This document shows positions 1-64,000 of a DNA stretch of 64,000 nt, in pieces (within the stretch, counting starts at the first letter, position 1; each line of letters starts with the position of its first letter). Source of the DNA: Ulota crispa (lineage: Eukaryota > Streptophyta > Bryopsida > Orthotrichales > Orthotrichaceae); NCBI GenBank assembly GCA_963920765.1, contig OY987243.1:19897419-19961418 (forward strand), in the 5' to 3' direction. Position numbers and translations under genes: made by a program. The notes beneath the pieces are model-generated. The model made no database searches and was not told where the DNA came from. It saw nothing but the letters and a program-made list of their open reading frames with translations.

Positions 1-2
1 AC

Positions 3-841
3 ATGTCAACAGAAGACCTCGGGGCTCCTGCGTATCGTAAGTATGATGTGGAAGCTTGGATGCCAGGACTTGATCGATATGGCGAGGTGTGTGATTGAAC
101 TTGTCCCCCTCTCCTTGTCTTTTGCACTAATTCCACCGAGTTCCTTGAATCATATATCTTCTCCCAGTCAAAGCCATTCAAGTTGCAACCTGGAGTCAAT
201 GAGAACTGCCACATGCTAAGATTTACACAAGTTCCTTGGTTTCAATCTTCTCACGCAAGGCTTAAGGAATTCCAACGGTCAGAATAAGCAGTCTAGTGCG
301 TAGTGTTGGTAGCCACTGTGAAGTTTGTAATCAATTCAATACAGCTCCAGAAATTGCAAATCGACTTGTGTTATGTTCGATGTGGTCTTGGCAAGAACTA
401 AAGAATTGAAAACCAGATCTCACCATGTGCATAGGTCAGATCCTCATGTCCATGTTTTAAGGAACTTACGTTGAAAATGGCTTTCTAAGGTTTCCTCAGT
501 TTTCATTGGCATGGACATGACTAGCTTGCCACCAATTTCTGCAGATCTCAAGCGCCTCAAACTGTACAGACTACCAAAGCCGAAGGCTTAACATTCGGTA
601 CCGACCTGCTCCCGCCGCAGCAGCTCCTGTACAACCACCGCCGAAAGGCAAGAAAGGAAATACCTCGTTGCCTGCACCGCGATTTGCGCACACTCTAAAT
701 GCAACCGCATGTGCCGTTCCACGGATGATGATTGCCATTCTGGAGAGTTTCCAGCAAGAGGATGGCTCGATCATCGTTCCTGAGGTTCTAAGACCTTTCA
801 TGGGTGGCGTTGATGTCATCCGCTCCAAGGTTAGTCATTAG
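3..841 (+). CDS. Organellar (bacterial-type) seryl-tRNA synthetase, 3' end only
   Basis: Charges tRNA-Ser with serine; plant relatives of this type work in mitochondria and plastids. Two exons are seen: 3-86 (28 codons, continuing from outside the window) and 545-841, joined in phase 0 across an intron 87-544 (GTGTGT donor, TTTCTGCAG acceptor). The first exon holds [22 protein letters not shown]. The second starts [21 protein letters not shown] and ends with the motif-3 region ([19 protein letters not shown]) and the usual [10 protein letters not shown] tail, then stops at 839-841. The [10 protein letters not shown] form is the organelle/bacterial type, unlike the cytosolic LNSTLTATTR form. 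Between IRYRP and the motif-3 region lies an unusual Ala/Pro-rich insert with [14 protein letters not shown]. Start and N-terminal arm lie upstream of the window. Family identity is confident; which organelle is not shown. Confidence 0.93.
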
Positions 842-3277
842 TAGTAACAATGATTCAGTTCGATTTTAACCCTAATCCGATCTCAGACTTTTTCCATGCT
901 AAGGCTATTTGAAATCACTGGTTTAGTGTATTCTTAGCGCCTCATGGACACTGGTTGGAAATGTGTTGTGCCTTTTCCAGAGCGGAATGAATTCAAGACT
1001 CTAACTCTTACCAAAACTTGTCTTAGAAGGGGCTTTTGGTAAGAGTTCAATCCATTTTAGAAGAGACATTGGTTAGAGGTGATTTTCACCAGTGGTGTGA
1101 GGGTCTGGTTGTAATTCTACCAAGTTTTCTTTTGTTCAAGCTAGAACAACTTGAGTACAAGTGTAGCCCCTTTTTTTAGACAAAGAGTGATATTATTGCA
1201 GTTGCTCTTCTGACAAATTGGTACTTGTTCTTTATTTGTGTTATGTTAATTAGGGTCGCTTTTCACTAGGAGTCAAGGCCACGAAAACTTGGGCCCATTT
1301 TACCCAACCCCAAATGGCCTCAAGAACGGCCCCACGCGTCCATTATAGAATATAAACGTGAACCAATTCTCTTGTGTGCAAAGGCCATAAGGCCAAAAAG
1401 CTGAGAACACTGAAGTAAAATTTGAAATATTATGAGAAAGGTGATGAAAGAAGAAATCAGGATGAGATGTTGATATTTTTAATCCATCCTATGTTCATTG
1501 ACTACCTCAAAAGAATGTTCTTTATTCAAATAATCATATTTTAATAAAATATGACAATGCCCTTGGTGTCAAGAATTTTCTTCCCATTTTTGGAGAACCC
1601 AATATTTGAAGTTGAGGTTGTGTCAAACCTTGTCTTCTAAATATCAAAATGTGTTGTGATAAACTGACCTCGACTCTTAGCGTGAATGTCATGAGGTTGT
1701 TTTGAATTTGCCTAATCAATGCTTGTGGAAGTCTGTGGCTTTAGCCTCAAGTATGTTTGCTGACGAATATATTGGTCATTTTCAAGTTTCAGTTTGCTTC
1801 TTTTTTGTTTCTACCCATCCCCATTATTGGTGAGGACTACGGCTTTTTTTTTCATTTTTTAAGAAGTGCAAAAGTGGCAATTTAAAATGTTATAGTGGTA
1901 CTCCAAATTTCAACATTCATCCACATATTGGATAGAAAATATCACATTAGTACATATTACATGTCTACAATTTGGTTTTCTTTCATAATTTGGCAATTTC
2001 GTGTAGGTTCTTTATAAAATTGAAACCATTTTGGCAATTTCATCCAAGTTTTTTGGCATTTTTTTGACATTTTTTAAACAGACTATTTTTTTTGGGTGCA
2101 ATCTGGCACCAAAAAGCCAAAAAAATAGCATTGGTAGGACCCAGTCTTGCTTGTACAAAACCACCCCCACCCCTACCCCTCACATGGAAGGACACCTTTA
2201 GTTCATTGTAGATTTGTGTCTAGTTTTGTAGTTTTTTTAAGGTCTCTTTCTAATTCTAGTGGTGAATCCGTTTACCTTGGAATCCATATGCTTGGGGCTG
2301 CTTTTCCCATGGGTTGGAAAGTCATCCATTTACAATGCAAGTGTCATCAAAACACAGGGCTTCCAAGAAATGAGAAATGCACATCTAGGTTGTATGAGAG
2401 TAGCTCTAGCTGTGACTCCAACATGCTCAAAGTGGATGAAACATGCTGAGGTTCTTCTCAAAATCTTTTCTTGATATTGGGGTCTTGCTGTGTGTAGTAA
2501 GGGCCCTTCAAGCCACTATTCATTCACTATTCACTTTAAGTTTAGTGAGTTTTATCCTTTACTTTCCTTGATAAGTGGTCAACTACTTATTTATAGAGCG
2601 TGTTGGAATGCGAGACCACCTTTTTGAAGAGCATGATATGGATGGAGATCCAAGGACTTGCAGACCTGCCAAAAAATAATGAAAAACTTTGAAAGAGCCC
2701 GGACCGGTGGAGGTACTCTAACAATTGAATTCTTACTGCCTTGAACTCATGCAATCTCTGACCCTGACCAGGTAAACAGAAACTTTGGATTGGTATAAGC
2801 TTAGGTAAGTGGGTTGGTAGTGCTATAAATACACACCAACACGCAGCACTCAAATTTCATCCTCATGTACTAGTCGTGTACAACTTTGAATATTATTTTG
2901 AATATAATAAAATAGAAATGTTTATTGTTGATAGCAAAAATCTACCTTAGAAACATCCCATATGATAGCATTGTTGCTTGCTTCTGTGAGACACCAGTAT
3001 CATATATTATAATGTGTTGAAATAACACATATTTTATGGAGTATGGAATGGAGCTACTCAAAGTAGTTGAAAGCCATAGATCGGAATGAATGGGTTTGCA
3101 ACCATGCTATGTTTACTCCTGAAAGAAAGCGAAACCCTAAGGGTTTCGTCTCGGCCATGGAGTTTTACAGTAAGCAATACTCTTTCATTTGTTCAATGGA
3201 CTTTGGAAACCATCTGCAGGAACAAAAAAAAAATAAGAGAAAAAGGGGCCCGTTGTTCAGGAAGAGTTCAGAACTGA
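842..3277. other. Spacer without a recognisable gene
   Basis: AT-rich sequence between the SerRS stop and the convergent 3278 gene. Short open frames near 2147-2474 and 3067-3342 have no recognisable domain. The stretch about 2505-2615 matches, in inverted orientation, part of the Harbinger-type MITE at 45123-45436 (shared stretches such as CATTCCAACAC and ATGAATAGTGGCTTG), so it is a fragment of that family. Confidence 0.5.
2505..2615 (-). repeat. Fragment of Harbinger/Tourist-type MITE (same family as 45123)
   Basis: Reverse-complement similarity to about 45228-45330, including TAAATAAGT, AACTCACTAAACTTAA-like and ATGAATAGTGGCTTG segments. No complete GAGCATCTCC terminus is seen on either side, so the copy is partial. 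Confidence 0.6.
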
Positions 3278-5362
3278 CTAGACTTCAGTTTCTCCAAACA
3301 CGTGAGATTTCGCATATTTCACCACCCTCTCAACTGTGTTGACAGCATGCTGATTGAAGATATTCGCCTTCAAATCCTTCAGTTCCTTCTGTAATCTCTT
3401 CTGATCTTCACTTCCATTACTCTTCCGCTGAATGCACGCCTGCAGCACGAACTCGGTGGTCTTCTCTGCGTAGTGCCAACAATTGTCGTGTTGAATATCG
3501 TAGTGGGGACTCTTCTTCTTCAGTGTGGCTGTGAGCTCCAGGAGACCAATCTGGCTGCTGCATTCAATCCTCCGCAGACAACACCTGCGTTCCAAGTCCT
3601 CCGCTCCCTCGGGAATCACGCTGATGAGAATGCCGGCCTTACTGCCGTCATCATCTCCGGAGCCTACTTTTTCAGCTAAAATGTAAATTGCAGGCCTATT
3701 CGGGATCCCCGGTCGAAGCTTTAACATGAGAGAGTCGTGGTTGAGCAGCCTCTTTTTCTGCAATTACCATCACCATGGTCACACACGCGTTCGTCAGAAC
3801 ACTATCCCCCTGAGCCACAAATTAAAGCCAAAAACTTAAAAACTCAATAAAAATATATATATATTTATTTGTTGCAAACAGTCTAAGGTTTCCATACCGA
3901 CGCAATACGCGTTACTGCAGATTGAGGTCATATATTCGTTGAAATGGCGCTTTCCAAGGCGCCAAAATGGTGACCTTGAGTTCCGTTATGCTTCTAAAAA
4001 CTAGGACAGGTATGATAGATCTGACGTTCCTGAGAGTGGGTTTGGAGAAGTGCCGAGTTTCTGAAAAATCGCCGTTGTTACCTGTTACGAAGATGGATCG
4101 ATTCGAAGTGAATCTATCACGGGACTTGCACCGAGTACATCAAGGTTCCCGCTTTCGCAAATATTAAGCACTGTCGATCTCACATTTGACATACTGAATA
4201 TTCACTAAATAAGGAAGCTAAATCGATAGAATCTTGATTAAAAAAAGAAGATTAAGCAGCAACAGTCGTGTGAAAAAAGCAGTGATACAGCAGTCTTCAC
4301 GCTAGTCTAATTTCCGTCCACAATCTAAGAAAAGAAGGGTTACATATAGATTTAATGTTTAGGCTGCGCAACCTAAACCGTACCAAAGTAATGCATACCG
4401 ATTACTGCCAATTTGACAAGACTTAGATTTTATTAATATGAACCCTTAAATGTCAAATGGGACGATTTCCGTTCCCGGGAATACATGGGACGGTGTACCC
4501 ACGGTGACACCCCGGGCGTTTAAGGGTTAATTACTTGCACAACAATAAAACTCAAAATGTAGATTTTGTTAAAATGAACACCCAATATCAACTCTGTAAC
4601 TAATGTTGTTACTCTCTACACAAGGGTAGTCATTTTAGAACTTAAATATAGGAAAACCATAGAGAGTTTATTGTTGTTAATTGTTGTTGACCAAAATGAC
4701 AAACTATCTATGATCTACTTAGATTTAACCTAAATTTAAGTTCTAGAATGACCACCATGTAAAGAGAGTAACAGCATTAGATACATTATTGGTATTGGGT
4801 GCTTCTTTCTACCTTATGTTGTGCACCAAAAGTGAGAAGAGAGGAGGAGTCCAGCGACTGTTGAAATGCACAATATGCTACAGGCGGTATTAGTAAACAT
4901 GCACTGACTGTGATTATGATAAATACCACTTTCAACACTCTTTCCCTGTCCCCCTCCTTCCCGCCTCTCAAAGTCTTGACATTTATTTATTTTTCTCTTC
5001 TAGTAGGACGCATGCACCATAATTTTAATGGAATTATCGTCACTTTAGCTTGACAAGCGAAAGTGCATGTACAGTACAAGTCAGAGTTGGCGTACCTGCT
5101 GGTTTTCGTCGAAATTAGAAACCAACACTCTGCGAGATGCCAGAAGAGCGCTCTGAACCCAGGATAGCTCCGTTTGGCAGTACGAAATCGCCTCGAGCAC
5201 GAGAGCTGAGTCTTGACACAGTTCGTCGTACTCGTCCTCACCGAGCACTCCTCGAATGCGGTCGTAGATGCGTCCATGCTCCACTGCTGGCTGATCTCTC
5301 CTCACGATGCCGGCTGTGACTCCAGCAGCCTTCCGCATTCCATGGTAAAGGAGGCGGGACAT
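3278..5362 (-). CDS. Two-exon protein of unknown family, 'NCW' paralogue A
   Basis: Predicted 248 aa from exon 1 (5362-5096, 89 codons) and exon 2 (3757-3278), joined in phase 0; the donor is CAG/GTACGC and the acceptor TTGCAG. ATG at 5362 gives MSRLLYHGMRKAAG. Exon 1 carries RIRGVLGEDEYDELCQ and AISYCQTELSW. Exon 2 carries LLNHDSLMLKL, IYILAEK and SPHYDIQHDNCWHYAEK. The same block order occurs in the gene at 22100-23612 (EEEYDRLC, INYCQRRLSQL, INHDYLVLEI, FYIVAEK, DPHYSLRNANCWDYA), so these are diverged paralogues in opposite orientation. I do not recognise the family. The HY..NCW.YA signature with an invariant Cys recalls Cys/His sites of LRAT or NlpC-like folds, but that is only a suggestion. 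No signal peptide or membrane segment is evident. The intron is about 1.3 kb. Confidence 0.75.
4443..4526. mobile_element. TTAA-family MITE, very short (84 bp), inside intron of the 3278 gene
   Basis: Ends CCCTTAAATGTC and CGTTTAAGGG form inverted repeats. The right flank is TTAA; the left flank reads TGAA, one change from TTAA. Smallest member of the family seen here. Confidence 0.55.
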
Positions 5363-7571
5363 GATCGACCCTCACCCAGCAGCACCGATATCTATACTAT
5401 CCGTGACCAATGATATATTTGGCGGTCGAGAATAACTGGCGATAAATATGCGTTCACTCAGTGTCGGTGTCACACGTACTACTGGTGCAGGAATCGGTTA
5501 TCGATCTAGCACTCGATCATCCAGCTAGATATTGTTACTAGATATTACCGCGAAATGAAAACGTCAAGTATAGAAACCTTCGCAAAACTTGCAAGGACCA
5601 CTACTGCAGCACGTACTAATCGAAATATATCGTCCGAAGCTGAGGAAGTAATAACTTTGTCTACGAAAACGTGAACAATCCAGCTAGATATCTTCGTCGC
5701 CGGTAAAAAGTTGAAGACAGCTTGCAATCGTAAGAGTTAGACGTAGAAACCTTACTTCGCAATGCAGGAACATATCGATCTAATCACTTAACGCGTCACC
5801 GAGGCACCAAAATCGATCGGCTTGTTCTTGTTTCTCTAGCAAGATTGGCTGTTGGTACGAAATGGGTATTTCAAGTGAACAGGGCAAACTCGAAACCTTC
5901 GCAACAACAAGCACATCTATGACTTAGGGCCGCTTCACACTATGTGCAAAGTTCCCGCTGAAGGTCGAGATGCCGTCTATTTCCACCAATCAGATTGCAA
6001 GAAATCAAGAGTCTGGCCTTTCAACCCTTCACAGTACAAGTCAAAGTCCAAGGTTCCTCACTCTCCATGACATTATTTTTTCATTCAAAAACGGCAATCT
6101 CTCAAGAAAAGTTCAAATCAAGCAAAAATGAAGATTGAAGACCCAAATTATAGTTGAGAGGTCGTCATTTTTTTTTCATAAAATAATCAAAGGCCGACAA
6201 GATCTTCGCTATTAGATTTGGAAGGCCTAATAAATCTATGACTTTAGACTTTGGGCTTGACCTTTGGAGGCTTCACACTATGACCATTCAAGTGAGAGGT
6301 TGTGGAAGTTTATGACTTTGGACTTTGAGCTTGGCCTCTAGAGGCTTCACACTATGGCCATTCAAGTTGAGAGGCTGGGTAGTTGCAAGAAACACTTCAC
6401 AATTTTGTCTCAAACACCCTTAAAACTGGTAGCACTATGTAATACTATGAGCTTTTGAAATATATATTTTATAAATAAAATAAAATATGGACAATTTGTA
6501 AAGCACTTAAAATCAAGGTTGTTACTTCAGGCAAGTTGAGTTTGTCAGACAGCACGGATGGGCGGACAAATTAGACAACACAAGCGAACAAATTAGACCA
6601 AACAGGTGGACTAGGGCATTTTTAGGGTTTTTGACCTAAAAATGGAAAAATCAAATTATAAATTTTCATTTTTATTACGTGATATGGCTTTGAATCCACG
6701 CTTTGACTTCATGTTGGCAACAATGAGTGTCACTAGCATGTACGAAGTAAGTTTTTTTATCATTTTGGACCGTTTTTAAAGTCAACTATGAGTTGACTTC
6801 ATCGGACGGACCATGACCTCAATCGGACACTTTGGGCGTACGAGCAGGCAGGTGGATGGGCGGATAGGCAGATGGGCAGCCCAATGTAACAACCATGCTT
6901 AAAATAGCGTATTGGTGAAAATTCAGACCTAGAAAAATTTTATTCAAAAAGTTATGCTTAAAACAAAATCACCAACAAAAAGCCAATTTATTTTTTGCTT
7001 TTTAGAAAATGGTAAAATAATTCAAAAAAAGAAAATAAAAAATAGCCTTTTGAGAATCCATTAAAGACATTCACATTGTACAATTGCTTTGCTGAGGAAT
7101 TTCTTCATATTTTGCCAATGAAGGGAGATAGGATGCCCACTTTGAAATAATGTAGATACCATGGAATTTATAATTTTGCAAAACCCTTCTACAAATGCAT
7201 GTAAGCATGCTCCATAAACAACATCCTTGATTTATAGCCCTAGAAAAGCTTTTTTGGACCCAAAATAGTACTAAAAACCCCCAAAATGGCCAAGGTAGAC
7301 ACCTATTTGGGGGCTGTTCAAAAATAGTAAAATAATTTAAAAAAAACTACAAAAATTATGGAAGGTTTGCAACTATGACATGTACCTTTCTCTGAAATTT
7401 CAGCTCAAAAGAACTTGCTGCACAAAAGTTACAAACCAAAAAGCACTTGCAGGAGGTGAAGGGGACAAAAAATAGTACAAGTGATTCTTGCAATCACCTA
7501 GCTGTGGAAGCTCATTGCCAAGAATTTGGCCTTTGGACTTGACCTTTGGAAGCTTCACACTAAGGAACACG
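5363..7571. other. Spacer upstream of the 3278 gene
   Basis: No gene recognised. The first ~500 bases, promoter-proximal for the minus-strand gene, include a possible TATA-like TATAGATA on the minus strand near 5385-5400. The rest is AT-rich. A phrase resembling 'GGAGGCTTCACACTATG' recurs near 5930, 6260 and 6340 and as 'GGAAGCTTCACACTAAGG' near 7549, indicating degenerate local repeats. Confidence 0.45.
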
Positions 7572-7820
7572 TTATTTGTTAATTTGGAAAAAACGGAGGT
7601 CCCATTTTGTACCCACCTTAAACCCAAAAAGTTACATTAAACCAGATTCAAAGGTATCAAATTTTGTTTAAGCCACTAAGATTTTTTCCCTCACAAATTC
7701 CTCCTCTCAAGTAAGGACACGTGGACCGGTTTTAGGAATACTCCTGAAAGTTAGCTAGCCTAAAACCTTCAGAAATCCGAAAGTCCCACTTTGTAAGCAA
7801 ATTCCCAAATTAACAAATAA
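7572..7820. mobile_element. MITE with TTATTTGTTAATTTGG inverted termini
   Basis: The left end TTATTTGTTAATTTGG is matched by the right end CCAAATTAACAAATAA. Subterminal GGAGGTCCCATTTTGTACC on the left mirrors AAAGTCCCACTTTGTA on the right. The same subterminal phrases occur in the elements at 54993 and 62891, so these are one diverged MITE group. No coding sequence; target duplication not clear. Confidence 0.7.
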
Positions 7821-8064
7821 TGCATTAAGACTTAAGGGCGGCCAAAGGTGTTAGAAACAATATTCATTACCAATTTTAGCCCATTTCTTTGGCCTCTCAA
7901 CAAAATTTGGCCACTCAATCCCATAGCCTCTCAACTTGATCGGCCATAGTGATATGCGTGCATCATGTGCCTATCCTGCGAAAGGGATTCCCAGAATATG
8001 ATTTCTTCAAATTTTGCATGCACTACAAGATCACCAACACAAGACTAGCACAAGAAAATTGTTT

Positions 8065-8219
8065 GGATTTACTAGGTAGTAAACTCACTACCATCACCAC
8101 ATCTCCAGTAAAATCGGTATAATTACCACTCTACAATTATTCCTTTCCAAGTGGTAAATGTACTAGCTTTACAAGTTTAGGATGGGGTGATGGTAGTGAG
8201 TTCACTACCTAGTAAACCC
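8065..8219. mobile_element. Short palindromic MITE (155 bp)
   Basis: Inverted termini of about 30 bp: GGATTTACTAGGTAGTAAAC on the left and GTTCACTACCTAGTAAACCC on the right, with TCACTACCATCACC continuing the stem. No target duplication was identified. Confidence 0.7.
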
Positions 8220-8577
8220 ATATAATGTCCTTGTGCAGGTCGGAGCTAGCTCTGTAAGCAGCCCAAGCATCAAACTGCGCACATATTTAGAAGGAAACAA
8301 TGCGGAGGTGACTGAGTTGTTTCGTAAACGCAGGGCCTGCCTCCATCTTTCCCCGAACCCTTCGTTTTCTTCAAGTGGACCCCGGGTGAAAATTTCAGCG
8401 TTTTTACTTGGGGATTAAATGCTGGGGTTTAGAAATTTATCATGGTAAGTTGAATTGGGGTTTTTGAACACATATTCAGATCCAGAGACTCTCAATTAGA
8501 CTACCAAGACTAAACTAGGCGAATATGAATAACTAGTCTACACAGTTGGGACAAGCTTTTACTATTTTTCTTATTAA

Positions 8578-8803
8578 CACTTAAACGACCAAAAGGCCCT
8601 TTGCGACCAGTACAATACAAGGTATTTTTCTTGTGTTTGGAATGGATCCACACCTCTACTACATTTGAGACCAACACAGAAGTTGGAGAATAGATCAATA
8701 TGGTTCTAGTGAGCTACTTGAGATCTCAAATTAAAACTTCTTACTGGTAGCAAATATTGATTATACGGCAGCATATATACTATGCCCTATGGTCATTCAA
8801 GGG
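8578..8803. mobile_element. TTAA-family MITE, ~226 bp subfamily
   Basis: Flanked by TTAA on both sides (8574-8577, 8804-8807). Ends CACTTAAACGACCA and TGGTCATTCAAGGG are imperfect inverted repeats. The interior is a close relative of the element at 16434-16660, sharing TACAAGGTATTTTTCTTG, GTTCTAGTGAGCTACTTGAG and AAACTTCTTACTGGTAGCAA. Confidence 0.8.
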
Positions 8804-9050
8804 TTAATGTAATAGATGGAGCATTTCTACTTTGGAATCCATGACTGCAAAAAGGAAAAGAGGGGATGAGGAGAAATGGAGGCGGGCCATGCATTCACAA
8901 AAAACTCACCACCAAATTCCTTTAACTTACAACTGTGAATCATTGTGTTGAAGAGTTGTGTGCAAAAGAGTAAGTTATTCAGACAAGAGAATTAAATTCT
9001 CTTGTCACTAAATTGGGGAAACCAGATTCTCAAGTTGTACTTCACCTTAA

Positions 9051-9808
9051 CCCCTAAAGGACCAAAGAGCCCAATATGGCCAAATGGGGTTCTTGGAGGT
9101 GTAAAAGTAGACAAAAAAGGCAATATATGCTCAAGTTCTGGTCTGCCACTCAAGTCCAAATGGAGCTAAAAGTCCAACAAAACTTTTGGATCGGTTTGTT
9201 GTTCCTTGAAGCCTCTAGATTTTGCACCCAAACATTTGAATTTATTGTTTTTAATATTAAAGCTATTAGTAGGAGTGCATATAGGCATTGTACATTGCAT
9301 TGTGGATGGAGGAATTTTGGATGAGATGGGTTGGAAGCCCACACTCCCATGTATAAGGGAGAAGGTTGGTGATGTGTCACTTTTTTTCTCTCGACTGGGC
9401 AAGGTTTTTGTAGCTCTAAAGTAGTGAGCCAGCTAGATCCACTTACTTTCAATGACCGTAAGTTTTGGAGTTTTTTCCCATTTGAGGAGTTTTTTTCCAT
9501 CGAGTATAGCTAGACACGGTCTCATGGGATCAACCATTGGGTAATTTTTTTTTGGGAAAAAATCACATTAAAGTCCAAACTCCATATTGTGACTTGCTAC
9601 CCAAATTAACAAATATGAGATTCTCAACAGTGGGGATTGTGTAAATTATTTGAAATTAGACTAGCCTTAAACTTTTGTTTTATAGTTGAGTATAGAATGA
9701 CTAGTTTGGATTGTGTGAATACTTGTTCAACTTTCTAAAAATTGAGGAAATGTGTTGAAGGTTCCATATTGGAGGTATGCTAAATTTTCTTAGCAAGACG
9801 CTTAGGGG
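9051..9808. mobile_element. TTAA-family non-autonomous element (758 bp)
   Basis: TTAA at 9047-9050 and 9809-9812. Left end CCCCTAAAGGACCAAAGAG, right end ...CGCTTAGGGG. The subterminal GCCCAATATGGCC palindrome is typical of the family here. Pieces of the 7572-type MITE (AAATTAACAAATATG near 9602 and AAATCAACAAATATGG near 9879) lie in and just beyond it. No transposase. Confidence 0.75.
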
Positions 9809-9812
9809 TTAA

Positions 9813-11023
9813 ACCTAGAGCTCAATTTAAGGTGGTCACCTTAAACCTAGTTCATTCCCAAAATCAAGGTTACTTCCCAAATCAACAAATATGGCATCAT
9901 TTAGATTTTAGATTGTCTAAGAGCATCTCCACCGCATATGCAACAACAGATGTAAACGTGACTGTTGCGGGAAGGGAGAACTTATGAGTTCCACTGCATT
10001 CATGCCAAGCCTTTCCCAATATCTTTGGGAACGCTACAAGCTCTTGTTTACGCCACTCTCCAAGTCTTTTGCATTCACGCTCACAAGAGGACTCAAATAA
10101 GTTGAGGCGCGGTCATGCTTATTTCCTTTCCTGGTGCCGAAGAGAAGAAATGATGAAGTAGCGAGAGTGCGTGTGGTGGAAGAACTCCCAAAAGGACAGA
10201 GGTGGTATTAGAAGTGACCCGTGTGGTAGTCAGAGAATTCTCTGGCCGCTTTCAATGTTGCAAAATGTGGTTGAGAAGCCCTAAGGCTCGTCAAGCCTCG
10301 AGAGGCATTTAAAGTTAAAGTCTATGTTTGCACGTATTTCTGGTATAAAGGCTCGCAGCCTCACACAACTGTAGGTTTGACTTGCCACACAGCCACAAGC
10401 CACAGTGAACGTTGAAAGTCGAAAGTCAAAACTTAGATGGTACATAACATTGTTCACCGAGTTATATTCCTCCCCCTAACTGTGGAAGGATATTCCTCCC
10501 TGTATACTTGGGGGAGAGTTTAGTTATAAATTCTTGGAGCTGATTGATGCGGTGTTTATAGTTATCGAATGGCATTTGTTAGGGGATCCTCATATTGGGG
10601 GAGTAGAAGAGGACCCCCAGTGAAGGTTAACAATGTCATGTAATTGATAGAGGGTACAACGGTAATGCATTAGAAAATACAACTCGGTTTAGTGCGATTT
10701 GTGCCCCGCCACTGTCAAGGCTGGGCCACACAAGCCAGAACTGCCAATTCAAATCGGCAATTTGTAAAAAACAGGTGGCGGTTTTTACATGATTGTGAAA
10801 AAGCAGATTCTTTGACTTTCAAGGGCAAACTTTTCTAGTCTATACAAAACTGTCAGTTTTGAGAGTTCACGAACTACCATCTCAAACCTCCTACCCTAGA
10901 ATGGTGGAGAGGTTAGCTTTAGGTGAACAATAGATGAAAACTTGGAAAAGTAGATGTCTCCTAGTTTTCCAAAAATACAAGTTACTTCTCATCCGTTTCA
11001 AACTATCAGTTTTGTGGCTGTGT
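9813..11023. other. Spacer with MITE remnants
   Basis: No gene seen. TAAGAGCATCTCCACC at about 9918-9933 matches the left terminus (TAA + GAGCATCTCCACC) of a Harbinger-type MITE; I found no partner end. A G/C-richer patch around 10700-10750 (GTGCCCCGCCACTGTC, GGCTGGGCCACAC) resembles the outer end of the palindrome that follows. Confidence 0.4.
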
Positions 11024-12843
11024 GGCCCCGGCATCAGAGTTTAAAAAACAATGTTCCATGACTGCCCCTGCCTAGGCCCCAAGGCGCCCTAGAATGAAAC
11101 TATTGTCCACCTTCATGGGTTTAGCCAATGTCATCCACGCGTGGGATTAATAGCACAAAACTTTTCAAGTTACTTGATAATGGTGTTGTGTTATATTGTA
11201 TTGCAAACTTACAGTGATTATAGTTGCTAAAAAAAGCAATGAAAACATTACTTTGCACCAGTGAAAACATTTTGTGCTAATTATCCCTTTTTTGCTATCC
11301 CAAAATTGGTGTGGCAAATTGTTCTATAGTATTTTTTGAAAAAATGTAAAATATTTAGCCAACTTTTATACACAAGTTTGGGAGTAGGAGCCTGGATTTC
11401 AGGGTTCCACTTAATGTTGCCTCATCCTACTAGTGCAATATTCTACTTTCTCACAAAAGCATCATGAGATTTTACTTCGATGAAAGCTTGAAAGCATCCA
11501 ACTTTACATAAAAAAAAAGGTAGCAATCCTTGCTACTCAACCATTTTTTGCTTAGAAAAAAAGCTAAGGCCACTTCATCCAAAATATTTTCATTGCTTTG
11601 CACCTACGTTCAAAAGCAATAAGAATCTACACAAAAGACATACTTTGTATAGTGATTTCAACAAAGTGTAATGTTCCAAATTACTAGGAATTTGATTTGC
11701 AAAAAATATAAAGGTCTTCACATTACAAGGAAATCAAGGTTGAATCTATAAAAAGTTAACAAAGATTGTGACCAAATCTACAATTTGCAAATCAAATTCC
11801 TANNNNNNNNNNNNNNNNNNNNNNNNNNNNNNNNNNNNNNNNNNNNNNNNNNNNNNNNNNNNNNNNNNNNNNNNNNNNNNNNNNNNNNNNNNNNNNNNNN
11901 NNNNNNNNNNNNNNNNNNNNNNNNNNNNNNNNNNNNNNNNNNNNNNNNNNNNNNNNNNNNNNNNNNNNNNNNNNNNNNNNNNNNNNNNNNNNNNNNNNNN
12001 NNCTACACAAAAGACATACTTTGTATAGTGATTTCAACAAAGTGTAATGTTCCAAATTACTAGGAATTTGATTTGCAAAAAATATAAAGGTCTTCACATT
12101 ACAAGGAAATCAAGGTTGAATCTATAAAAAGTTAACAAAGATTGTGACCAAATCTACAATTTGCAAATCAAATTCCTAGTAATTTGGAACATTACACTTT
12201 GTTGAAATCACTATACAAAGTATGTCTTTTGTGTAGATTCTTATTGCTTTTGAACGTAGGTGCAAAGCAATGAAAATATTTTGGATGAAGTGGCCTTAGC
12301 TTTTTTTCTAAGCAAAAAATGGTTGAGTAGCAAGGATTGCTACCTTTTTTTTTATGTAAAGTTGGATGCTTTCAAGCTTTCATCGAAGTAAAATCTCATG
12401 ATGCTTTTGTGAGAAAGTAGAATATTGCACTAGTAGGATGAGGCAACATTAAGTGGAACCCTGAAATCCAGGCTCCTACTCCCAAACTTGTGTATAAAAG
12501 TTGGCTAAATATTTTACATTTTTTCAAAAAATACTATAGAACAATTTGCCACACCAATTTTGGGATAGCAAAAAAGGGATAATTAGCACAAAATGTTTTC
12601 ACTGGTGCAAAGTAATGTTTTCATTGCTTTTTTTAGCAACTATAATCACTGTAAGTTTGCAATACAATATAACACAACACCATTATCAAGTAACTTGAAA
12701 AGTTTTGTGCTATTAATCCCACGCATGGATGACATTGGCTGAACCCATGAAGGTGGACAATAGTTTCATTCTAGGGCGCCTTGGGGCCTAGGCAGGGGCA
12801 GCCATGGAACATTGTTTTTTAAGCTCTGACAGGGGCAGGGCCC
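11024..12843. repeat. Large near-perfect palindrome (inverted repeat arms ~680 bp) containing an assembly gap
   Basis: The left arm runs from about 11024 to 11709, and the right arm back from 12843 to about 12157. Arms match almost base for base (AACAATGTTCCATG against CATGGAACATTGTT; AAGGCCACTTCATCC against GGATGAAGTGGCCTT), with rare differences such as CACGCGTGG against CCACGCATG. The centre is a short stem (AGGAATTTGATTTGCA) around a ~90-base loop. Outer ends carry GGCCC...CAGAG. The form is that of a foldback transposon or young large-hairpin MITE. Bases 11624-11802 are repeated exactly at 12003-12181 on either side of the N-run. Confidence 0.85.
11803..12002. other. Assembly gap (200 N)
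   Basis: Run of exactly 200 Ns, a conventional filler length. Both flanks end in the same 179-bp sequence, so the two contig ends probably overlap rather than being separated. Confidence 0.99.
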
Positions 12844-12987
12844 AGATTGACATATGTGCACTAAATTGAGCCGGAAAATACAGCACCTTCCATTTATAGA
12901 AGAAGTATTGAGTCCGCTTTGCAGGTCCTACTTTAAAGACCGGCGCAGAGATCAACAAACCTCATGTTGGAGTCTAATGTGCTTTAA

Positions 12988-14718
12988 CCCCTAAAGGACC
13001 AATTGTCTCCTTAGGGGACAAATGGACCTCGGGCATGTACCTAGATGACTAAACTAGTTTTTATAAAATTTTGAACTTTTGAAGTTGGTGGGGAATTTAG
13101 AGATGTATGTGCCTCGAGGGGGTCACACCCTTTTATAATTGGATACCACTTGCAATAATGGGGTAATTAAATGGGGGGTATTTAGATTTTTTGAGGTAAT
13201 TTTTTCCTCCCCTTCTTTAGATAAAAAGCTACTTTAGTATATTTTAGGGTACCCTATGCTTATTTCTAAATGTTTAGATGACCTAATTTTTCAAACCCTA
13301 TTTTTTTTACAAACACAAAAGTATCATAAGAAAAAATTATGTGTACACAATGAGTTTATAGAAGATTTGGCCCTACAAGCATTTGAACTACAAAAAACAC
13401 CTTTGAAAGAGAAAATGCAGCAAAGAACATGAAGCTGAAACAAACAGCCAATCAGTCCCACACCACACACTGCCTTATGCAAACAACCAATTATAGTCCC
13501 CACCACACAGAAGCTTAAGCAAAGGACCTATCACAATCCCACATCACACACAAGCTTGCACCCTCCAGCCTAGATGTCAAAATAATTTTGAACAAACTTC
13601 CCTCCATTCTTTTCAAAACTTAAACATAACATACTTAATTTTTCATTCAAACTTGTCAAACAATAATAATCAAACTCATCCTACTAAACACTTTCTAGAA
13701 GATCCTATGTTTCCTACCCTATTTTTTTTACGGAATTCTAAAATGAAGGCATTATTCACCACCCTAGTTTATATATAATGAAGTAATAGACATAGTTTTG
13801 GTGCTATGTTATTTCTAACAAAAATATAAAATTTACCTCCAATGAATAAAATTGACCTTATTTTTTTTATCTCACGTAGTTTACTAAAAATTGGAGAGTC
13901 AACTCCCCAAGGTACATGCACATCTAATTTTTTCTTCATTCTGACATTTATTGAAGAGGTTATGCATGAATTTTAGAAAACAAGGGAGGGTGGGCAATCT
14001 AGGCAACCCAAAAAACTTCTTTATAAATTGCATTTAAAAAAAATAAAAATCTGAAATTAATTCTTTAAATTTTTTATATGTGGAAAGCTTTGAATCATTT
14101 AATTCTAATTGATGAGTGAGAAGTTTTAATCTGCAGGCAGGTATGGAACTCCCAAATCTCCATTCCTTTTGCCCCTTGTTAAATTTGGTGATTTGGTTTT
14201 TTTTTTTACTCTTTTTCATCCAAGTTGTACTAGACTAAGATTCTTTGGTTTCACCATTTGGATCAAAGTAACTCATGTTTCTCAATTTTACATAAATCCT
14301 CTAGTCTTGCCTAGTGTATATGCAAATTTCATGGCCTTACAACATTGCAATAATTTACAAAGTATGATCCACACCTCCAATTCATTTGAAAACCCTCTCA
14401 CGCATACCTAACTTGGTCTTCAACATGGAAAAAATAAACCTATAATTTGCGTAGAGCAACTTTTTATATATTGGAGCAATCAAAGGCTTCTAAAATTTTT
14501 GGGCAGCAGGGAAAAAACTTTTTTTTGCATTTTGGATGTCAATATCTCACTCTACATCTAGAATGAGCTGATTTTTTTCCACAAGTACCTCCCATAGTTT
14601 AGGACAAGATTCTACGGATGAATTTAAAAAAAAAAAAAATCCTACCTTTATATTCATTCTCCCAAAAGTGGCAATTTTCAGTGATTTTCTCAAAAAAATG
14701 GGCTTGGTCCTTTAGGGG
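12988..14718. mobile_element. TTAA-family element (1731 bp), first of a four-element chain
   Basis: TTAA at 12984-12987 and 14719-14722. Termini CCCCTAAAGGACCAA and TTGGTCCTTTAGGGG are perfect inverted repeats over 15 bases. It is the largest paired member here. Small open frames (13324-13506, 14034-14411) have no recognisable domain; no transposase found. Confidence 0.85.
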
Positions 14719-14722
14719 TTAA

Positions 14723-15514
14723 CCCCCAAGCGCCCTACCTCCCCATATATTGCCTCCCAGAATCAAACTTTCCTCAAATCTAGGTCCAAATCAGAAGTGT
14801 AGCGCCTAGAAAATTACACTTGGTTAAGTGTATGGTACTACTTTCATGTCACAAAATGGGCAATGGGATTTTACGAATTTTACACTCGTGGATTATGCAA
14901 GTCAAGTATGACAATTGGACGCCAAAACTTCATTTCTTGCGATTTAGGGCTTATGTGCAAGGAGAAAGACCACCGGCTACAACCGGTTCAATATCATTAT
15001 GGGTGTTTTGGCACGCATGCCTCAGACTAAAGAAGGGTTTTGCAGCTGTACCATCAGAGTTGTGCCCTTGTGGAGGTCAAACCTATACGTGTCCTTGGTT
15101 TATAGTCCACCATGCTATGTGAGCCTTGCAACTTTGGGCCTCTGAAAAAGTACCTTAAGGATGTCAAGACATCACCAAATTTGATAGCAAGCAAGTTACT
15201 TGCAAATTGCACGCCCTACCTAGATTTCATCAAAATGAGTCTCTTCTAAGGCATAAATTTCTACATCCACAAGCACAGACCCCCCCCCCCAAATTGGCTG
15301 GTTGCCACATAGTCAACTCTATTTTCACTATTATAATCTCCAAGACTGTGCGGTCAAAACATTTGTAACTTTTTGGTTGGGTACATCAAGCATTCTTTTT
15401 GCTATTCCAGCGATGAATCCTCTCCAATCTAAGTTCCCAACTTGGGACGTACAATGTTTTCAAACATGGTCCCTTTTGGCCTCATTTCCTTGATTCAATC
15501 ATGGCGCTTTGGGG
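14723..15514. mobile_element. TTAA-family element (792 bp), second of chain
   Basis: TTAA at 14719-14722 (shared with the previous element) and 15515-15518. Termini CCCCCAAGCGCC and GGCGCTTTGGGG. Contains a 100-codon open frame at 14820-15122 with no recognisable domain. Confidence 0.8.
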
Positions 15515-15518
15515 TTAA

Positions 15519-16429
15519 CCCCTAAAGGACCAAGGAGCCCATTTTGGGCTTTATAAGAACTCAAGCAGGCTCTATTGACTTCATTATTTGGAATTTTTTC
15601 ATGAAATTTTTAGGCTGGATGCTACTCATCATAATCTACTTGTGAAGCTTTATTTCATGTCATTCAATAAGTAATGCAAAAGTTAGAAGGTTTTTTCATT
15701 TCCAATGTCAAACCGGGCAGCAAAAATTATATTCTAAATTATTTATTTATTTATTTCTATAATTGTACAGATTGATACCTACTCAAAAAAAGTTGAATCA
15801 CTCAATTCCAAAAAATGAGGGAAGAGTTAAAAGGAGTTTTATTTTGTGGGCAATGAAAGTAGGAAGAGGGTAGAAAAAACATATAAAGTTATCTTTACTC
15901 TCAAAGTTGAAAATTTTCAAATGAAAATGAAAATTTAAGTTACTAATTGTTTGTTAGAGCATTCACGCCATTGGGATTAACAATTTTCAAATTCTTCCAA
16001 AATTTATTAGCATATTAGTTATATCTTTCATTCATCAATACCTTTCACTTTAAAACTTTTGTAAAAATGAATCCAAATTTTTTTTGGGTTAAATTCTTTT
16101 ATATATGCTTTCAACCCATTTTCCAACATATTGCCAAAATTGCACAAGAAATACAACATACAAGTTTTTCCTTAAAAAGTTTGAAAAACAAAACTTCACC
16201 TTGTGGAAGGACTAGAAAGGTCTACATTTTGAAGTTTAGGCACATTGATATTGCAATTGGTGGGGATATTTATTTTGAAATTTTGGGACAATGTACTTGT
16301 GCAAGTCAACCAAAGGATCTTACAGTTGGATTTGTTAAAAAGTAAGTTTCAATGAAGATTTTGACCTTGGTTTGGGGACTAGTATTTTGAAGCAATTTTG
16401 GGCCTCTAAACACAAAAGAATTTTAGGGG
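15519..16429. mobile_element. TTAA-family element (911 bp), third of chain
   Basis: TTAA at 15515-15518 and 16430-16433, both shared with neighbours. Left end CCCCTAAAGGACCAAGGAG followed by the palindrome GCCCATTTTGGGC; right end GAATTTTAGGGG. Confidence 0.8.
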
Positions 16430-16433
16430 TTAA

Positions 16434-16660
16434 CCCCTAAAGGACGTAGCATGCCGCTGCAACCAGTAGAATACAAGGTATTTTTCTTGTATTTGGAATA
16501 GATTTCACACCTTTATTGTATTTGAGATGAACAAAGACGTTGGAGAATAGATCAAAGTGGTTCTAGTGAGCTACTTGAGATCCCAAATTAAAACTTCTTA
16601 CTGGTAGCAAATACCGATTATACTATAGCGTATATACTATGCCTTATCATCTTTTAAGGG
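16434..16660. mobile_element. TTAA-family MITE (227 bp), fourth of chain
   Basis: TTAA at 16430-16433 and 16661-16664. Left end CCCCTAAAGGACG, right end CTTTTAAGGG. The body is a sister copy of the element at 8578-8803. Confidence 0.85.
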
Positions 16661-16849
16661 TTAAATTGGCTAAATTTCATAGAATTGCTTACAAAAAATT
16701 TTGAATCTTAAAAAAATATAAACTTTTTAATGTCAAATTTGAAAATTTTAGTTTTTTAGGAGTAGTTTTAGCCGCTTGTGCTAAAAGTGAAAATCATATT
16801 TGGAATCTGATTGCGTTGGACTTCCAGACTCCGGTTGTTCGGCACCTTA

Positions 16850-17164
16850 AGGTATGTACACCCATAAGCATCAGTGTCCCCATAACCGTCACCTCTAAAA
16901 ATCTTGGAAATTCCGTGGAAATGGATAGATGTAATGACAAGGATGTACAACATATGAACATGAAATCTTGAAAGTAGTTATGGGTGCAATGGCAGTTTGC
17001 TCTGTAAAAATTCACAATTTGTTCTCACAATATCCAAATAATACATTCAAAAGCGCAAACTCATTATTTTTCTGTTCATAATAGGATCCTATAATTTGCT
17101 AGTTATTTATTGATACTCATCATGTTCAAAACCCTTAATTTGACGCTTATGGGTGTACATACCT
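16850..17164. mobile_element. TA-target (Tc1/mariner-like) MITE, 315 bp
   Basis: Inverted termini AGGTATGTACACCCATAAGC and GCTTATGGGTGTACATACCT are perfect over 20 bp and flanked by TA on each side (16848-16849, 17165-17166). The termini are shared in part by the elements at 32357 and 39155. Confidence 0.85.
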
Positions 17165-17478
17165 TACATGTGGGGACAGCCGGACAGGGTGGAAAAGTTC
17201 TGTTTTTGCACTCTGGCACCTCAACAGGCTTTAAAAGCCAATATGGCGATCGTGGGTATTAACGAGCTTCCCCTCGTTGCCCCTCACGTGGATGAATGGG
17301 GATAAGCCAGAGCTCGTTCCCGCAGCTTGTTCTCCACGGGTGCCTGTGCGGCTGCGCCTCGTTAACAGCTTTTTCCACACCTCCATCTCGTGTGGACTGT
17401 GGAGTTCTCAACAGTGTTCGGGGAATTTTTTGGCCTTTGCCTGTTGCCAGCTAATAGTAACATCCTATTTTATATTTT
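17165..17478. other. GC-richer spacer before the MULE
   Basis: About 300 bases of higher G+C, including an open frame from 17277. No recognisable domain; it may be a low-copy fragment. It abuts the left terminus of the MULE. Confidence 0.35.
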
Positions 17479-20400
17479 GGAGATTGATACAGGTACCACC
17501 CTTTTATGACTATCCTACCACACCTACTATATATGTCTTGTGACTGTTGAGTTTAAGACTTTTAATGGAACTTGGGAGTTGAGGTGTGGGGCCAGTTCCA
17601 AATTTCAGGGTGTCCTACCACTGTGCACGCTTCGTCTTTCATGTTGACTCTCTCTTTCCTTGATTTGTGCTGCTCTTTCAAACTTTCGTTGCTCTCTCTC
17701 GGCTCAACTTGCTTGCTGTCTCCCTCTCTGTTACATTACATGGGTATTGTGTGACAAAGTGAAAAAAATTGCAAAGTTCTGAGATGGCCTTTTTCCAACG
17801 GCACATAGAAGAATAAACTTTTTTTCCAAAATATCTAGCAGGGACAATGCTATTTCAAAATTCTCAACGGCAAGGGTTGCTCAGCTACTCAGCCATTAGA
17901 TACTGCACCTGAGTCATGTGGATTGCAACAATATCACATCACTAACACTATAAGAGCTCTTTTGTCTACATCCTCCTGCTCATCTCAACAAAAAAGAAGG
18001 TTCTACAGGAAATTTTTTTGCTTGTGGAAGCAACGGTAGCTATTGACTGTTTAATGGCTGCACAACATTTGAGTACGTTCTTGCATTATGGCCAACAGCA
18101 TGACAAATACCACAGTGTCGCTGGTTTTTGCTGAGATGGTTGCAAGGCAAATTGATTCTCCACGTATTCAAATGCAGAAGGCTCTTGTCTTGTTGTTGTG
18201 GATATTGATGCATGTGTTGGCTACCCTTGAGATCTAATTTGATGGGGATTTTGTACCTCGATGTTGGATAATTCAGCTTCAAACTGTGTGAAGGCTTTGT
18301 CTGCAATGTGTTGTTGGTGTGCAGGTAGTGAATCATAAAGCTCCCGAACTCTATCACTTTGTTTGCCAAATGTCAAGTTGTAGTCAACCATTTGAAATCT
18401 CCAAGGCTGGTGCAACCACAAGTGCTGGTGGAAATCTGTTACACTAAGAGGCATCCCTTGTACAATGTGCATTGTAATAAAATGTGCACATGGAATTCCC
18501 ATTGCTGTTTTTAGTGTGTATGTACATACATCATTTTTGGTATTCATTGTCATAGACTTGAGATACTGATCCATTGCTTTATTCAAAACATAGACAGAGA
18601 TTCCTCAATGAACATGAATCTACAAAGCATTTTCGCAGTTGACAATGATCTTGCTATGTTGGACTGCATGTTGATGGCTAATTTCTGCACGTTGCTGATT
18701 ACAAGAAAGTTGGATGGCGCTGCAGACTGAATGCAAATCTCCTGTTGATGTACAAATCCTTTGTTTGAAACCTGCATGTGCACCTAAAAAAGAAAACTGC
18801 CATTAGGTGAATACTACTGTATGCTTCACACAGCTCTTGCAATCCATTATAGAAAAACATAGAACCATTTATTTCCTATTGTAGGACAATAAGATGTACA
18901 CTTACCTTCTGCTCATGAGGTTACCATGTGTCCAAAGTGTGGAACATGACGTAGCCAAGCTTGTACAAATTTTTCTTTGTGTGGCAACTATGTAGCCAAA
19001 ATGCAGAGGAAAGCTGGTTGGGCAATAATAGTCGCATCTTCTCAAGCATTGTTTCATATTCCAATTGTGTTGGTGAGTTGATCAACTCATACCACTGTTC
19101 CATGAATATGTTGAATTCATTATTTGATAAAAAAAATCGATACATCTTGACCAAGATATTCTTGCTAATATGCCATTGGTAAAGTACAATTTTTGATGCT
19201 GGGAATACAACTGCAATTCCATTCATCAAAACAAGCTCTCGATCTGTTACAAAAACTGGAATGTTTGTAAGGCCCATGTTGTTGAATAGAGCTTGAAGCT
19301 GATGAAACATCCAACAATAATCATCTACTGTCTCATTTTTCATGAAACAAAAAAATAATGTAAACGTCTGGTTTGTGGCTGTTACATTCACACAGTGTAA
19401 CAATGGCATGTTGTACTGATTGGTCTTGTATGTGCTATCCAAGAACCACAAGAAATTGCCACAGAAATTGCAAGATATATTTTCCGCAATTTTGGGCACA
19501 ATGAACAGATGTGTCAAGGTTTGCAACTCACGTTGAATTTTGTGGTACAGTCTTGCTCCAACCAAGCTGTCCAGAAGCGCTTCAATTGAGAGACAGTCGC
19601 CCAATGCTTTCCTCTTCAAAGTTCTTTTTATATTATAGAGGTTACAACTGATTGTTTTGCACTCAATATCTGCCTCACGCAACGATGCTAGCACGGCCTT
19701 GGGAGAAACACCGATGCGCAATAGCTGATTAATAATATTAGTCTGGTGTTTGAACAATTGCCTCATACTGGGGTAGATGGTAATATCAGCAGGCTCGTGG
19801 TTGTGATTTTCGTTGGTGATTTTGCTATGCCAACCTCCAATGTCCTTTCGAAGTGTGACGCTAAACGGGCAATTCGTTTTTGCAGTGCTGACTTTCCGTA
19901 TGTAAGCTTTTTTTGGAGCGTGTTTGCCAAAATGCAAGCTTGTCAAGATCTAGTATTTAACCTCAGCATCTTTTTTGTGACCCACTGTACGAGTACGTTG
20001 TGTCCTGACTGCATATCCTTCAGAGTTGGCAAAGGCTTGAATAGCTTGTACAGCTTCTTCACGAGAATTGTACACTGCAACAGTAGGAGTTTAGAGAGGC
20101 ATTTCGAAGCAAGACACAGAGCATATGGGGTCTAGGCTGTAGAAAGCCAAAAGTAAGAGAAGCAAGAGATCTAGAGAAATATATATCCAGTTACACGTTC
20201 AAGCAGTACTAATAACATGTAGATATAAAAGTGTATTCATGATCAGAATGTAATATAAAAAAACATATTCTCTTGCTATACGCCATCTTGAACTTAGAAA
20301 AGCCACAAAGTTTAGAATGTTACCTGCCAACCTCGATCCTTTCCATTTGTAGCACCTTCAATCATTCCAGGTAGGTCCACATCTGAAGCTGTGGAGAAGG

Positions 20401-21392
20401 TTCCAATCATAATGTTCAGTGCATACTCTCAAGAGATGGTTATCTAGAATTGCAAGAAAAACAAAGTTGAGAAGATAACATCCCCAGCACGCATAAGCCG
20501 ATAACAGCTTTGCAAGCTCTCTCAGTTATCTCACAATTGAATGATAAAACAAGGCATAGCAAGTTACACATGGAAATCAGTTCAAACTCCCTCCAGAGAA
20601 GTCTAACCTGTACTTTGGATCGACAATATCTGATACACTTGGAACCCAAGTCATGTAGTATACTCGAAGCAAGCCACCTGCATCATATCCAAATTGAAAC
20701 CACAATGTCCTTCAGAAACTGCTCACACTCTAGTCCACTAAGTAATTCAGTTCCAAGCATTGGCGTTACAATTGGCAGAAGATATATGCAAAAGACTGAA
20801 TTTTTGTCAAACCTGAACACCGATAAAGGAAGAAGAAGCTAAGGTACATTGCCGAGAACAAGCTCTGAGATGAGCAGGAGGATGTAGACAAAAGAGCTCT
20901 TGTAGTGTTAGTAATGTGATATTGTTGCAATCCACATGACTCAGGTGCAGTATCTAATGGCTGAGTAGTTGAGCAACCCTTGCCATTCAGAATTTCGAAA
21001 TAGCATTGTCCCGGCTAGATATTTTGGGAAAAAAGTTTATTCTTCTATGTGCCGTTGGAAAAAGGCCATCTCAGAACTTTGCAATTTTTTTCACTTTGTC
21101 ACACAATACCCGTGTAATGTAACAGAGAGGGAGACAGCAAGCAAGTTGAGCCGAGAGAGAGCAACGAAAGTTTGAAAGAGCAGCACAAATCAAGGAAAGA
21201 GAGAGGTATAAGGGAAAGAGAGAGTCAACATGAAAGACGAAGCGTGCACAGTGGCAGGGCACCCTGAAATTTGGAACTGGCCCCACACCTCAACTCCCAA
21301 GTTCCATTAAAGTCTTAAACTCAACAGTCACAAGACATATATAGTAGGTGTGGTAGGATAGTCATAAAAGGGTGGTACCTGTACCAATCCCC
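17479..21392. mobile_element. Mutator-like element (MULE) with ~510-bp terminal inverted repeats
   Basis: The left TIR (17479-17987) and right TIR (20866-21392) match almost throughout, with the right one about 18 bases longer through a small insertion in an AG-rich run (near 21195-21230). Outer ends start near GGAGATTGATACAGG and its counterpart CCTGTACCAATCCCC. The element spans about 3.9 kb and carries a minus-strand transposase. A 9-bp target duplication was not seen, so either the outermost bases have decayed or the ends are a few bases off. TIRs this long with high identity suggest a fairly young insertion, although the transposase is damaged. Confidence 0.9.
18040..20077 (-). pseudogene. 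MULE transposase (FAR1 / MULE / SWIM / zinc knuckle), decayed
   Basis: DNA transposase read 3'-ward on the minus strand. About 20077-19820: FAR1-type DNA-binding domain (SREEAVQAIQAFANSEGYAV, then NCPFSVTLRKD and ENHNHEP). 19700-18921: DDE core, with FLDSTYKTNQYNMPLLH supplying the first Asp and VFVTDRELVLMNGI the second, then QWHISKNI. An intron of about 110-120 bases (GTAAGT...TTTTTTAG) ends near 18786. 18586-18480: SWIM finger CTYTLKTAMGIPCAH. About 18120-18085: CCHC-like knuckle CGICHAVGHNA in another frame. An in-frame TAG interrupts the FAR1 domain after AEVKY, the expected Cys after ILT is Ser, and the C-terminal part is split between frames. The copy therefore looks non-functional. 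Confidence 0.88.
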
Positions 21393-22099
21393 GTTCTGGG
21401 ATTGAGCACCAAGACTACACTTTTGGAGCCACGAAATCCGCCATTTTCACGTTCATGATGAGAACCAGCATTCGGTCTCCAAAGCGTACCAACGAGCCCC
21501 GGAGCAATGGCAGGAATCCATGGGCTACAGCAGAGCGCCGGACTGGGACTGACTGACTGACTGACTGACGAATAATCCAAATATATACATATATGGTAGG
21601 AATCAGCTCGGTGTTTTGCACATGCGTCTTTGCGGGGCCAGAGTGGAAAATCTCACCAGTTTTTACTTACGAACAAGGGTAAAAGTAACAATCTGCCCCT
21701 CATTTTGGAGTGGGTCGGTTTTATCATCTCCTGGCCTGGCGTCGTATGTCTAATCAGAATCAGGGTCTCGGAATCCGACTGTGAATCCAGAATTCCCAAA
21801 TTCGATCTCCGGATCGTAAATATTTAAAAATTCTTAGATTTTCAAATGCCTGGTGAAAAATCAGAGCCTTTCCATCCTGGCCCCACATCGACGTATGTGC
21901 TGCTGTAAACGGAGCCTTCGGAAACAGCCAAGTGCAATATATGGTAGGAAACGGCCAAGTGCAATATATGGTAGGAAACGGCCAGATAAAAGTGTATAAA
22001 TGAAGCGCAGAGTGACGGGCTCAGTCGGGGCAGTCATTCGTGCATCGAAATCCCGAACTGCACTGCACACTTGCTGATCGAGAACTGGATTCCAGAGCC
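21393..22099 (+). promoter_or_regulatory. Upstream region and probable promoter of the 22100 gene
   Basis: TATAAA at 21995-22000 lies 100 bases upstream of the ATG, at a plausible distance for a core promoter. Just upstream, a 27-bp unit (GCCAAGTGCAATATATGGTA...) is present twice in exact tandem (21927-21953, 21954-21980). The part nearest the MULE also contains a TGAC-repeat run (21551-21570). Confidence 0.6.
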
Positions 22100-23612
22100 A
22101 TGACTTCACAAAAGCCAAAGCTGTGGAGCTCCATTGGGTCACTGCCCAACTCCAGCAGCAGTTCGAGCTCTCTAAGGTCAAAGGATTTGTCGTCGCATGC
22201 GTCTCACAGCGTGGGCCGGGGCTTGGCGAAGTTGGCGGTGGATGTTGTGGGCATGTCCAATGGCGCCAAGTTCCCGACCGAGACCGGCAAGAAGTACGTG
22301 ACGCTGAGTTCGGAGCTGGGCGAGGAGGAATATGACCGACTGTGTTCCACCACAGGTCTCTGCCTCATGACCATCAATTACTGTCAACGAAGGTTGAGCC
22401 AACTTGCGGAAGCCTCCACTTGGGAGAACATTGCGAAGCTCAGCAAGGACCCCACCAGCAAAGGTACTCCCATGCAGGTGCTGCAATCGCAATCACCAGT
22501 CGCAGCAGAGAACTTCAAGGTACGTGAGCACTACTTTAATTTACTTCTGCACGCTAATTTCCTTGCAAGATCATCGCGCATGCATGCATTGTCAAAGTTG
22601 ACTAGTAAGTACATGTTACTTTGCTTCAGTAGTGCAGCCAGACCACCTGTATTGGTTTTGAGGGCGACTTTGGAACGTACCCATAATCATTATTAATTTG
22701 TTTCCAAGGCTAGGTGGTTTTGGAACCCATTCCAAGTGTTTGGGCTTCTTTTGTGAAACCGATTTGGTCGAGTCAGTATCTGGGCTCATGCCAGGGCAAC
22801 ACGGCCAAGTGAGTTGGACACGAAGAGGTAGAAAGTGTTTCTGAAATCAAATCAGAGAGGAAAACGCTGGAAATTTGCAAGGTCTTTCATAGTTTACATT
22901 TGCCTTGACTCTCGGGTTAGAAACAGATGCTAAAATGTTGAAGTAATTGAGATCATTTCGAGGTTCAACTTATGTCCAGCTCAGCATTTTACCCATTTAC
23001 TAATATGTGCTAGCCACTTTGTTGTGTGGCTTTCACATGACTAATCGGTGCACATGCACATGCAAAACAACTACGACCAACAGAGGTTCAAACGTAACTA
23101 CGGGAAAATATCTAATGACGGCTTAACCGGGCGTGGCTGTGCAGAAGCTGAAGGGCATAATCAACCACGACTACCTCGTCCTCGAGATCCAACCTGGAGA
23201 TTCCAGTCTGCCGATCTTCTACATCGTAGCTGAGAAACAGAGTGGAGAAAAACCAGGCATCCATATCAATTACTTGTCCCTAAAAAAGAAAGACGAAATG
23301 CTTCATGACGGCGTCCTGCACTACTCTATCGATTGTCGAAAAAAGCAAATCCAGCTGAAAACCCTCATCGACATTTTGAAAGAAGGCGATCCGCATTACA
23401 GCCTCCGAAACGCAAATTGCTGGGACTATGCCACATCTGCCGCCAAGCGCCTGCTAAAAGAGTGCGCCCACGTGTCCGGGAATAGTCCAGAGGAGAGGGC
23501 CCGGCTTGAGTCGGAGCATGAAAACCTGGAAGCTCACTTGGCAAGCAGACACATCTGCAGCACCCTCAAGATGTTATTCATGGAATTTCCTCAGTCCTTA
23601 CTTTCGAGTTAG
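22100..23612 (+). CDS. Two-exon protein of unknown family, 'NCW' paralogue B
   Basis: Predicted 295 aa: exon 1 22100-22519 (140 codons, donor AAG/GTACGT) and exon 2 23145-23612 (acceptor TGTGCAG), joined in phase 0. The N-terminus has a serine run (residues 18-24) not shared with paralogue A. Then come GEEEYDRLC, TINYCQRRLSQL and, in exon 2, INHDYLVLEI, FYIVAEK, DPHYSLRNANCWDYA and a charged helical tail (SPEERARLESEHENLEAHL). The intron position and phase match the gene at 3278-5362, which supports common descent. Not recognised as a known family. AATAAA at 23749-23754, about 140 bases after the stop, is a probable poly(A) signal. Confidence 0.8.
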
Positions 23613-23909
23613 GGGTCCGACCCTCTACGAGGACCTGCATTTTATCTGTTTCATAGACGAAGTTTGACACGGCATCAAGTCATGCACGGCCTTTTTTCCT
23701 TTTCGCTCACATGCAAAACCTTTTTTTTAGCAAAAGCTATATCATATCAATAAAGTTGAATCAGACTTATGACACCGCACGTAGGTCGATATTTCTTCAC
23801 ATTTATGTAAATAGAATGGCCACAATTTTGTGACCACTTTGCTCACTTCAAAATGCAGCAGTGGCTCGTAGAAGCTATCGTCAGTCAAATGTGGTGGTAG
23901 ACTACGCAC
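23613..23909. other. Shared 3' intergenic region of two convergent genes
   Basis: About 300 bases between the stops of the 22100 gene (+) and the hydrolase gene (-). Contains the AATAAA at 23749-23754; no other feature seen. The 3' UTRs may overlap. Confidence 0.6.
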
Positions 23910-26900
23910 CTAAGGGATGGGTACAGCAACGGATTCAGAGGTAGCATCTGAGGAGAACGTTCTGGCTAAAAATCTTTCTATGATTCTGAGGAGTTCATCT
24001 GGCGTTTCTTCTTGTGGCATATGGCCACATTGCTTGATCAGTTCAAACTCGGCATTTGGCAATGCAGAAGCTAACCGCCTTCCGTTCCACGCTGGTACTA
24101 AACGGTCTGTATCACCTGAAACTACAAGAACTGCACACCAGAATGCAATAGTTACAATCCAACGATGAACAAGGTGAAAACAGCAGCCACATACATCACA
24201 TTCAGCACGATGTACAGACAAATTTGACTCAGGTTTAGCGCTAAACCAAGCCAGTTATTTCTCCTCGACTGGTAATACAAATCGTCAACTCGGGCCATTT
24301 CTGTGTCTCGGATGGAATAGCAGATATTCTCTTTATAAAAGACCCTACAAATAAATTGAATTTGAACTAGGCAAATTAAAAATCCGAGGTACTGCAGTAT
24401 TAGAGTAGAACACAGCAGTAGGTAGCAGGAAATATGCAGCATAGGCATTACAAGATATCAAAAGAACAACATACCTGGACAAGTGACTTCTTTAAGGCGC
24501 TTCCCAAGTGGGATCTTTGCCTTCACGCTTGCACCCGGGCCCACTGCCATTGCCAATACAAACTCGAGCAATGCTCTATCCCAACCTTTGCATCGCAGTG
24601 GCTGCGAATCTCAGCATACAAGTTCGTTACATTCATACAACAAAAAACGCACAACTCTCACTCATTTGATATGCAGGGAGAGATCCTAACTTTAGAGATT
24701 AGAGTCAATAAAACCAGACTCGGTCTGGAGAAAATTGGGTCCTCGAAAACGGTATCTGCGCATTTCAAAATCGTGCATAGAAAAGGGTTGCCAGGAAAGC
24801 ATACCTTGGTATAACCATGAAGAACAGCATCGTCCACTCTTTTGGGATCATACCAAGCCATTCGCACTCCTCTTACCCCAAACCTATCCATAATGATTCG
24901 AACCTGAAATCGAGCAACTTCTCATTAACACCATCCAGTTTCAAATTTATTCGTAGAAGTTACACTGCAACAGGTCTTCGGTGGCCAATAGTATATCTTC
25001 TATTATTTCTTCCTCTTATGCTTCGCAATAAAAATCCTAGCAGCATTAAGAAAGCAGGTTGAAGGTACAACAAAGTACCACCCAAGATGCAAGCGCAGAT
25101 CGAAAAACTGCGGTTATAAGCCTCTCCCGTGCACTTCGGATGCTAGACGCTACTCGTGCCACGATTTTCTGAGGAAACAATGTCTCAAAAGAAACCTGGA
25201 CCGCTGCTTTAATAATCCGCAGCAGTTTTACCACTTGCATCAGCACCCACCCTACTGCATCTCGTGCAGTTCGAATTATGTCGGATATTATGTTTTTCTC
25301 TAGATTTGGGTTTGCTCTTTCAGCTTTCTGGTCTTCCCCTGAATCAAAGATTGCAACACAGTCAATACCGAAAGAAAACTCGTATAAGGATGAGCTACAG
25401 GAACACTCATTCCATTCTATCACCCTACGCTTCACCTATACAAATCAACTCAGAATTGTGCACTTTCTTATATATTCTTGGTGCCCAAGCAAGAAAGATA
25501 AAAGCAAATGAATCGGAATATGGTCTCTTTTGCCAACTTCAGCAGTCTTTGCAGATTCGAAGCCAATTATATAAGTCCTTATTTATTTTCAATCTCTCTG
25601 CCAATAACGCTAGGACGTAAATAATATAGTTCATTCAGAAAACGGTCCTTTTAACGTCGGCAAAAATGGCATCAGTCCAGAGTAGGGATCCGATACCTGG
25701 CTCTCGTGGCTCTCGTGCAGTGGTCGTTCTCCTGACTTCCTCCATTATAAGAGGTGCCGTGACAGCAGGTGCAACTAGTATAATGGCTCCGACTTTCTCA
25801 GGAGCGTCGAGGTATGCTTGCAAAGCCACAAGGCTGCCTGCAGAGTGTCTACCGGAATTGCCCCACCTTTCCATAAGTACACACTTGCTGATGGAACAAT
25901 TCCTCTTTCATATATGCAGAAAACTCAAAATGCTTATAAAGCTGCATGCAATTCATTGAACGGCTCACCAGCCACATTACATTCATGACAAGTTATCAAG
26001 TATTTTTCAGGAGTTCTAGCCAGAAGTAGTAGCCAGACAGAATCTCTATGCAATATGTATACAAACAAACATTAAAGAAAGAAAGCATCCTACCTACCCA
26101 ATGAGGATAATTTGTTGTGCATGAAGAAACTCCAAAAACGACAGCGATGCTTTTGCAGAGAATTCCAAGCCAAACGGATTCGGTCTACGAATCGCCTGCT
26201 CTTCGCTGGTTGACAGTTTGGGCCGACCCGTCAGACCGAAAGCAGGTCGATCAAACGAAACAGCACTGGCGCCAAGCATGGTTGCCAGGGGTTTCAAAAC
26301 TTTGTGCCAAGAATATAAGGATGCCCCAAACCCATGCAGGAGAACAGCCGGTATACCGATCTTCTTTGCAGCCATTGCTCCGTTTGGTTTCTCCGTCTTA
26401 GTCTCTGCGGACTCATCATCTGCAAAATGCTTAGCTTTTTGAGAACAACATAAAGTCTGGGAAAACATAAAAACCTCTAATGGCAACTAGCCACTAAATG
26501 ACCAGTTCTAGAAAAATAATCCAGCAGATTTCTGCAGAAAAGAACAATGCGACTCACGTTTGGGTACTTATAGACCAAATCATTGCTTAAATACAACACA
26601 GGTCAGATGTCAAGCCAAAGGGCTATCAATAGACCTGCGCACCACTGAATTGCTAGTTGACAGAAAAATGTTAAGAAGCAATATAAATTGACTCCAAAGA
26701 CCTAAAATCTTCTCAAAAACCTTCAAAACAGACTAGAAATCGAAACCGCGACGATAAAATGATAATTGTTCGAAGTGATTTCTGGCCGGTTTAAAAAAGA
26801 AAACTGAACAAAAAATGACGGTGTACATAGTACTAAAGATTCTAGAATTGATTAACTACAAATCATGTACTACTATCCTTGCAGCTTCAATCCAGCTGAA

Positions 26901-27394
26901 GAAATGATCTCACATGACATGAGTACAATATTTCATTGAGAAAAAAAACGGCGCGCAAAAACCTGCAGAAGGATGTGCAATTTTGTAATGAAGTTGTACG
27001 CCGAACAACTCCGCAAAGCGGCTATCCTGATCAGCCAGCAACCAAGGGTCGACAAGGTTACTCTGGTCCACTCCTGCTACTGATTTTGGCTTCGGCGAAC
27101 TCCTCGGAACCTGGAATCTCGCAAAACCCTAAAAAATCAGCAATGCAATTGCCTGATGAGCAGGTAATCCTGTTGAGAGCAATAATTTCACATTCAACAT
27201 TTACAGAAGGAGAAAACAATGGCCGGGGGACGTAATACCTTGGGAATGGATTGCGAAGAATAGGACTCAGCATCGGCAGCGGAGGAAGCGACGATTAGAG
27301 CAGCGCGACGACGAGCCGTACGCTGAACATTCCATCGGTGAGCTCGAGAATTGACGAAACAGGGCAGACGATAGAGGTTGATGGCCATAGCCAT
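23910..27394 (-). CDS. Alpha/beta-fold hydrolase, probably plastid-targeted, 8 exons
   Basis: A complete 494-aa model with every phase consistent. Exons: 27394-27239, 27110-26963, 26419-26098, 25848-25697, 25338-25079, 24903-24805, 24601-24475, 24130-23910. The N-terminus MAMAINLYRLPCFVNSRAHR is Arg/Ser-rich and acid-poor, like a plastid transit peptide. Exon 2 carries SRFAELFGVQLHYKIAH. Exon 3 has the oxyanion loop HGFGASLYSW and FDRPAFGLTGRP. The nucleophile elbow GHSAGSLVAL is rebuilt exactly across the exon 3/4 junction. Exon 5 is a helical cap region. Exon 8 gives the acid GDTDRLVPAWN and the catalytic His in KQCGHMPQEE. Layout and motifs match the plant alpha/beta hydrolase group that includes Arabidopsis At3g10840 and At1g15490 (recalled, not searched). 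The substrate is not known from sequence. Introns are 75-680 bases. Confidence 0.93.
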
Positions 27395-28080
27395 GGCTAT
27401 GGCACCTGAAATGCAGAGCTGGAAACGAGCGATTGAACGCCAGAGATGATGAAGCTACTATAAAATTGCAATTGCCAGTGGTTTATTAGCTTTCGAAAAA
27501 TCACTCGAAGTCAGAATTAGCTGCCGAAGGGCGTCTCGAAAACCTCGGTCTGCAGCAGAATGCTTCTTTGCTTGCTATTTCTTCAACGCTGTGCTGGTGG
27601 AGCTGTGGCTGGCGTGCATGCAGCCACCACAAGGGCAGTAACTTAGTTGATCTCTACTCCACCCCCATTGGAATTCGCCACAACATCCGAAGGATCTCTA
27701 CTAAACAATCGGGGATAAATCGAAAGATGACGATGCACGGAATTTTGTTAGTATAGTTATTAGCTCTCGGAGTGACGATATATTAGGGCACACTCAGCGC
27801 GCACGTGGAGCTAAAGCAGATAGGATTCAGACCTACGTGGCATTGCACGTGCGCGCTTTGATAGCGTAGATATCGTTTAGTCACTTGAGAAAGGGAAACC
27901 TGTTCCTTCAATATAACTCAACAAACACCCTGTCCCCTTCAAACAAAAAAATTAATTTGCTTAGAGATTTACATTTTACTCTCTCTAGTTGAACATTATA
28001 ATTGCATTTTCCTTCAATTCTTGAGGATCCTCATGTGTTGAATGAATAAGGGCGCGAGTCCATGCTGCGTTAGCCCTTAA
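27395..28080. promoter_or_regulatory. 5' flank of the hydrolase gene
   Basis: Upstream region for the minus-strand hydrolase, moderately GC-rich to about 27880. It holds two CACGTG-containing stretches (GCGCGCACGTGGAG near 27799 and GCATTGCACGTGCGCGC near 27841), each a G-box core, in roughly inverted arrangement. Past 27900 it turns AT-rich. Confidence 0.4.
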
Positions 28081-28279
28081 ACCCTGAACGTCACATGGGC
28101 ACCAAATACGGTTGCAACCAATATTTAGAAGTTTGAATTAGCTAAAAATTAAGTGTTACAATCATACATATTGAAGGGTTGTAAAGATGGGCGGTGCATA
28201 AATTTTTTTGGAAAGCCCTCAGAACAGCTCAAATACGTCCGTACATACGGTCGCAAAGGGCTTTCGTGCCGTTCAAGGG
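28081..28279. mobile_element. TTAA-family MITE (199 bp)
   Basis: TTAA at 28077-28080 and 28280-28283. Ends ACCCTGAACGTCAC and GTGCCGTTCAAGGG are imperfect inverted repeats. The right TTAA is shared with the next element. Confidence 0.7.
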
Positions 28280-28283
28280 TTAA

Positions 28284-28930
28284 TCTCTCAACGCCCAAGG
28301 GGCCCAAACTAGGCCCCTTTGAATTTTATTCAAAGAAATCCAAAGTTTCTTCAAGATTTTTTTTAGTGGTTATTATTATATATAAATTATTATTGAAGTC
28401 TCATTTCAGCATTAGGAGTTTGACTTTGGAAATGAATTCACACAATTTGTCTATTCAAGATTTTGTGCAAGGGTGTCCATTGCAAATCTTCACTTTCTAG
28501 TGTTGAAGGCTCTTGGAAATGAGCTTCAAGTGCACTAGAACTTGGAGGAGAAACCACATTAAAATTTCAATTTAAAAAACTATAGAATAGATTTTGAAAA
28601 GCCGTAAATTGATTGGGGTTATGTATGTTATACTTTACATACTCATATTTTTTTGGTACCCTCAATTTTAAGTTTTGAGATGAAGAAATTGGATTGAAAG
28701 AGTTCAAATCACTTTCACAATTTTAACACCCTCATGATCAAACATTATAATCTTTCAGTCCATAAGTGATATTGTTGAGATTTCTTTTCCTATGTGATCT
28801 ATAACATGTCTACCTTGAATTTGTACGGTTATGCTTCAAAGAAAATTGATAAGATTGATCAAAATGCTAGCATTTTGTTTACTTTGAAGCAAATTCTCAA
28901 ATACTCAAAAACACCATAAGCGTTGAGGGG
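28284..28930. mobile_element. TTAA-family element (647 bp)
   Basis: TTAA at 28280-28283 and 28931-28934. Left end TCTCTCAACGCCC, right end GCGTTGAGGGG. Subterminal GGGGCCCAAACTAGGCCCC is a near palindrome like those of its relatives. Confidence 0.78.
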
Positions 28931-28934
28931 TTAA

Positions 28935-29290
28935 ACGTTGACAAAGACAGAAATTGTCCTCTGGTCACTAAAAAACAAGCCAAGTTACAGATAAAAGTTT
29001 TTTTTTAGCTAATTTTTGTGTAGAAGTGATCATAGATATATGGTGCATCATGGAAGACAAAAAAACAATCTTATACATGTACTCATATTTTTTGATAACC
29101 CAAATTGTGAGAAGATCTCAGAGACACAATGTTAGGTTCCATGCTGCCCATCTTGCACTTTTCATGAGGGCACCATGCACTATAGACTTTTGCAATTTTA
29201 AGAAACAAATTTTAATGGGTGGGCACCTGCCACACCACTGTAGAAACCACTGTTGAGGGCAAGCATAGCCACCCATCTGATGTTCAAGGG
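28935..29290. mobile_element. Possible TTAA-family element (356 bp), decayed left end
   Basis: TTAA on both sides (28931-28934, 29291-29294). The right end GATGTTCAAGGG fits the family; the left end ACGTTGACAAAGACAG fits poorly. If real, it extends the chain from 28081. Confidence 0.45.
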
Positions 29291-29294
29291 TTAA

Positions 29295-30159
29295 TTCAAA
29301 GCAAGAGGGGCATTTTTGGCTCATTGCAAGCTCAATTATAATGCAAAATTGGCAGGCCCTAACCCTTGCTGACTATGACACTTGATTTTGGCACACATTA
29401 ATACATGAGCGCCCATACCATTTTCACCAAAATCAAGCTTTTGGGAGACCTACAACTTTATGCATCATATGTCAATCAGTTGGATGATCCACAAAAAAGT
29501 GACCATTGAAAATAATGGAACATCTACTGAGAAAACAGTTTGCAAATTTTGAAAACAATTGACCGTGGGGAATGGGAGATTATAACATTTGATCAAAGAA
29601 CTTGTGATGGTAAAATCTCATTTTTGGTAGGTAGTTGCTATTTAATGATTTTTATGAAATTCTATAAGCCCTTCATTCATCTCAAATTTTTGTGAGTAGC
29701 AAGATTAGATGTGAATGCACACACTTGCAAATTATTAAAGGTTTTACTTCTTCATAGGTTAAGTTTTAGGGCTTCAATTTGCTATTGCAAGGAAAACAAT
29801 GACTAGCACAATTGGTGAGGGTTGCCCCAACAAGGGTTTAGAACATGCTTGAACCCTTATTGGTGAATTTCCCGCTACCACAAAGCACATGCAAGGAAGC
29901 TTGCAATGAGTATTGATTAATTGTAACTTGTAAGACATTGCTTGCTACCACGTCCCGTATGGTGTTTCATCCAATTATAACTCTTGAGGAACTTGTACAA
30001 CATTTGACTTGCCTTGCCATTAATCCACTTGCATGGACTACTTGAATACTTTGATAATTGTAATTTGAAACAAGCCAGGTCAAAAAATTAGATCCAAGAC
30101 CTCAAACATGCATGTGAAATCTTGTAAGCACCATTTTGGTTCTCTGGTGCGTTTAGGGG
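29295..30159. mobile_element. Possible TTAA-family element (865 bp), decayed left end
   Basis: The right end GGTGCGTTTAGGGG followed by TTAA (30160-30163) is typical. The left end next to TTAA at 29291-29294 is not clearly complementary, so the left boundary is uncertain. Confidence 0.4.
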
Positions 30160-30163
30160 TTAA

Positions 30164-32356
30164 ATAATGTTGTGCTAGCAAGATTAAAACAAGACTTGAA
30201 GAATGAAATAGAATGAAACAAAGTTTTCAAGAATGAATGAGTACAATGAATCCTCAAAGTTTTGATTCTTCAGAAAAACAATCTAAATGGTTTAGAAAAT
30301 TGTGAAGTAAAATCTAATTCAACTGCCATGAATGTAAATGAAACTCTAAATGAAATTTAACTACTCTACCTTCACTCATTTATTGCATTGTTACTTGGAC
30401 CAGCCAAAATTTTGAAAATTGTTGTTGTTATAACATTTAGATGGATTGTGCAATTGCTCAAGTTTTCATGAAAGACAGTACTTCCAATATTTCCAGGGCT
30501 TGCTTCTTGTGAGAAATCACTTGCCAATCAAGTTCCTCACTAACATCAGGGTTTGATCATGATCAATTGGAGTCCAGAGAAGATTGGCGTTGAGGAATAA
30601 CACCCTAGTCAAAACTTGGAGGTGCTAGCCGCTTCAAACAAGCATCTGTAGAATTTGCTCCTTCAAAAGCTACAATATTTGTTGATGAAGATGGTGGTCT
30701 TTTTGTAGACAAAGGCTTTGATAGTGATAGCTTCCTGGGCAGATGCAAGCTAAGGGGTACTACTATGTATATCACAAGGGCAAAAATGAAGAGTTTTTTT
30801 AGCAATCAGATCTAGTTTCATTGAAACATGAAATTTTTAAGAGAGAAAGGACTCATATTTAGAAAGTAGACTTGTTGATGATCCAATTTCCACCAAAATA
30901 AAGTATATATCTCTAATGTGATAAGAGAAAAGGACTTTTGAACATAGCTTCTAAAATTGTCACAATGCTTTTTCTTGCTAAAAAGGACTCTTGAATTGAT
31001 ATGTAGACTCATAATATGGGCACAATCTTTTAGCATCATTATTGGAGGATTGAGATGATTACATTTTGGAATAAATTTTTAATGAATGTAATTTACATTT
31101 TGGAGAAAGGGACATTTATGTGCTCTTGAATGACTAAAAAATTTGGAGATTGATTTCTTCAAATCATTTTTTTAGTTTTTTTCTTCACTTAAGTGTCTTA
31201 GAATGGCATAAACTAGGGTGGCCAACCTTTGGAATTTGGAACTCTCATTGAGAAGAGGGAGAATTCTCATTGGGAACACAAAAACACCCTGTTTTGTACT
31301 AAAAAAATGATTTTTTTTTTGTTGGAAATGGTCATCCTTAGCTTGCATCTCCCCTCCCATTGAAAATTTCTTCATATTGTTGTTGTTCACGTTGCAAAAG
31401 CGGCACTCCAAAAAATGTTGCCACTAGTTCCAAGAACATCGCTTGCAGTATTTTGCATGGGCCCGCATTTCTTTGTATCTCATGTAACCTTCATGTGACA
31501 TGTGTCCAGTCCACTTCAATCATGCCAATCTTGGCTAGAACTCCCATAGCATTTAATTACTTGACAATTGTGATCCTAGTTCTCTTATTTGTTATGTTGC
31601 TTACATCACAGCTTGAATGTCTTCTAAATGTCTTCTACCATTAGCTTAAGCCATTTTGCAATGGACTTCGATCCAACTTGGCTCCTAGAATACCACTGAA
31701 ACAATGAAACAAAAATCAATCAAAAGTCGAAATACTAGTTTAGAACTTTAGACTTCAGACTTGAAGTTGAAACATTAATTCATACACGGAAATTGGCCGA
31801 CAATAACTAAAATGAAGCAACTTGTGTCATTAGTAAATAATGAGCAAATCATCAACAATCATCAACTACCTAGCGTAGAACATGCACCTCTATATTTAAC
31901 AATCAATGACATTAACAAAAATTTGGCAAACCAGTGACAATAATCAAGATCAAGAATAAGATCTTTTGGAAAAACTTACAACACTAAGATCTCTCAATAT
32001 CCCGTCAATCGTTTATGAAACAAAGGAAGAATGTCTTTCTCAATCTCTTCAGGACTCCATTTTGGTTGGTGAGCAAAGTACGTTTCAGACGTAGCAACAA
32101 CATGTGCATGGTAACTCGTCACAGGTCGGCGCGGTCTCTCTAGCTGAAAGTGCTTAACGTGGTTCTTTGATGAGCGTTCATCAAATCTAACGAACTTCCC
32201 AAATTCATCATTAGATATCTCAAAATAAAAAACGCTCAAATTATACAACTTTTGATGAGCACGGACTATGAGCGTCCGTATCCCCACCCTTCAGAATATT
32301 TCGTTTTTCCACTGGCAGAGTATTCTTCTTTTCAGCTTATCGAGTCTGAAGCATTA
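30164..32356. other. Spacer without a recognisable gene
   Basis: AT-rich; several short frames (30605-30805, 31172-31644, 31994-32287) show no recognisable domain. The last 350 bases are more balanced in composition and might hold a gene fragment on the minus strand (the frame ending near 31994 includes RRPVTSYHAHVVAT), but no start or splice context supports it. Confidence 0.4.
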
Positions 32357-32751
32357 AGGTAGGCGCACCCATAAGCATGAAAATATGGGTTTCGGAGTAG
32401 GTAAAACAATTGACTAACTTTGTAAAAAATATTGGATGTTAGGAAATGGAAATCAAAAATATTGGCATCATTTTCAAGGTTCCAATTGCAAGCATTTGTT
32501 CACAAACATTTTTCAAAGTCCAAAATCACTGAAATTGTAGGAATCATGTATAAGAGATGCTAATCACAAGGCTTGTTGGTTCTTAAATAATGAAATGGGT
32601 ACTCAAAACCTCATGCTAGTCACCCACAACCATCACTTCATCATCCATAACCATCACACAATCACTTACAACCATTTATTTTTTTATTCATTAGCCCTGC
32701 CACTGTCAGGTGACGGGCATGGGGACGCAACGCTTATGGATGCTGCTACCT
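32357..32751. mobile_element. TA-target (Tc1/mariner-like) MITE, 395 bp
   Basis: Ends AGGTAGGCGCACCCATAAGC and GCTTATGGATGCTGCTACCT, flanked by TA at 32355-32356 and 32752-32753. Sixteen or more of the 20 terminal bases agree between ends. Related to the element at 16850. Confidence 0.82.
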
Positions 32752-33031
32752 TAGTGGACTATTAGGAGGCATGACTCTTCCTATTCCATGAGTGTCTCTG
32801 ACAACATTCAACCTTGTGCTAGGAAAATGGAAGAAATTATGAAGAAATGGTTAAAAAACCTTGGTGTGCAGATGTTTCATTTAAGAATGCGGCTTGTGCT
32901 GGCAGCACTCTGCACGAGGTTCTTTAGCCGAGTGGCTGCCCAACGTTGTGCGTCCGCTTTGGCTCAAGCAGTGAAGATGGCGTTCCCGGTTAGGTCATAG
33001 CCATTCCCTGCGCACAATTGTCGGAAAAGTG

Positions 33032-35259
33032 ATGGTGCCGAAGAGGCGAAAGTCGGTTCCAGGGACCGGTCAAAAGAAAAAAATACATTTCACACCGTTG
33101 TACTTGCGGAAGATCCCCAGCTCATCTGTGCCAAGGGAAGCGCCGCATATACCAACAGAAGAAGCTCCTCCTATTCTTCCAGATGCCCCTCCAGTTGTGC
33201 TCGACGACGATGACGGCCGAAGGAGTTTGTACGATGTTCGAAGTTTGGAATCTATTCAAGAATTGACCTCCTTCCCTGGTGTTCCTGCTCCCTATTCTTT
33301 ACTCATCCCGCCTGTGTTACTGAATGGTAGACATCCATTTTTTGCAAAAACCAAGAAGCCACAAGATGTGGAAATGGAGGATGCAGAGGGAAGTTGTTAC
33401 AAGGAGTTGGGACCTAAAACCCCGTCTCCGAAGAAACGAACGAAGAAAAGAGCACTATGGTTGTATGCCGGCTGGAGGAGGACTCCCACGAATCAAGTAT
33501 AAGGTTCAGCATTCTGCCTACTCTCAAGAGAGTTGTATTTGCCGAACATGACGAGTATGAAACTCTCGAAGAAGATGATGACAAGGAGGAATACGAGGGA
33601 ATACCCGATCCAAGATTGGCGGAGTTTTGTGATGCTCGCCGAATGGAGATCTCAACGCGTTATTCGTTAAATTGGGAAAAACATGACATTTTAGGATTTT
33701 CAAGAATTCAGGAGATCACCAGAATTTCAGCTCACAGCATTTTTTTTTTTTTGTACACGTGCCCTCACCTGAGAGGAGGAATTTGTGAGGGAAAATATCT
33801 TAGTGACTAACATTGAATCTGATACCTTTGAATATGGTTTAAAGTAACTTTTTGGGTTTCAGGTGAAATACAAAATGGTATCTACAATGAATATTGCATT
33901 TAGGTTGCTTTTACAATTAGGTTGCCTTACCTTGGGGAGTTACCTCATGACTCATCACTTGGTCACTTGGAAGCCTATGCAACTCACTAAATATTTAGAT
34001 TTCACATGGTTTATGACTTGGAAATCACTAGTTTGTCTATTTTCAGCTTCATAGTTGTTGATAGGCCCTCTAAAAATGAGTTGCTGCAGCAATTTTTGAT
34101 GAAAAATACTATAATAACAATAAATATTTAAATAGTGTGAAATGTCAGAAAATTAGTGTGGGGCAACCTAAACGCAATATTCAGTGTACGTTTTTCCCAA
34201 TTTAACGAATAAAACGAGACTCGTTTTCACATGATGTAGGTGTTGTTCACGATGAGCGTTCCCAGGTTTCAAGAGATTCAATCGATACTTCTCGCTGCTA
34301 AGATCTTTGAGAAGCCCTCCCAAATACGCCGAGAAAGCAAGCGGCTGGAGCATAATGCCGACGAGAAATTTATACCTGAGGACAGGTTTGCCAGCTACCC
34401 GCCTCGTCCACCGCTTTGGATGATCTTCAAGCACGACGTCAAGAAGTTTACGGAGTATAAAGACCTCGATCATATGGGGTTTGTGGAGAATTGGACAGTG
34501 GATCTTATTCCTGAAACGACAACCGCGCCCACGGAGTATTTTACTCGCCAGGCATTTACTCTTGACAAAGTGAAAACATCCATCAACATGCCTCTCTATT
34601 ACTTTGACGATCCTTTAATGGATCTCAAGTATCCAGCCCGTGATCTCAAGGAGGTGAGTGGCTTCCTTCATCTTTATAGTGCACTTCTGGGGTCTACTAA
34701 CATATTAGGAAAAACCTCGGTCACCTTTTGAAAATGGTCAAGTTCAGAAGAGTCCGGACACACACAACCCTTGTGCTTACCCTCTGAAACAACTGTTCAA
34801 GTATGCAATATGATTCACTTCTGTGCCCCATTGTTTTCAATCTCAGAGTACTCTACTTCCACTCATGACTTCTTCTGTTTATTGATTCATCGGCAGAGGT
34901 GTTTACTTTTCACAGTCCATTCAAGTTGAGAATGCTGAGCTTGGATGACGGATCAATTCTAAAATTTCATTTGGCGAACAATTTTAGTGGATGTTGTTTC
35001 ACGTTAATTCAACACAATTTCAGCTACTGAGTTTTCTTGAGAATGTGACCGTGATTGCTCTGTCCTAATGATTGACTTGAATGTCCTTGGCAAGGCACGT
35101 AAAAGAGGCGAGGAAGGAGTTCACTTGGAGCTCGTTTAAGATATTTCCTCATAGAGCCCAAAAGGTTCGTTGGGGTTCCTGTTCCATCGTGGACACCGAC
35201 ACTTTCGAGCTGGAGTGGGAATGTGGGATGACAATGGTGCCCGGAAATTTGTTAAAAAG
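33032..35259 (+). CDS. Multi-exon gene of unknown function, probably incomplete model
   Basis: Start MVPKRRKSVPGTGQKKK at 33032. The first block is rich in Pro and acidic residues (PTEEAPPILPDAPPVVLDDD). Near 33415-33445 the reading changes frame inside an AAAACCCC run; the continuation gives VVCRLEEDSHESS, then EYETLEEDDDKEEYEG and LAEFCDARRMEIS. Three downstream exons join cleanly: 34240-34653 (donor GAG/GTGAGT; FQEIQSILLAAKIFEKP, PPRPPLWMIFKHDVKKF), 34748-34800 (ending in phase 2) and 35095-35259 (HVKEARKEFTWSSFKIFPHR, VRWGSCSIVDTDTFELEWE), then a possible donor AAG/GTGACC. The exon linking the first block to 34240 is not resolved, and further 3' exons are likely. I do not recognise the family. 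The shift could be a base error or a real lesion. Confidence 0.55.
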
Positions 35260-36849
35260 GTGACCACTTCTGTGCAGAGAAATTATAATTGTCCAATACC
35301 TCACCGTCTCCTCTTTTCTGATCTAACAGAAAACGGAAAATGCAGCTTGAATTTGAATTAAATGCTTGAAGTTGTCCTGCTTGCATAGCTACTTAGCAAT
35401 GACAAAAAAAAAAAAAAAAACTTTCTGGAACATCCTGAAAACAGGCACTGATCTGAACAAGTCTTTGCATACATTTTAGTTTTTTCAAGATTATAAAAGA
35501 TCTAGAAACATTGTGTACCCAAGTTATGTCTAGTCACCTTTATAATCATTTTTTGTCTAAGTTCTAAAATATCAAGCATGTGCCATTTTTTTGTAAAATC
35601 ACAGGCTAAGTAAGAAGACAGCTTCCATCAAAAGCCAATCCAATACTTCCTTAAAGAAGAAAGAACCAAGGAGTAATCTTCTCCAAAGTTTTTACACTAA
35701 TAACTCATTTCTATTATTCAAAGAAAGCAAACATATAGGTCCACATAGTATATAGCAAAGACTAATGAGTCATGAGAGGTTTTGGAGTAGAAGTCTTTTG
35801 GAATTTGTCAAATAAACTCCAAGAGGTAGTGAACCTCACATGTGCCCATCTCAAAAACAAAACAAACCAATGTTAGGTTAGTGAGGATGCACAAGGTATC
35901 TTAAGTTCACTATGCTTGTTATCGCTTTTACAAGGAGTCTTAAAAAACAAATAACAAAGTTTAAAAACTTTAACAAAAACATCAACATCAGCTCATCTGT
36001 AACCTGGCTGCAAGGACGTTGTGAAGACGAAGAAGCCATTTGCAATTCCTGTATACCCTCAATCCGTTAAGCCCCAGCTTTGAAGGTAAACTTAGAGTAA
36101 CACTGTAGATCACTGGTATACTAGTCGTGTCAATCTATTGGCTTGAAAGCCACAAGCAATCACTTTCTACCGTGACTACAGCTTGTGAATATTGAACACA
36201 GATTTTTTCCTATGTGCACATACTACTCATGCTTGCAGCTCTCTATTTTTTAGAGCCTTGCACAGTAGTCTCTCCGGCACTTAATTGTGTATAAGACTCA
36301 GAACAAGCACTAGCAAAGCAATTTGTTCCAAGGTCGATTGCTTAGAGAGCACATATCACGCACAAAGGCCATTCTACAAGCATAACTAATGAGTCGTTTT
36401 TTTCATTAAGGAGACTGTCCATATCCCTTACATATCCAGTTGGCAGTACCTAACAGCATTAGGTTTATTCGTAAATAAATACTTGATTGAATTGTTTTAG
36501 CCTCCAGATTGCCTGTAATCAAGACTAGAGTTTAAAAGAGAAAAAGTAAGCTTTTTACTAGCATAATAGCAACTTACTCAGCTCAATTCATTGAATTTAT
36601 AAAATCTATTTTTCACCTCACTAGGTGGGAGGGTGGGAATATATAATTTTCGTTACTTCTTGATCTATGTGACTGTCATGATACAACATTTTTCAAAGAA
36701 CTTCTACTTAAATAGAAGCTAGTATGTTGATTGAAATCTTTTTAAAGATTGATGTCCTAAACAAGGCGCCAAAAATCTAGAAAAAAGAAAAAAGAAAAAA
36801 AGAAAACATAGCTAACATTCAAATAGATTGCTTGTTGTCTAAACCTTAA
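35260..36849. other. Spacer, possible 3' part of the 33032 gene
   Basis: AT-rich, no open frame of note. About 35338-35412 resembles about 38862-38933 (both contain GCAGCTTGAATT, AATGCTTGAA and ATGACAAAA), a short direct repeat lying downstream of the LEA_2 gene at its second site. A pure A run lies near 35404. Confidence 0.4.
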
Positions 36850-37686
36850 CCCCTAAATGTCAAAGGCACCCAATTTGGGTGTTCAAAAAATTTCAGGAAA
36901 CTTTGAAACGTTGTTGAAGACACATATTTTATTTTTTCAGGTTTTCTTTTTTGGAAAAGTTGAGCGTTGAAGTTAGCTTCATTGTTCAAATTCAACTTCC
37001 TCCATATCTTATTCCAATTGTTTTTGGTGGAAGGTTAACTACAAGCATACATTTTTTGTCATGAGAAGTGTCATGAATAGTGTTGTGAATAGTGTCACAG
37101 AGCCTATGAGGAGTTGCCACATTGAAAAGATGGGCATCAAGTTGAGCAAAAGATGAAGATTTCCCTTGGGCACTCCCTTAGGCAAGAAGGGCCTTTATAC
37201 TGGAATTTTGACATCTAACAAAATCTAAAAGTGCTTTTGGACTAATTTCACTTGGAATGTCTTTGTCATTAAAATTAGAATTTATTCACCATTGAAAATT
37301 CTTTCATTCATAATGATTTTTGGTTAACAATTGAAGCTGGAAATTTCTTTGTGTTAGACAATTGCGTTTTGACATATGCGTTGTAGGCTCATTTGTGAAA
37401 TCGAGGTCATGGATTTGGAAGGGGGGCCATTTGTTTTGAAGTAACAACAATAAACATTAAAGCATCCTAAGTGGTTGTTTCCCAATTTTATATCCAAAAG
37501 TTGTCAATTTGCATTAGAAATTTTGGGCAACTCCAAAAAAAGCAAAAAATTATGTACTCATCATCATTCAATCACAAATATCCTAAAATCCGCAAGGCCA
37601 TTTTGGGTTCTTTTTGAGTAGCGGCGTAGCGCCATCTAGAAGCCTTGAAGTTCAAGATTCAACAGTTACAATTTTGTTTTGATGTT
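36850..37686. mobile_element. Probable TTAA-family element (837 bp), weak right end
   Basis: TTAA at 36846-36849 followed by CCCCTAAATGTCAAAGGCACCC and a CCCAATTTGGG palindrome. The right side meets TTAA at 37687-37690, but the end TTTTGATGTT matches the left only loosely. Confidence 0.5.
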
Positions 37687-37690
37687 TTAA

Positions 37691-38413
37691 CCCTTAAACA
37701 TCAAAGCAGCCCTTTTGTGACTTTTGGATGACTGAAAAGTGCTTTGACATTGAAATAACATTGTTTTTCTTCCAAGAGTCTGTTGGGATATGAAGAATGC
37801 AATCTAGAGCATGTAGATAGATAGCTTTTGCATGCACAATGTTCTCAAAAGGGTCCCACTTGCCAATTGAGTAGTAAAGATGCACCACCATGTAGTGTAT
37901 TTTGAATTTGGAGGATCTTTTACCAAAACTCAATATGAGTTATTAAAATCATATGTTTTTAGTTTGAGCATAACTAGCATTAGAAATTTTACCAAATATA
38001 GTTTCTCCTTGTACTTTAAGATTTAGAAAATTTTAAGTTTTGTAATTTTTATTACTGTCACAAGTTGAGTACCTATTACCATGGAATGGTTACTTTTTCT
38101 AATTTTACCAACATGGGAAGAAAAATTCCATCATGATGATCTTCATCATGATTCACATCCATGATAAAAAGTGGCATAATTGAATACATTTTATAATTAA
38201 TAGGAATTTCTTTAGCATTTGCTTCAAAAATTTATAATAATTTCAAAATTTCCCCAAATTTTATGAACATTTTTTATACATGTAGTATGCACATACCTTC
38301 TTCTACTAAAATTATAATATCAAATTTTGATGTTGATTACATTGCCAAAATAACTCCTAGAAGATGATTGCAATTCCGTAAAATATCCATGGTTGTAGGC
38401 CTGTCCTTTAAAG
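37691..38413. mobile_element. TTAA-family element (723 bp)
   Basis: TTAA at 37687-37690 and 38414-38417. Ends CCCTTAAACATC and GTCCTTTAAAGG. Contains a 79-codon minus-strand frame (37933-37694) without a recognisable domain. Confidence 0.6.
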
Positions 38414-38940
38414 GTTAATAATGTTCTTACAAGGACAATTCAAAAATTTCAAAAACTACCTTCCAAAAACAAGGAAAACACCATTGGGTATTGAGAGGTT
38501 AAATCATATAACTATTCCTAATCAGGAAGGGTTAAAAGAATGCTACAAAATACAAACTATCAATGGAAGGGACAAGTACTACTGAGCAAGGTCTAGGAAG
38601 AACCTACCGCTAATTCAATGCTAGCCAATCAAAATGAGAAAAAACCGTTTGCAATCTATAAACTTTGGCTAAAAACCGGTCAAAATTCTTTAAAAAAAAT
38701 TTACATATAGTATGAAATAGAGAAAATAACCAATAGAGCTCCTTGATAAACCGGTTCAATACTAGAATTGAAGGAAATCTACCAAAAAATCTCAAATATT
38801 TCCCGGACCCTGCTACTGAGGAGTCACCTTTATTGAAAGCCAACAAAAAAACAAAAAAGCAGCTTGAATTATAATTGAATGCTTGAACTTGTTGTACTCC
38901 CATAGCTGGTTTACCGATGACAAAATAAAACAACCGTGGC

Positions 38941-39895
38941 TCACGTTTCAATCGATTGCTGCGTGCAATATTTGTGCTTCAAGGTCTGGTTGGCGATGAA
39001 GATATCAATATCACAATTCAACTTCAAAATCCCTTGCGTCTTGTAATGAAGTACCTTCGCTCGTACTGGAACGACAACATCAAGAACAACGCTCACAACA
39101 CCGTTAGAAACATCCTCCTCCAGCTGTTCCGTCGTCCCCGCGGCTTCACCAGTAAGGTAGGAGGCTCACCAATGGAGCATCTAAGGGCTGAAACTGAATT
39201 TTGGGTAGGTGAAACTCCTTCAAACGATTTTCAGTAAACTTTCCTTGAAAGACAAGAAGAATTGACATTTAACCTAAGTTGTTTCATGTTTTTTGAAGTT
39301 TTGTGGAATTAGTTATGATTATTTGAAGTGGAAAAATCATAAGGCTCTAAAATGAAACACCTCCTTAAATGTATTTGAATTGTACACTATTGAAGGATTA
39401 TAAAAAACAACATGTACAAAATGAGTACATTTGAGGAGGTGCTCCAAATTTGAGCCTGCTCCGAATTTGAGCCGCCTACCTTACTGACAGCCGGAATAAC
39501 AGTAGTCTTCCATCGCGAAAAAGTGCCATCGCCACGGCCAAGCTCCACGTCGCCAACTTGATCTTGGCGGTACTTCAGCAACACAGTACTATTGCTATAT
39601 TTAACAGCAAAGTGATTTCTATTCTTGACCTCTACGTCGGCGGAGATTGTCATGCTCAAGAGCGACGATGACAACAATGATGACGTATTGCTGGAGTTTA
39701 GGGTTACGTTCTGCACCCGGACGTTGTTTAAGGAAATCGACAGAGGTAAAACCTTACGAAAGCAACGGCCACGATTCCCAGTAGGACTAACACCGTAATT
39801 ATCAAACACATGCAACAAGCACAGCTTTGGTGGAGGCATGCCCTTGCCTGCTCCTCCATCTTCTTCTTGTCTTCAGAACTCAACTCCATCTCCAT
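38941..39895 (-). CDS. LEA_2 / NDR1-HIN1-like membrane protein, interrupted by a DNA transposon
   Basis: Plant LEA_2 proteins of this type are small, with one membrane helix and a beta-rich domain, and act at the plasma membrane or endomembranes, often in stress or defence. ATG at 39895 gives MEMELSSEDKKKMEEQ, then a Cys-rich stretch and one helix (CMCLIITVLVLLGIVAVAF). The LEA_2 domain follows: ISLNNVRVQNVTLNSS, VEVKNRNHFAVKYSNSTVLL, FSRWKTTVIPAVS, and after the transposon LDVVVPVRAKVLHYKTQG and LKLNCDIDIFIANQ, stop at 38943-38941. Without the 327-bp insert and one TA, the coding length is one base short of 209 codons: the frame slips within a TTTT run after AFVR, where one more T would restore it. 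The gene is therefore either a recent pseudogene or has a base error. Confidence 0.82.
39155..39481. mobile_element. TA-target (Tc1/mariner-like) MITE inside the LEA_2 coding region, 327 bp
   Basis: Inverted termini AGGTAGGAGGCTCA and TGAGCCGCCTACCT, flanked by TA at 39153-39154 and 39482-39483. Excising it with one TA restores the reading AVS-T-GEAAG in the host gene, which shows that the insertion hit a coding exon. Relatives: a diverged copy at about 40475-40799, and similar termini at 16850 and 32357. Confidence 0.9.
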
Positions 39896-40474
39896 TGTGT
39901 GAAAACCTTGCTCCGGTTATTATGAGATGCTCAGCAAAACTAGTTTGGCATTGATAACTAGTTTGAAGAAAATTAGTACCTAATACATAAATTCATAACA
40001 ACAACAAAAAATCCCAACCTTGTAAGGTTTGTAATAAAACCACAAAGAGTTCAACCTCTCAATTATATAGAGAAAAATAGTCAACTATCCAAAAGAATAA
40101 TGCCTCTTTCACCCTTTGTTCTCCATTTTTTAAATCCTCCAGAAACTATTAGTTCTTTACATAGAATAGGACTTCTTTATCTAAGTTTAGCTTTTTATCT
40201 TTTAATTTTGGTAGTAAAAATCTTAGTTACATTTAGATATATTCTAGATATAGCTTTGCATCTTATCCCATCTGCTAACTGAAGTTATTTAACTCTAAGT
40301 TTTGGTATTTTGTTTTATCATTTAGTGTATTTTCAATACAATTATCATCTAGTGTACTTCCCATACACTTATCATCCAAGTAAAGTTGTTTGACTTTTGG
40401 GTGCCTAACTCAAGAAAGTACCCCACCCCATTGCACCACTACTACATCAATGTTGCTTAATTTCCCTACTATAT
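39896..40474. other. 5' flank of the LEA_2 gene
   Basis: AT-rich; no gene. The first ~180 bases are presumably promoter and leader for the minus-strand LEA_2 gene. A frame at 40100-40282 is low-complexity and hydrophobic and probably not coding. A short duplicated phrase (TTTAGTGTATTTTCAATACA / CTAGTGTACTTCCCATACA) lies at 40321-40372. Confidence 0.4.
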
Positions 40475-40799
40475 AATGTGCTCATAAATGGACCATCTAA
40501 GGGCTGAGACTGAATTTTTGGGAGGTGTAACTTCTTGAAGATTTTTCATTAAGTTTTACTTAAAAGATAAGAGGAATTGACATCTAACCAAAGTTATTTC
40601 ATGTTTTTTGGAGCTTTTTGGAATTAGTTATGAAATTTTGAAGTGGAAAGGTCATAGGTCTCTAAAATGGTTCACCTCCTCAAATTTACACTACCTATAC
40701 ATTGTTGAAGCCTATGAAAAACAACATGTACAAACTCATGACATTTGAGCATGTGAACCATTTTAGAGCGTGAACCATTTTAGAACACACTACCTTGGT
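40475..40799. mobile_element. Diverged copy of the 39155 MITE
   Basis: Shares GGACCATCTAAGGGCTGAGACTG-like, TTATTTCATGTTTTTTG and AACAACATGTACAAA segments with the element in the LEA_2 gene, in the same orientation. Outer termini are degraded, so boundaries are approximate. Confidence 0.7.
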
Positions 40800-40927
40800 A
40801 TATTACCACTTGCAAAAAAAAACAAAAAAAAGACATGTACAATCCACTCTAAAAATCAAAAATCCAATTTTTTTTCATGTGACAAGTGGAATGGAGGAAC
40901 TTGATTTCCATGGGAAGGGCCATTCAA

Positions 40928-41647
40928 CCCCTCATGAATCTATGCACTAAAAGGTCTTGCCAATGTTTGGCTTGTCAGGCAGCACGGACCTCCTTGCAGT
41001 AACACTAAAGTTCCCCTCACCGTTCTCTCTAAGTTCCCTTGGGCACTCCCAACATTCCCTACGAGCTCCCCAATGACGTTCATGCCGGTTCCCCTCATTT
41101 GCTAGAGCTGCACTATGCTAGTTCTAATGGTCTCATTCTTCAATTGGAACAATTGCTCCACACTCCAAGGCCCATGTGGCTTTGTCACACCCGGGTTTTG
41201 CTACCCCTAAGATTCCAATGCCATGCCTTGCCCGCTTTTGATGGCCGCTGGGGGTCCTTGAAATTGCATGCCACACATCAACCTAGCGCCAGCTCTGACA
41301 TTCTCCCCTCCCTACCCCTCGCCAAGCCAAGGTCAAAAAACAAATCCATGGCATTTTTCTACCCATCCCAACTACTCTCCTTGCCCTTTGAAGCCGCCCA
41401 CATGTGCAATCAGTTCTCAACTACAAAGGGAAGAACCGCCTGGATTGCCCTTCCTCCCCCATTATCCAAAAATGCATACATGACTTCTTCAATTGATGTA
41501 GGAATGCAAACAAAATTAGACACCTATGTAGGTCTTCAAATTCCCCATCTTTCATAAAAATTTCAAAAACTCACATAAAATAATTTAACACTAGGTGCAT
41601 GCCTGAAATTCCATTTGTCCTCAGAGGGGAAAATTGTCATTTAGGGG
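40928..41647. mobile_element. Possible TTAA-family element (720 bp) with a GC-rich core
   Basis: The right end CATTTAGGGG is followed by TTAA (41648-41651). The proposed left end CCCCTCATGAATC follows TCAA, one change from TTAA. Inside is a 172-codon frame (41039-41557) of GC-rich, proline-rich sequence without a recognisable domain; it looks like non-transposon DNA caught between the ends. Confidence 0.4.
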
Positions 41648-41927
41648 TTAAACAATAAAAACTTGTTATGGGTACCAAAAAAATTGGCTATGACTTATAA
41701 TTAAAATTTGGGGTTTTTAGTTGTCATCGTGATGTTCTTTTCAGAAATTGAAACTTTACTCAAACTTGAGATGCTTCGAACGCATAATCTACAAAAAAAA
41801 CAAAACAAAACAATCCAAAAAACTTTAAACCTTAATGATGTTTGGATTTTCTTGCAGTTTGTAAATTACAGTGTATTTGAAACATTTAACCGAAAATTGT
41901 TTGAATCATGATTGCTGACCTTATTAA

Positions 41928-42835
41928 CCCGTTAAAGACCACCGAACTATATTTTGGTTTGGGAGAGTAGTTTTTGGCCTATACAGTAAAATCGATCAAT
42001 AATTTGGAAAATGATCTTGAAGAACACTTGTGATCACAAGAATTTTGCATCCAACCCAAAAAATGACAATAGAATCAGATATGGGAGTTGATAAATAAAG
42101 GTGTTTATACATCATGGCCTCAAAATACGTATCCATATTTGGTCAAAGATGGATCAAAGCAACAACACAATACATCAAACATCCAAGAAGAATGCCACAT
42201 TTCAATTGTGCAATCTTAAAAAATTTCAAATTACTCAAGAAATATGCTTGTATTGTTTCTCTATATGGTAGTAGTACAATTGTATTATTTGAGAATTCAT
42301 TAAAATGATTCTATCAATTCATTTTAAAAAAAAGTTCATCCTACATTTAAGGCCAATTCTTGATTGCTTTCACCGATTGGATTTTCAATAAAAAAATTTC
42401 AAATTTCTTGTAGAATTGTTTTAGGGTAGCAAAGAAAACGGGATTTTTGACCCTTTTTGTCCACTTAGCTACACCTTGTGATTGCTATTTTTGTCTATTT
42501 TGAGTGAAACTAGTATTGTTGGAAAGGTGGGAAACCCTACTTTTTAGAAATGTAGGACTCTTCTCAATCAAAACTTGCATGAAGCGCTACCATTCAAAAC
42601 CACACAAGCATGAAAAACTAAAGATTTCCCATATACGGCTCCCTCAATCATTATAATATTTCACCTCCAATGATAAATCTAGCTGAAATTTGATGCATTG
42701 CAGCAAACAAGGTGTCCTTCACATTTATACAGTTGGATTATTCAAGTTGGGTCCATATTTGTTTCAAATGCACATTTACTCTTACTGCCCCGATTTCTAG
42801 TGGATTTTGGGAAAATGTGTGTGATCTTTAAAGGG
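41928..42835. mobile_element. TTAA-family element (908 bp subfamily), copy 1
   Basis: TTAA at 41924-41927 and 42836-42839. Ends CCCGTTAAAGACCACCG and GATCTTTAAAGGG. A near-identical copy in inverted orientation lies at 57653-58568; both hold the same 64-codon frame starting MASKYVSIFGQRWIKATTQY, which is not a known transposase domain. Confidence 0.85.
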
Positions 42836-42839
42836 TTAA

Positions 42840-44021
42840 GAGACAAAAGGCTGAAGTTTGGTTGCACAATTTGCATTACGTCAACATTAATTCAGCATTG
42901 CCTCTTTGTGAAAATAATACAAATCATAATGGTTATAACTTGACTTCTACCCTTGAAGACCAAGGGTCGAGAGTTTGAACAACGAATGTAAACGAGTCCG
43001 ATACACTCAAGCATTTGATGTTTTCATCCATATGTCATTAAACCCATACATTAGTTTTCTCATTTGTACAACATATATATCGAAGTTTACTTTTTTACAA
43101 ATATTATTTTGTTCAAAGAGTGCAAGGATTCCTCACTTAAACCCTAAAGTTCTTTCGTGTTTACATGGTCAAATGGATCAAAGTTGATCTCTCTCAATAA
43201 AATGATTAGTTAATCAAAAATTTGAATTTTTTTCAATAATTCAACCATAAGATCCATTTTGTCACTTGTTTATGTACATCCTCTCAAAAACTTAAACTTT
43301 GTGAGGGCATGCTTCATTAGATTATAACACCAAAAACAGGGGCAAAACTTTTTTTGAAGCTTTTCTCAAGTGCCAAATTTTTCTTTGGTCATTCAAAATG
43401 ATATCTTCCACTTTATGAATTTCTTGTGCAATTTAACTTTATCGTAGAACATGAAGTTGGCTATATGTGTCACAAATTTCATGATCATCCAATGCTTGAA
43501 ACAAAACAGAAAAAAATCAAAAGCGAGAATTGCTTTGTTCAAATTGTCATTACACTAAGAAAACTTCACAGAAGAGATTCTTATAGAAATAAATCTCAAT
43601 TAACAAATCTGTAAGGTGTAAACCAAGAACATGATGTGGAGTACTTGCCAAAGTAATTTTTTTAATACAAAAAGTAAAATAGAAATTATTACATAGCCAA
43701 GGAGAGTTGACTGCAAATTTTACCCATTGACCAAGCCATTGTAAAGTGCGTTTGCGCACTATTAGGGCAACACATACATACCCTTCCTCAATCCCTTTTT
43801 CTTTGAACTTTTTGAAGGATGCCAATGTTGACATCTAAATCACATTTGATACCGTATCGCAATAAAACATTATTCAACTCCACTTTTTTGGGAAGGTGTG
43901 CAAGCTTTTCAATATGAGCACATAAACCCTTATTTTCACAATCTTCTCTTTTGTATTTACTTGAAAAATGCGTGCCCAAATATCCCAAAAGCCCAAAGTG
44001 GGCTCCTTAGTCCTTTACGGG
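42840..44021. mobile_element. Possible TTAA-family element (1182 bp)
   Basis: The right end is clear: GCCCAAAGTGGGC palindrome, CCTTAGTCCTTTACGGG, then TTAA at 44022-44025. The left end next to TTAA at 42836-42839 reads GAGACAAAAGGCTGAAG and matches only partly. It would share its left TTAA with copy 1. Confidence 0.45.
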
Positions 44022-44259
44022 TTAATGATTAAAAAAATCCCAACTCTAAAAATGGCCTCCTCCAAAATGAATGCAGTGTAAGTTTAAAAACGAATCCTAA
44101 AAGGCTATCATAACTATGAGTAAACTTGGTGAACTCAAGGGCAAACAATATTGTGAAAATCATCAATTTCCAATTCACAATCGACTTCAAAAAGCATTAT
44201 GAGTTATCGTTTTTCAGATTTCTTTTTAAGAATGTTGACTAGTGCAATGATAGATTCAA

Positions 44260-44531
44260 GGAAAATTTCACGTATACTTTTGAAGTTTGCAACATTTACA
44301 TAGATATCCCTGCTTTTTCAGAAATTACCCTTGATCAAAAATATTTTGGTATTTATTTATTGTGCTCATACTTCCTTTATGACCAATGTTGAAGAAGGGA
44401 ATGTAATAAAACAAAAAAGCAGCAGGAAACGCCTGAAATTTTTTGTACAAGGATATTTGTGTAATTTCTTGAAAAAGCAAGGGTATCTATGTAAATATTG
44501 CAAACCTCAGGCGTATCTATGAAATTTTCCC
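44260..44531. mobile_element. Mutator-type MITE with perfect 9-bp target duplication
   Basis: The target duplication TAGATTCAA flanks it exactly (44251-44259, 44532-44540). Inverted termini of about 75 bp start GGAAAATTTCA on the left and GGGAAAATTTCA on the right (complement) and share TTTACATAGATA and CTTTTTCA...GAAATTAC. The 272-bp interior is mostly TIR, with no coding sequence. Confidence 0.92.
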
Positions 44532-44810
44532 TAGATTCAATCACATGGATATAACATATGTCCCACAAAGTTAAACTTTGATATGAAATTCATTGTTTGT
44601 TTATTCTGATACATTGCAATTTTAATAAAGCATCTTCACATTCTTAGAATCTAGAGTATCCCTATACCTTGTGGGGGTTTTACCGAATTGAAGTGCCAAA
44701 AGAACTTTACTTTTGGATGGAAATCTGCTATTTTTCATCCAATTTGCACCATGGTTGGTATGCCAAACGGTGAATAAGGATTCTGAGACAGATGCAGTGA
44801 AGATAATTAA

Positions 44811-45026
44811 CCCCTAAAGGGCCCAAACGCCCATTGTGGCAGTATGTATTATTAGATGTCTTTGAGCTGTTTTGAGGGTTTTTCAAAAAAAATTATGCAC
44901 CCATCATCATATAAATATTCAATATGTATGGTTGTGACACTTAATTTCCAACTGATTCAAATTTTTGAATATTAGTTGCAGTTGTATTTGGTACTATAGC
45001 TAATGAGCCCAAGGGCCCTTCAAGGG
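44811..45026. mobile_element. TTAA-family MITE (216 bp)
   Basis: TTAA at 44807-44810 and 45027-45030. Ends CCCCTAAAGGGCCC and GGGCCCTTCAAGGG; subterminal CGCCCATTGTGGC. Confidence 0.82.
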
Positions 45027-45122
45027 TTAACTTAGGGCAAAGTGGTGTGGCCAAGACTTTGCACTTGTTTGATTGACCTTTAGGAATTTGATTTGGACAT
45101 CATGATGCCAGTGAGTGCATTA

Positions 45123-45436
45123 GAGCATCTCCACCAGTCTAGACTTGCTCAAAGTTTTTCATCTAGTTTGGCAAGGCTTCAAGGCTCTCAATCTCCACCT
45201 ATACTTTTTGAAGAGGTGGCCTTACATTCCAACACACCCCATAAATAAGTGATTGACAACTTACCTTAGAAAGTAGAGAATAAAGTTCACTAAACTTAAG
45301 GTAAACAATGTATGAATAGTGGCTTGGAGAGTGTCTTGCTAGACCCACCAAATAAAAGAGTTTGAGAGTGGCCTGAGACGGGCCAGGCTAGTATTCATCC
45401 AGTTTGAGTGAGCCAGACCCACCGGTGGAGATGCTC
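45123..45436. mobile_element. PIF/Harbinger (Tourist-type) MITE, 314 bp
   Basis: Termini GAGCATCTCCACC and GGTGGAGATGCTC are perfect inverted repeats, flanked by TTA on both sides (45120-45122, 45437-45439), as expected for PIF/Harbinger. The GAGCATCTCCA terminus is widespread in plant MITEs. A partial relative lies at 2505-2615 and single ends at about 9918 and 53750. Confidence 0.9.
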
Positions 45437-45439
45437 TTA

Positions 45440-46547
45440 GTGCAAGAAAGTTCAATTCAAAGCATCTGGCGCGCGGTGTCGCAAGGCGCCGACAACCAGC
45501 CGCTGAGCCAGGCCAGCGTTCCTCTTTATTCGTCGCGGGAATGCTACTTGTAAAATCTGATACCAATTCATTCTCCATCTTGGGCATCAGCGAGCTGTCG
45601 CAAGATTCTCCACTTTATGAGCTGGACGGTTATTGTTAACCACCGGTGTTGACGAATTGAAGTGTGAGCGGGGAGATCTGAAACACAAATAGAAAGTCAG
45701 CCGAGTGAAATGCCAAAAAAAACCGAAGGAATTTTAGGATTTATCCAGTTAGATATCTTGAAATTGGTTGAAATTGGTTAATTTTAGTATAAGTATAAAT
45801 GGAATATTCTGTGCACGCAAATGTAATGCCGGTGCACGCACTCAAAAACAGGTTGAAAATGCGAAGCGTAAGATATTTTCCGAGGAAGCTCAAACTCCTT
45901 TCGGACACTGGACGGAAGGTCACAGGCTCACAGGAGGAGCTCCGATTTGTAAGTTCGGAAATACTATCAGTTGTTGTTTGCGATCGATCGTCTTCTTGAT
46001 CAGTTACTCGTTAGTGACTGACTACACTTCCGTGCAAGCGCCTGCCTGCGCCAACCTCCACTTAGACTGGTCGATCGAAACCTCGTACTCTGTTGAAACC
46101 TTTCTACAATATCCAACATTTCGTGATCCAACATTTTGTGCGATTGTTGTCCATATCTGGCAATCTTGAGTGTGCACCGTTGTGATCTGATGAACCTGGC
46201 TGGTTCTCGAATGCGAGGGCGTAGCTGATCAGTTCCAAGTCGTACATCGGTGGCTCGAGTGGAGAAGTATTGGCGCTGTGGTGGTGGATGCGATGGCTCT
46301 TAACTTTCAAGAGTCACAGACGCTGTAAGTATAATCCATTGTAGTTAGTTTGGGCAGATGTTTCTTGATTTGCGGAATATCTGGTCACTCCTATTTGCAT
46401 GTTACGTAAGTTCCCGCTCAAATGAAATTTGATTCGGGAAGAGGAAGCACTTTGCGCACTTGAAGTTTTTGCTTCCACAGAGATGATGTTGGAGTTTTGT
46501 TTTGTTGTCCACTCCTTCGGTTCATTGCTGGCTCTGTGATTTCAGCC
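45440..46547. promoter_or_regulatory. 5' region of the 46649 gene
   Basis: Higher G+C than the surrounding spacer, with short frames but no recognisable domain. Probably promoter, leader and possibly a leader intron: TTTCAG at 46540-46545 is a good acceptor just before an ATG at 46548. Confidence 0.4.
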
Positions 46548-46595
46548 ATGGAATGCGAGGCTGAGCTGATGATGGAGTTGTGGGATTGGCAATAA
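46548..46595 (+). CDS. Upstream short reading frame before the 46649 gene
   Basis: ATG at 46548 opens MECEAELMMELWDWQ and a stop, ending 53 bases before the chosen start of the downstream protein. It could be a regulatory uORF, or the true N-terminus if a small frame change exists; the sequence alone does not decide. Confidence 0.35.
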   Translation: MECEAELMMELWDWQ

Positions 46596-46648
46596 GCGAA
46601 AACAGAGGATTGCGCAACGGCTTGCTGCTGCTACTTGCCGAGAGGAAA

Positions 46649-48481
46649 ATGAAGCCACAACTGGTGGACGACGATGGAATCGAAAACTCCCTCAAAGATT
46701 GGCAACTCGGTCTACGCAATCACTCCGGGGAGCGAGAATCCATGGCAGCCTCTCCGTTCATGCCTTTCGAAGGAAGTGCGATACCAGGGTTTACACCAAT
46801 CAAGCCCACGGGAGATGGGAGTATGCGTAGCTCGACGCATTCGTCTCCTGAGTGGTTTGAAACTACAACGACGACACCAAGGACATCTAGGACTCGCACA
46901 CGAAGATGTTCAACCTTGCCTACAGGTTTAGAAAGCTCAAACCACGGAGATTCGTCCCCGGAGAAATTAGGGTTCCCCGACGGTCATGGTCACAATTTGC
47001 TCAATATCAACGAAGTCGGAGGCATTGCATCGCCTGAAATTATGTTTGGTGAGACCAGTTCAAAGGATGCCAAATCTAACAACTTTCGTGCGAGGGGGAG
47101 CTCGCAACGCATTTCGTTCACGGATGAGTCAGAGGGTTCACAATGTCCGATCCCGCAAAGAATTGGCAACGGACCTCTGTTGAGAGACAGAAAGGCACAT
47201 GCATTGAAGGATTGCTCCAAGTCCGCTTCGAAGCCGATGAAGCCTGTCAAGCCCAGCACGCATGGTGTGGGACTTGTAAGGGAAGGAACCACCAGTGCTG
47301 ACCAACCTGGAGGCCCTCCTTTGCCGCTGCCAGCGATTGAAACCTTGCATCAGAGCTATGGCGTATCTGCGAGCGGAGACAGGGCGTCGGAATTCCGTCT
47401 GTCGACTAGCGTGCAAGTGAGAAGGTCTCTAGACTCGATCAGTGAGGGAAGCAAGTATGACTCCTCACTGAGTTCCATATCCGGCTCTCCAGCGTCATCC
47501 GGAAGAGAAGGAACATCCACTTCAACCCTTGCTTCACCATCTGTCCTTCTCCGATGTAACGCCAGGCGGCAGCACGATGACAAAGAAGCAGACGACGACA
47601 AGGTACGCCACATCCAACTGTTCCTCTTTCATGACGTTTCACAAAAACAACAAGCTTGTGAACACATCTCCGTTTTTCCATGCTTTCATCTCAGAATGTG
47701 AAGAAGTTCAAGCTTCATGCCTTGACCCTAAACTGATCTAAAAAAATCCGCTCTAGCAGTTCATGTTCTTGTTCTGATTATTATCTTTAACTGAGGATGT
47801 TTTCTCGTCTGTGGGATATGAAGGTCGGGATGCTTTGCGACGGAGGTTTTTCCGGTAGCAATATGTCTGGAGACTTTGTTCGACTTCTTAGCAAGCTGTG
47901 TCCACTGCCTGTGCCGTTACCGAAACAATGTGCATCACGAGAAAGAGGGCGCGAAGTTGTCAGATCCAACTCAATCCCACCTCAAGTATTTTCATTGGAG
48001 ACTCAAAACTCAAGCACGTCGTGTCAAGATTATGTAATAATCGGGCACCAAAACTCCCTGAAACTGCTGTCTGAGCGCTGCTCCAGTGGGTCAACTCCTT
48101 CCTACAATGTGCACAAACCTCGCAAGATTCGTGACCATGAACCTCACCGGCATGTCTACAAAACAATCTCCAAGGCACTGGACCAGAAGCTGAGGTACGA
48201 TTTCGTTGCTTGCTCCACACGCTTCCAGACACTAGTCTTCCTTTTCATTTGATACTGCAGCGTCTCACCTCAGATTCAATTGGACCACAATGTTGTAGCG
48301 AGAATCAGTTCTAGAATCTGTAGTTACTCCTCCAGCTGACAAAATAATGCATATTTATGTTCAGGAGCTAAAGACAACATCGTCGTGGATGAAACGGAAC
48401 GTGGACCGTGGTTTTGCTTCACGGGCACCAGAAGTCGAGATCAATGGAGCGCCCTCAAAACAAAATGGATGCCGGAAGTGA
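46649..48481 (+). CDS. Ser/Thr/Pro-rich, probably disordered protein; 3' end uncertain
   Basis: Exon 1 46649-47602 (318 codons) begins MKPQLVDDDGIENSLKDWQL at the first in-frame ATG and ends ADDDK before a good donor (AAG/GTACGCC). It is dominated by Ser, Thr, Pro and Gly with basic clusters (TPRTSRTRTRR). Exon 2 is most easily 47824-48194 (acceptor ATGAAG, phase 0: VGMLCDGGFSGSN to HVYKTISKALDQKL, donor GAG/GTACGA). A third exon 48365-48481 reads ELKTTSSWMKRNVDRGF...SKQNGCRK and stops, but its phase does not fit exon 2, so one junction is wrong, an exon is missed, or a base is off. No known domain is recognised; no membrane or signal segment. Confidence 0.6.
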
Positions 48482-48696
48482 GTGACTGAACCTAATCTGT
48501 GTCACTGTCACTTGCACACGTTTGACTACAGATCGTTCTGTGTGAAGATCTTTCATCATGTCAAGCTGAAAACATTCTCCATGTTTGTCGCAGTGACATG
48601 GATTCTGGGAATAACATTCAGCCAGACACAGACATGATACCGTTGCAAATATTCCGGCGACTCCTGCGACACTGGCATAGTCATACTGCACGTCAA

Positions 48697-48905
48697 GAGA
48701 ACGGAAACAGGAAGAACGGATGAATGAAAAGGGAGAACAGAAAGGAAGAACGGATGAATGAAAAGGAGAACAGAAAGAAAGAACGGATGAATGAAAAGCG
48801 TGAACAGAAAGGAAGTGAATAACAGAAGAGAACGGAAACAGGAAGAACGGATGAATGAAAGGGAGAACTGAAAGGAAGTGAAGAACAGCCTAGAAAGGAA
48901 GAACG
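48697..48905. repeat. Degenerate minisatellite
   Basis: Tandem copies of a unit of about 25-40 bp built on GGAAGAACGGATGAATGAAA and GGGAGAACAGAAAGG. Purine-rich on the plus strand. It lies between the 46649 gene and the promoter of the 49239 gene. Confidence 0.85.
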
Positions 48906-49071
48906 AAAGCGAAGATTCCAGCGACAACGGGACCACAACTCGCAGTTAACTGGCAGTGTGAATCGCTCTGGGGGCGCCACGTGGCCCTCGAACTAGCAGT
49001 CGCCAATCACCAAGGTTAGAATAATGCCCAATTAATTCACAGGATTTTACTTTAATTCCTCACATACTTCC

Positions 49072-49079
49072 TATAAATA
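49072..49079 (+). promoter_or_regulatory. TATA box of the 49239 gene
   Basis: TATAAATA, 160 bases upstream of the ATG. The leader contains a possible short intron (donor TCG/GTAAGT near 49155, acceptor TTGCAAG at 49210), which would leave a short 5' UTR. Confidence 0.65.
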
Positions 49080-49238
49080 GAAGTGCTCATTCCTTCTTTT
49101 CCACATTCCTACCTCGGGTTCTAGACTTGCTCTCGCACCCAGTCGGCACAGTCGGTAAGTTACTGTCGTTTTACTTTTGGTGTTTCACATCACGTCTCTC
49201 CTGTTGCAAGGTATTATATTGTAGTAGAATCGGTACAC

Positions 49239-50444
49239 ATGGGGCCGGGGCCGGCCACCAAAAGGTGCTCCTATTGCGGGTTCGAGAATGTGGATTGCAA
49301 GTTCAAGTATTACAACAACAAGAAGTCCGATCAACCGCGGTACCAATGCTCCAAGTGCAAGAAATTGTTCAATTTGGGGTTTCACGGCCGTCCTCAAGGC
49401 AAAACATACCACAAAAAACGGGGTGAGGACCCCGAGGAGCTGCGCGGATTGCCACGAGAGTGCCCGCATTGCCAAGACGTCAATCATGTACAGTTCAAGT
49501 ACTACAACAATCGCTCCAGGTTACAACCGCGCTTCAAGTGTATGAGGTGCGGGAATGCTTTCCAAATGCGGTTGGTGATCATGGAAGGCGGAGTGCGGTA
49601 TCTGGAGCCCAGCTCACGAGGCAAGGCCGCAAAGTCCTCCTGCCCAATGGCACCACCACTGATCAATGGCAATGGCGCGAGTACGAGTACCCACACGAGT
49701 CCTAGTCCGCCGTGTGATGCCGGCCCGTCCTGGCTCGTGTATCATGAGGAGAACCCACGGCCGACGACGATGCCGAATGAGGACCAGGACTTTGTAGAGC
49801 TGTTAGAGGCTACAATATTGGAGGAGGGCCCAGCCCACAAAATGGCTGATGATGGCCTCGATTCTGAAACGTACCGCGACTTGGAGACTTTAGTGGATTT
49901 GGAGGGCATGGGCACAGCACTCCCAGAAGAAGAAGAAGCTGATGACCTCGTCTCCCCACCCGGCTTTGTTGAGGCCATGCTGGAGGATGGCCCAGCCCCA
50001 GATGCTACTGGATGTGAAATCATCTCCACGGCCGCCGCAGTCGGTGTTTCTGATCAGGTGGACATGGTCGACGCTGACCCGAGGATCGATGCCAATGCCG
50101 TTTACAACAGCATCTGGAACGGGCATTTGGGATCCAGTCCCGACGATGCAGCCTGCGACAACCACTTGCCATGCGTTGCCGAAGCACCACCAAGCCCGAA
50201 TAATTGGTGCCCACACTCTCCCATGGCTCCTCCTGAGTCAGGATTTTCGTTCCAGCAAGCCTTGGACGAATACAACCACTTGCCATGCGTTGCCGATGCA
50301 CCACCAAGCCCGAATAATTGGTGCCCAGACGAGACTCCCATGGCTCCTCCTGAGTCCGGATTTTCGTTCCAGCAGGCCTTGGACGAATACAACAACTGTG
50401 ACCGGAACGGGGAGCTGGACTTGGACAACATTTTCAATTACTAG
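49239..50444 (+). CDS. Protein with two tandem Dof-like zinc fingers, probable transcription factor
   Basis: Intronless, 401 aa from ATG 49239. Two fingers resemble the plant Dof domain (C-x2-C-x21-C-x2-C with YYNN and QPRY). Finger 1: Cys 10, 13, 37, 40, with KYYNNKKSDQPRYQC. Finger 2: Cys 75, 78, 101, 104, with KYYNNRSRLQPRFKC. Spacing between the Cys pairs is 23 and 22 rather than 21, and the Dof tail (RRYWTKGG) is absent, so this is a diverged relative, not a canonical Dof. A basic linker (KTYHKKRG) joins the fingers. The C-terminal two thirds are acidic and disordered. A 38-39 aa block (LPCVAEAPPSPNNWCP...SGFSFQQALDEY) is duplicated in tandem, and the end DLDNIFNY resembles an acidic/aromatic activation motif. 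DNA-binding in the nucleus is inferred. Confidence 0.82.
   Translation: MGPGPATKRCSYCGFENVDCKFKYYNNKKSDQPRYQCSKCKKLFNLGFHGRPQGKTYHKKRGEDPEELRGLPRECPHCQDVNHVQFKYYNNRSRLQPRFKCMRCGNAFQMRLVIMEGGVRYLEPSSRGKAAKSSCPMAPPLINGNGASTSTHTSPSPPCDAGPSWLVYHEENPRPTTMPNEDQDFVELLEATILEEGPAHKMADDGLDSETYRDLETLVDLEGMGTALPEEEEADDLVSPPGFVEAMLEDGPAPDATGCEIISTAAAVGVSDQVDMVDADPRIDANAVYNSIWNGHLGSSPDDAACDNHLPCVAEAPPSPNNWCPHSPMAPPESGFSFQQALDEYNHLPCVADAPPSPNNWCPDETPMAPPESGFSFQQALDEYNNCDRNGELDLDNIFNY
50160..50390 (+). repeat. In-frame tandem duplication within the Dof-like gene
   Basis: Units 50160-50273 (114 bp) and 50274-50390 (117 bp), nearly identical, differing by one codon insertion and a few substitutions. High identity implies a recent duplication or conversion. 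Confidence 0.9.
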
Positions 50445-50558
50445 CTATTAATCGTAGCGAGGAGAATGATTTTCCATGTTTTATAATACTGTCCAGTACA
50501 GTTCGTGATTGTATCATACCGAACATAAATGCATGCATTTCATTTGTTTGCAAACCTT

Positions 50559-50960
50559 CACTACAACAGAAGGCAGTATTTGCAACGGTTTTTGCAATGC
50601 TTTTGCAATGCCCTTTAAAAAAGTTTCAACGCTTTTGCAATGGTTTTGAAATAATTTTGCATTATAACTGAATTGGTATTACAACTGTAACGCTGGACTA
50701 GAGTTTGCAAAAAAATTGTTATGGTTTTGCATTGTAATTGCTTTGGTCCTACAATCCCCTTTAAACCATTGCAAAAGCGTTGAAATTTTCTTGACATAGT
50801 GTTGCACTATAATTGAAATGGTACTACAATTGTAAAGCTAGACTAGCATTTGCAATAGTTTTGTTATTATATTGCATTCTAATTGCATAGGCACTACAAT
50901 ATACTTAAAAAAATCAATGCTTTTGCAACGGTTTTGACATAGAATTGCAATATGATTGAA
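50559..50960. repeat. Left subterminal repeat zone of the CACTA element
   Basis: Many copies of TTGCAATGG/TTTTGCAA-type motifs in both orientations, interspersed with ATTGGTACTACAAT-like units spaced about 100 bases apart. Confidence 0.8.
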
Positions 50961-50999
50961 TTGGTACAATTGTAAGGTTGGACTAGTATCTCTATATAT

Positions 51000-51470
51000 A
51001 ATTGATTACGGTGTCAGTATGTTAGGGTCGGGCATGACTTACGGTCGGGCATGACTTACGGTTGGGCATGACTGGGATAGGGTCGGGCATGATTGGGATC
51101 GGAAAGTTATAAATGGAATAAAGTAAAATCACCTATGGCTTTACTAGACATTAACAACAGGTCACTAGCAGTTGCACCACAACTTCCTCTTGGCCAAAAG
51201 AGGGCACAAGGATAGGGGATCACGGGGATAGGGGGGCACGAGGATATGGGGGCACGAGGATAGGGGATCACTAGACGTTAACAATAAGTCACTGGCAGTT
51301 GCACCGTCACTAGTAGTTGCACCACAACTTTCTCTCAACCAAAGGAGGGCATGAGGATAGGGGAGCACAGGGATAGGGGGCACGGGGATATGAGGGTAGG
51401 AGGATAGGAGAGCACAAGAATAGGATTTGCAAGGATAGAGGGTGGGGGGCATAATTCCGTTGGTACAACG
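51000..51470. repeat. GC-rich tandem repeats inside the CACTA element
   Basis: First block: GGGTCGGGCATGACTTAC repeated with variation (51025-51100). Second: GGGGCACGAGGATAGGGG-type units (51200-51280 and 51350-51450). Between them the phrase TAACAACAGGTCACTAGCAG / TAACAATAAGTCACTGGCAG is duplicated with its surroundings. Confidence 0.8.
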
Positions 51471-54400
51471 GGCAGTATACTAGTTTATAATAATTTTGTT
51501 ATAGGATTGCAATACAATTGCATTGGTACTACAATGGTAAAGCTAGACTAATGTTCACAATGAAAATTTTCATAAAAGTAATCAACATTGATTGCATTGC
51601 TTTGTCTTCTATATTAGTTATATAATAGAGGCAATGTTTATGAGAACAAATTGTATTTTTTTAGTTTCATTTTTATCATGTTTTTGTCTTCATTTTTAGA
51701 TCTCTCTTTTGTTTTTATAAAAAGTCTTTTGTAATTTGATGAATGCTAGCACTTATTTGTAATTTTCTTGCTTCATGAGGTTTATTTGAGATTCGTTTTT
51801 ATTTTGTGATTTTAAGTATCTTTTTCAAAATAATCCTTGTAAGCTTTTTGCTTTGGAATCTAATACATTTGGAGGACTTCATCTTCTACTATTGTTATCC
51901 TCATTATTATAACAAGAATTTCTCCATCACCCAAAACATTGGAGACACCAACAAATTATAGTACAAGACTACAAGTCTACAAGTCTACAACAATAAAAAG
52001 AAATCATAGGAGATTTGTAAGGAAACTGATCTGTTGTAGTATAATCAGGTGAAAATGAGCAATTTCTCCATAAACAAAAATAGTTGTAATTCTTGATGGA
52101 TGCATTTGTACAATATGTGTACATTTAAATAATAGTGTTAAAAGATAATTCAATGACTTATTTATTCTTGTTTAATTGTTATTTGCCACTTGAGGTGTTT
52201 GAAACACGCTTAACTACTACCTAAGCGGAATTTTCAACATTGTTTTAGTTATTTCCAATTGTAGCCGTAGCCACTTTGCCTAACAAATCAATGACACACT
52301 TCCACTGTCTTTCCTTTGAATTTCTTCTAGTGCAGTAAAAATGCTCAAAGTAAGACTCGAGAATCTCAAAAGCTTGGGAATATGATTATACACCAAATTT
52401 GTTTTAGTAAAACCAAATTTAAGTTCACTATGATACATACAAACTCTAGAATTCATTCATTAAATTCACTAATATTTCTAAAAATAATGTTTAGATGAGG
52501 CCCATGTTATAGCTATATGAAATTATGTATGTTTCAATGACAATGAGAGAGCCTTTCAAAAGGATTCCAATCATCTTAAAATTTCTCAAAATCTAACCCT
52601 TCCCCCCTTATTTTTTAGAAAAATTATAAGGAAAAATCTCTAGTGACATTGTTAGATGTCCTAAATTTTAAGCATATTTTTTAAAACTTGATTTTCTAGT
52701 CTTCCATCAAAAATTCCAACCTAATATTTAATATTTTGATCCAAGGCATTTTGAGATTCCCATTTAGAGGACTAAATTGTGTTGTTTGGCAACATAGAAA
52801 TTTTGGGCAAGTGCTTGTAATTAGATATTTCCATATTTTAGGGTAAAATTATAATAGAAAGTGGGGACAAGGAATATCTTTCATACGCACTAAATTTCAA
52901 GACATTTGGAAGTATGAGAAAACATTTATGGCTTGATATGTTGCTTATTTTCCTAAGTGGCCAATCCGGGCAAATTAGAAAATAATCAAAATAATAATAA
53001 TAATAATAACAAAAATTTGGGATTGGTTTAGGGGATTTATGAATATGTGGAAATTTTTTAATCATTCTATTTTTATGAATGAGATGGAAGCAATGATGAG
53101 TTTTGCTTTGTAGGCAATTAATATGGATTCTCCACTTTAAAACAAATTTTGAAATCCTTTATTTTACTCAATTTTCAATATTCTACAAAAAAATAAAACT
53201 TGAGGGTGTAGATTTTTTATTACAACATTACAACCACTGGGATTGGCATTTTTCATTTCCATAATTAAATTCTTAGCAACTTCATATTTTGAATCATTCT
53301 CTACTCCTTTTCTCTTACAAATTTTTTCCATGTATTGCACAATTTGAAATGATTTGAAAATTTTCAAGTACTTATTCAACTTACCCAAAAGAATGGATTC
53401 AATGAGTTACATTTGGAATTTTTTTCATACAAATGTGACCTTGTGAAGAGCATCTCCCTAAGTTTTTGCAAGGACAAAATATGGCTTTTTGACAATTCAA
53501 ACTCAAATATCTTATGACTGATATGGTAAAAAAAATGCATTTTTTTCACATCTTCTAAAACTAGTGTACTACAAGATAGTATGATTAATCATGTGTGACC
53601 AAAAATGTTTCTTTTCTAAAATGTGATACTTGTACTAGAAATGGTAGTTTTGGAGCAATTTTGGTGACAACTTAGCTTGGTCCTTAAGGGGTTAATTGTG
53701 CCCTTTATATCCGAAAGTCTCTCCAACTTGTTTTTTTTTGTGCGGATGCAGATGCTCTTAAAGGCTAGGCTGCTAGGGCATCATCAATCTAGCACACTGG
53801 AAAATTCATCAAATGTTTGATTATTTTTAATGTAAAATTATGAATTGAGATTATTATCATTGGAAGCGTATAGAAAAATTCTATAAATAAGTACACCAAT
53901 ATATGGAATTAGAAATTGGTCAATAAAAATAAAGCCCATTGAAAGCAAGCTAAAAAACAAAAGAGACGGCAAATTATGTTGTAGAGGAAGAACCCATGGT
54001 ATTAGCACATCAAAATTTCAAAATTTGGTGTATCATTACCATGGGTTTCTTCCTTATGCATTATTTGTTGTAGTGTTTGTCTTTCAACCTATTTTCCACG
54101 GACTTTACTATTGCTATTCAATTTCCAACTCTACACATTACTTTGTTTGTTTAAAGATTTTTTGTGTATTCTTCCAATGATAATAGTTACATGTTCTAAT
54201 TAATATTTTTGGTGAATGTTAGACTGATGATACTCTTAGGGTTAAAGTCAAACCAAATATGACACATATATTGAAGATTTTTCTTTGTTTTGGTAGAAAA
54301 AAACTAAATAAAGTTGGAAAGAATGTACAATGTGTGCATGTTCATCCAATAAATATGCTATGGTTAATTATTTTCATCCAATATTTGGCAACTCTAGTGT

Positions 54401-54990
54401 TTGATTGTGAAATAATTCAATGATTTCATCCACTTTTCACCCAATTTTCTTGGTATAATGGTAGTGAATGTGAGATTGAAGTAAGGATTCTAGGCAAAAA
54501 TTTGCCAAACCCTGGCCTCTCCACTTTGACTAAATCCTAAATTGAGTTAAGTCTACGTCGCACGCACAAATTAGGGTTATAATAAAAAATCTACTCCAAT
54601 CTTGTCATTACTATTGTCTTCTTCCTTGGCTCTAGAGAACATGCGGATCTTTGAATACATAAATAAACTCATATCTCCCAAATTCAATCTCTTGATACTA
54701 ATATCTAAACATTTCACATGAACAATCTTAGGCTTTCCACCAAGCCCATGAACTCATTTGTACAATAACAACCTCAAAATGCACCACTCTAAATGATTCA
54801 CTACATGTGTTATCAGCTTTTGCTACTTGTAAAATTAGAACTTGTGATTGTTATTGTTGAAAGTGTGTAAAAGAAACTCTTGGTGTATACGCAATTGTAT
54901 TTAAATTATAGAAATTAAACAACCAAAATCAAGTACATTGAAAGCGAACTAAAAAACAATAAAATAGGATGTGTTGAAGTAAACTATGCA
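51471..54990. other. AT-rich interior of the CACTA element
   Basis: No gene recognised. One TTAA-family right end (CTTGGTCCTTAAGGGG + TTAA at 53692-53695) is present without a clear left partner. GCAGATGCTCTTAA at about 53748 resembles a Harbinger-type right end. Short frames have no recognisable domain. Confidence 0.45.
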
Positions 54991-54992
54991 TA

Positions 54993-55250
54993 AAACACCA
55001 TATTAGGTAAATTGGGAAGAACGGAAGGACCATTTTGTACTCCACCATAATCTCACATACAATAAATGTAGGCATAGCTATAGCTCAAAGTTGTAATAAT
55101 TTGAAATTCTTGGGGGCAATCATTCATACTTTAACATTGTACAAGAAAATGCATGATTTTTTTTTGTAATATGTTAAATTTTACGTAATGACAAAATTAG
55201 GGAAAGTCCCAAAATGTATTGTTTTTCCCAATTTACTCAATATGGTGTTT
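54993..55250. mobile_element. MITE with AAACACCATATT termini, nested in the CACTA element
   Basis: Inverted termini AAACACCATATTAGGTAAAT and ATTTACTCAATATGGTGTTT, flanked by TA (54991-54992, 55251-55252). The subterminal GGACCATTTTGTACTCCACC type sequence ties it to the elements at 7572 and 62891. Confidence 0.85.
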
Positions 55251-56032
55251 TAACCTTCAATTAGCAATGCAGACATTTTTTTTGTCTAATGTATGTCAAA
55301 AGATATTTTGCTAGATGCAGTAAAGGTAATTTCACCCTTTTGAAAAAAGATGACCATGAAGACATGGTTCATCATGGAAGGCAAAAAAAAACTCACTAAA
55401 TATATTCATATTTTGTAGGTATCCCAAATTGTGATAAGATTCACCAAAATAGTGTTGGGTCCCATGCTGACCGCCTTACAATTCTCATGAATACAACATT
55501 GCATGTCAGCTTCTACAACCTTTGATAATAGTATCAGATTTTTAAACAATTTGCCACACCCCTATAACGCCACATAAAACAAACAATCACAATGACCGGC
55601 CCTTTGTGTAAAGACAGGCTCTTGTATTGTATACATATGGGGCATTTGGGTAGCACATGAATCCCATTGGAGTTGTAAGTTTCAAACCAAGTCATGGATA
55701 TACTGTTGGTCAACTAGGATATTTTGGAGAGTTTTTGGTATTCGTCGTAAATTCATTAATTCAAGTACTAAATGGCCCGATCATATGAATACAAACAACA
55801 CTTTTGGTAAGCAACATCCTTTAGAGTGCAAGAAAGAAACTCTTTGAAAATGACACCTCAAATTTTCAAATTTTACTAAGTTGATGTCTTCCACCAAACA
55901 CTTCTCCACAGTAAGTAGCAAAAGCTCCATATGATCTTCTACATGAGAGAGATAGTTTATTTTCAATATACACACAAAATTGTCACAATCTGAAATCCAT
56001 TAAGGTAGACACACCCATACCCTACCGTTTAA

Positions 56033-56564
56033 CCCCTAAACGCCCAATTAACCATTTTTTGGTCGCTGCTCTTTTTTGCGGGTTGCCCAAAATGATTTCT
56101 TTTTTTTAGTTAAAAATACTATCATATAGGAAAGCAAGTCTACTTTCTAACCGAGTTTGAATCATGTCAATCCAAGTTAAACTCCACCAAGGAGAGTTTT
56201 TCAAAGACAAACACTTCAATATTTGCCAGTGTTACAAAATTTACTATTTTGGGAAAGTAATAATGTTCTCTCCGTCAAAAATATTTCATTTTTGAACTTT
56301 CAAATAAAATTTCTATTTTTATCCAACAATACCAAAATTTAAACTTTGTGAATAAAATTTGTAATTTTGATGAATATTAACCAGCAAATGCCTCTAAATT
56401 CATTAAATAAGTGTGCAAAACTTTTTTTGAATGTTTGATCATATGGATAACTACTAAACATCATGATTCTTGTTTTCTCTTTTTAAACAAACTTCATTGA
56501 AGTTACAAAAGTATCATTTTAGAATGCATTTATGTTTTTCCCTTACCCCTTGAACGTTTGGGGG
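56033..56564. mobile_element. TTAA-family element (532 bp), nested in the CACTA element
   Basis: TTAA at 56029-56032 and 56565-56568. Ends CCCCTAAACGCCCAA and TTGAACGTTTGGGGG. It sits next to AGGTAGACACACCCATA (from 56003), a terminus of the TA-target family, and GGGGTACCTTA (to 56585) lies on the other side, so it may be nested in a small TA-target element. Confidence 0.82.
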
Positions 56565-56964
56565 TTAAGGGTTTGGGGTACCTTAAGGTTTAGAAAAATT
56601 CAAGAAAAAAATTAGTAGGGTTAGCCTTTCAACAAGCTATCATGGAACGTAATTTTTGTGGAAAAATGTATTGTAGATTACTTTATATTAAAGGGCAAAG
56701 TTGCAGCTTATAGGGTCCCTATTAGTGACTCTAGGCTACCCTTGAAACTGCTTGGATGTGTTCTTATAATGGCACTTGGGGATCCCGATCCCAACCATCT
56801 CAAAGTAGCTTAGCACCTAACATGTGACAAAATTTACGAGTGAAAGAGGCATTCACTGCTCCACTTTGGATTGGAAAATGGATAGAAAAGCCCTCAAAAG
56901 TAGGGTGCGGAATTGAGGAGGCTTGGAGAATGGTGTGTTTACCTTATTGATGTTGCTAACATGA

Positions 56965-57250
56965 AATGGCCATGACGCTTGCCAGAACTGCATCATGTCA
57001 AGGAATCACGCTTTGCTCCAAGTCCTATCCACGTTCCAATTTCAAAGTCCCAATTCCCGAGGCCCTTTTCCAGTCCTGGACCTGGCTAAGCAAACCCGAT
57101 ATCAGCCCCGCGCACATGACGCTTATGAGCCTCCCCATCAAACATCATACTGGGGATGGCGGGCCCCCACCCCAACCTGCTTTTTGGGTAGCTGCATGTT
57201 TGGGTGGCCTTCCCTGAGGGTGAAAAAACACCCCTCCTCTTAGTACTCTC
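56965..57250. other. GC-rich segment of unknown origin within the CACTA element
   Basis: Local rise in G+C with overlapping frames on both strands (MAMTLARTASCQGITLC on plus). No recognisable domain. It could be captured host DNA. Confidence 0.35.
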
Positions 57251-57652
57251 AGGATAAAAATTGTGGCTGCCCTTTTTTTCCACTCTTTTTCACTCACATT
57301 ATTTAGCCTATATCAAAATACAATCGGCATCTTATTACTTTGTATCACTTGTACTCTATTTTTACTACCAATCCCAATATATATAGCATACCAAAATTCA
57401 ATTCCAAAATATCAAAACCCAAATTTTAGTGAATTGTTTTGTTTAACAACCATGATTTTACAAGAAGTGTGATTGAAAAATATTGGTGATGGAATTTTGA
57501 AATTGGGTTGCATGGGTGTATAGGAAATATCCATGTGCACATTTTCCATGTTAAAAATTACCCCCTTGAGTTACAAAGTTTTGATTTACAAAATATTCAA
57601 TGTAACATGTAGTATGCCCAAATTTTGTAAAACAAGTATTTTTATGTTTTGA

Positions 57653-58568
57653 CCCTTTAAAGACCACACCCACCACACCCATTTTCCCCAAATCTACTAG
57701 AAACCGGGGTAATAAAATCAGATGTGCATTTGAATCATTTATGGACCCAATTTGAATAATCCAACCGTACAAATGTGACGGACACCTTGTTTGTTGTCAT
57801 GAATCAAAATTTCGGCTAGATCTACCGTTGGAGGTGAAATATTATAATGATTGAGTGAGCCATATATGGAAAACCTCTAGTTTATCATGCTTGAGTGGTT
57901 TTGAATGTTAATGCTTCATGCAAGCTTTGGTTGAGAAGAGCCTTACATTTCTAAAAAGCAAGGTTTCCCACCTTTCCAACAATACTAGTTTCACAAAAAA
58001 TAGACAAAACTAGCAATCACAAGGTGTAGCTAAGTAGACAAAAAAGGTCAAAAATCCCATTTTCTTTGCTACCCTAAAACAATTCTACAAGAAGTTTGAT
58101 AATTGTTATAGAAAATCCGATCGGTGAAAGCAATCAAGATTTGGCCTTAAATGTAGAATGAATTTTTTTTTAAATAAAATGATAGTATCATTTCAATGGA
58201 TTCTCAAATACTACAATTGTACTACTACTGTATAGAGAAATAGTACAAGCATATTTCTTGAGTAATTTGAAATTTTTTAAGATTGCACAATTGCAATGTG
58301 GCGTTCTTCTTGGATGTTTGATGTATTGTGTTGTTGCTTTGATCCATCTTTGACCAAATATGGATACGTATTTTGAGGCCATGATGTATAAACACCATTA
58401 TTTATCAACTCACATATCCAATTCCATTGTTGTTTCTTGGGTTGGATGCAAAATTCTTGTGATCACAAGCATTCTTCAAGATCATTTTCCAAATTGTTGA
58501 GCGATTTTATTGTATAGGCCAAAAACTACTCTCTTGAACCAAAATATGGTTCGGTGGTCTCTAAAGGG
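57653..58568. mobile_element. TTAA-family element (908-bp subfamily), copy 2, inverted
   Basis: Right TTAA at 58569-58572; the left flank reads TTGA. Ends CCCTTTAAAGACCACACC and CGGTGGTCTCTAAAGGG. Inverted relative to the copy at 41928-42835, with the same internal frame (58382-58188, minus). About 9 in 10 bases agree by eye over the parts compared. Confidence 0.85.
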
Positions 58569-58710
58569 TTAACTAGATTTTCACTAAGTAAACATAACAT
58601 CATGCTCAAAAGTTCAAACTTAGTCATAGTGCATGAGTTAGATAGAAAACTTTTGATTATTACAAAGAAAGGTTTATTCTCCAAAATTTGTGCACCTTCT
58701 TCATCATTAA

Positions 58711-59358
58711 CCTCTAAATGCCCAAGGCCTATTTGAGCTTCTTGGAATTTTCATGATATTGAAAAACCAAACAACCTTTTCATAAATTTCATCACATTTT
58801 TTTCAATTGTAATCGTACAAATTTAAACTAAACATGTTAAAGATTACATGGGAAAAGAAAGCACAACAATATCACTTCTAGTTTGAAAGATTGTAATGTT
58901 TGAATATGAGGGTGTTAAAACTAAAAAAGTGACTGGAAGTTTTCAAATCCTCACTTCACAAGTCAAATCTAAAAAGTTGGTCACTAGAAAAATATGAGGT
59001 TAATTTAAGGTCATTATATGTAACTTTAAACAATTTACGACTTAAAAAATATACTCCTATATTTTTTTCAAATGGATTTCTCTTGTGGATTTTTCTCCAA
59101 GCTCTAGTGTATTTGAGGCTCATTTTCAAGATCTTCCAACACCAAAAAAACTAAAGAGTGCACTTGACAGCTTTATGCAAAATCTTGAGTAGAAAAATTA
59201 ACAACTTTCATTTTCAAAATCAAATTTTTGATGTTGAGAATAGACTTCAAAACAAACTTACATAGAAAAAAGAATACTAAAAATAATGATTTGATAAGGT
59301 TTTATTCATCTTCAAAGTTCTATAAAGACCCAAATATGGTTGCTTAGGCATTTGGGGG
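58711..59358. mobile_element. TTAA-family element (648 bp), nested in the CACTA element
   Basis: TTAA at 58707-58710 and 59359-59362. Ends CCTCTAAATGCCCAAGG and CTTAGGCATTTGGGGG. Confidence 0.82.
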
Positions 59359-59362
59359 TTAA

Positions 59363-61470
59363 ACAGAAGTGTCAATATCCCTCTAGGAAACTCCACAATG
59401 TCACCTTAATTTACAACCATGACTCATTTGGACTTTGTTCCAAAGAGGAGAGAAGAAGAGCTTGTGTTGAAGAAGAGTTCAATTTTTGAGAAGTTCAATT
59501 TTTGAGAAGATATTAAGAAGGTACTTTTGAAAATTGGTAAGTTACCATGGAGATGGAAAACCAGAGTAAACAAACGGTGAGGGCTGCAAGGCTTACAGTC
59601 CGTAAGCCCTGAGCCGTGAGGGCTGGAGCGAGCAAACCTGCATCCTCGCGCCAGCATATGCGGCGTTGCACGGGCTCCATAAACCTCATGTGCGCAGGCC
59701 TATTGCTTACCAAGCCCGGCAGGAGACGGCCTTGAATTAGAACTAACTTAGGGTTGCTGCTTGGCAGATGGAGGGTGCGAGGGACGTGAGAAATGTTGGA
59801 CCGCCCGTGAGCAAGGCGATGATGTCTTCAGCAGGTGAGCTTGGCACTAGGCATGGAGCACACGACTCACCACGCGGGGTTCCAGCAGCAGCAAATAGTC
59901 CACTAATACTAAATTGACAGGGTCGTGAGATCGACAGGCTGTGAGGGTCGGTGAAATTGACGGGCTCGGCAAGCTGTGCGACCTGTGAAGTTGATGAGGT
60001 TAACAAGCTTTGGCAACGTGCCTCTCAGCATAGAGTTTGTCTTTTTCTGCATTATTATTTGTGAACTGGATGCAAAGTAGACTGAGATGTGTGGGCCTCT
60101 ATTACAAGATCCTTGAGCCGCTCGTGAGCTAGCGCAGACTGAATGTCAATCCTCTAGTAGATGCTTGAGAAGTGTGTACGGTTTTTGTTACAGTAATTAT
60201 GCAACCTGGGGGTTTAGTTTGTTTTGATGAGTAGACGCCTAAAACCCTAAAAATGTCTTAAAATGCTCGGAAGTGACTATCTTTACGTTGCTAACATCAA
60301 TTGGATCGACTGCATGCAGATGGTTTGCCAAGATGTTTACTTGTAAAGGAGGGGAGACTTGGGAGCACCCAAGCATCAAAACAAGTAAGTTCGCAACTTC
60401 TTTCTGTTTGTTTGCTTTGTTTAGGGTTTCTTATTGTCCACTTCCAACCCAAAACCTGAAAATTAGATTTCGTTGCTTCCTTTGTTTGATTTCTTTTTAG
60501 TAACAGAAGCGGATGACTCTGGGTTTTTACTTAAGTTTTTAGGTCTCAAAGTTTATGAACTTGGGTGAAGTTTTGATGCATGGAGGGGGGGGGGGGAAAT
60601 CAAATGCAAGAATTAAGAAGAAAAAAAAGGTGCAAGGTTTAGGCTTACTTGTTCCTTGCTTCTACATTTATCTTGAGTGTTGTGCCTTTATTTGTACAAA
60701 ACATTTTCAGAAGTTGGAGGAGGTAGAGTGTGAGAGGAAGTTGTAATTCTCATTTATTTATTGAAAATAGAAAGGATTTACTTCCTTTGTTTCATGTCTC
60801 TGTTTTGTTACTTTGTTAGTTTCCATTTTTCTTAATATTCATGCTTTATGTATGCAAGTGAAGAATCACTTTTGAATTGATAGCATTTAGCATGCATTTG
60901 GAGGTAATGGATAATGACAGAATTTAGTGCAATGTTGTTTATATAGATCATTGATTATGAATTGTTTTTGTGTGTTTTGGTAATAGCAATGTTTGTGGAA
61001 AGCTGGCCTAGTAATTTTAGACAATTATTCAATCAATGGGTAGTTTTATTTTAGTGTGGAAGTATGAAGTTAGATATAGATTTTGTTTATATTGCCTATG
61101 GTGGTATTTAGTCTTTGCACTTGTTTTTATAAAGTGTTGAGTACATTTGTATACCAAAATTTCATTATTTGAAATGTTTCAAGAATTATCAAAATGTAGC
61201 ACATGTATTTATTCTACGCTTTTCTACAATGATGTGTAAATTGGATATGTATGTGTACATACAAGTGTTTTTCTTGTGTTTGATGTGTATGCTTGTTTAT
61301 ATGTTTTGCAATGGATTGTACAAGATATATTAAAGTAGTTTTGAAATTTTTCTAATGTATGGTAGTAAAAAAGAAATACCTATTACAACTGCAATGGGTA
61401 TTAGAGGTAATTTTAATAACACATTAAAATATTTGATTGGCAACGGATGAATACTAAAACAAGTAGTGAA
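59363..61470. other. GC-rich block and AT-rich remainder of the CACTA interior
   Basis: 59570-60010 is GC-rich, with degenerate short repeats built on CTGTGAGGGTCGGTGAA-like units. 60270-60390 resembles an exon (codons ...WIDCMQMVCQDVYL) ending at a GTAAG donor but matches nothing I know. A run of ten Gs lies at about 60587. The rest is AT-rich without a gene. Confidence 0.4.
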
Positions 61471-61479
61471 ATAGTACAC

Positions 61480-62036
61480 AAACAGTTGTCATGGTTTTGC
61501 AATGGTTTTGCAATAGTTTTGCAATGGTTCTATAATATATTGCTATTGGTTTTGCAATGTAATACAAATAGAATTGAAATGAAAGGAACTTTAACAATTT
61601 TGCAATGGATTTGCAACTATGTTTTGTATTAGATTTGCAATGGAATAGCAATAGAAAGTGATTGTAATGTAACTGCAACAGTTTTGTAAAGTTTTTATGA
61701 TGTTTTGTAATCGGTTCATTGTTGAGTTTGCAATGTCAATATATTATAGGATTTGCAATACAATTACATATATTTCTTCAATGGTATTTGAAATTAATCT
61801 TTACTAGAACAATAATGATTTTGGAATAATTTTGCAATTGGAAATGAACAAATCTGCAACAATTTTGAAACACAATAGCATGGATTCAGTAGTCAACACT
61901 TTTGCATTTGATAAACAACACTTTTGCAATGCATTAGTAATATGGTGAGGTCCAAACCAAGTTGTATTTCACATCAATGTATTGCAAAACCATTGCAAAA
62001 GTGTTTCTATTGCAATGGATGCCCTCTGTAGTAGTG
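61480..62036. repeat. Right subterminal repeat zone of the CACTA element
   Basis: Dense TTTTGCAATGG / CCATTGCAAAA motifs in both orientations, ending in the CACTA terminus. Confidence 0.85.
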
Positions 62037-62039
62037 CTT

Positions 62040-64000
62040 ACTCTTTTGCTTTCGTTTATCACAAATCACTCTTAAAAAAATGCTTTCGCCACATAATTAT
62101 TCTAAAGATTGGATGATCTCTCAACGACAACGCCAAGGTTTTAATTGAGGCAGGTGACTAGGTTAACCTCACAGACATGGCCATGTTTGTTGAGTTGACG
62201 TTCTTTGTGTGATATCGTACTACTTATAATAGATCTCTGAGTTGGTACAGTTTGGAGGACTGAAACTGTTTCATTTCCTTTGAGCATGCTGTTATATTAA
62301 AAATGGGATTCTTTGGAGTTATAGTGATGTCGTTGACATCTCTTTTGTGATCGTCTAGTAAAATTGTGTTGTGTGCACTAAAAATTTGAAGGTATTGATG
62401 ATGCAAAATCATCCTTACTGATCTTATGTTCTGACTAGTGATTCTACTTTACGAAACCACGAGTCTTGTGACTGATACCTTGTAGAAGACTAACGATAAC
62501 AATGAGCTCTAGTTTCAATTAGTCACTGGCAATAGCCAATAGTTACCAGCCATACATCAAATATCGACATTTGCATGTGTTATGGCTATCAGTATCATGT
62601 GCATGCAAACTATGTCTATGTTTGTTTGTTTGCCTGTCTGTCTGAAACACCATACAGTAGAACTCCTCTAAACCGATATCCTCTAATCTGATATCCTTTT
62701 TAATCTAATATACAACACAAATCTCAATGTCAAATCATACGTCAATCATAAACCAAAGTAATTAATTCAATAGTAGTAATACTACTTGGTGCTATCTTGG
62801 CACTAACCTCAAGGTACCTAACTAATAACTTATTTAAACTAATTTAATTCTTGGGGTCCCAACCATATCAATTTAGAGAAGTTCTTACTGTATTAGGTGA
62901 ATTGGGAAAAATGGAGGTACCATTTTGTACCTCACCTCAATCCAAAATAGTCACCTCTAGTTGAATGAGGAGGTCACCCCAAACCTAGCTAATGAACTCT
63001 ATCCAAAAATTTTGAAGTTAATGAACTTTCTGTCCAAAATTTCAGAAGATAATGAACTTTCTGTCCAAAAAGAGCTTATTTTTGAAAAACATATATCTCA
63101 TTTCATTGAAAAATAGTCAACTGATTCCCAATTGAATGAATATGGCGTTCTTTGGGAAAAAAAAAAAAAAACCAGAAGTCCCACTTTGTATGGTTTGGCC
63201 CAATTCACCTAATATGGCGTTCTGAAGAATATAATGTCTGTTTGTTCAGTCTTGGACTGCTTTTCTTAAATAGCTTGTTGTTACGTGGGTCAACAATGAT
63301 GTCTTGATTTAATGTTTACATAAAGAATGTTCGTTCCCTTTTTGATTCCACATGAATGGGCTTACCCCAAACTTGATTTATGGTGGTTTTTAATTCCGTG
63401 GTTCACCTCACTGTTCAGTCTTCATCGAATGTCATTTTGGATAACAGCAGAAGAATTTTGGATGGATCTTGCAAAAATTTGTCCCTGCTAAAAATGGCCA
63501 TTTCACAAAGACCCTCAAAGGTTTAATGCCTTAGAGTCTAAACATCCACCTGGCAGATGTTGTTTCATCAAACCTCATATTTCCCTCCGAAAATGAGTTT
63601 TTTTTTGCTCTAAGACTAAGTTAAAAAATAAAGTAAAGTTCATCAAACTTAGAAGTTCACTTGATCTTTATATCTGAACATGCCAAATATTGGACAGTTT
63701 ATAGCATTATAAGATTTAAAGGTCAAAAGCCACTCTACAGTATCCAGCATGTTAATTTCTCAAGTATGGAAATGATATTATATGGTGGATGGTTCCTCAC
63801 TGCAGTTTGCCCCTCGGAATAAAATTAGGTTTCGGGATGTTTTCTTATTTTGTGTGATTGTCTTGGATTTTCACTAATGAAATGACGCCAAGTTCATACA
63901 TTTCTCAAACAACCTTAAGGTCCAAGTATTTTGCAGGAAAATTCAGTAAATTTTTATTACCAAGTTATACATGAAAGAGCAATTTATTTATTTTTAATTG
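62040..64000. other. Spacer to the end of the window
   Basis: AT-rich; no gene recognised. About 62655-62890 contains duplicated CTCTAAACCGATATCC / CTCTAATCTGATATCC phrases. A MITE lies at 62891-63214. Confidence 0.45.
62891..63214. mobile_element. MITE with TATTAGGTGAATTGGG termini
   Basis: Left end TATTAGGTGAATTGGG, right end CCCAATTCACCTAATA. Subterminal GGAGGTACCATTTTGTACC and GAAGTCCCACTTTGTA as in the 7572 and 54993 elements. Contains a near-duplicate inner end (GAATATGGCGTTCTTTGGGA near 63137), suggesting self-insertion or internal duplication. Confidence 0.78.

What the first reader, a model, noticed from the sequence alone, without database searches (positions are those of the whole stretch)
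49239..50444. Protein with two tandem Dof-like zinc fingers
Canonical plant Dof proteins carry a single CX2CX21CX2C finger. Here two fingers follow each other (Cys 10/13/37/40 and 75/78/101/104), each with the YYNN and QPR(Y/F) core but with 23- and 22-residue spacing and no RRYWT tail. The acidic C-terminus with a duplicated 38-residue block and DLDNIFNY end fits an activator. It may be an early-diverging or lineage-specific branch of the Dof fold.
Basis: partly seen in the sequence, partly recalled or inferred. Interest (0 to 1): 0.75.

Follow-up and report, generated by a model that had tools for sequence, protein, structure and literature searches.

The report
Two-finger Dof proteins in a moss
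A moss gene makes a protein with two plant-type Dof zinc fingers in a row instead of the usual one; it belongs to a family of such unusual genes in the same genome, both fingers are preserved by evolution, and the residues that normally read DNA have been exchanged, so it is probably a real gene switch with an altered target.

Summary
In detail: a 401-codon ORF (49239-50444) encodes two Cys4 fingers, each above Pfam's Dof cut-off (35.3 and 35.1 bits, cut-off 26.6). The genome is most likely a moss: its LEAFY domain is nearly identical to Physcomitrella's. The gene is not a lone oddity. Besides 10 canonical Dof loci, I count by hand 32 non-canonical Dof-like loci with one, two or three fingers, 18 of them on one contig. 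Both fingers of the window gene are under purifying selection against paralogues (near-saturated synonymous, about 20% non-synonymous change). Second fingers group together, not with the first finger of their own gene, so the pair predates most gene copies. Residues needed for DNA binding in Arabidopsis CDF2 are replaced: Trp172 is Phe or Tyr in 27 of 27 scored fingers. Best reading: a Dof-derived two-finger transcription factor with altered DNA recognition and an acidic activating tail, in a derived branch. A 2024 survey noted multi-Dof genes in two mosses but could not exclude artefacts (PMC10842470); the present data argue against artefact. DNA binding and expression are untested.

The parts
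49239..50444 (+). ORF of 401 aa: tandem two-finger Dof-derived protein (single coding exon)
   Evidence: nearly identical copy in inverted orientation 76 kb away
49266..49370 (+). Finger 1 (residues 10-44; C-X2-C-X23-C-X2-C, then K-K-L-F)
   Evidence: PF02701 35.3 bits for the N-terminal 69 residues; spacing; purifying selection
49371..49460 (+). Linker between the fingers (residues 45-74), with H-G-R-x-Q-G-K-T-Y-x-K-x-R-G-E-D-P-x-E-L-R-G-L in the closest paralogues; G54, Y57, K59, P65, E67 invariant in six sequences
   Evidence: alignment A1
49461..49562 (+). Finger 2 (residues 75-108; C-X2-C-X22-C-X2-C, then G-N-A-F)
   Evidence: PF02701 35.1 bits for residues 68-134; model pLDDT 79.1, best PDB match CDF1 Dof domain
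49593..50441 (+). Acidic tail (residues 119-401; 52 D+E, 9 K+R), probable activation region
   Evidence: function inferred
50158..50397 (+). 117-base in-frame tandem duplication inside the tail (39-residue block, 2.1 copies)
   Evidence: self-match
50415..50441 (+). C-terminal acidic-hydrophobic motif (L-D-L-D-N-I-F-N-Y); similar ends in paralogue L004 (D-L-D-L-E-S-I-F-S) and in canonical Dofs L011 and L013 (H-D-M-D/E-N-..F-Q)
   Evidence: homology inferred by eye, after the fact
49071..49079 (+). TATA-box-like sequence (CTATAAATA) some 160 bases upstream of the ORF; the surrounding 66 bases match the upstream region of broken paralogue L003 at 81%
   Evidence: sequence; blastn 49068-49133 against L003

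Best explanation
The gene encodes a transcription factor derived from a canonical Dof protein. Two zinc ribbons of the Dof fold, joined by a short linker, act together as a bipartite DNA-binding unit. Both keep the zinc ligands and the Y-Y-N-N and Q-P-R core that make the fold, but the residues that CDF2 needs to bind AAAG sites are exchanged (Lys166 to Ser/Met, Arg170 to Lys/Asn, Tyr171 to Leu/Ala, Trp172 to Phe in fingers 1/2), so the two fingers most likely read a different, longer or composite site. The acidic tail then activates transcription. Shown here: two Dof-family fingers, conserved as protein across paralogues, an old finger pair, a birth-and-death gene family in one moss genome. 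Inferred: zinc and DNA binding, altered specificity, activation, nuclear location, and descent from canonical Dof.
For: Each finger exceeds the Pfam Dof gathering score alone; profile against profile, 21 non-canonical fingers match 9 canonical ones of the same genome with probability 98.3. The finger-2 model (pLDDT 79.1, pTM 0.62, two-row alignment) has the CDF1 Dof domain bound to DNA (8xuf) as best PDB match, rmsd 1.6 over 38 columns, probability 1.00. Window gene against L004: finger 1, 17.0 of 18.3 synonymous and 19.0 of 89.7 non-synonymous sites changed; finger 2, 16.0 of 18.2 and 20.0 of 86.8 (Fisher p 5e-9 and 2e-7 on rounded counts). Second fingers of seven two-finger loci form one clade (97/90); holding the window's two fingers together is rejected (p-AU 0.020), and those of L004 (0.0016). 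All 9 canonical fingers scored keep R170, Y171, W172; of 27 non-canonical ones 1, 1 and 0 do. CDF2 mutants at Y171 or W172 lose, and at K166 or R170 strongly lose, DNA binding (PMC9477738, section 10 read).
Against: No expression, binding or localisation data. The altered contact residues could equally mean loss of DNA binding. The Foldseek E-value is 0.14, no match had E under 0.001, and the model rests on two rows. Pairwise omega is not clearly below 1 everywhere: L008/L043 give 1.08 over all and 1.09 in the fingers, L005/L006 0.69, so some young copies show no clear constraint. The second finger of L034 falls outside the second-finger clade on a long branch, and first fingers are not one clade in the best tree. 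The C-terminal motif match is short and post hoc. Selection on the single fingers of the window gene was tested only against L004, L005 and L006.
Confidence: 0.65

Rival explanations
1. The fingers have kept the zinc-ribbon fold but lost specific DNA binding; the protein works as a protein- or RNA-binding co-factor, for example as a partner or decoy of canonical Dofs.
For: Contact residues K166, R170, Y171 and W172 are replaced nearly throughout; in CDF2 Y171A and W172A abolish binding. Other Cys4 zinc ribbons bind proteins or RNA (established knowledge, recalled).
Against: The replacement of Trp is always aromatic (Phe 25, Tyr 2 of 27) and R170 is Lys in 10 of 27, which looks more like retuning than loss. 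Residues 1-60 are basic (14 K+R, 3 D+E). The tail looks like an activation region.
Confidence: 0.22
2. A pseudogene-like or artefactual copy: an assembly duplicate or decaying member of a gene family with no function.
For: By hand tally 14 of 32 non-canonical loci carry stops, frame changes or lost zinc ligands (introns could explain a frame change in L031 and L046). The window gene has a nearly identical inverted copy 76 kb away, and young pairs show omega up to 1.1. PMC10842470 could not exclude artefact for its multi-Dof genes.
Against: The window gene itself is open over 401 codons and differs from L004 and L005 with a strong excess of synonymous change in each finger; the two-finger architecture recurs in nine intact loci, near-identical pairs included, on contigs C2 and C8 (hand tally of the same calls).
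Confidence: 0.08
3. The family is a mobile-element or selfish-gene product (zinc ribbon of a transposase or a drive element), which would explain clustering, near-identical inverted copies and rapid turnover.
For: 18 of 32 loci on contig C2 (binomial p 1.5e-8 if loci were independent, which local copying violates); inverted near-identical pairs on C2 and C8; weak hit to a transposase zinc ribbon (PF12760, E 1.3 for the whole protein, 0.087 for finger 2, far below its cut-off).
Against: No mobile-element domain above its cut-off in 10 family ORFs scanned (phage terminase zinc ribbon below cut-off in two); no relative confirmed in viral contigs; L003 and L004 share with the window only short stretches outside the coding region. 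Terminal repeats and target-site duplications were not looked for.
Confidence: 0.05

Closest known systems
Canonical Dof transcription factors (PF02701; e.g. Arabidopsis CDF1, PDB 8xuf, and CDF2)
   Same: Cys4 zinc ribbon, Y-Y-N-N and Q-P-R core, profile score above the Dof cut-off, predicted fold of finger 2.
   Different: Two fingers, spacing X23 and X22 instead of X21, R-Y-W replaced by K-L-F and N-A-F, no G-G-T-L-R-N-V-P-V-G-G-G tail.
Multi-DOF-domain genes noted by PMC10842470 (3 in Ceratodon purpureus, 4 in Physcomitrella patens, others in Aquilegia, Actinidia, Rhododendron)
   Same: More than one Dof domain in one moss gene; probably the same kind of gene, not tested because no such sequences are held here.
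   Different: That survey (section 5 read) found the domains of one gene grouping together and could not exclude artefacts; here second fingers group with each other, and constraint on each finger is shown for the window gene.
Group I WRKY proteins (recalled, no call)
   Different: Different fold and DNA target; analogy only.

Membership tests
Dof (PF02701) | Profile match above the curated score | tested here: met
   60.3 bits whole, 35.3 and 35.1 per finger, cut-off 26.6
Dof (PF02701) | C-X2-C-X21-C-X2-C spacing | tested here: not met
   X23 and X22 in the window protein; X21 in 9 of 9 canonical fingers and 12 of 13 fingers of one- and three-finger relatives, the thirteenth mis-parsed; some relatives have a C-X4-C knuckle
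Dof (PF02701) | Y-Y-N-N and Q-P-R core | tested here: met
   both fingers of the window protein
Dof (PF02701) | R-Y-W-T and G-G-T-L-R-N-V-P-V-G-G-G tail | tested here: not met
   K-L-F-N and N-A-F-Q instead; some one-finger relatives keep parts (T-L-G-G-T-L-R in L020)
Dof (PF02701) | One finger per protein | tested here: not met
   two fingers
Dof (PF02701) | Fold of the Dof domain | tested here: inconclusive
   best PDB match is 8xuf, probability 1.00 but E 0.14; model from two rows; finger 1 not modelled well
Dof (PF02701) | Binding to AAAG core | not testable with these tools
   contact residues replaced
Other zinc-ribbon families (Elf1, IS1595, Cas12f TNB and others) | Profile match above curated score | tested here: not met
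   best for the whole protein is Elf1, 18.5 bits against cut-off 29.8

The most novel reading that the evidence does not exclude
Mosses have evolved a second, fast-turning-over class of Dof-derived transcription factors in which one, two or three retuned fingers, all with Trp172 changed to Phe or Tyr, read DNA sites other than AAAG; the two-finger branch is a covalent dimer reading composite sites, a plant counterpart of poly-zinc-finger expansions.
Probability: 0.35. Interest if true: 0.75.

Novelty: new variant of a known kind. Interest (0 to 1): 0.47.

Why it matters
Dof stands for DNA-binding with one finger. A moss gene family with two or three fingers and exchanged DNA-contact residues breaks the defining rule and gives a natural series for learning how Dof specificity is set. 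It also bears, for one genome, on a question left open in print: whether multi-Dof genes are artefacts. The claims can be tested directly with short recombinant proteins and DAP-seq in Physcomitrella or Ceratodon.

Tried and rejected
Rejected: another zinc-ribbon family (no other Pfam family reached its cut-off); mobile-element origin, as unlikely (no such domain above cut-off in 10 family ORFs); viral relatives (97 pattern matches in viral contigs, none confirmed); an early-diverging Dof branch (inference from spacing). Led nowhere: folding the 134-residue two-finger region as a single sequence (pLDDT 62.3, pTM 0.38), not used; upstream alignment of paralogues showed little beyond the L003 similarity; the bacterial-type promoter scan is not meaningful here; the paper of the 8xuf structure was not found; the PpDof1 paper is not held; TAPscan v4 and Pohlia genome papers hold no word beginning with Dof in their main text; passages of PMC13161181 and PMC11281171 say nothing of proteins with two Dof domains. 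The two-finger gene tree resolves only L005/L006 at the starred level. The 19,500-base query was swamped by repeats and did not list even the window itself, so it says nothing on the inverted copy. Rows left out: the 38-row finger tree holds nine canonical fingers and 29 others; L006, L035 and the inverted copy (same or nearly the same fingers) and the broken or ligand-poor loci L042, L044-L051 were not put in, so it is a choice of the best-readable fingers. L034_N and L031_N (insertion, truncation) were dropped before the 27-finger residue count; the assignment of L019_3 was wrong and is corrected; in the spacing list L022 is mis-parsed (X21 by eye). Weak extra hits on C4 and C11 were not counted as loci. 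The tally of 32 loci and of intact ones was made by hand; seven of the 32 lie below the Pfam cut-off or were found by protein search alone.

Full report
Observation. ORF 49239-50444 on the + strand is present as described. It encodes 401 residues with Cys 10/13/37/40 and 75/78/101/104. Each finger fragment alone passes the Pfam Dof gathering score (35.3 and 35.1 bits; cut-off 26.6), the whole protein scores 60.3 bits, and no other family reaches its cut-off. The tail is strongly acidic (52 D+E, 9 K+R in residues 119-401) and holds a 117-base tandem duplication.

Organism. The window lies on contig C2 (36.98 Mb) of a 275-Mb genome. The one LEAFY gene found, read as two exons, matches the LEAFY-homologue structure 4bhk almost letter for letter (325 bits, against 245 or less for the other four chains listed), and shows Asp and Cys at two places where the Arabidopsis LEAFY chain has His and Arg. 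That 4bhk is from Physcomitrella and that Asp and Cys there mark moss LEAFY is recalled, not from a call. The genome is therefore most likely a moss; the species is not known.

Family in the genome. The Pfam Dof model finds 10 canonical loci at 113-120 bits, two of them identical over 3168 bases and 15 kb apart, and a long series of weaker matches at 22-60 bits. With the protein search from the window fingers I count by hand 32 non-canonical loci: C1 1, C2 18, C3 5, C5 1, C6 2, C8 5. Searches from L020, L019 and L041 found the same loci again and a few weak hits on C4 and C11 that I left out. By reading frames and zinc ligands 18 of 32 look intact: nine with two fingers, one with three (L019, 700-codon frame), eight with one; 14 are broken or have lost ligands. 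The near-identical pairs are counted as two loci each. The enrichment on C2 (binomial p 1.5e-8) partly reflects local copying.

Constraint. Against L004 and L005 the window gene shows synonymous change near or at saturation (0.82-1.03 per site, Nei-Gojobori) and non-synonymous change of 0.21-0.24 in each finger (Fisher p from 1e-5 to 6e-10 on rounded counts). The tail changes faster (pN 0.41 and 0.53 against 0.22 and 0.24 in the finger region). Against this, the young pair L008/L043 shows omega about 1.1, L005/L006 0.69, and one-finger pairs 0.39 to 0.65 over all, so not every copy is clearly constrained.

Age of the finger pair. In a tree of 38 chosen fingers with only 49 columns, the nine canonical fingers form a clade (99/98), and the second fingers of seven two-finger loci (two of them broken, L007 and L031) form a clade (97/90); the second finger of L034, a long branch, falls outside it. 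Holding the two fingers of the window gene together is rejected (p-AU 0.020), likewise for L004 (0.0016); first fingers are not one clade in the best tree, but that is not rejected either (p 0.24). The pair therefore predates most of the gene copies. This differs from PMC10842470, where the domains of one gene grouped together (section read).

Direction of change. Of 13 fingers of one- and three-finger relatives, 12 keep X21 and the thirteenth, L022, was mis-parsed and is X21 by eye; several keep T-x-G-G. Two-finger proteins mostly have X22, X23 or X25, with X21 in L007_C and L031_N. Some relatives have a C-X4-C knuckle. With Dof genes also in green algae (PMC10842470), the simplest order is canonical, then one-finger with Trp to Phe, then two-finger. 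This is inference; no outgroup sequences were at hand.

Mechanism. In CDF2, alanine at Y171 or W172 abolishes and at K166 or R170 strongly reduces DNA binding (PMC9477738, section 10). At these places finger 1 has Ser, Lys, Leu, Phe and finger 2 Met, Asn, Ala, Phe. Over 27 non-canonical fingers, Lys or Arg at 166 is found in 5, Arg170 in 1 (Lys in 10), Tyr171 in 1, Trp172 in 0 (Phe 25, Tyr 2); all nine canonical ones keep them. The fold core is conserved. The model of finger 2 has the DNA-bound Dof domain of CDF1 as best PDB match, an entry titled as a palindromic-bound complex; two joined fingers could act like such a pair in one chain, which is speculation. I therefore expect bipartite binding with altered specificity, with loss of DNA binding as main rival.

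C-terminus. The window protein ends D-L-D-N-I-F-N-Y, L004 D-L-D-L-E-S-I-F-S, canonical L013 H-D-M-E-N-I-F-Q and L011 H-D-M-D-N-V-L-F-Q; the other canonical and most other non-canonical proteins listed do not end so. This may be a shared activation motif and a trace of descent; it was noticed afterwards and not tested for chance.

Prior knowledge. PMC10842470 (passages; sections 5 and 6 read) lists 16 genes with more than one Dof domain, 3 in Ceratodon and 4 in Physcomitrella, calls them a novelty not yet reported or characterised, and cannot exclude artefacts. The searches gave no other report that I recognised; I saw their listings and, for the papers named here, passages or sections only, and subscription papers are mostly missing from the library. 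The finding is a new variant of a known kind, with a first, brief mention already in print.

Noticed in passing
window 46000-54000 and contig C2:20018844-20026844 (-): The gene lies in an inverted duplication: 8001 bases recur 76 kb away at 100% printed identity, one mismatch in the 5001 bases aligned directly. Recent palindrome or assembly error.
   Followed up: partly
L034/L035 (C8:1.97 and 1.99 Mb), L047/L048 (C3:20.39 and 20.43 Mb), L017/L018 (C3:32.17 and 32.18 Mb): Further near-identical local pairs (98.5% inverted, 99.1% direct, 100% direct), the last a canonical Dof gene.
   Followed up: partly
L019:580-2682 (C3:17.26 Mb): A 700-codon frame with three Dof-like fingers, all with canonical X21 spacing, 117.1 bits in total against the Dof profile.
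   Followed up: partly
window 18921-19946 (-): ORF of 341 aa with a MULE transposase domain (77 bits).
   Followed up: no
window about 57649-58573: High-copy element: about 0.9 kb, more than 30 copies listed at 89-92% identity over contigs C1 to C11 in a capped list.
   Followed up: no
window 48709-48878: 33-base purine-rich tandem repeat, 5.2 copies, ending some 360 bases upstream of the start codon.
   Followed up: no
L020, L021, L041, L047: Several one-finger members carry long Asp/Glu-rich runs, L047/L048 with a repeated D-D-E-T-S-T unit.
   Followed up: no
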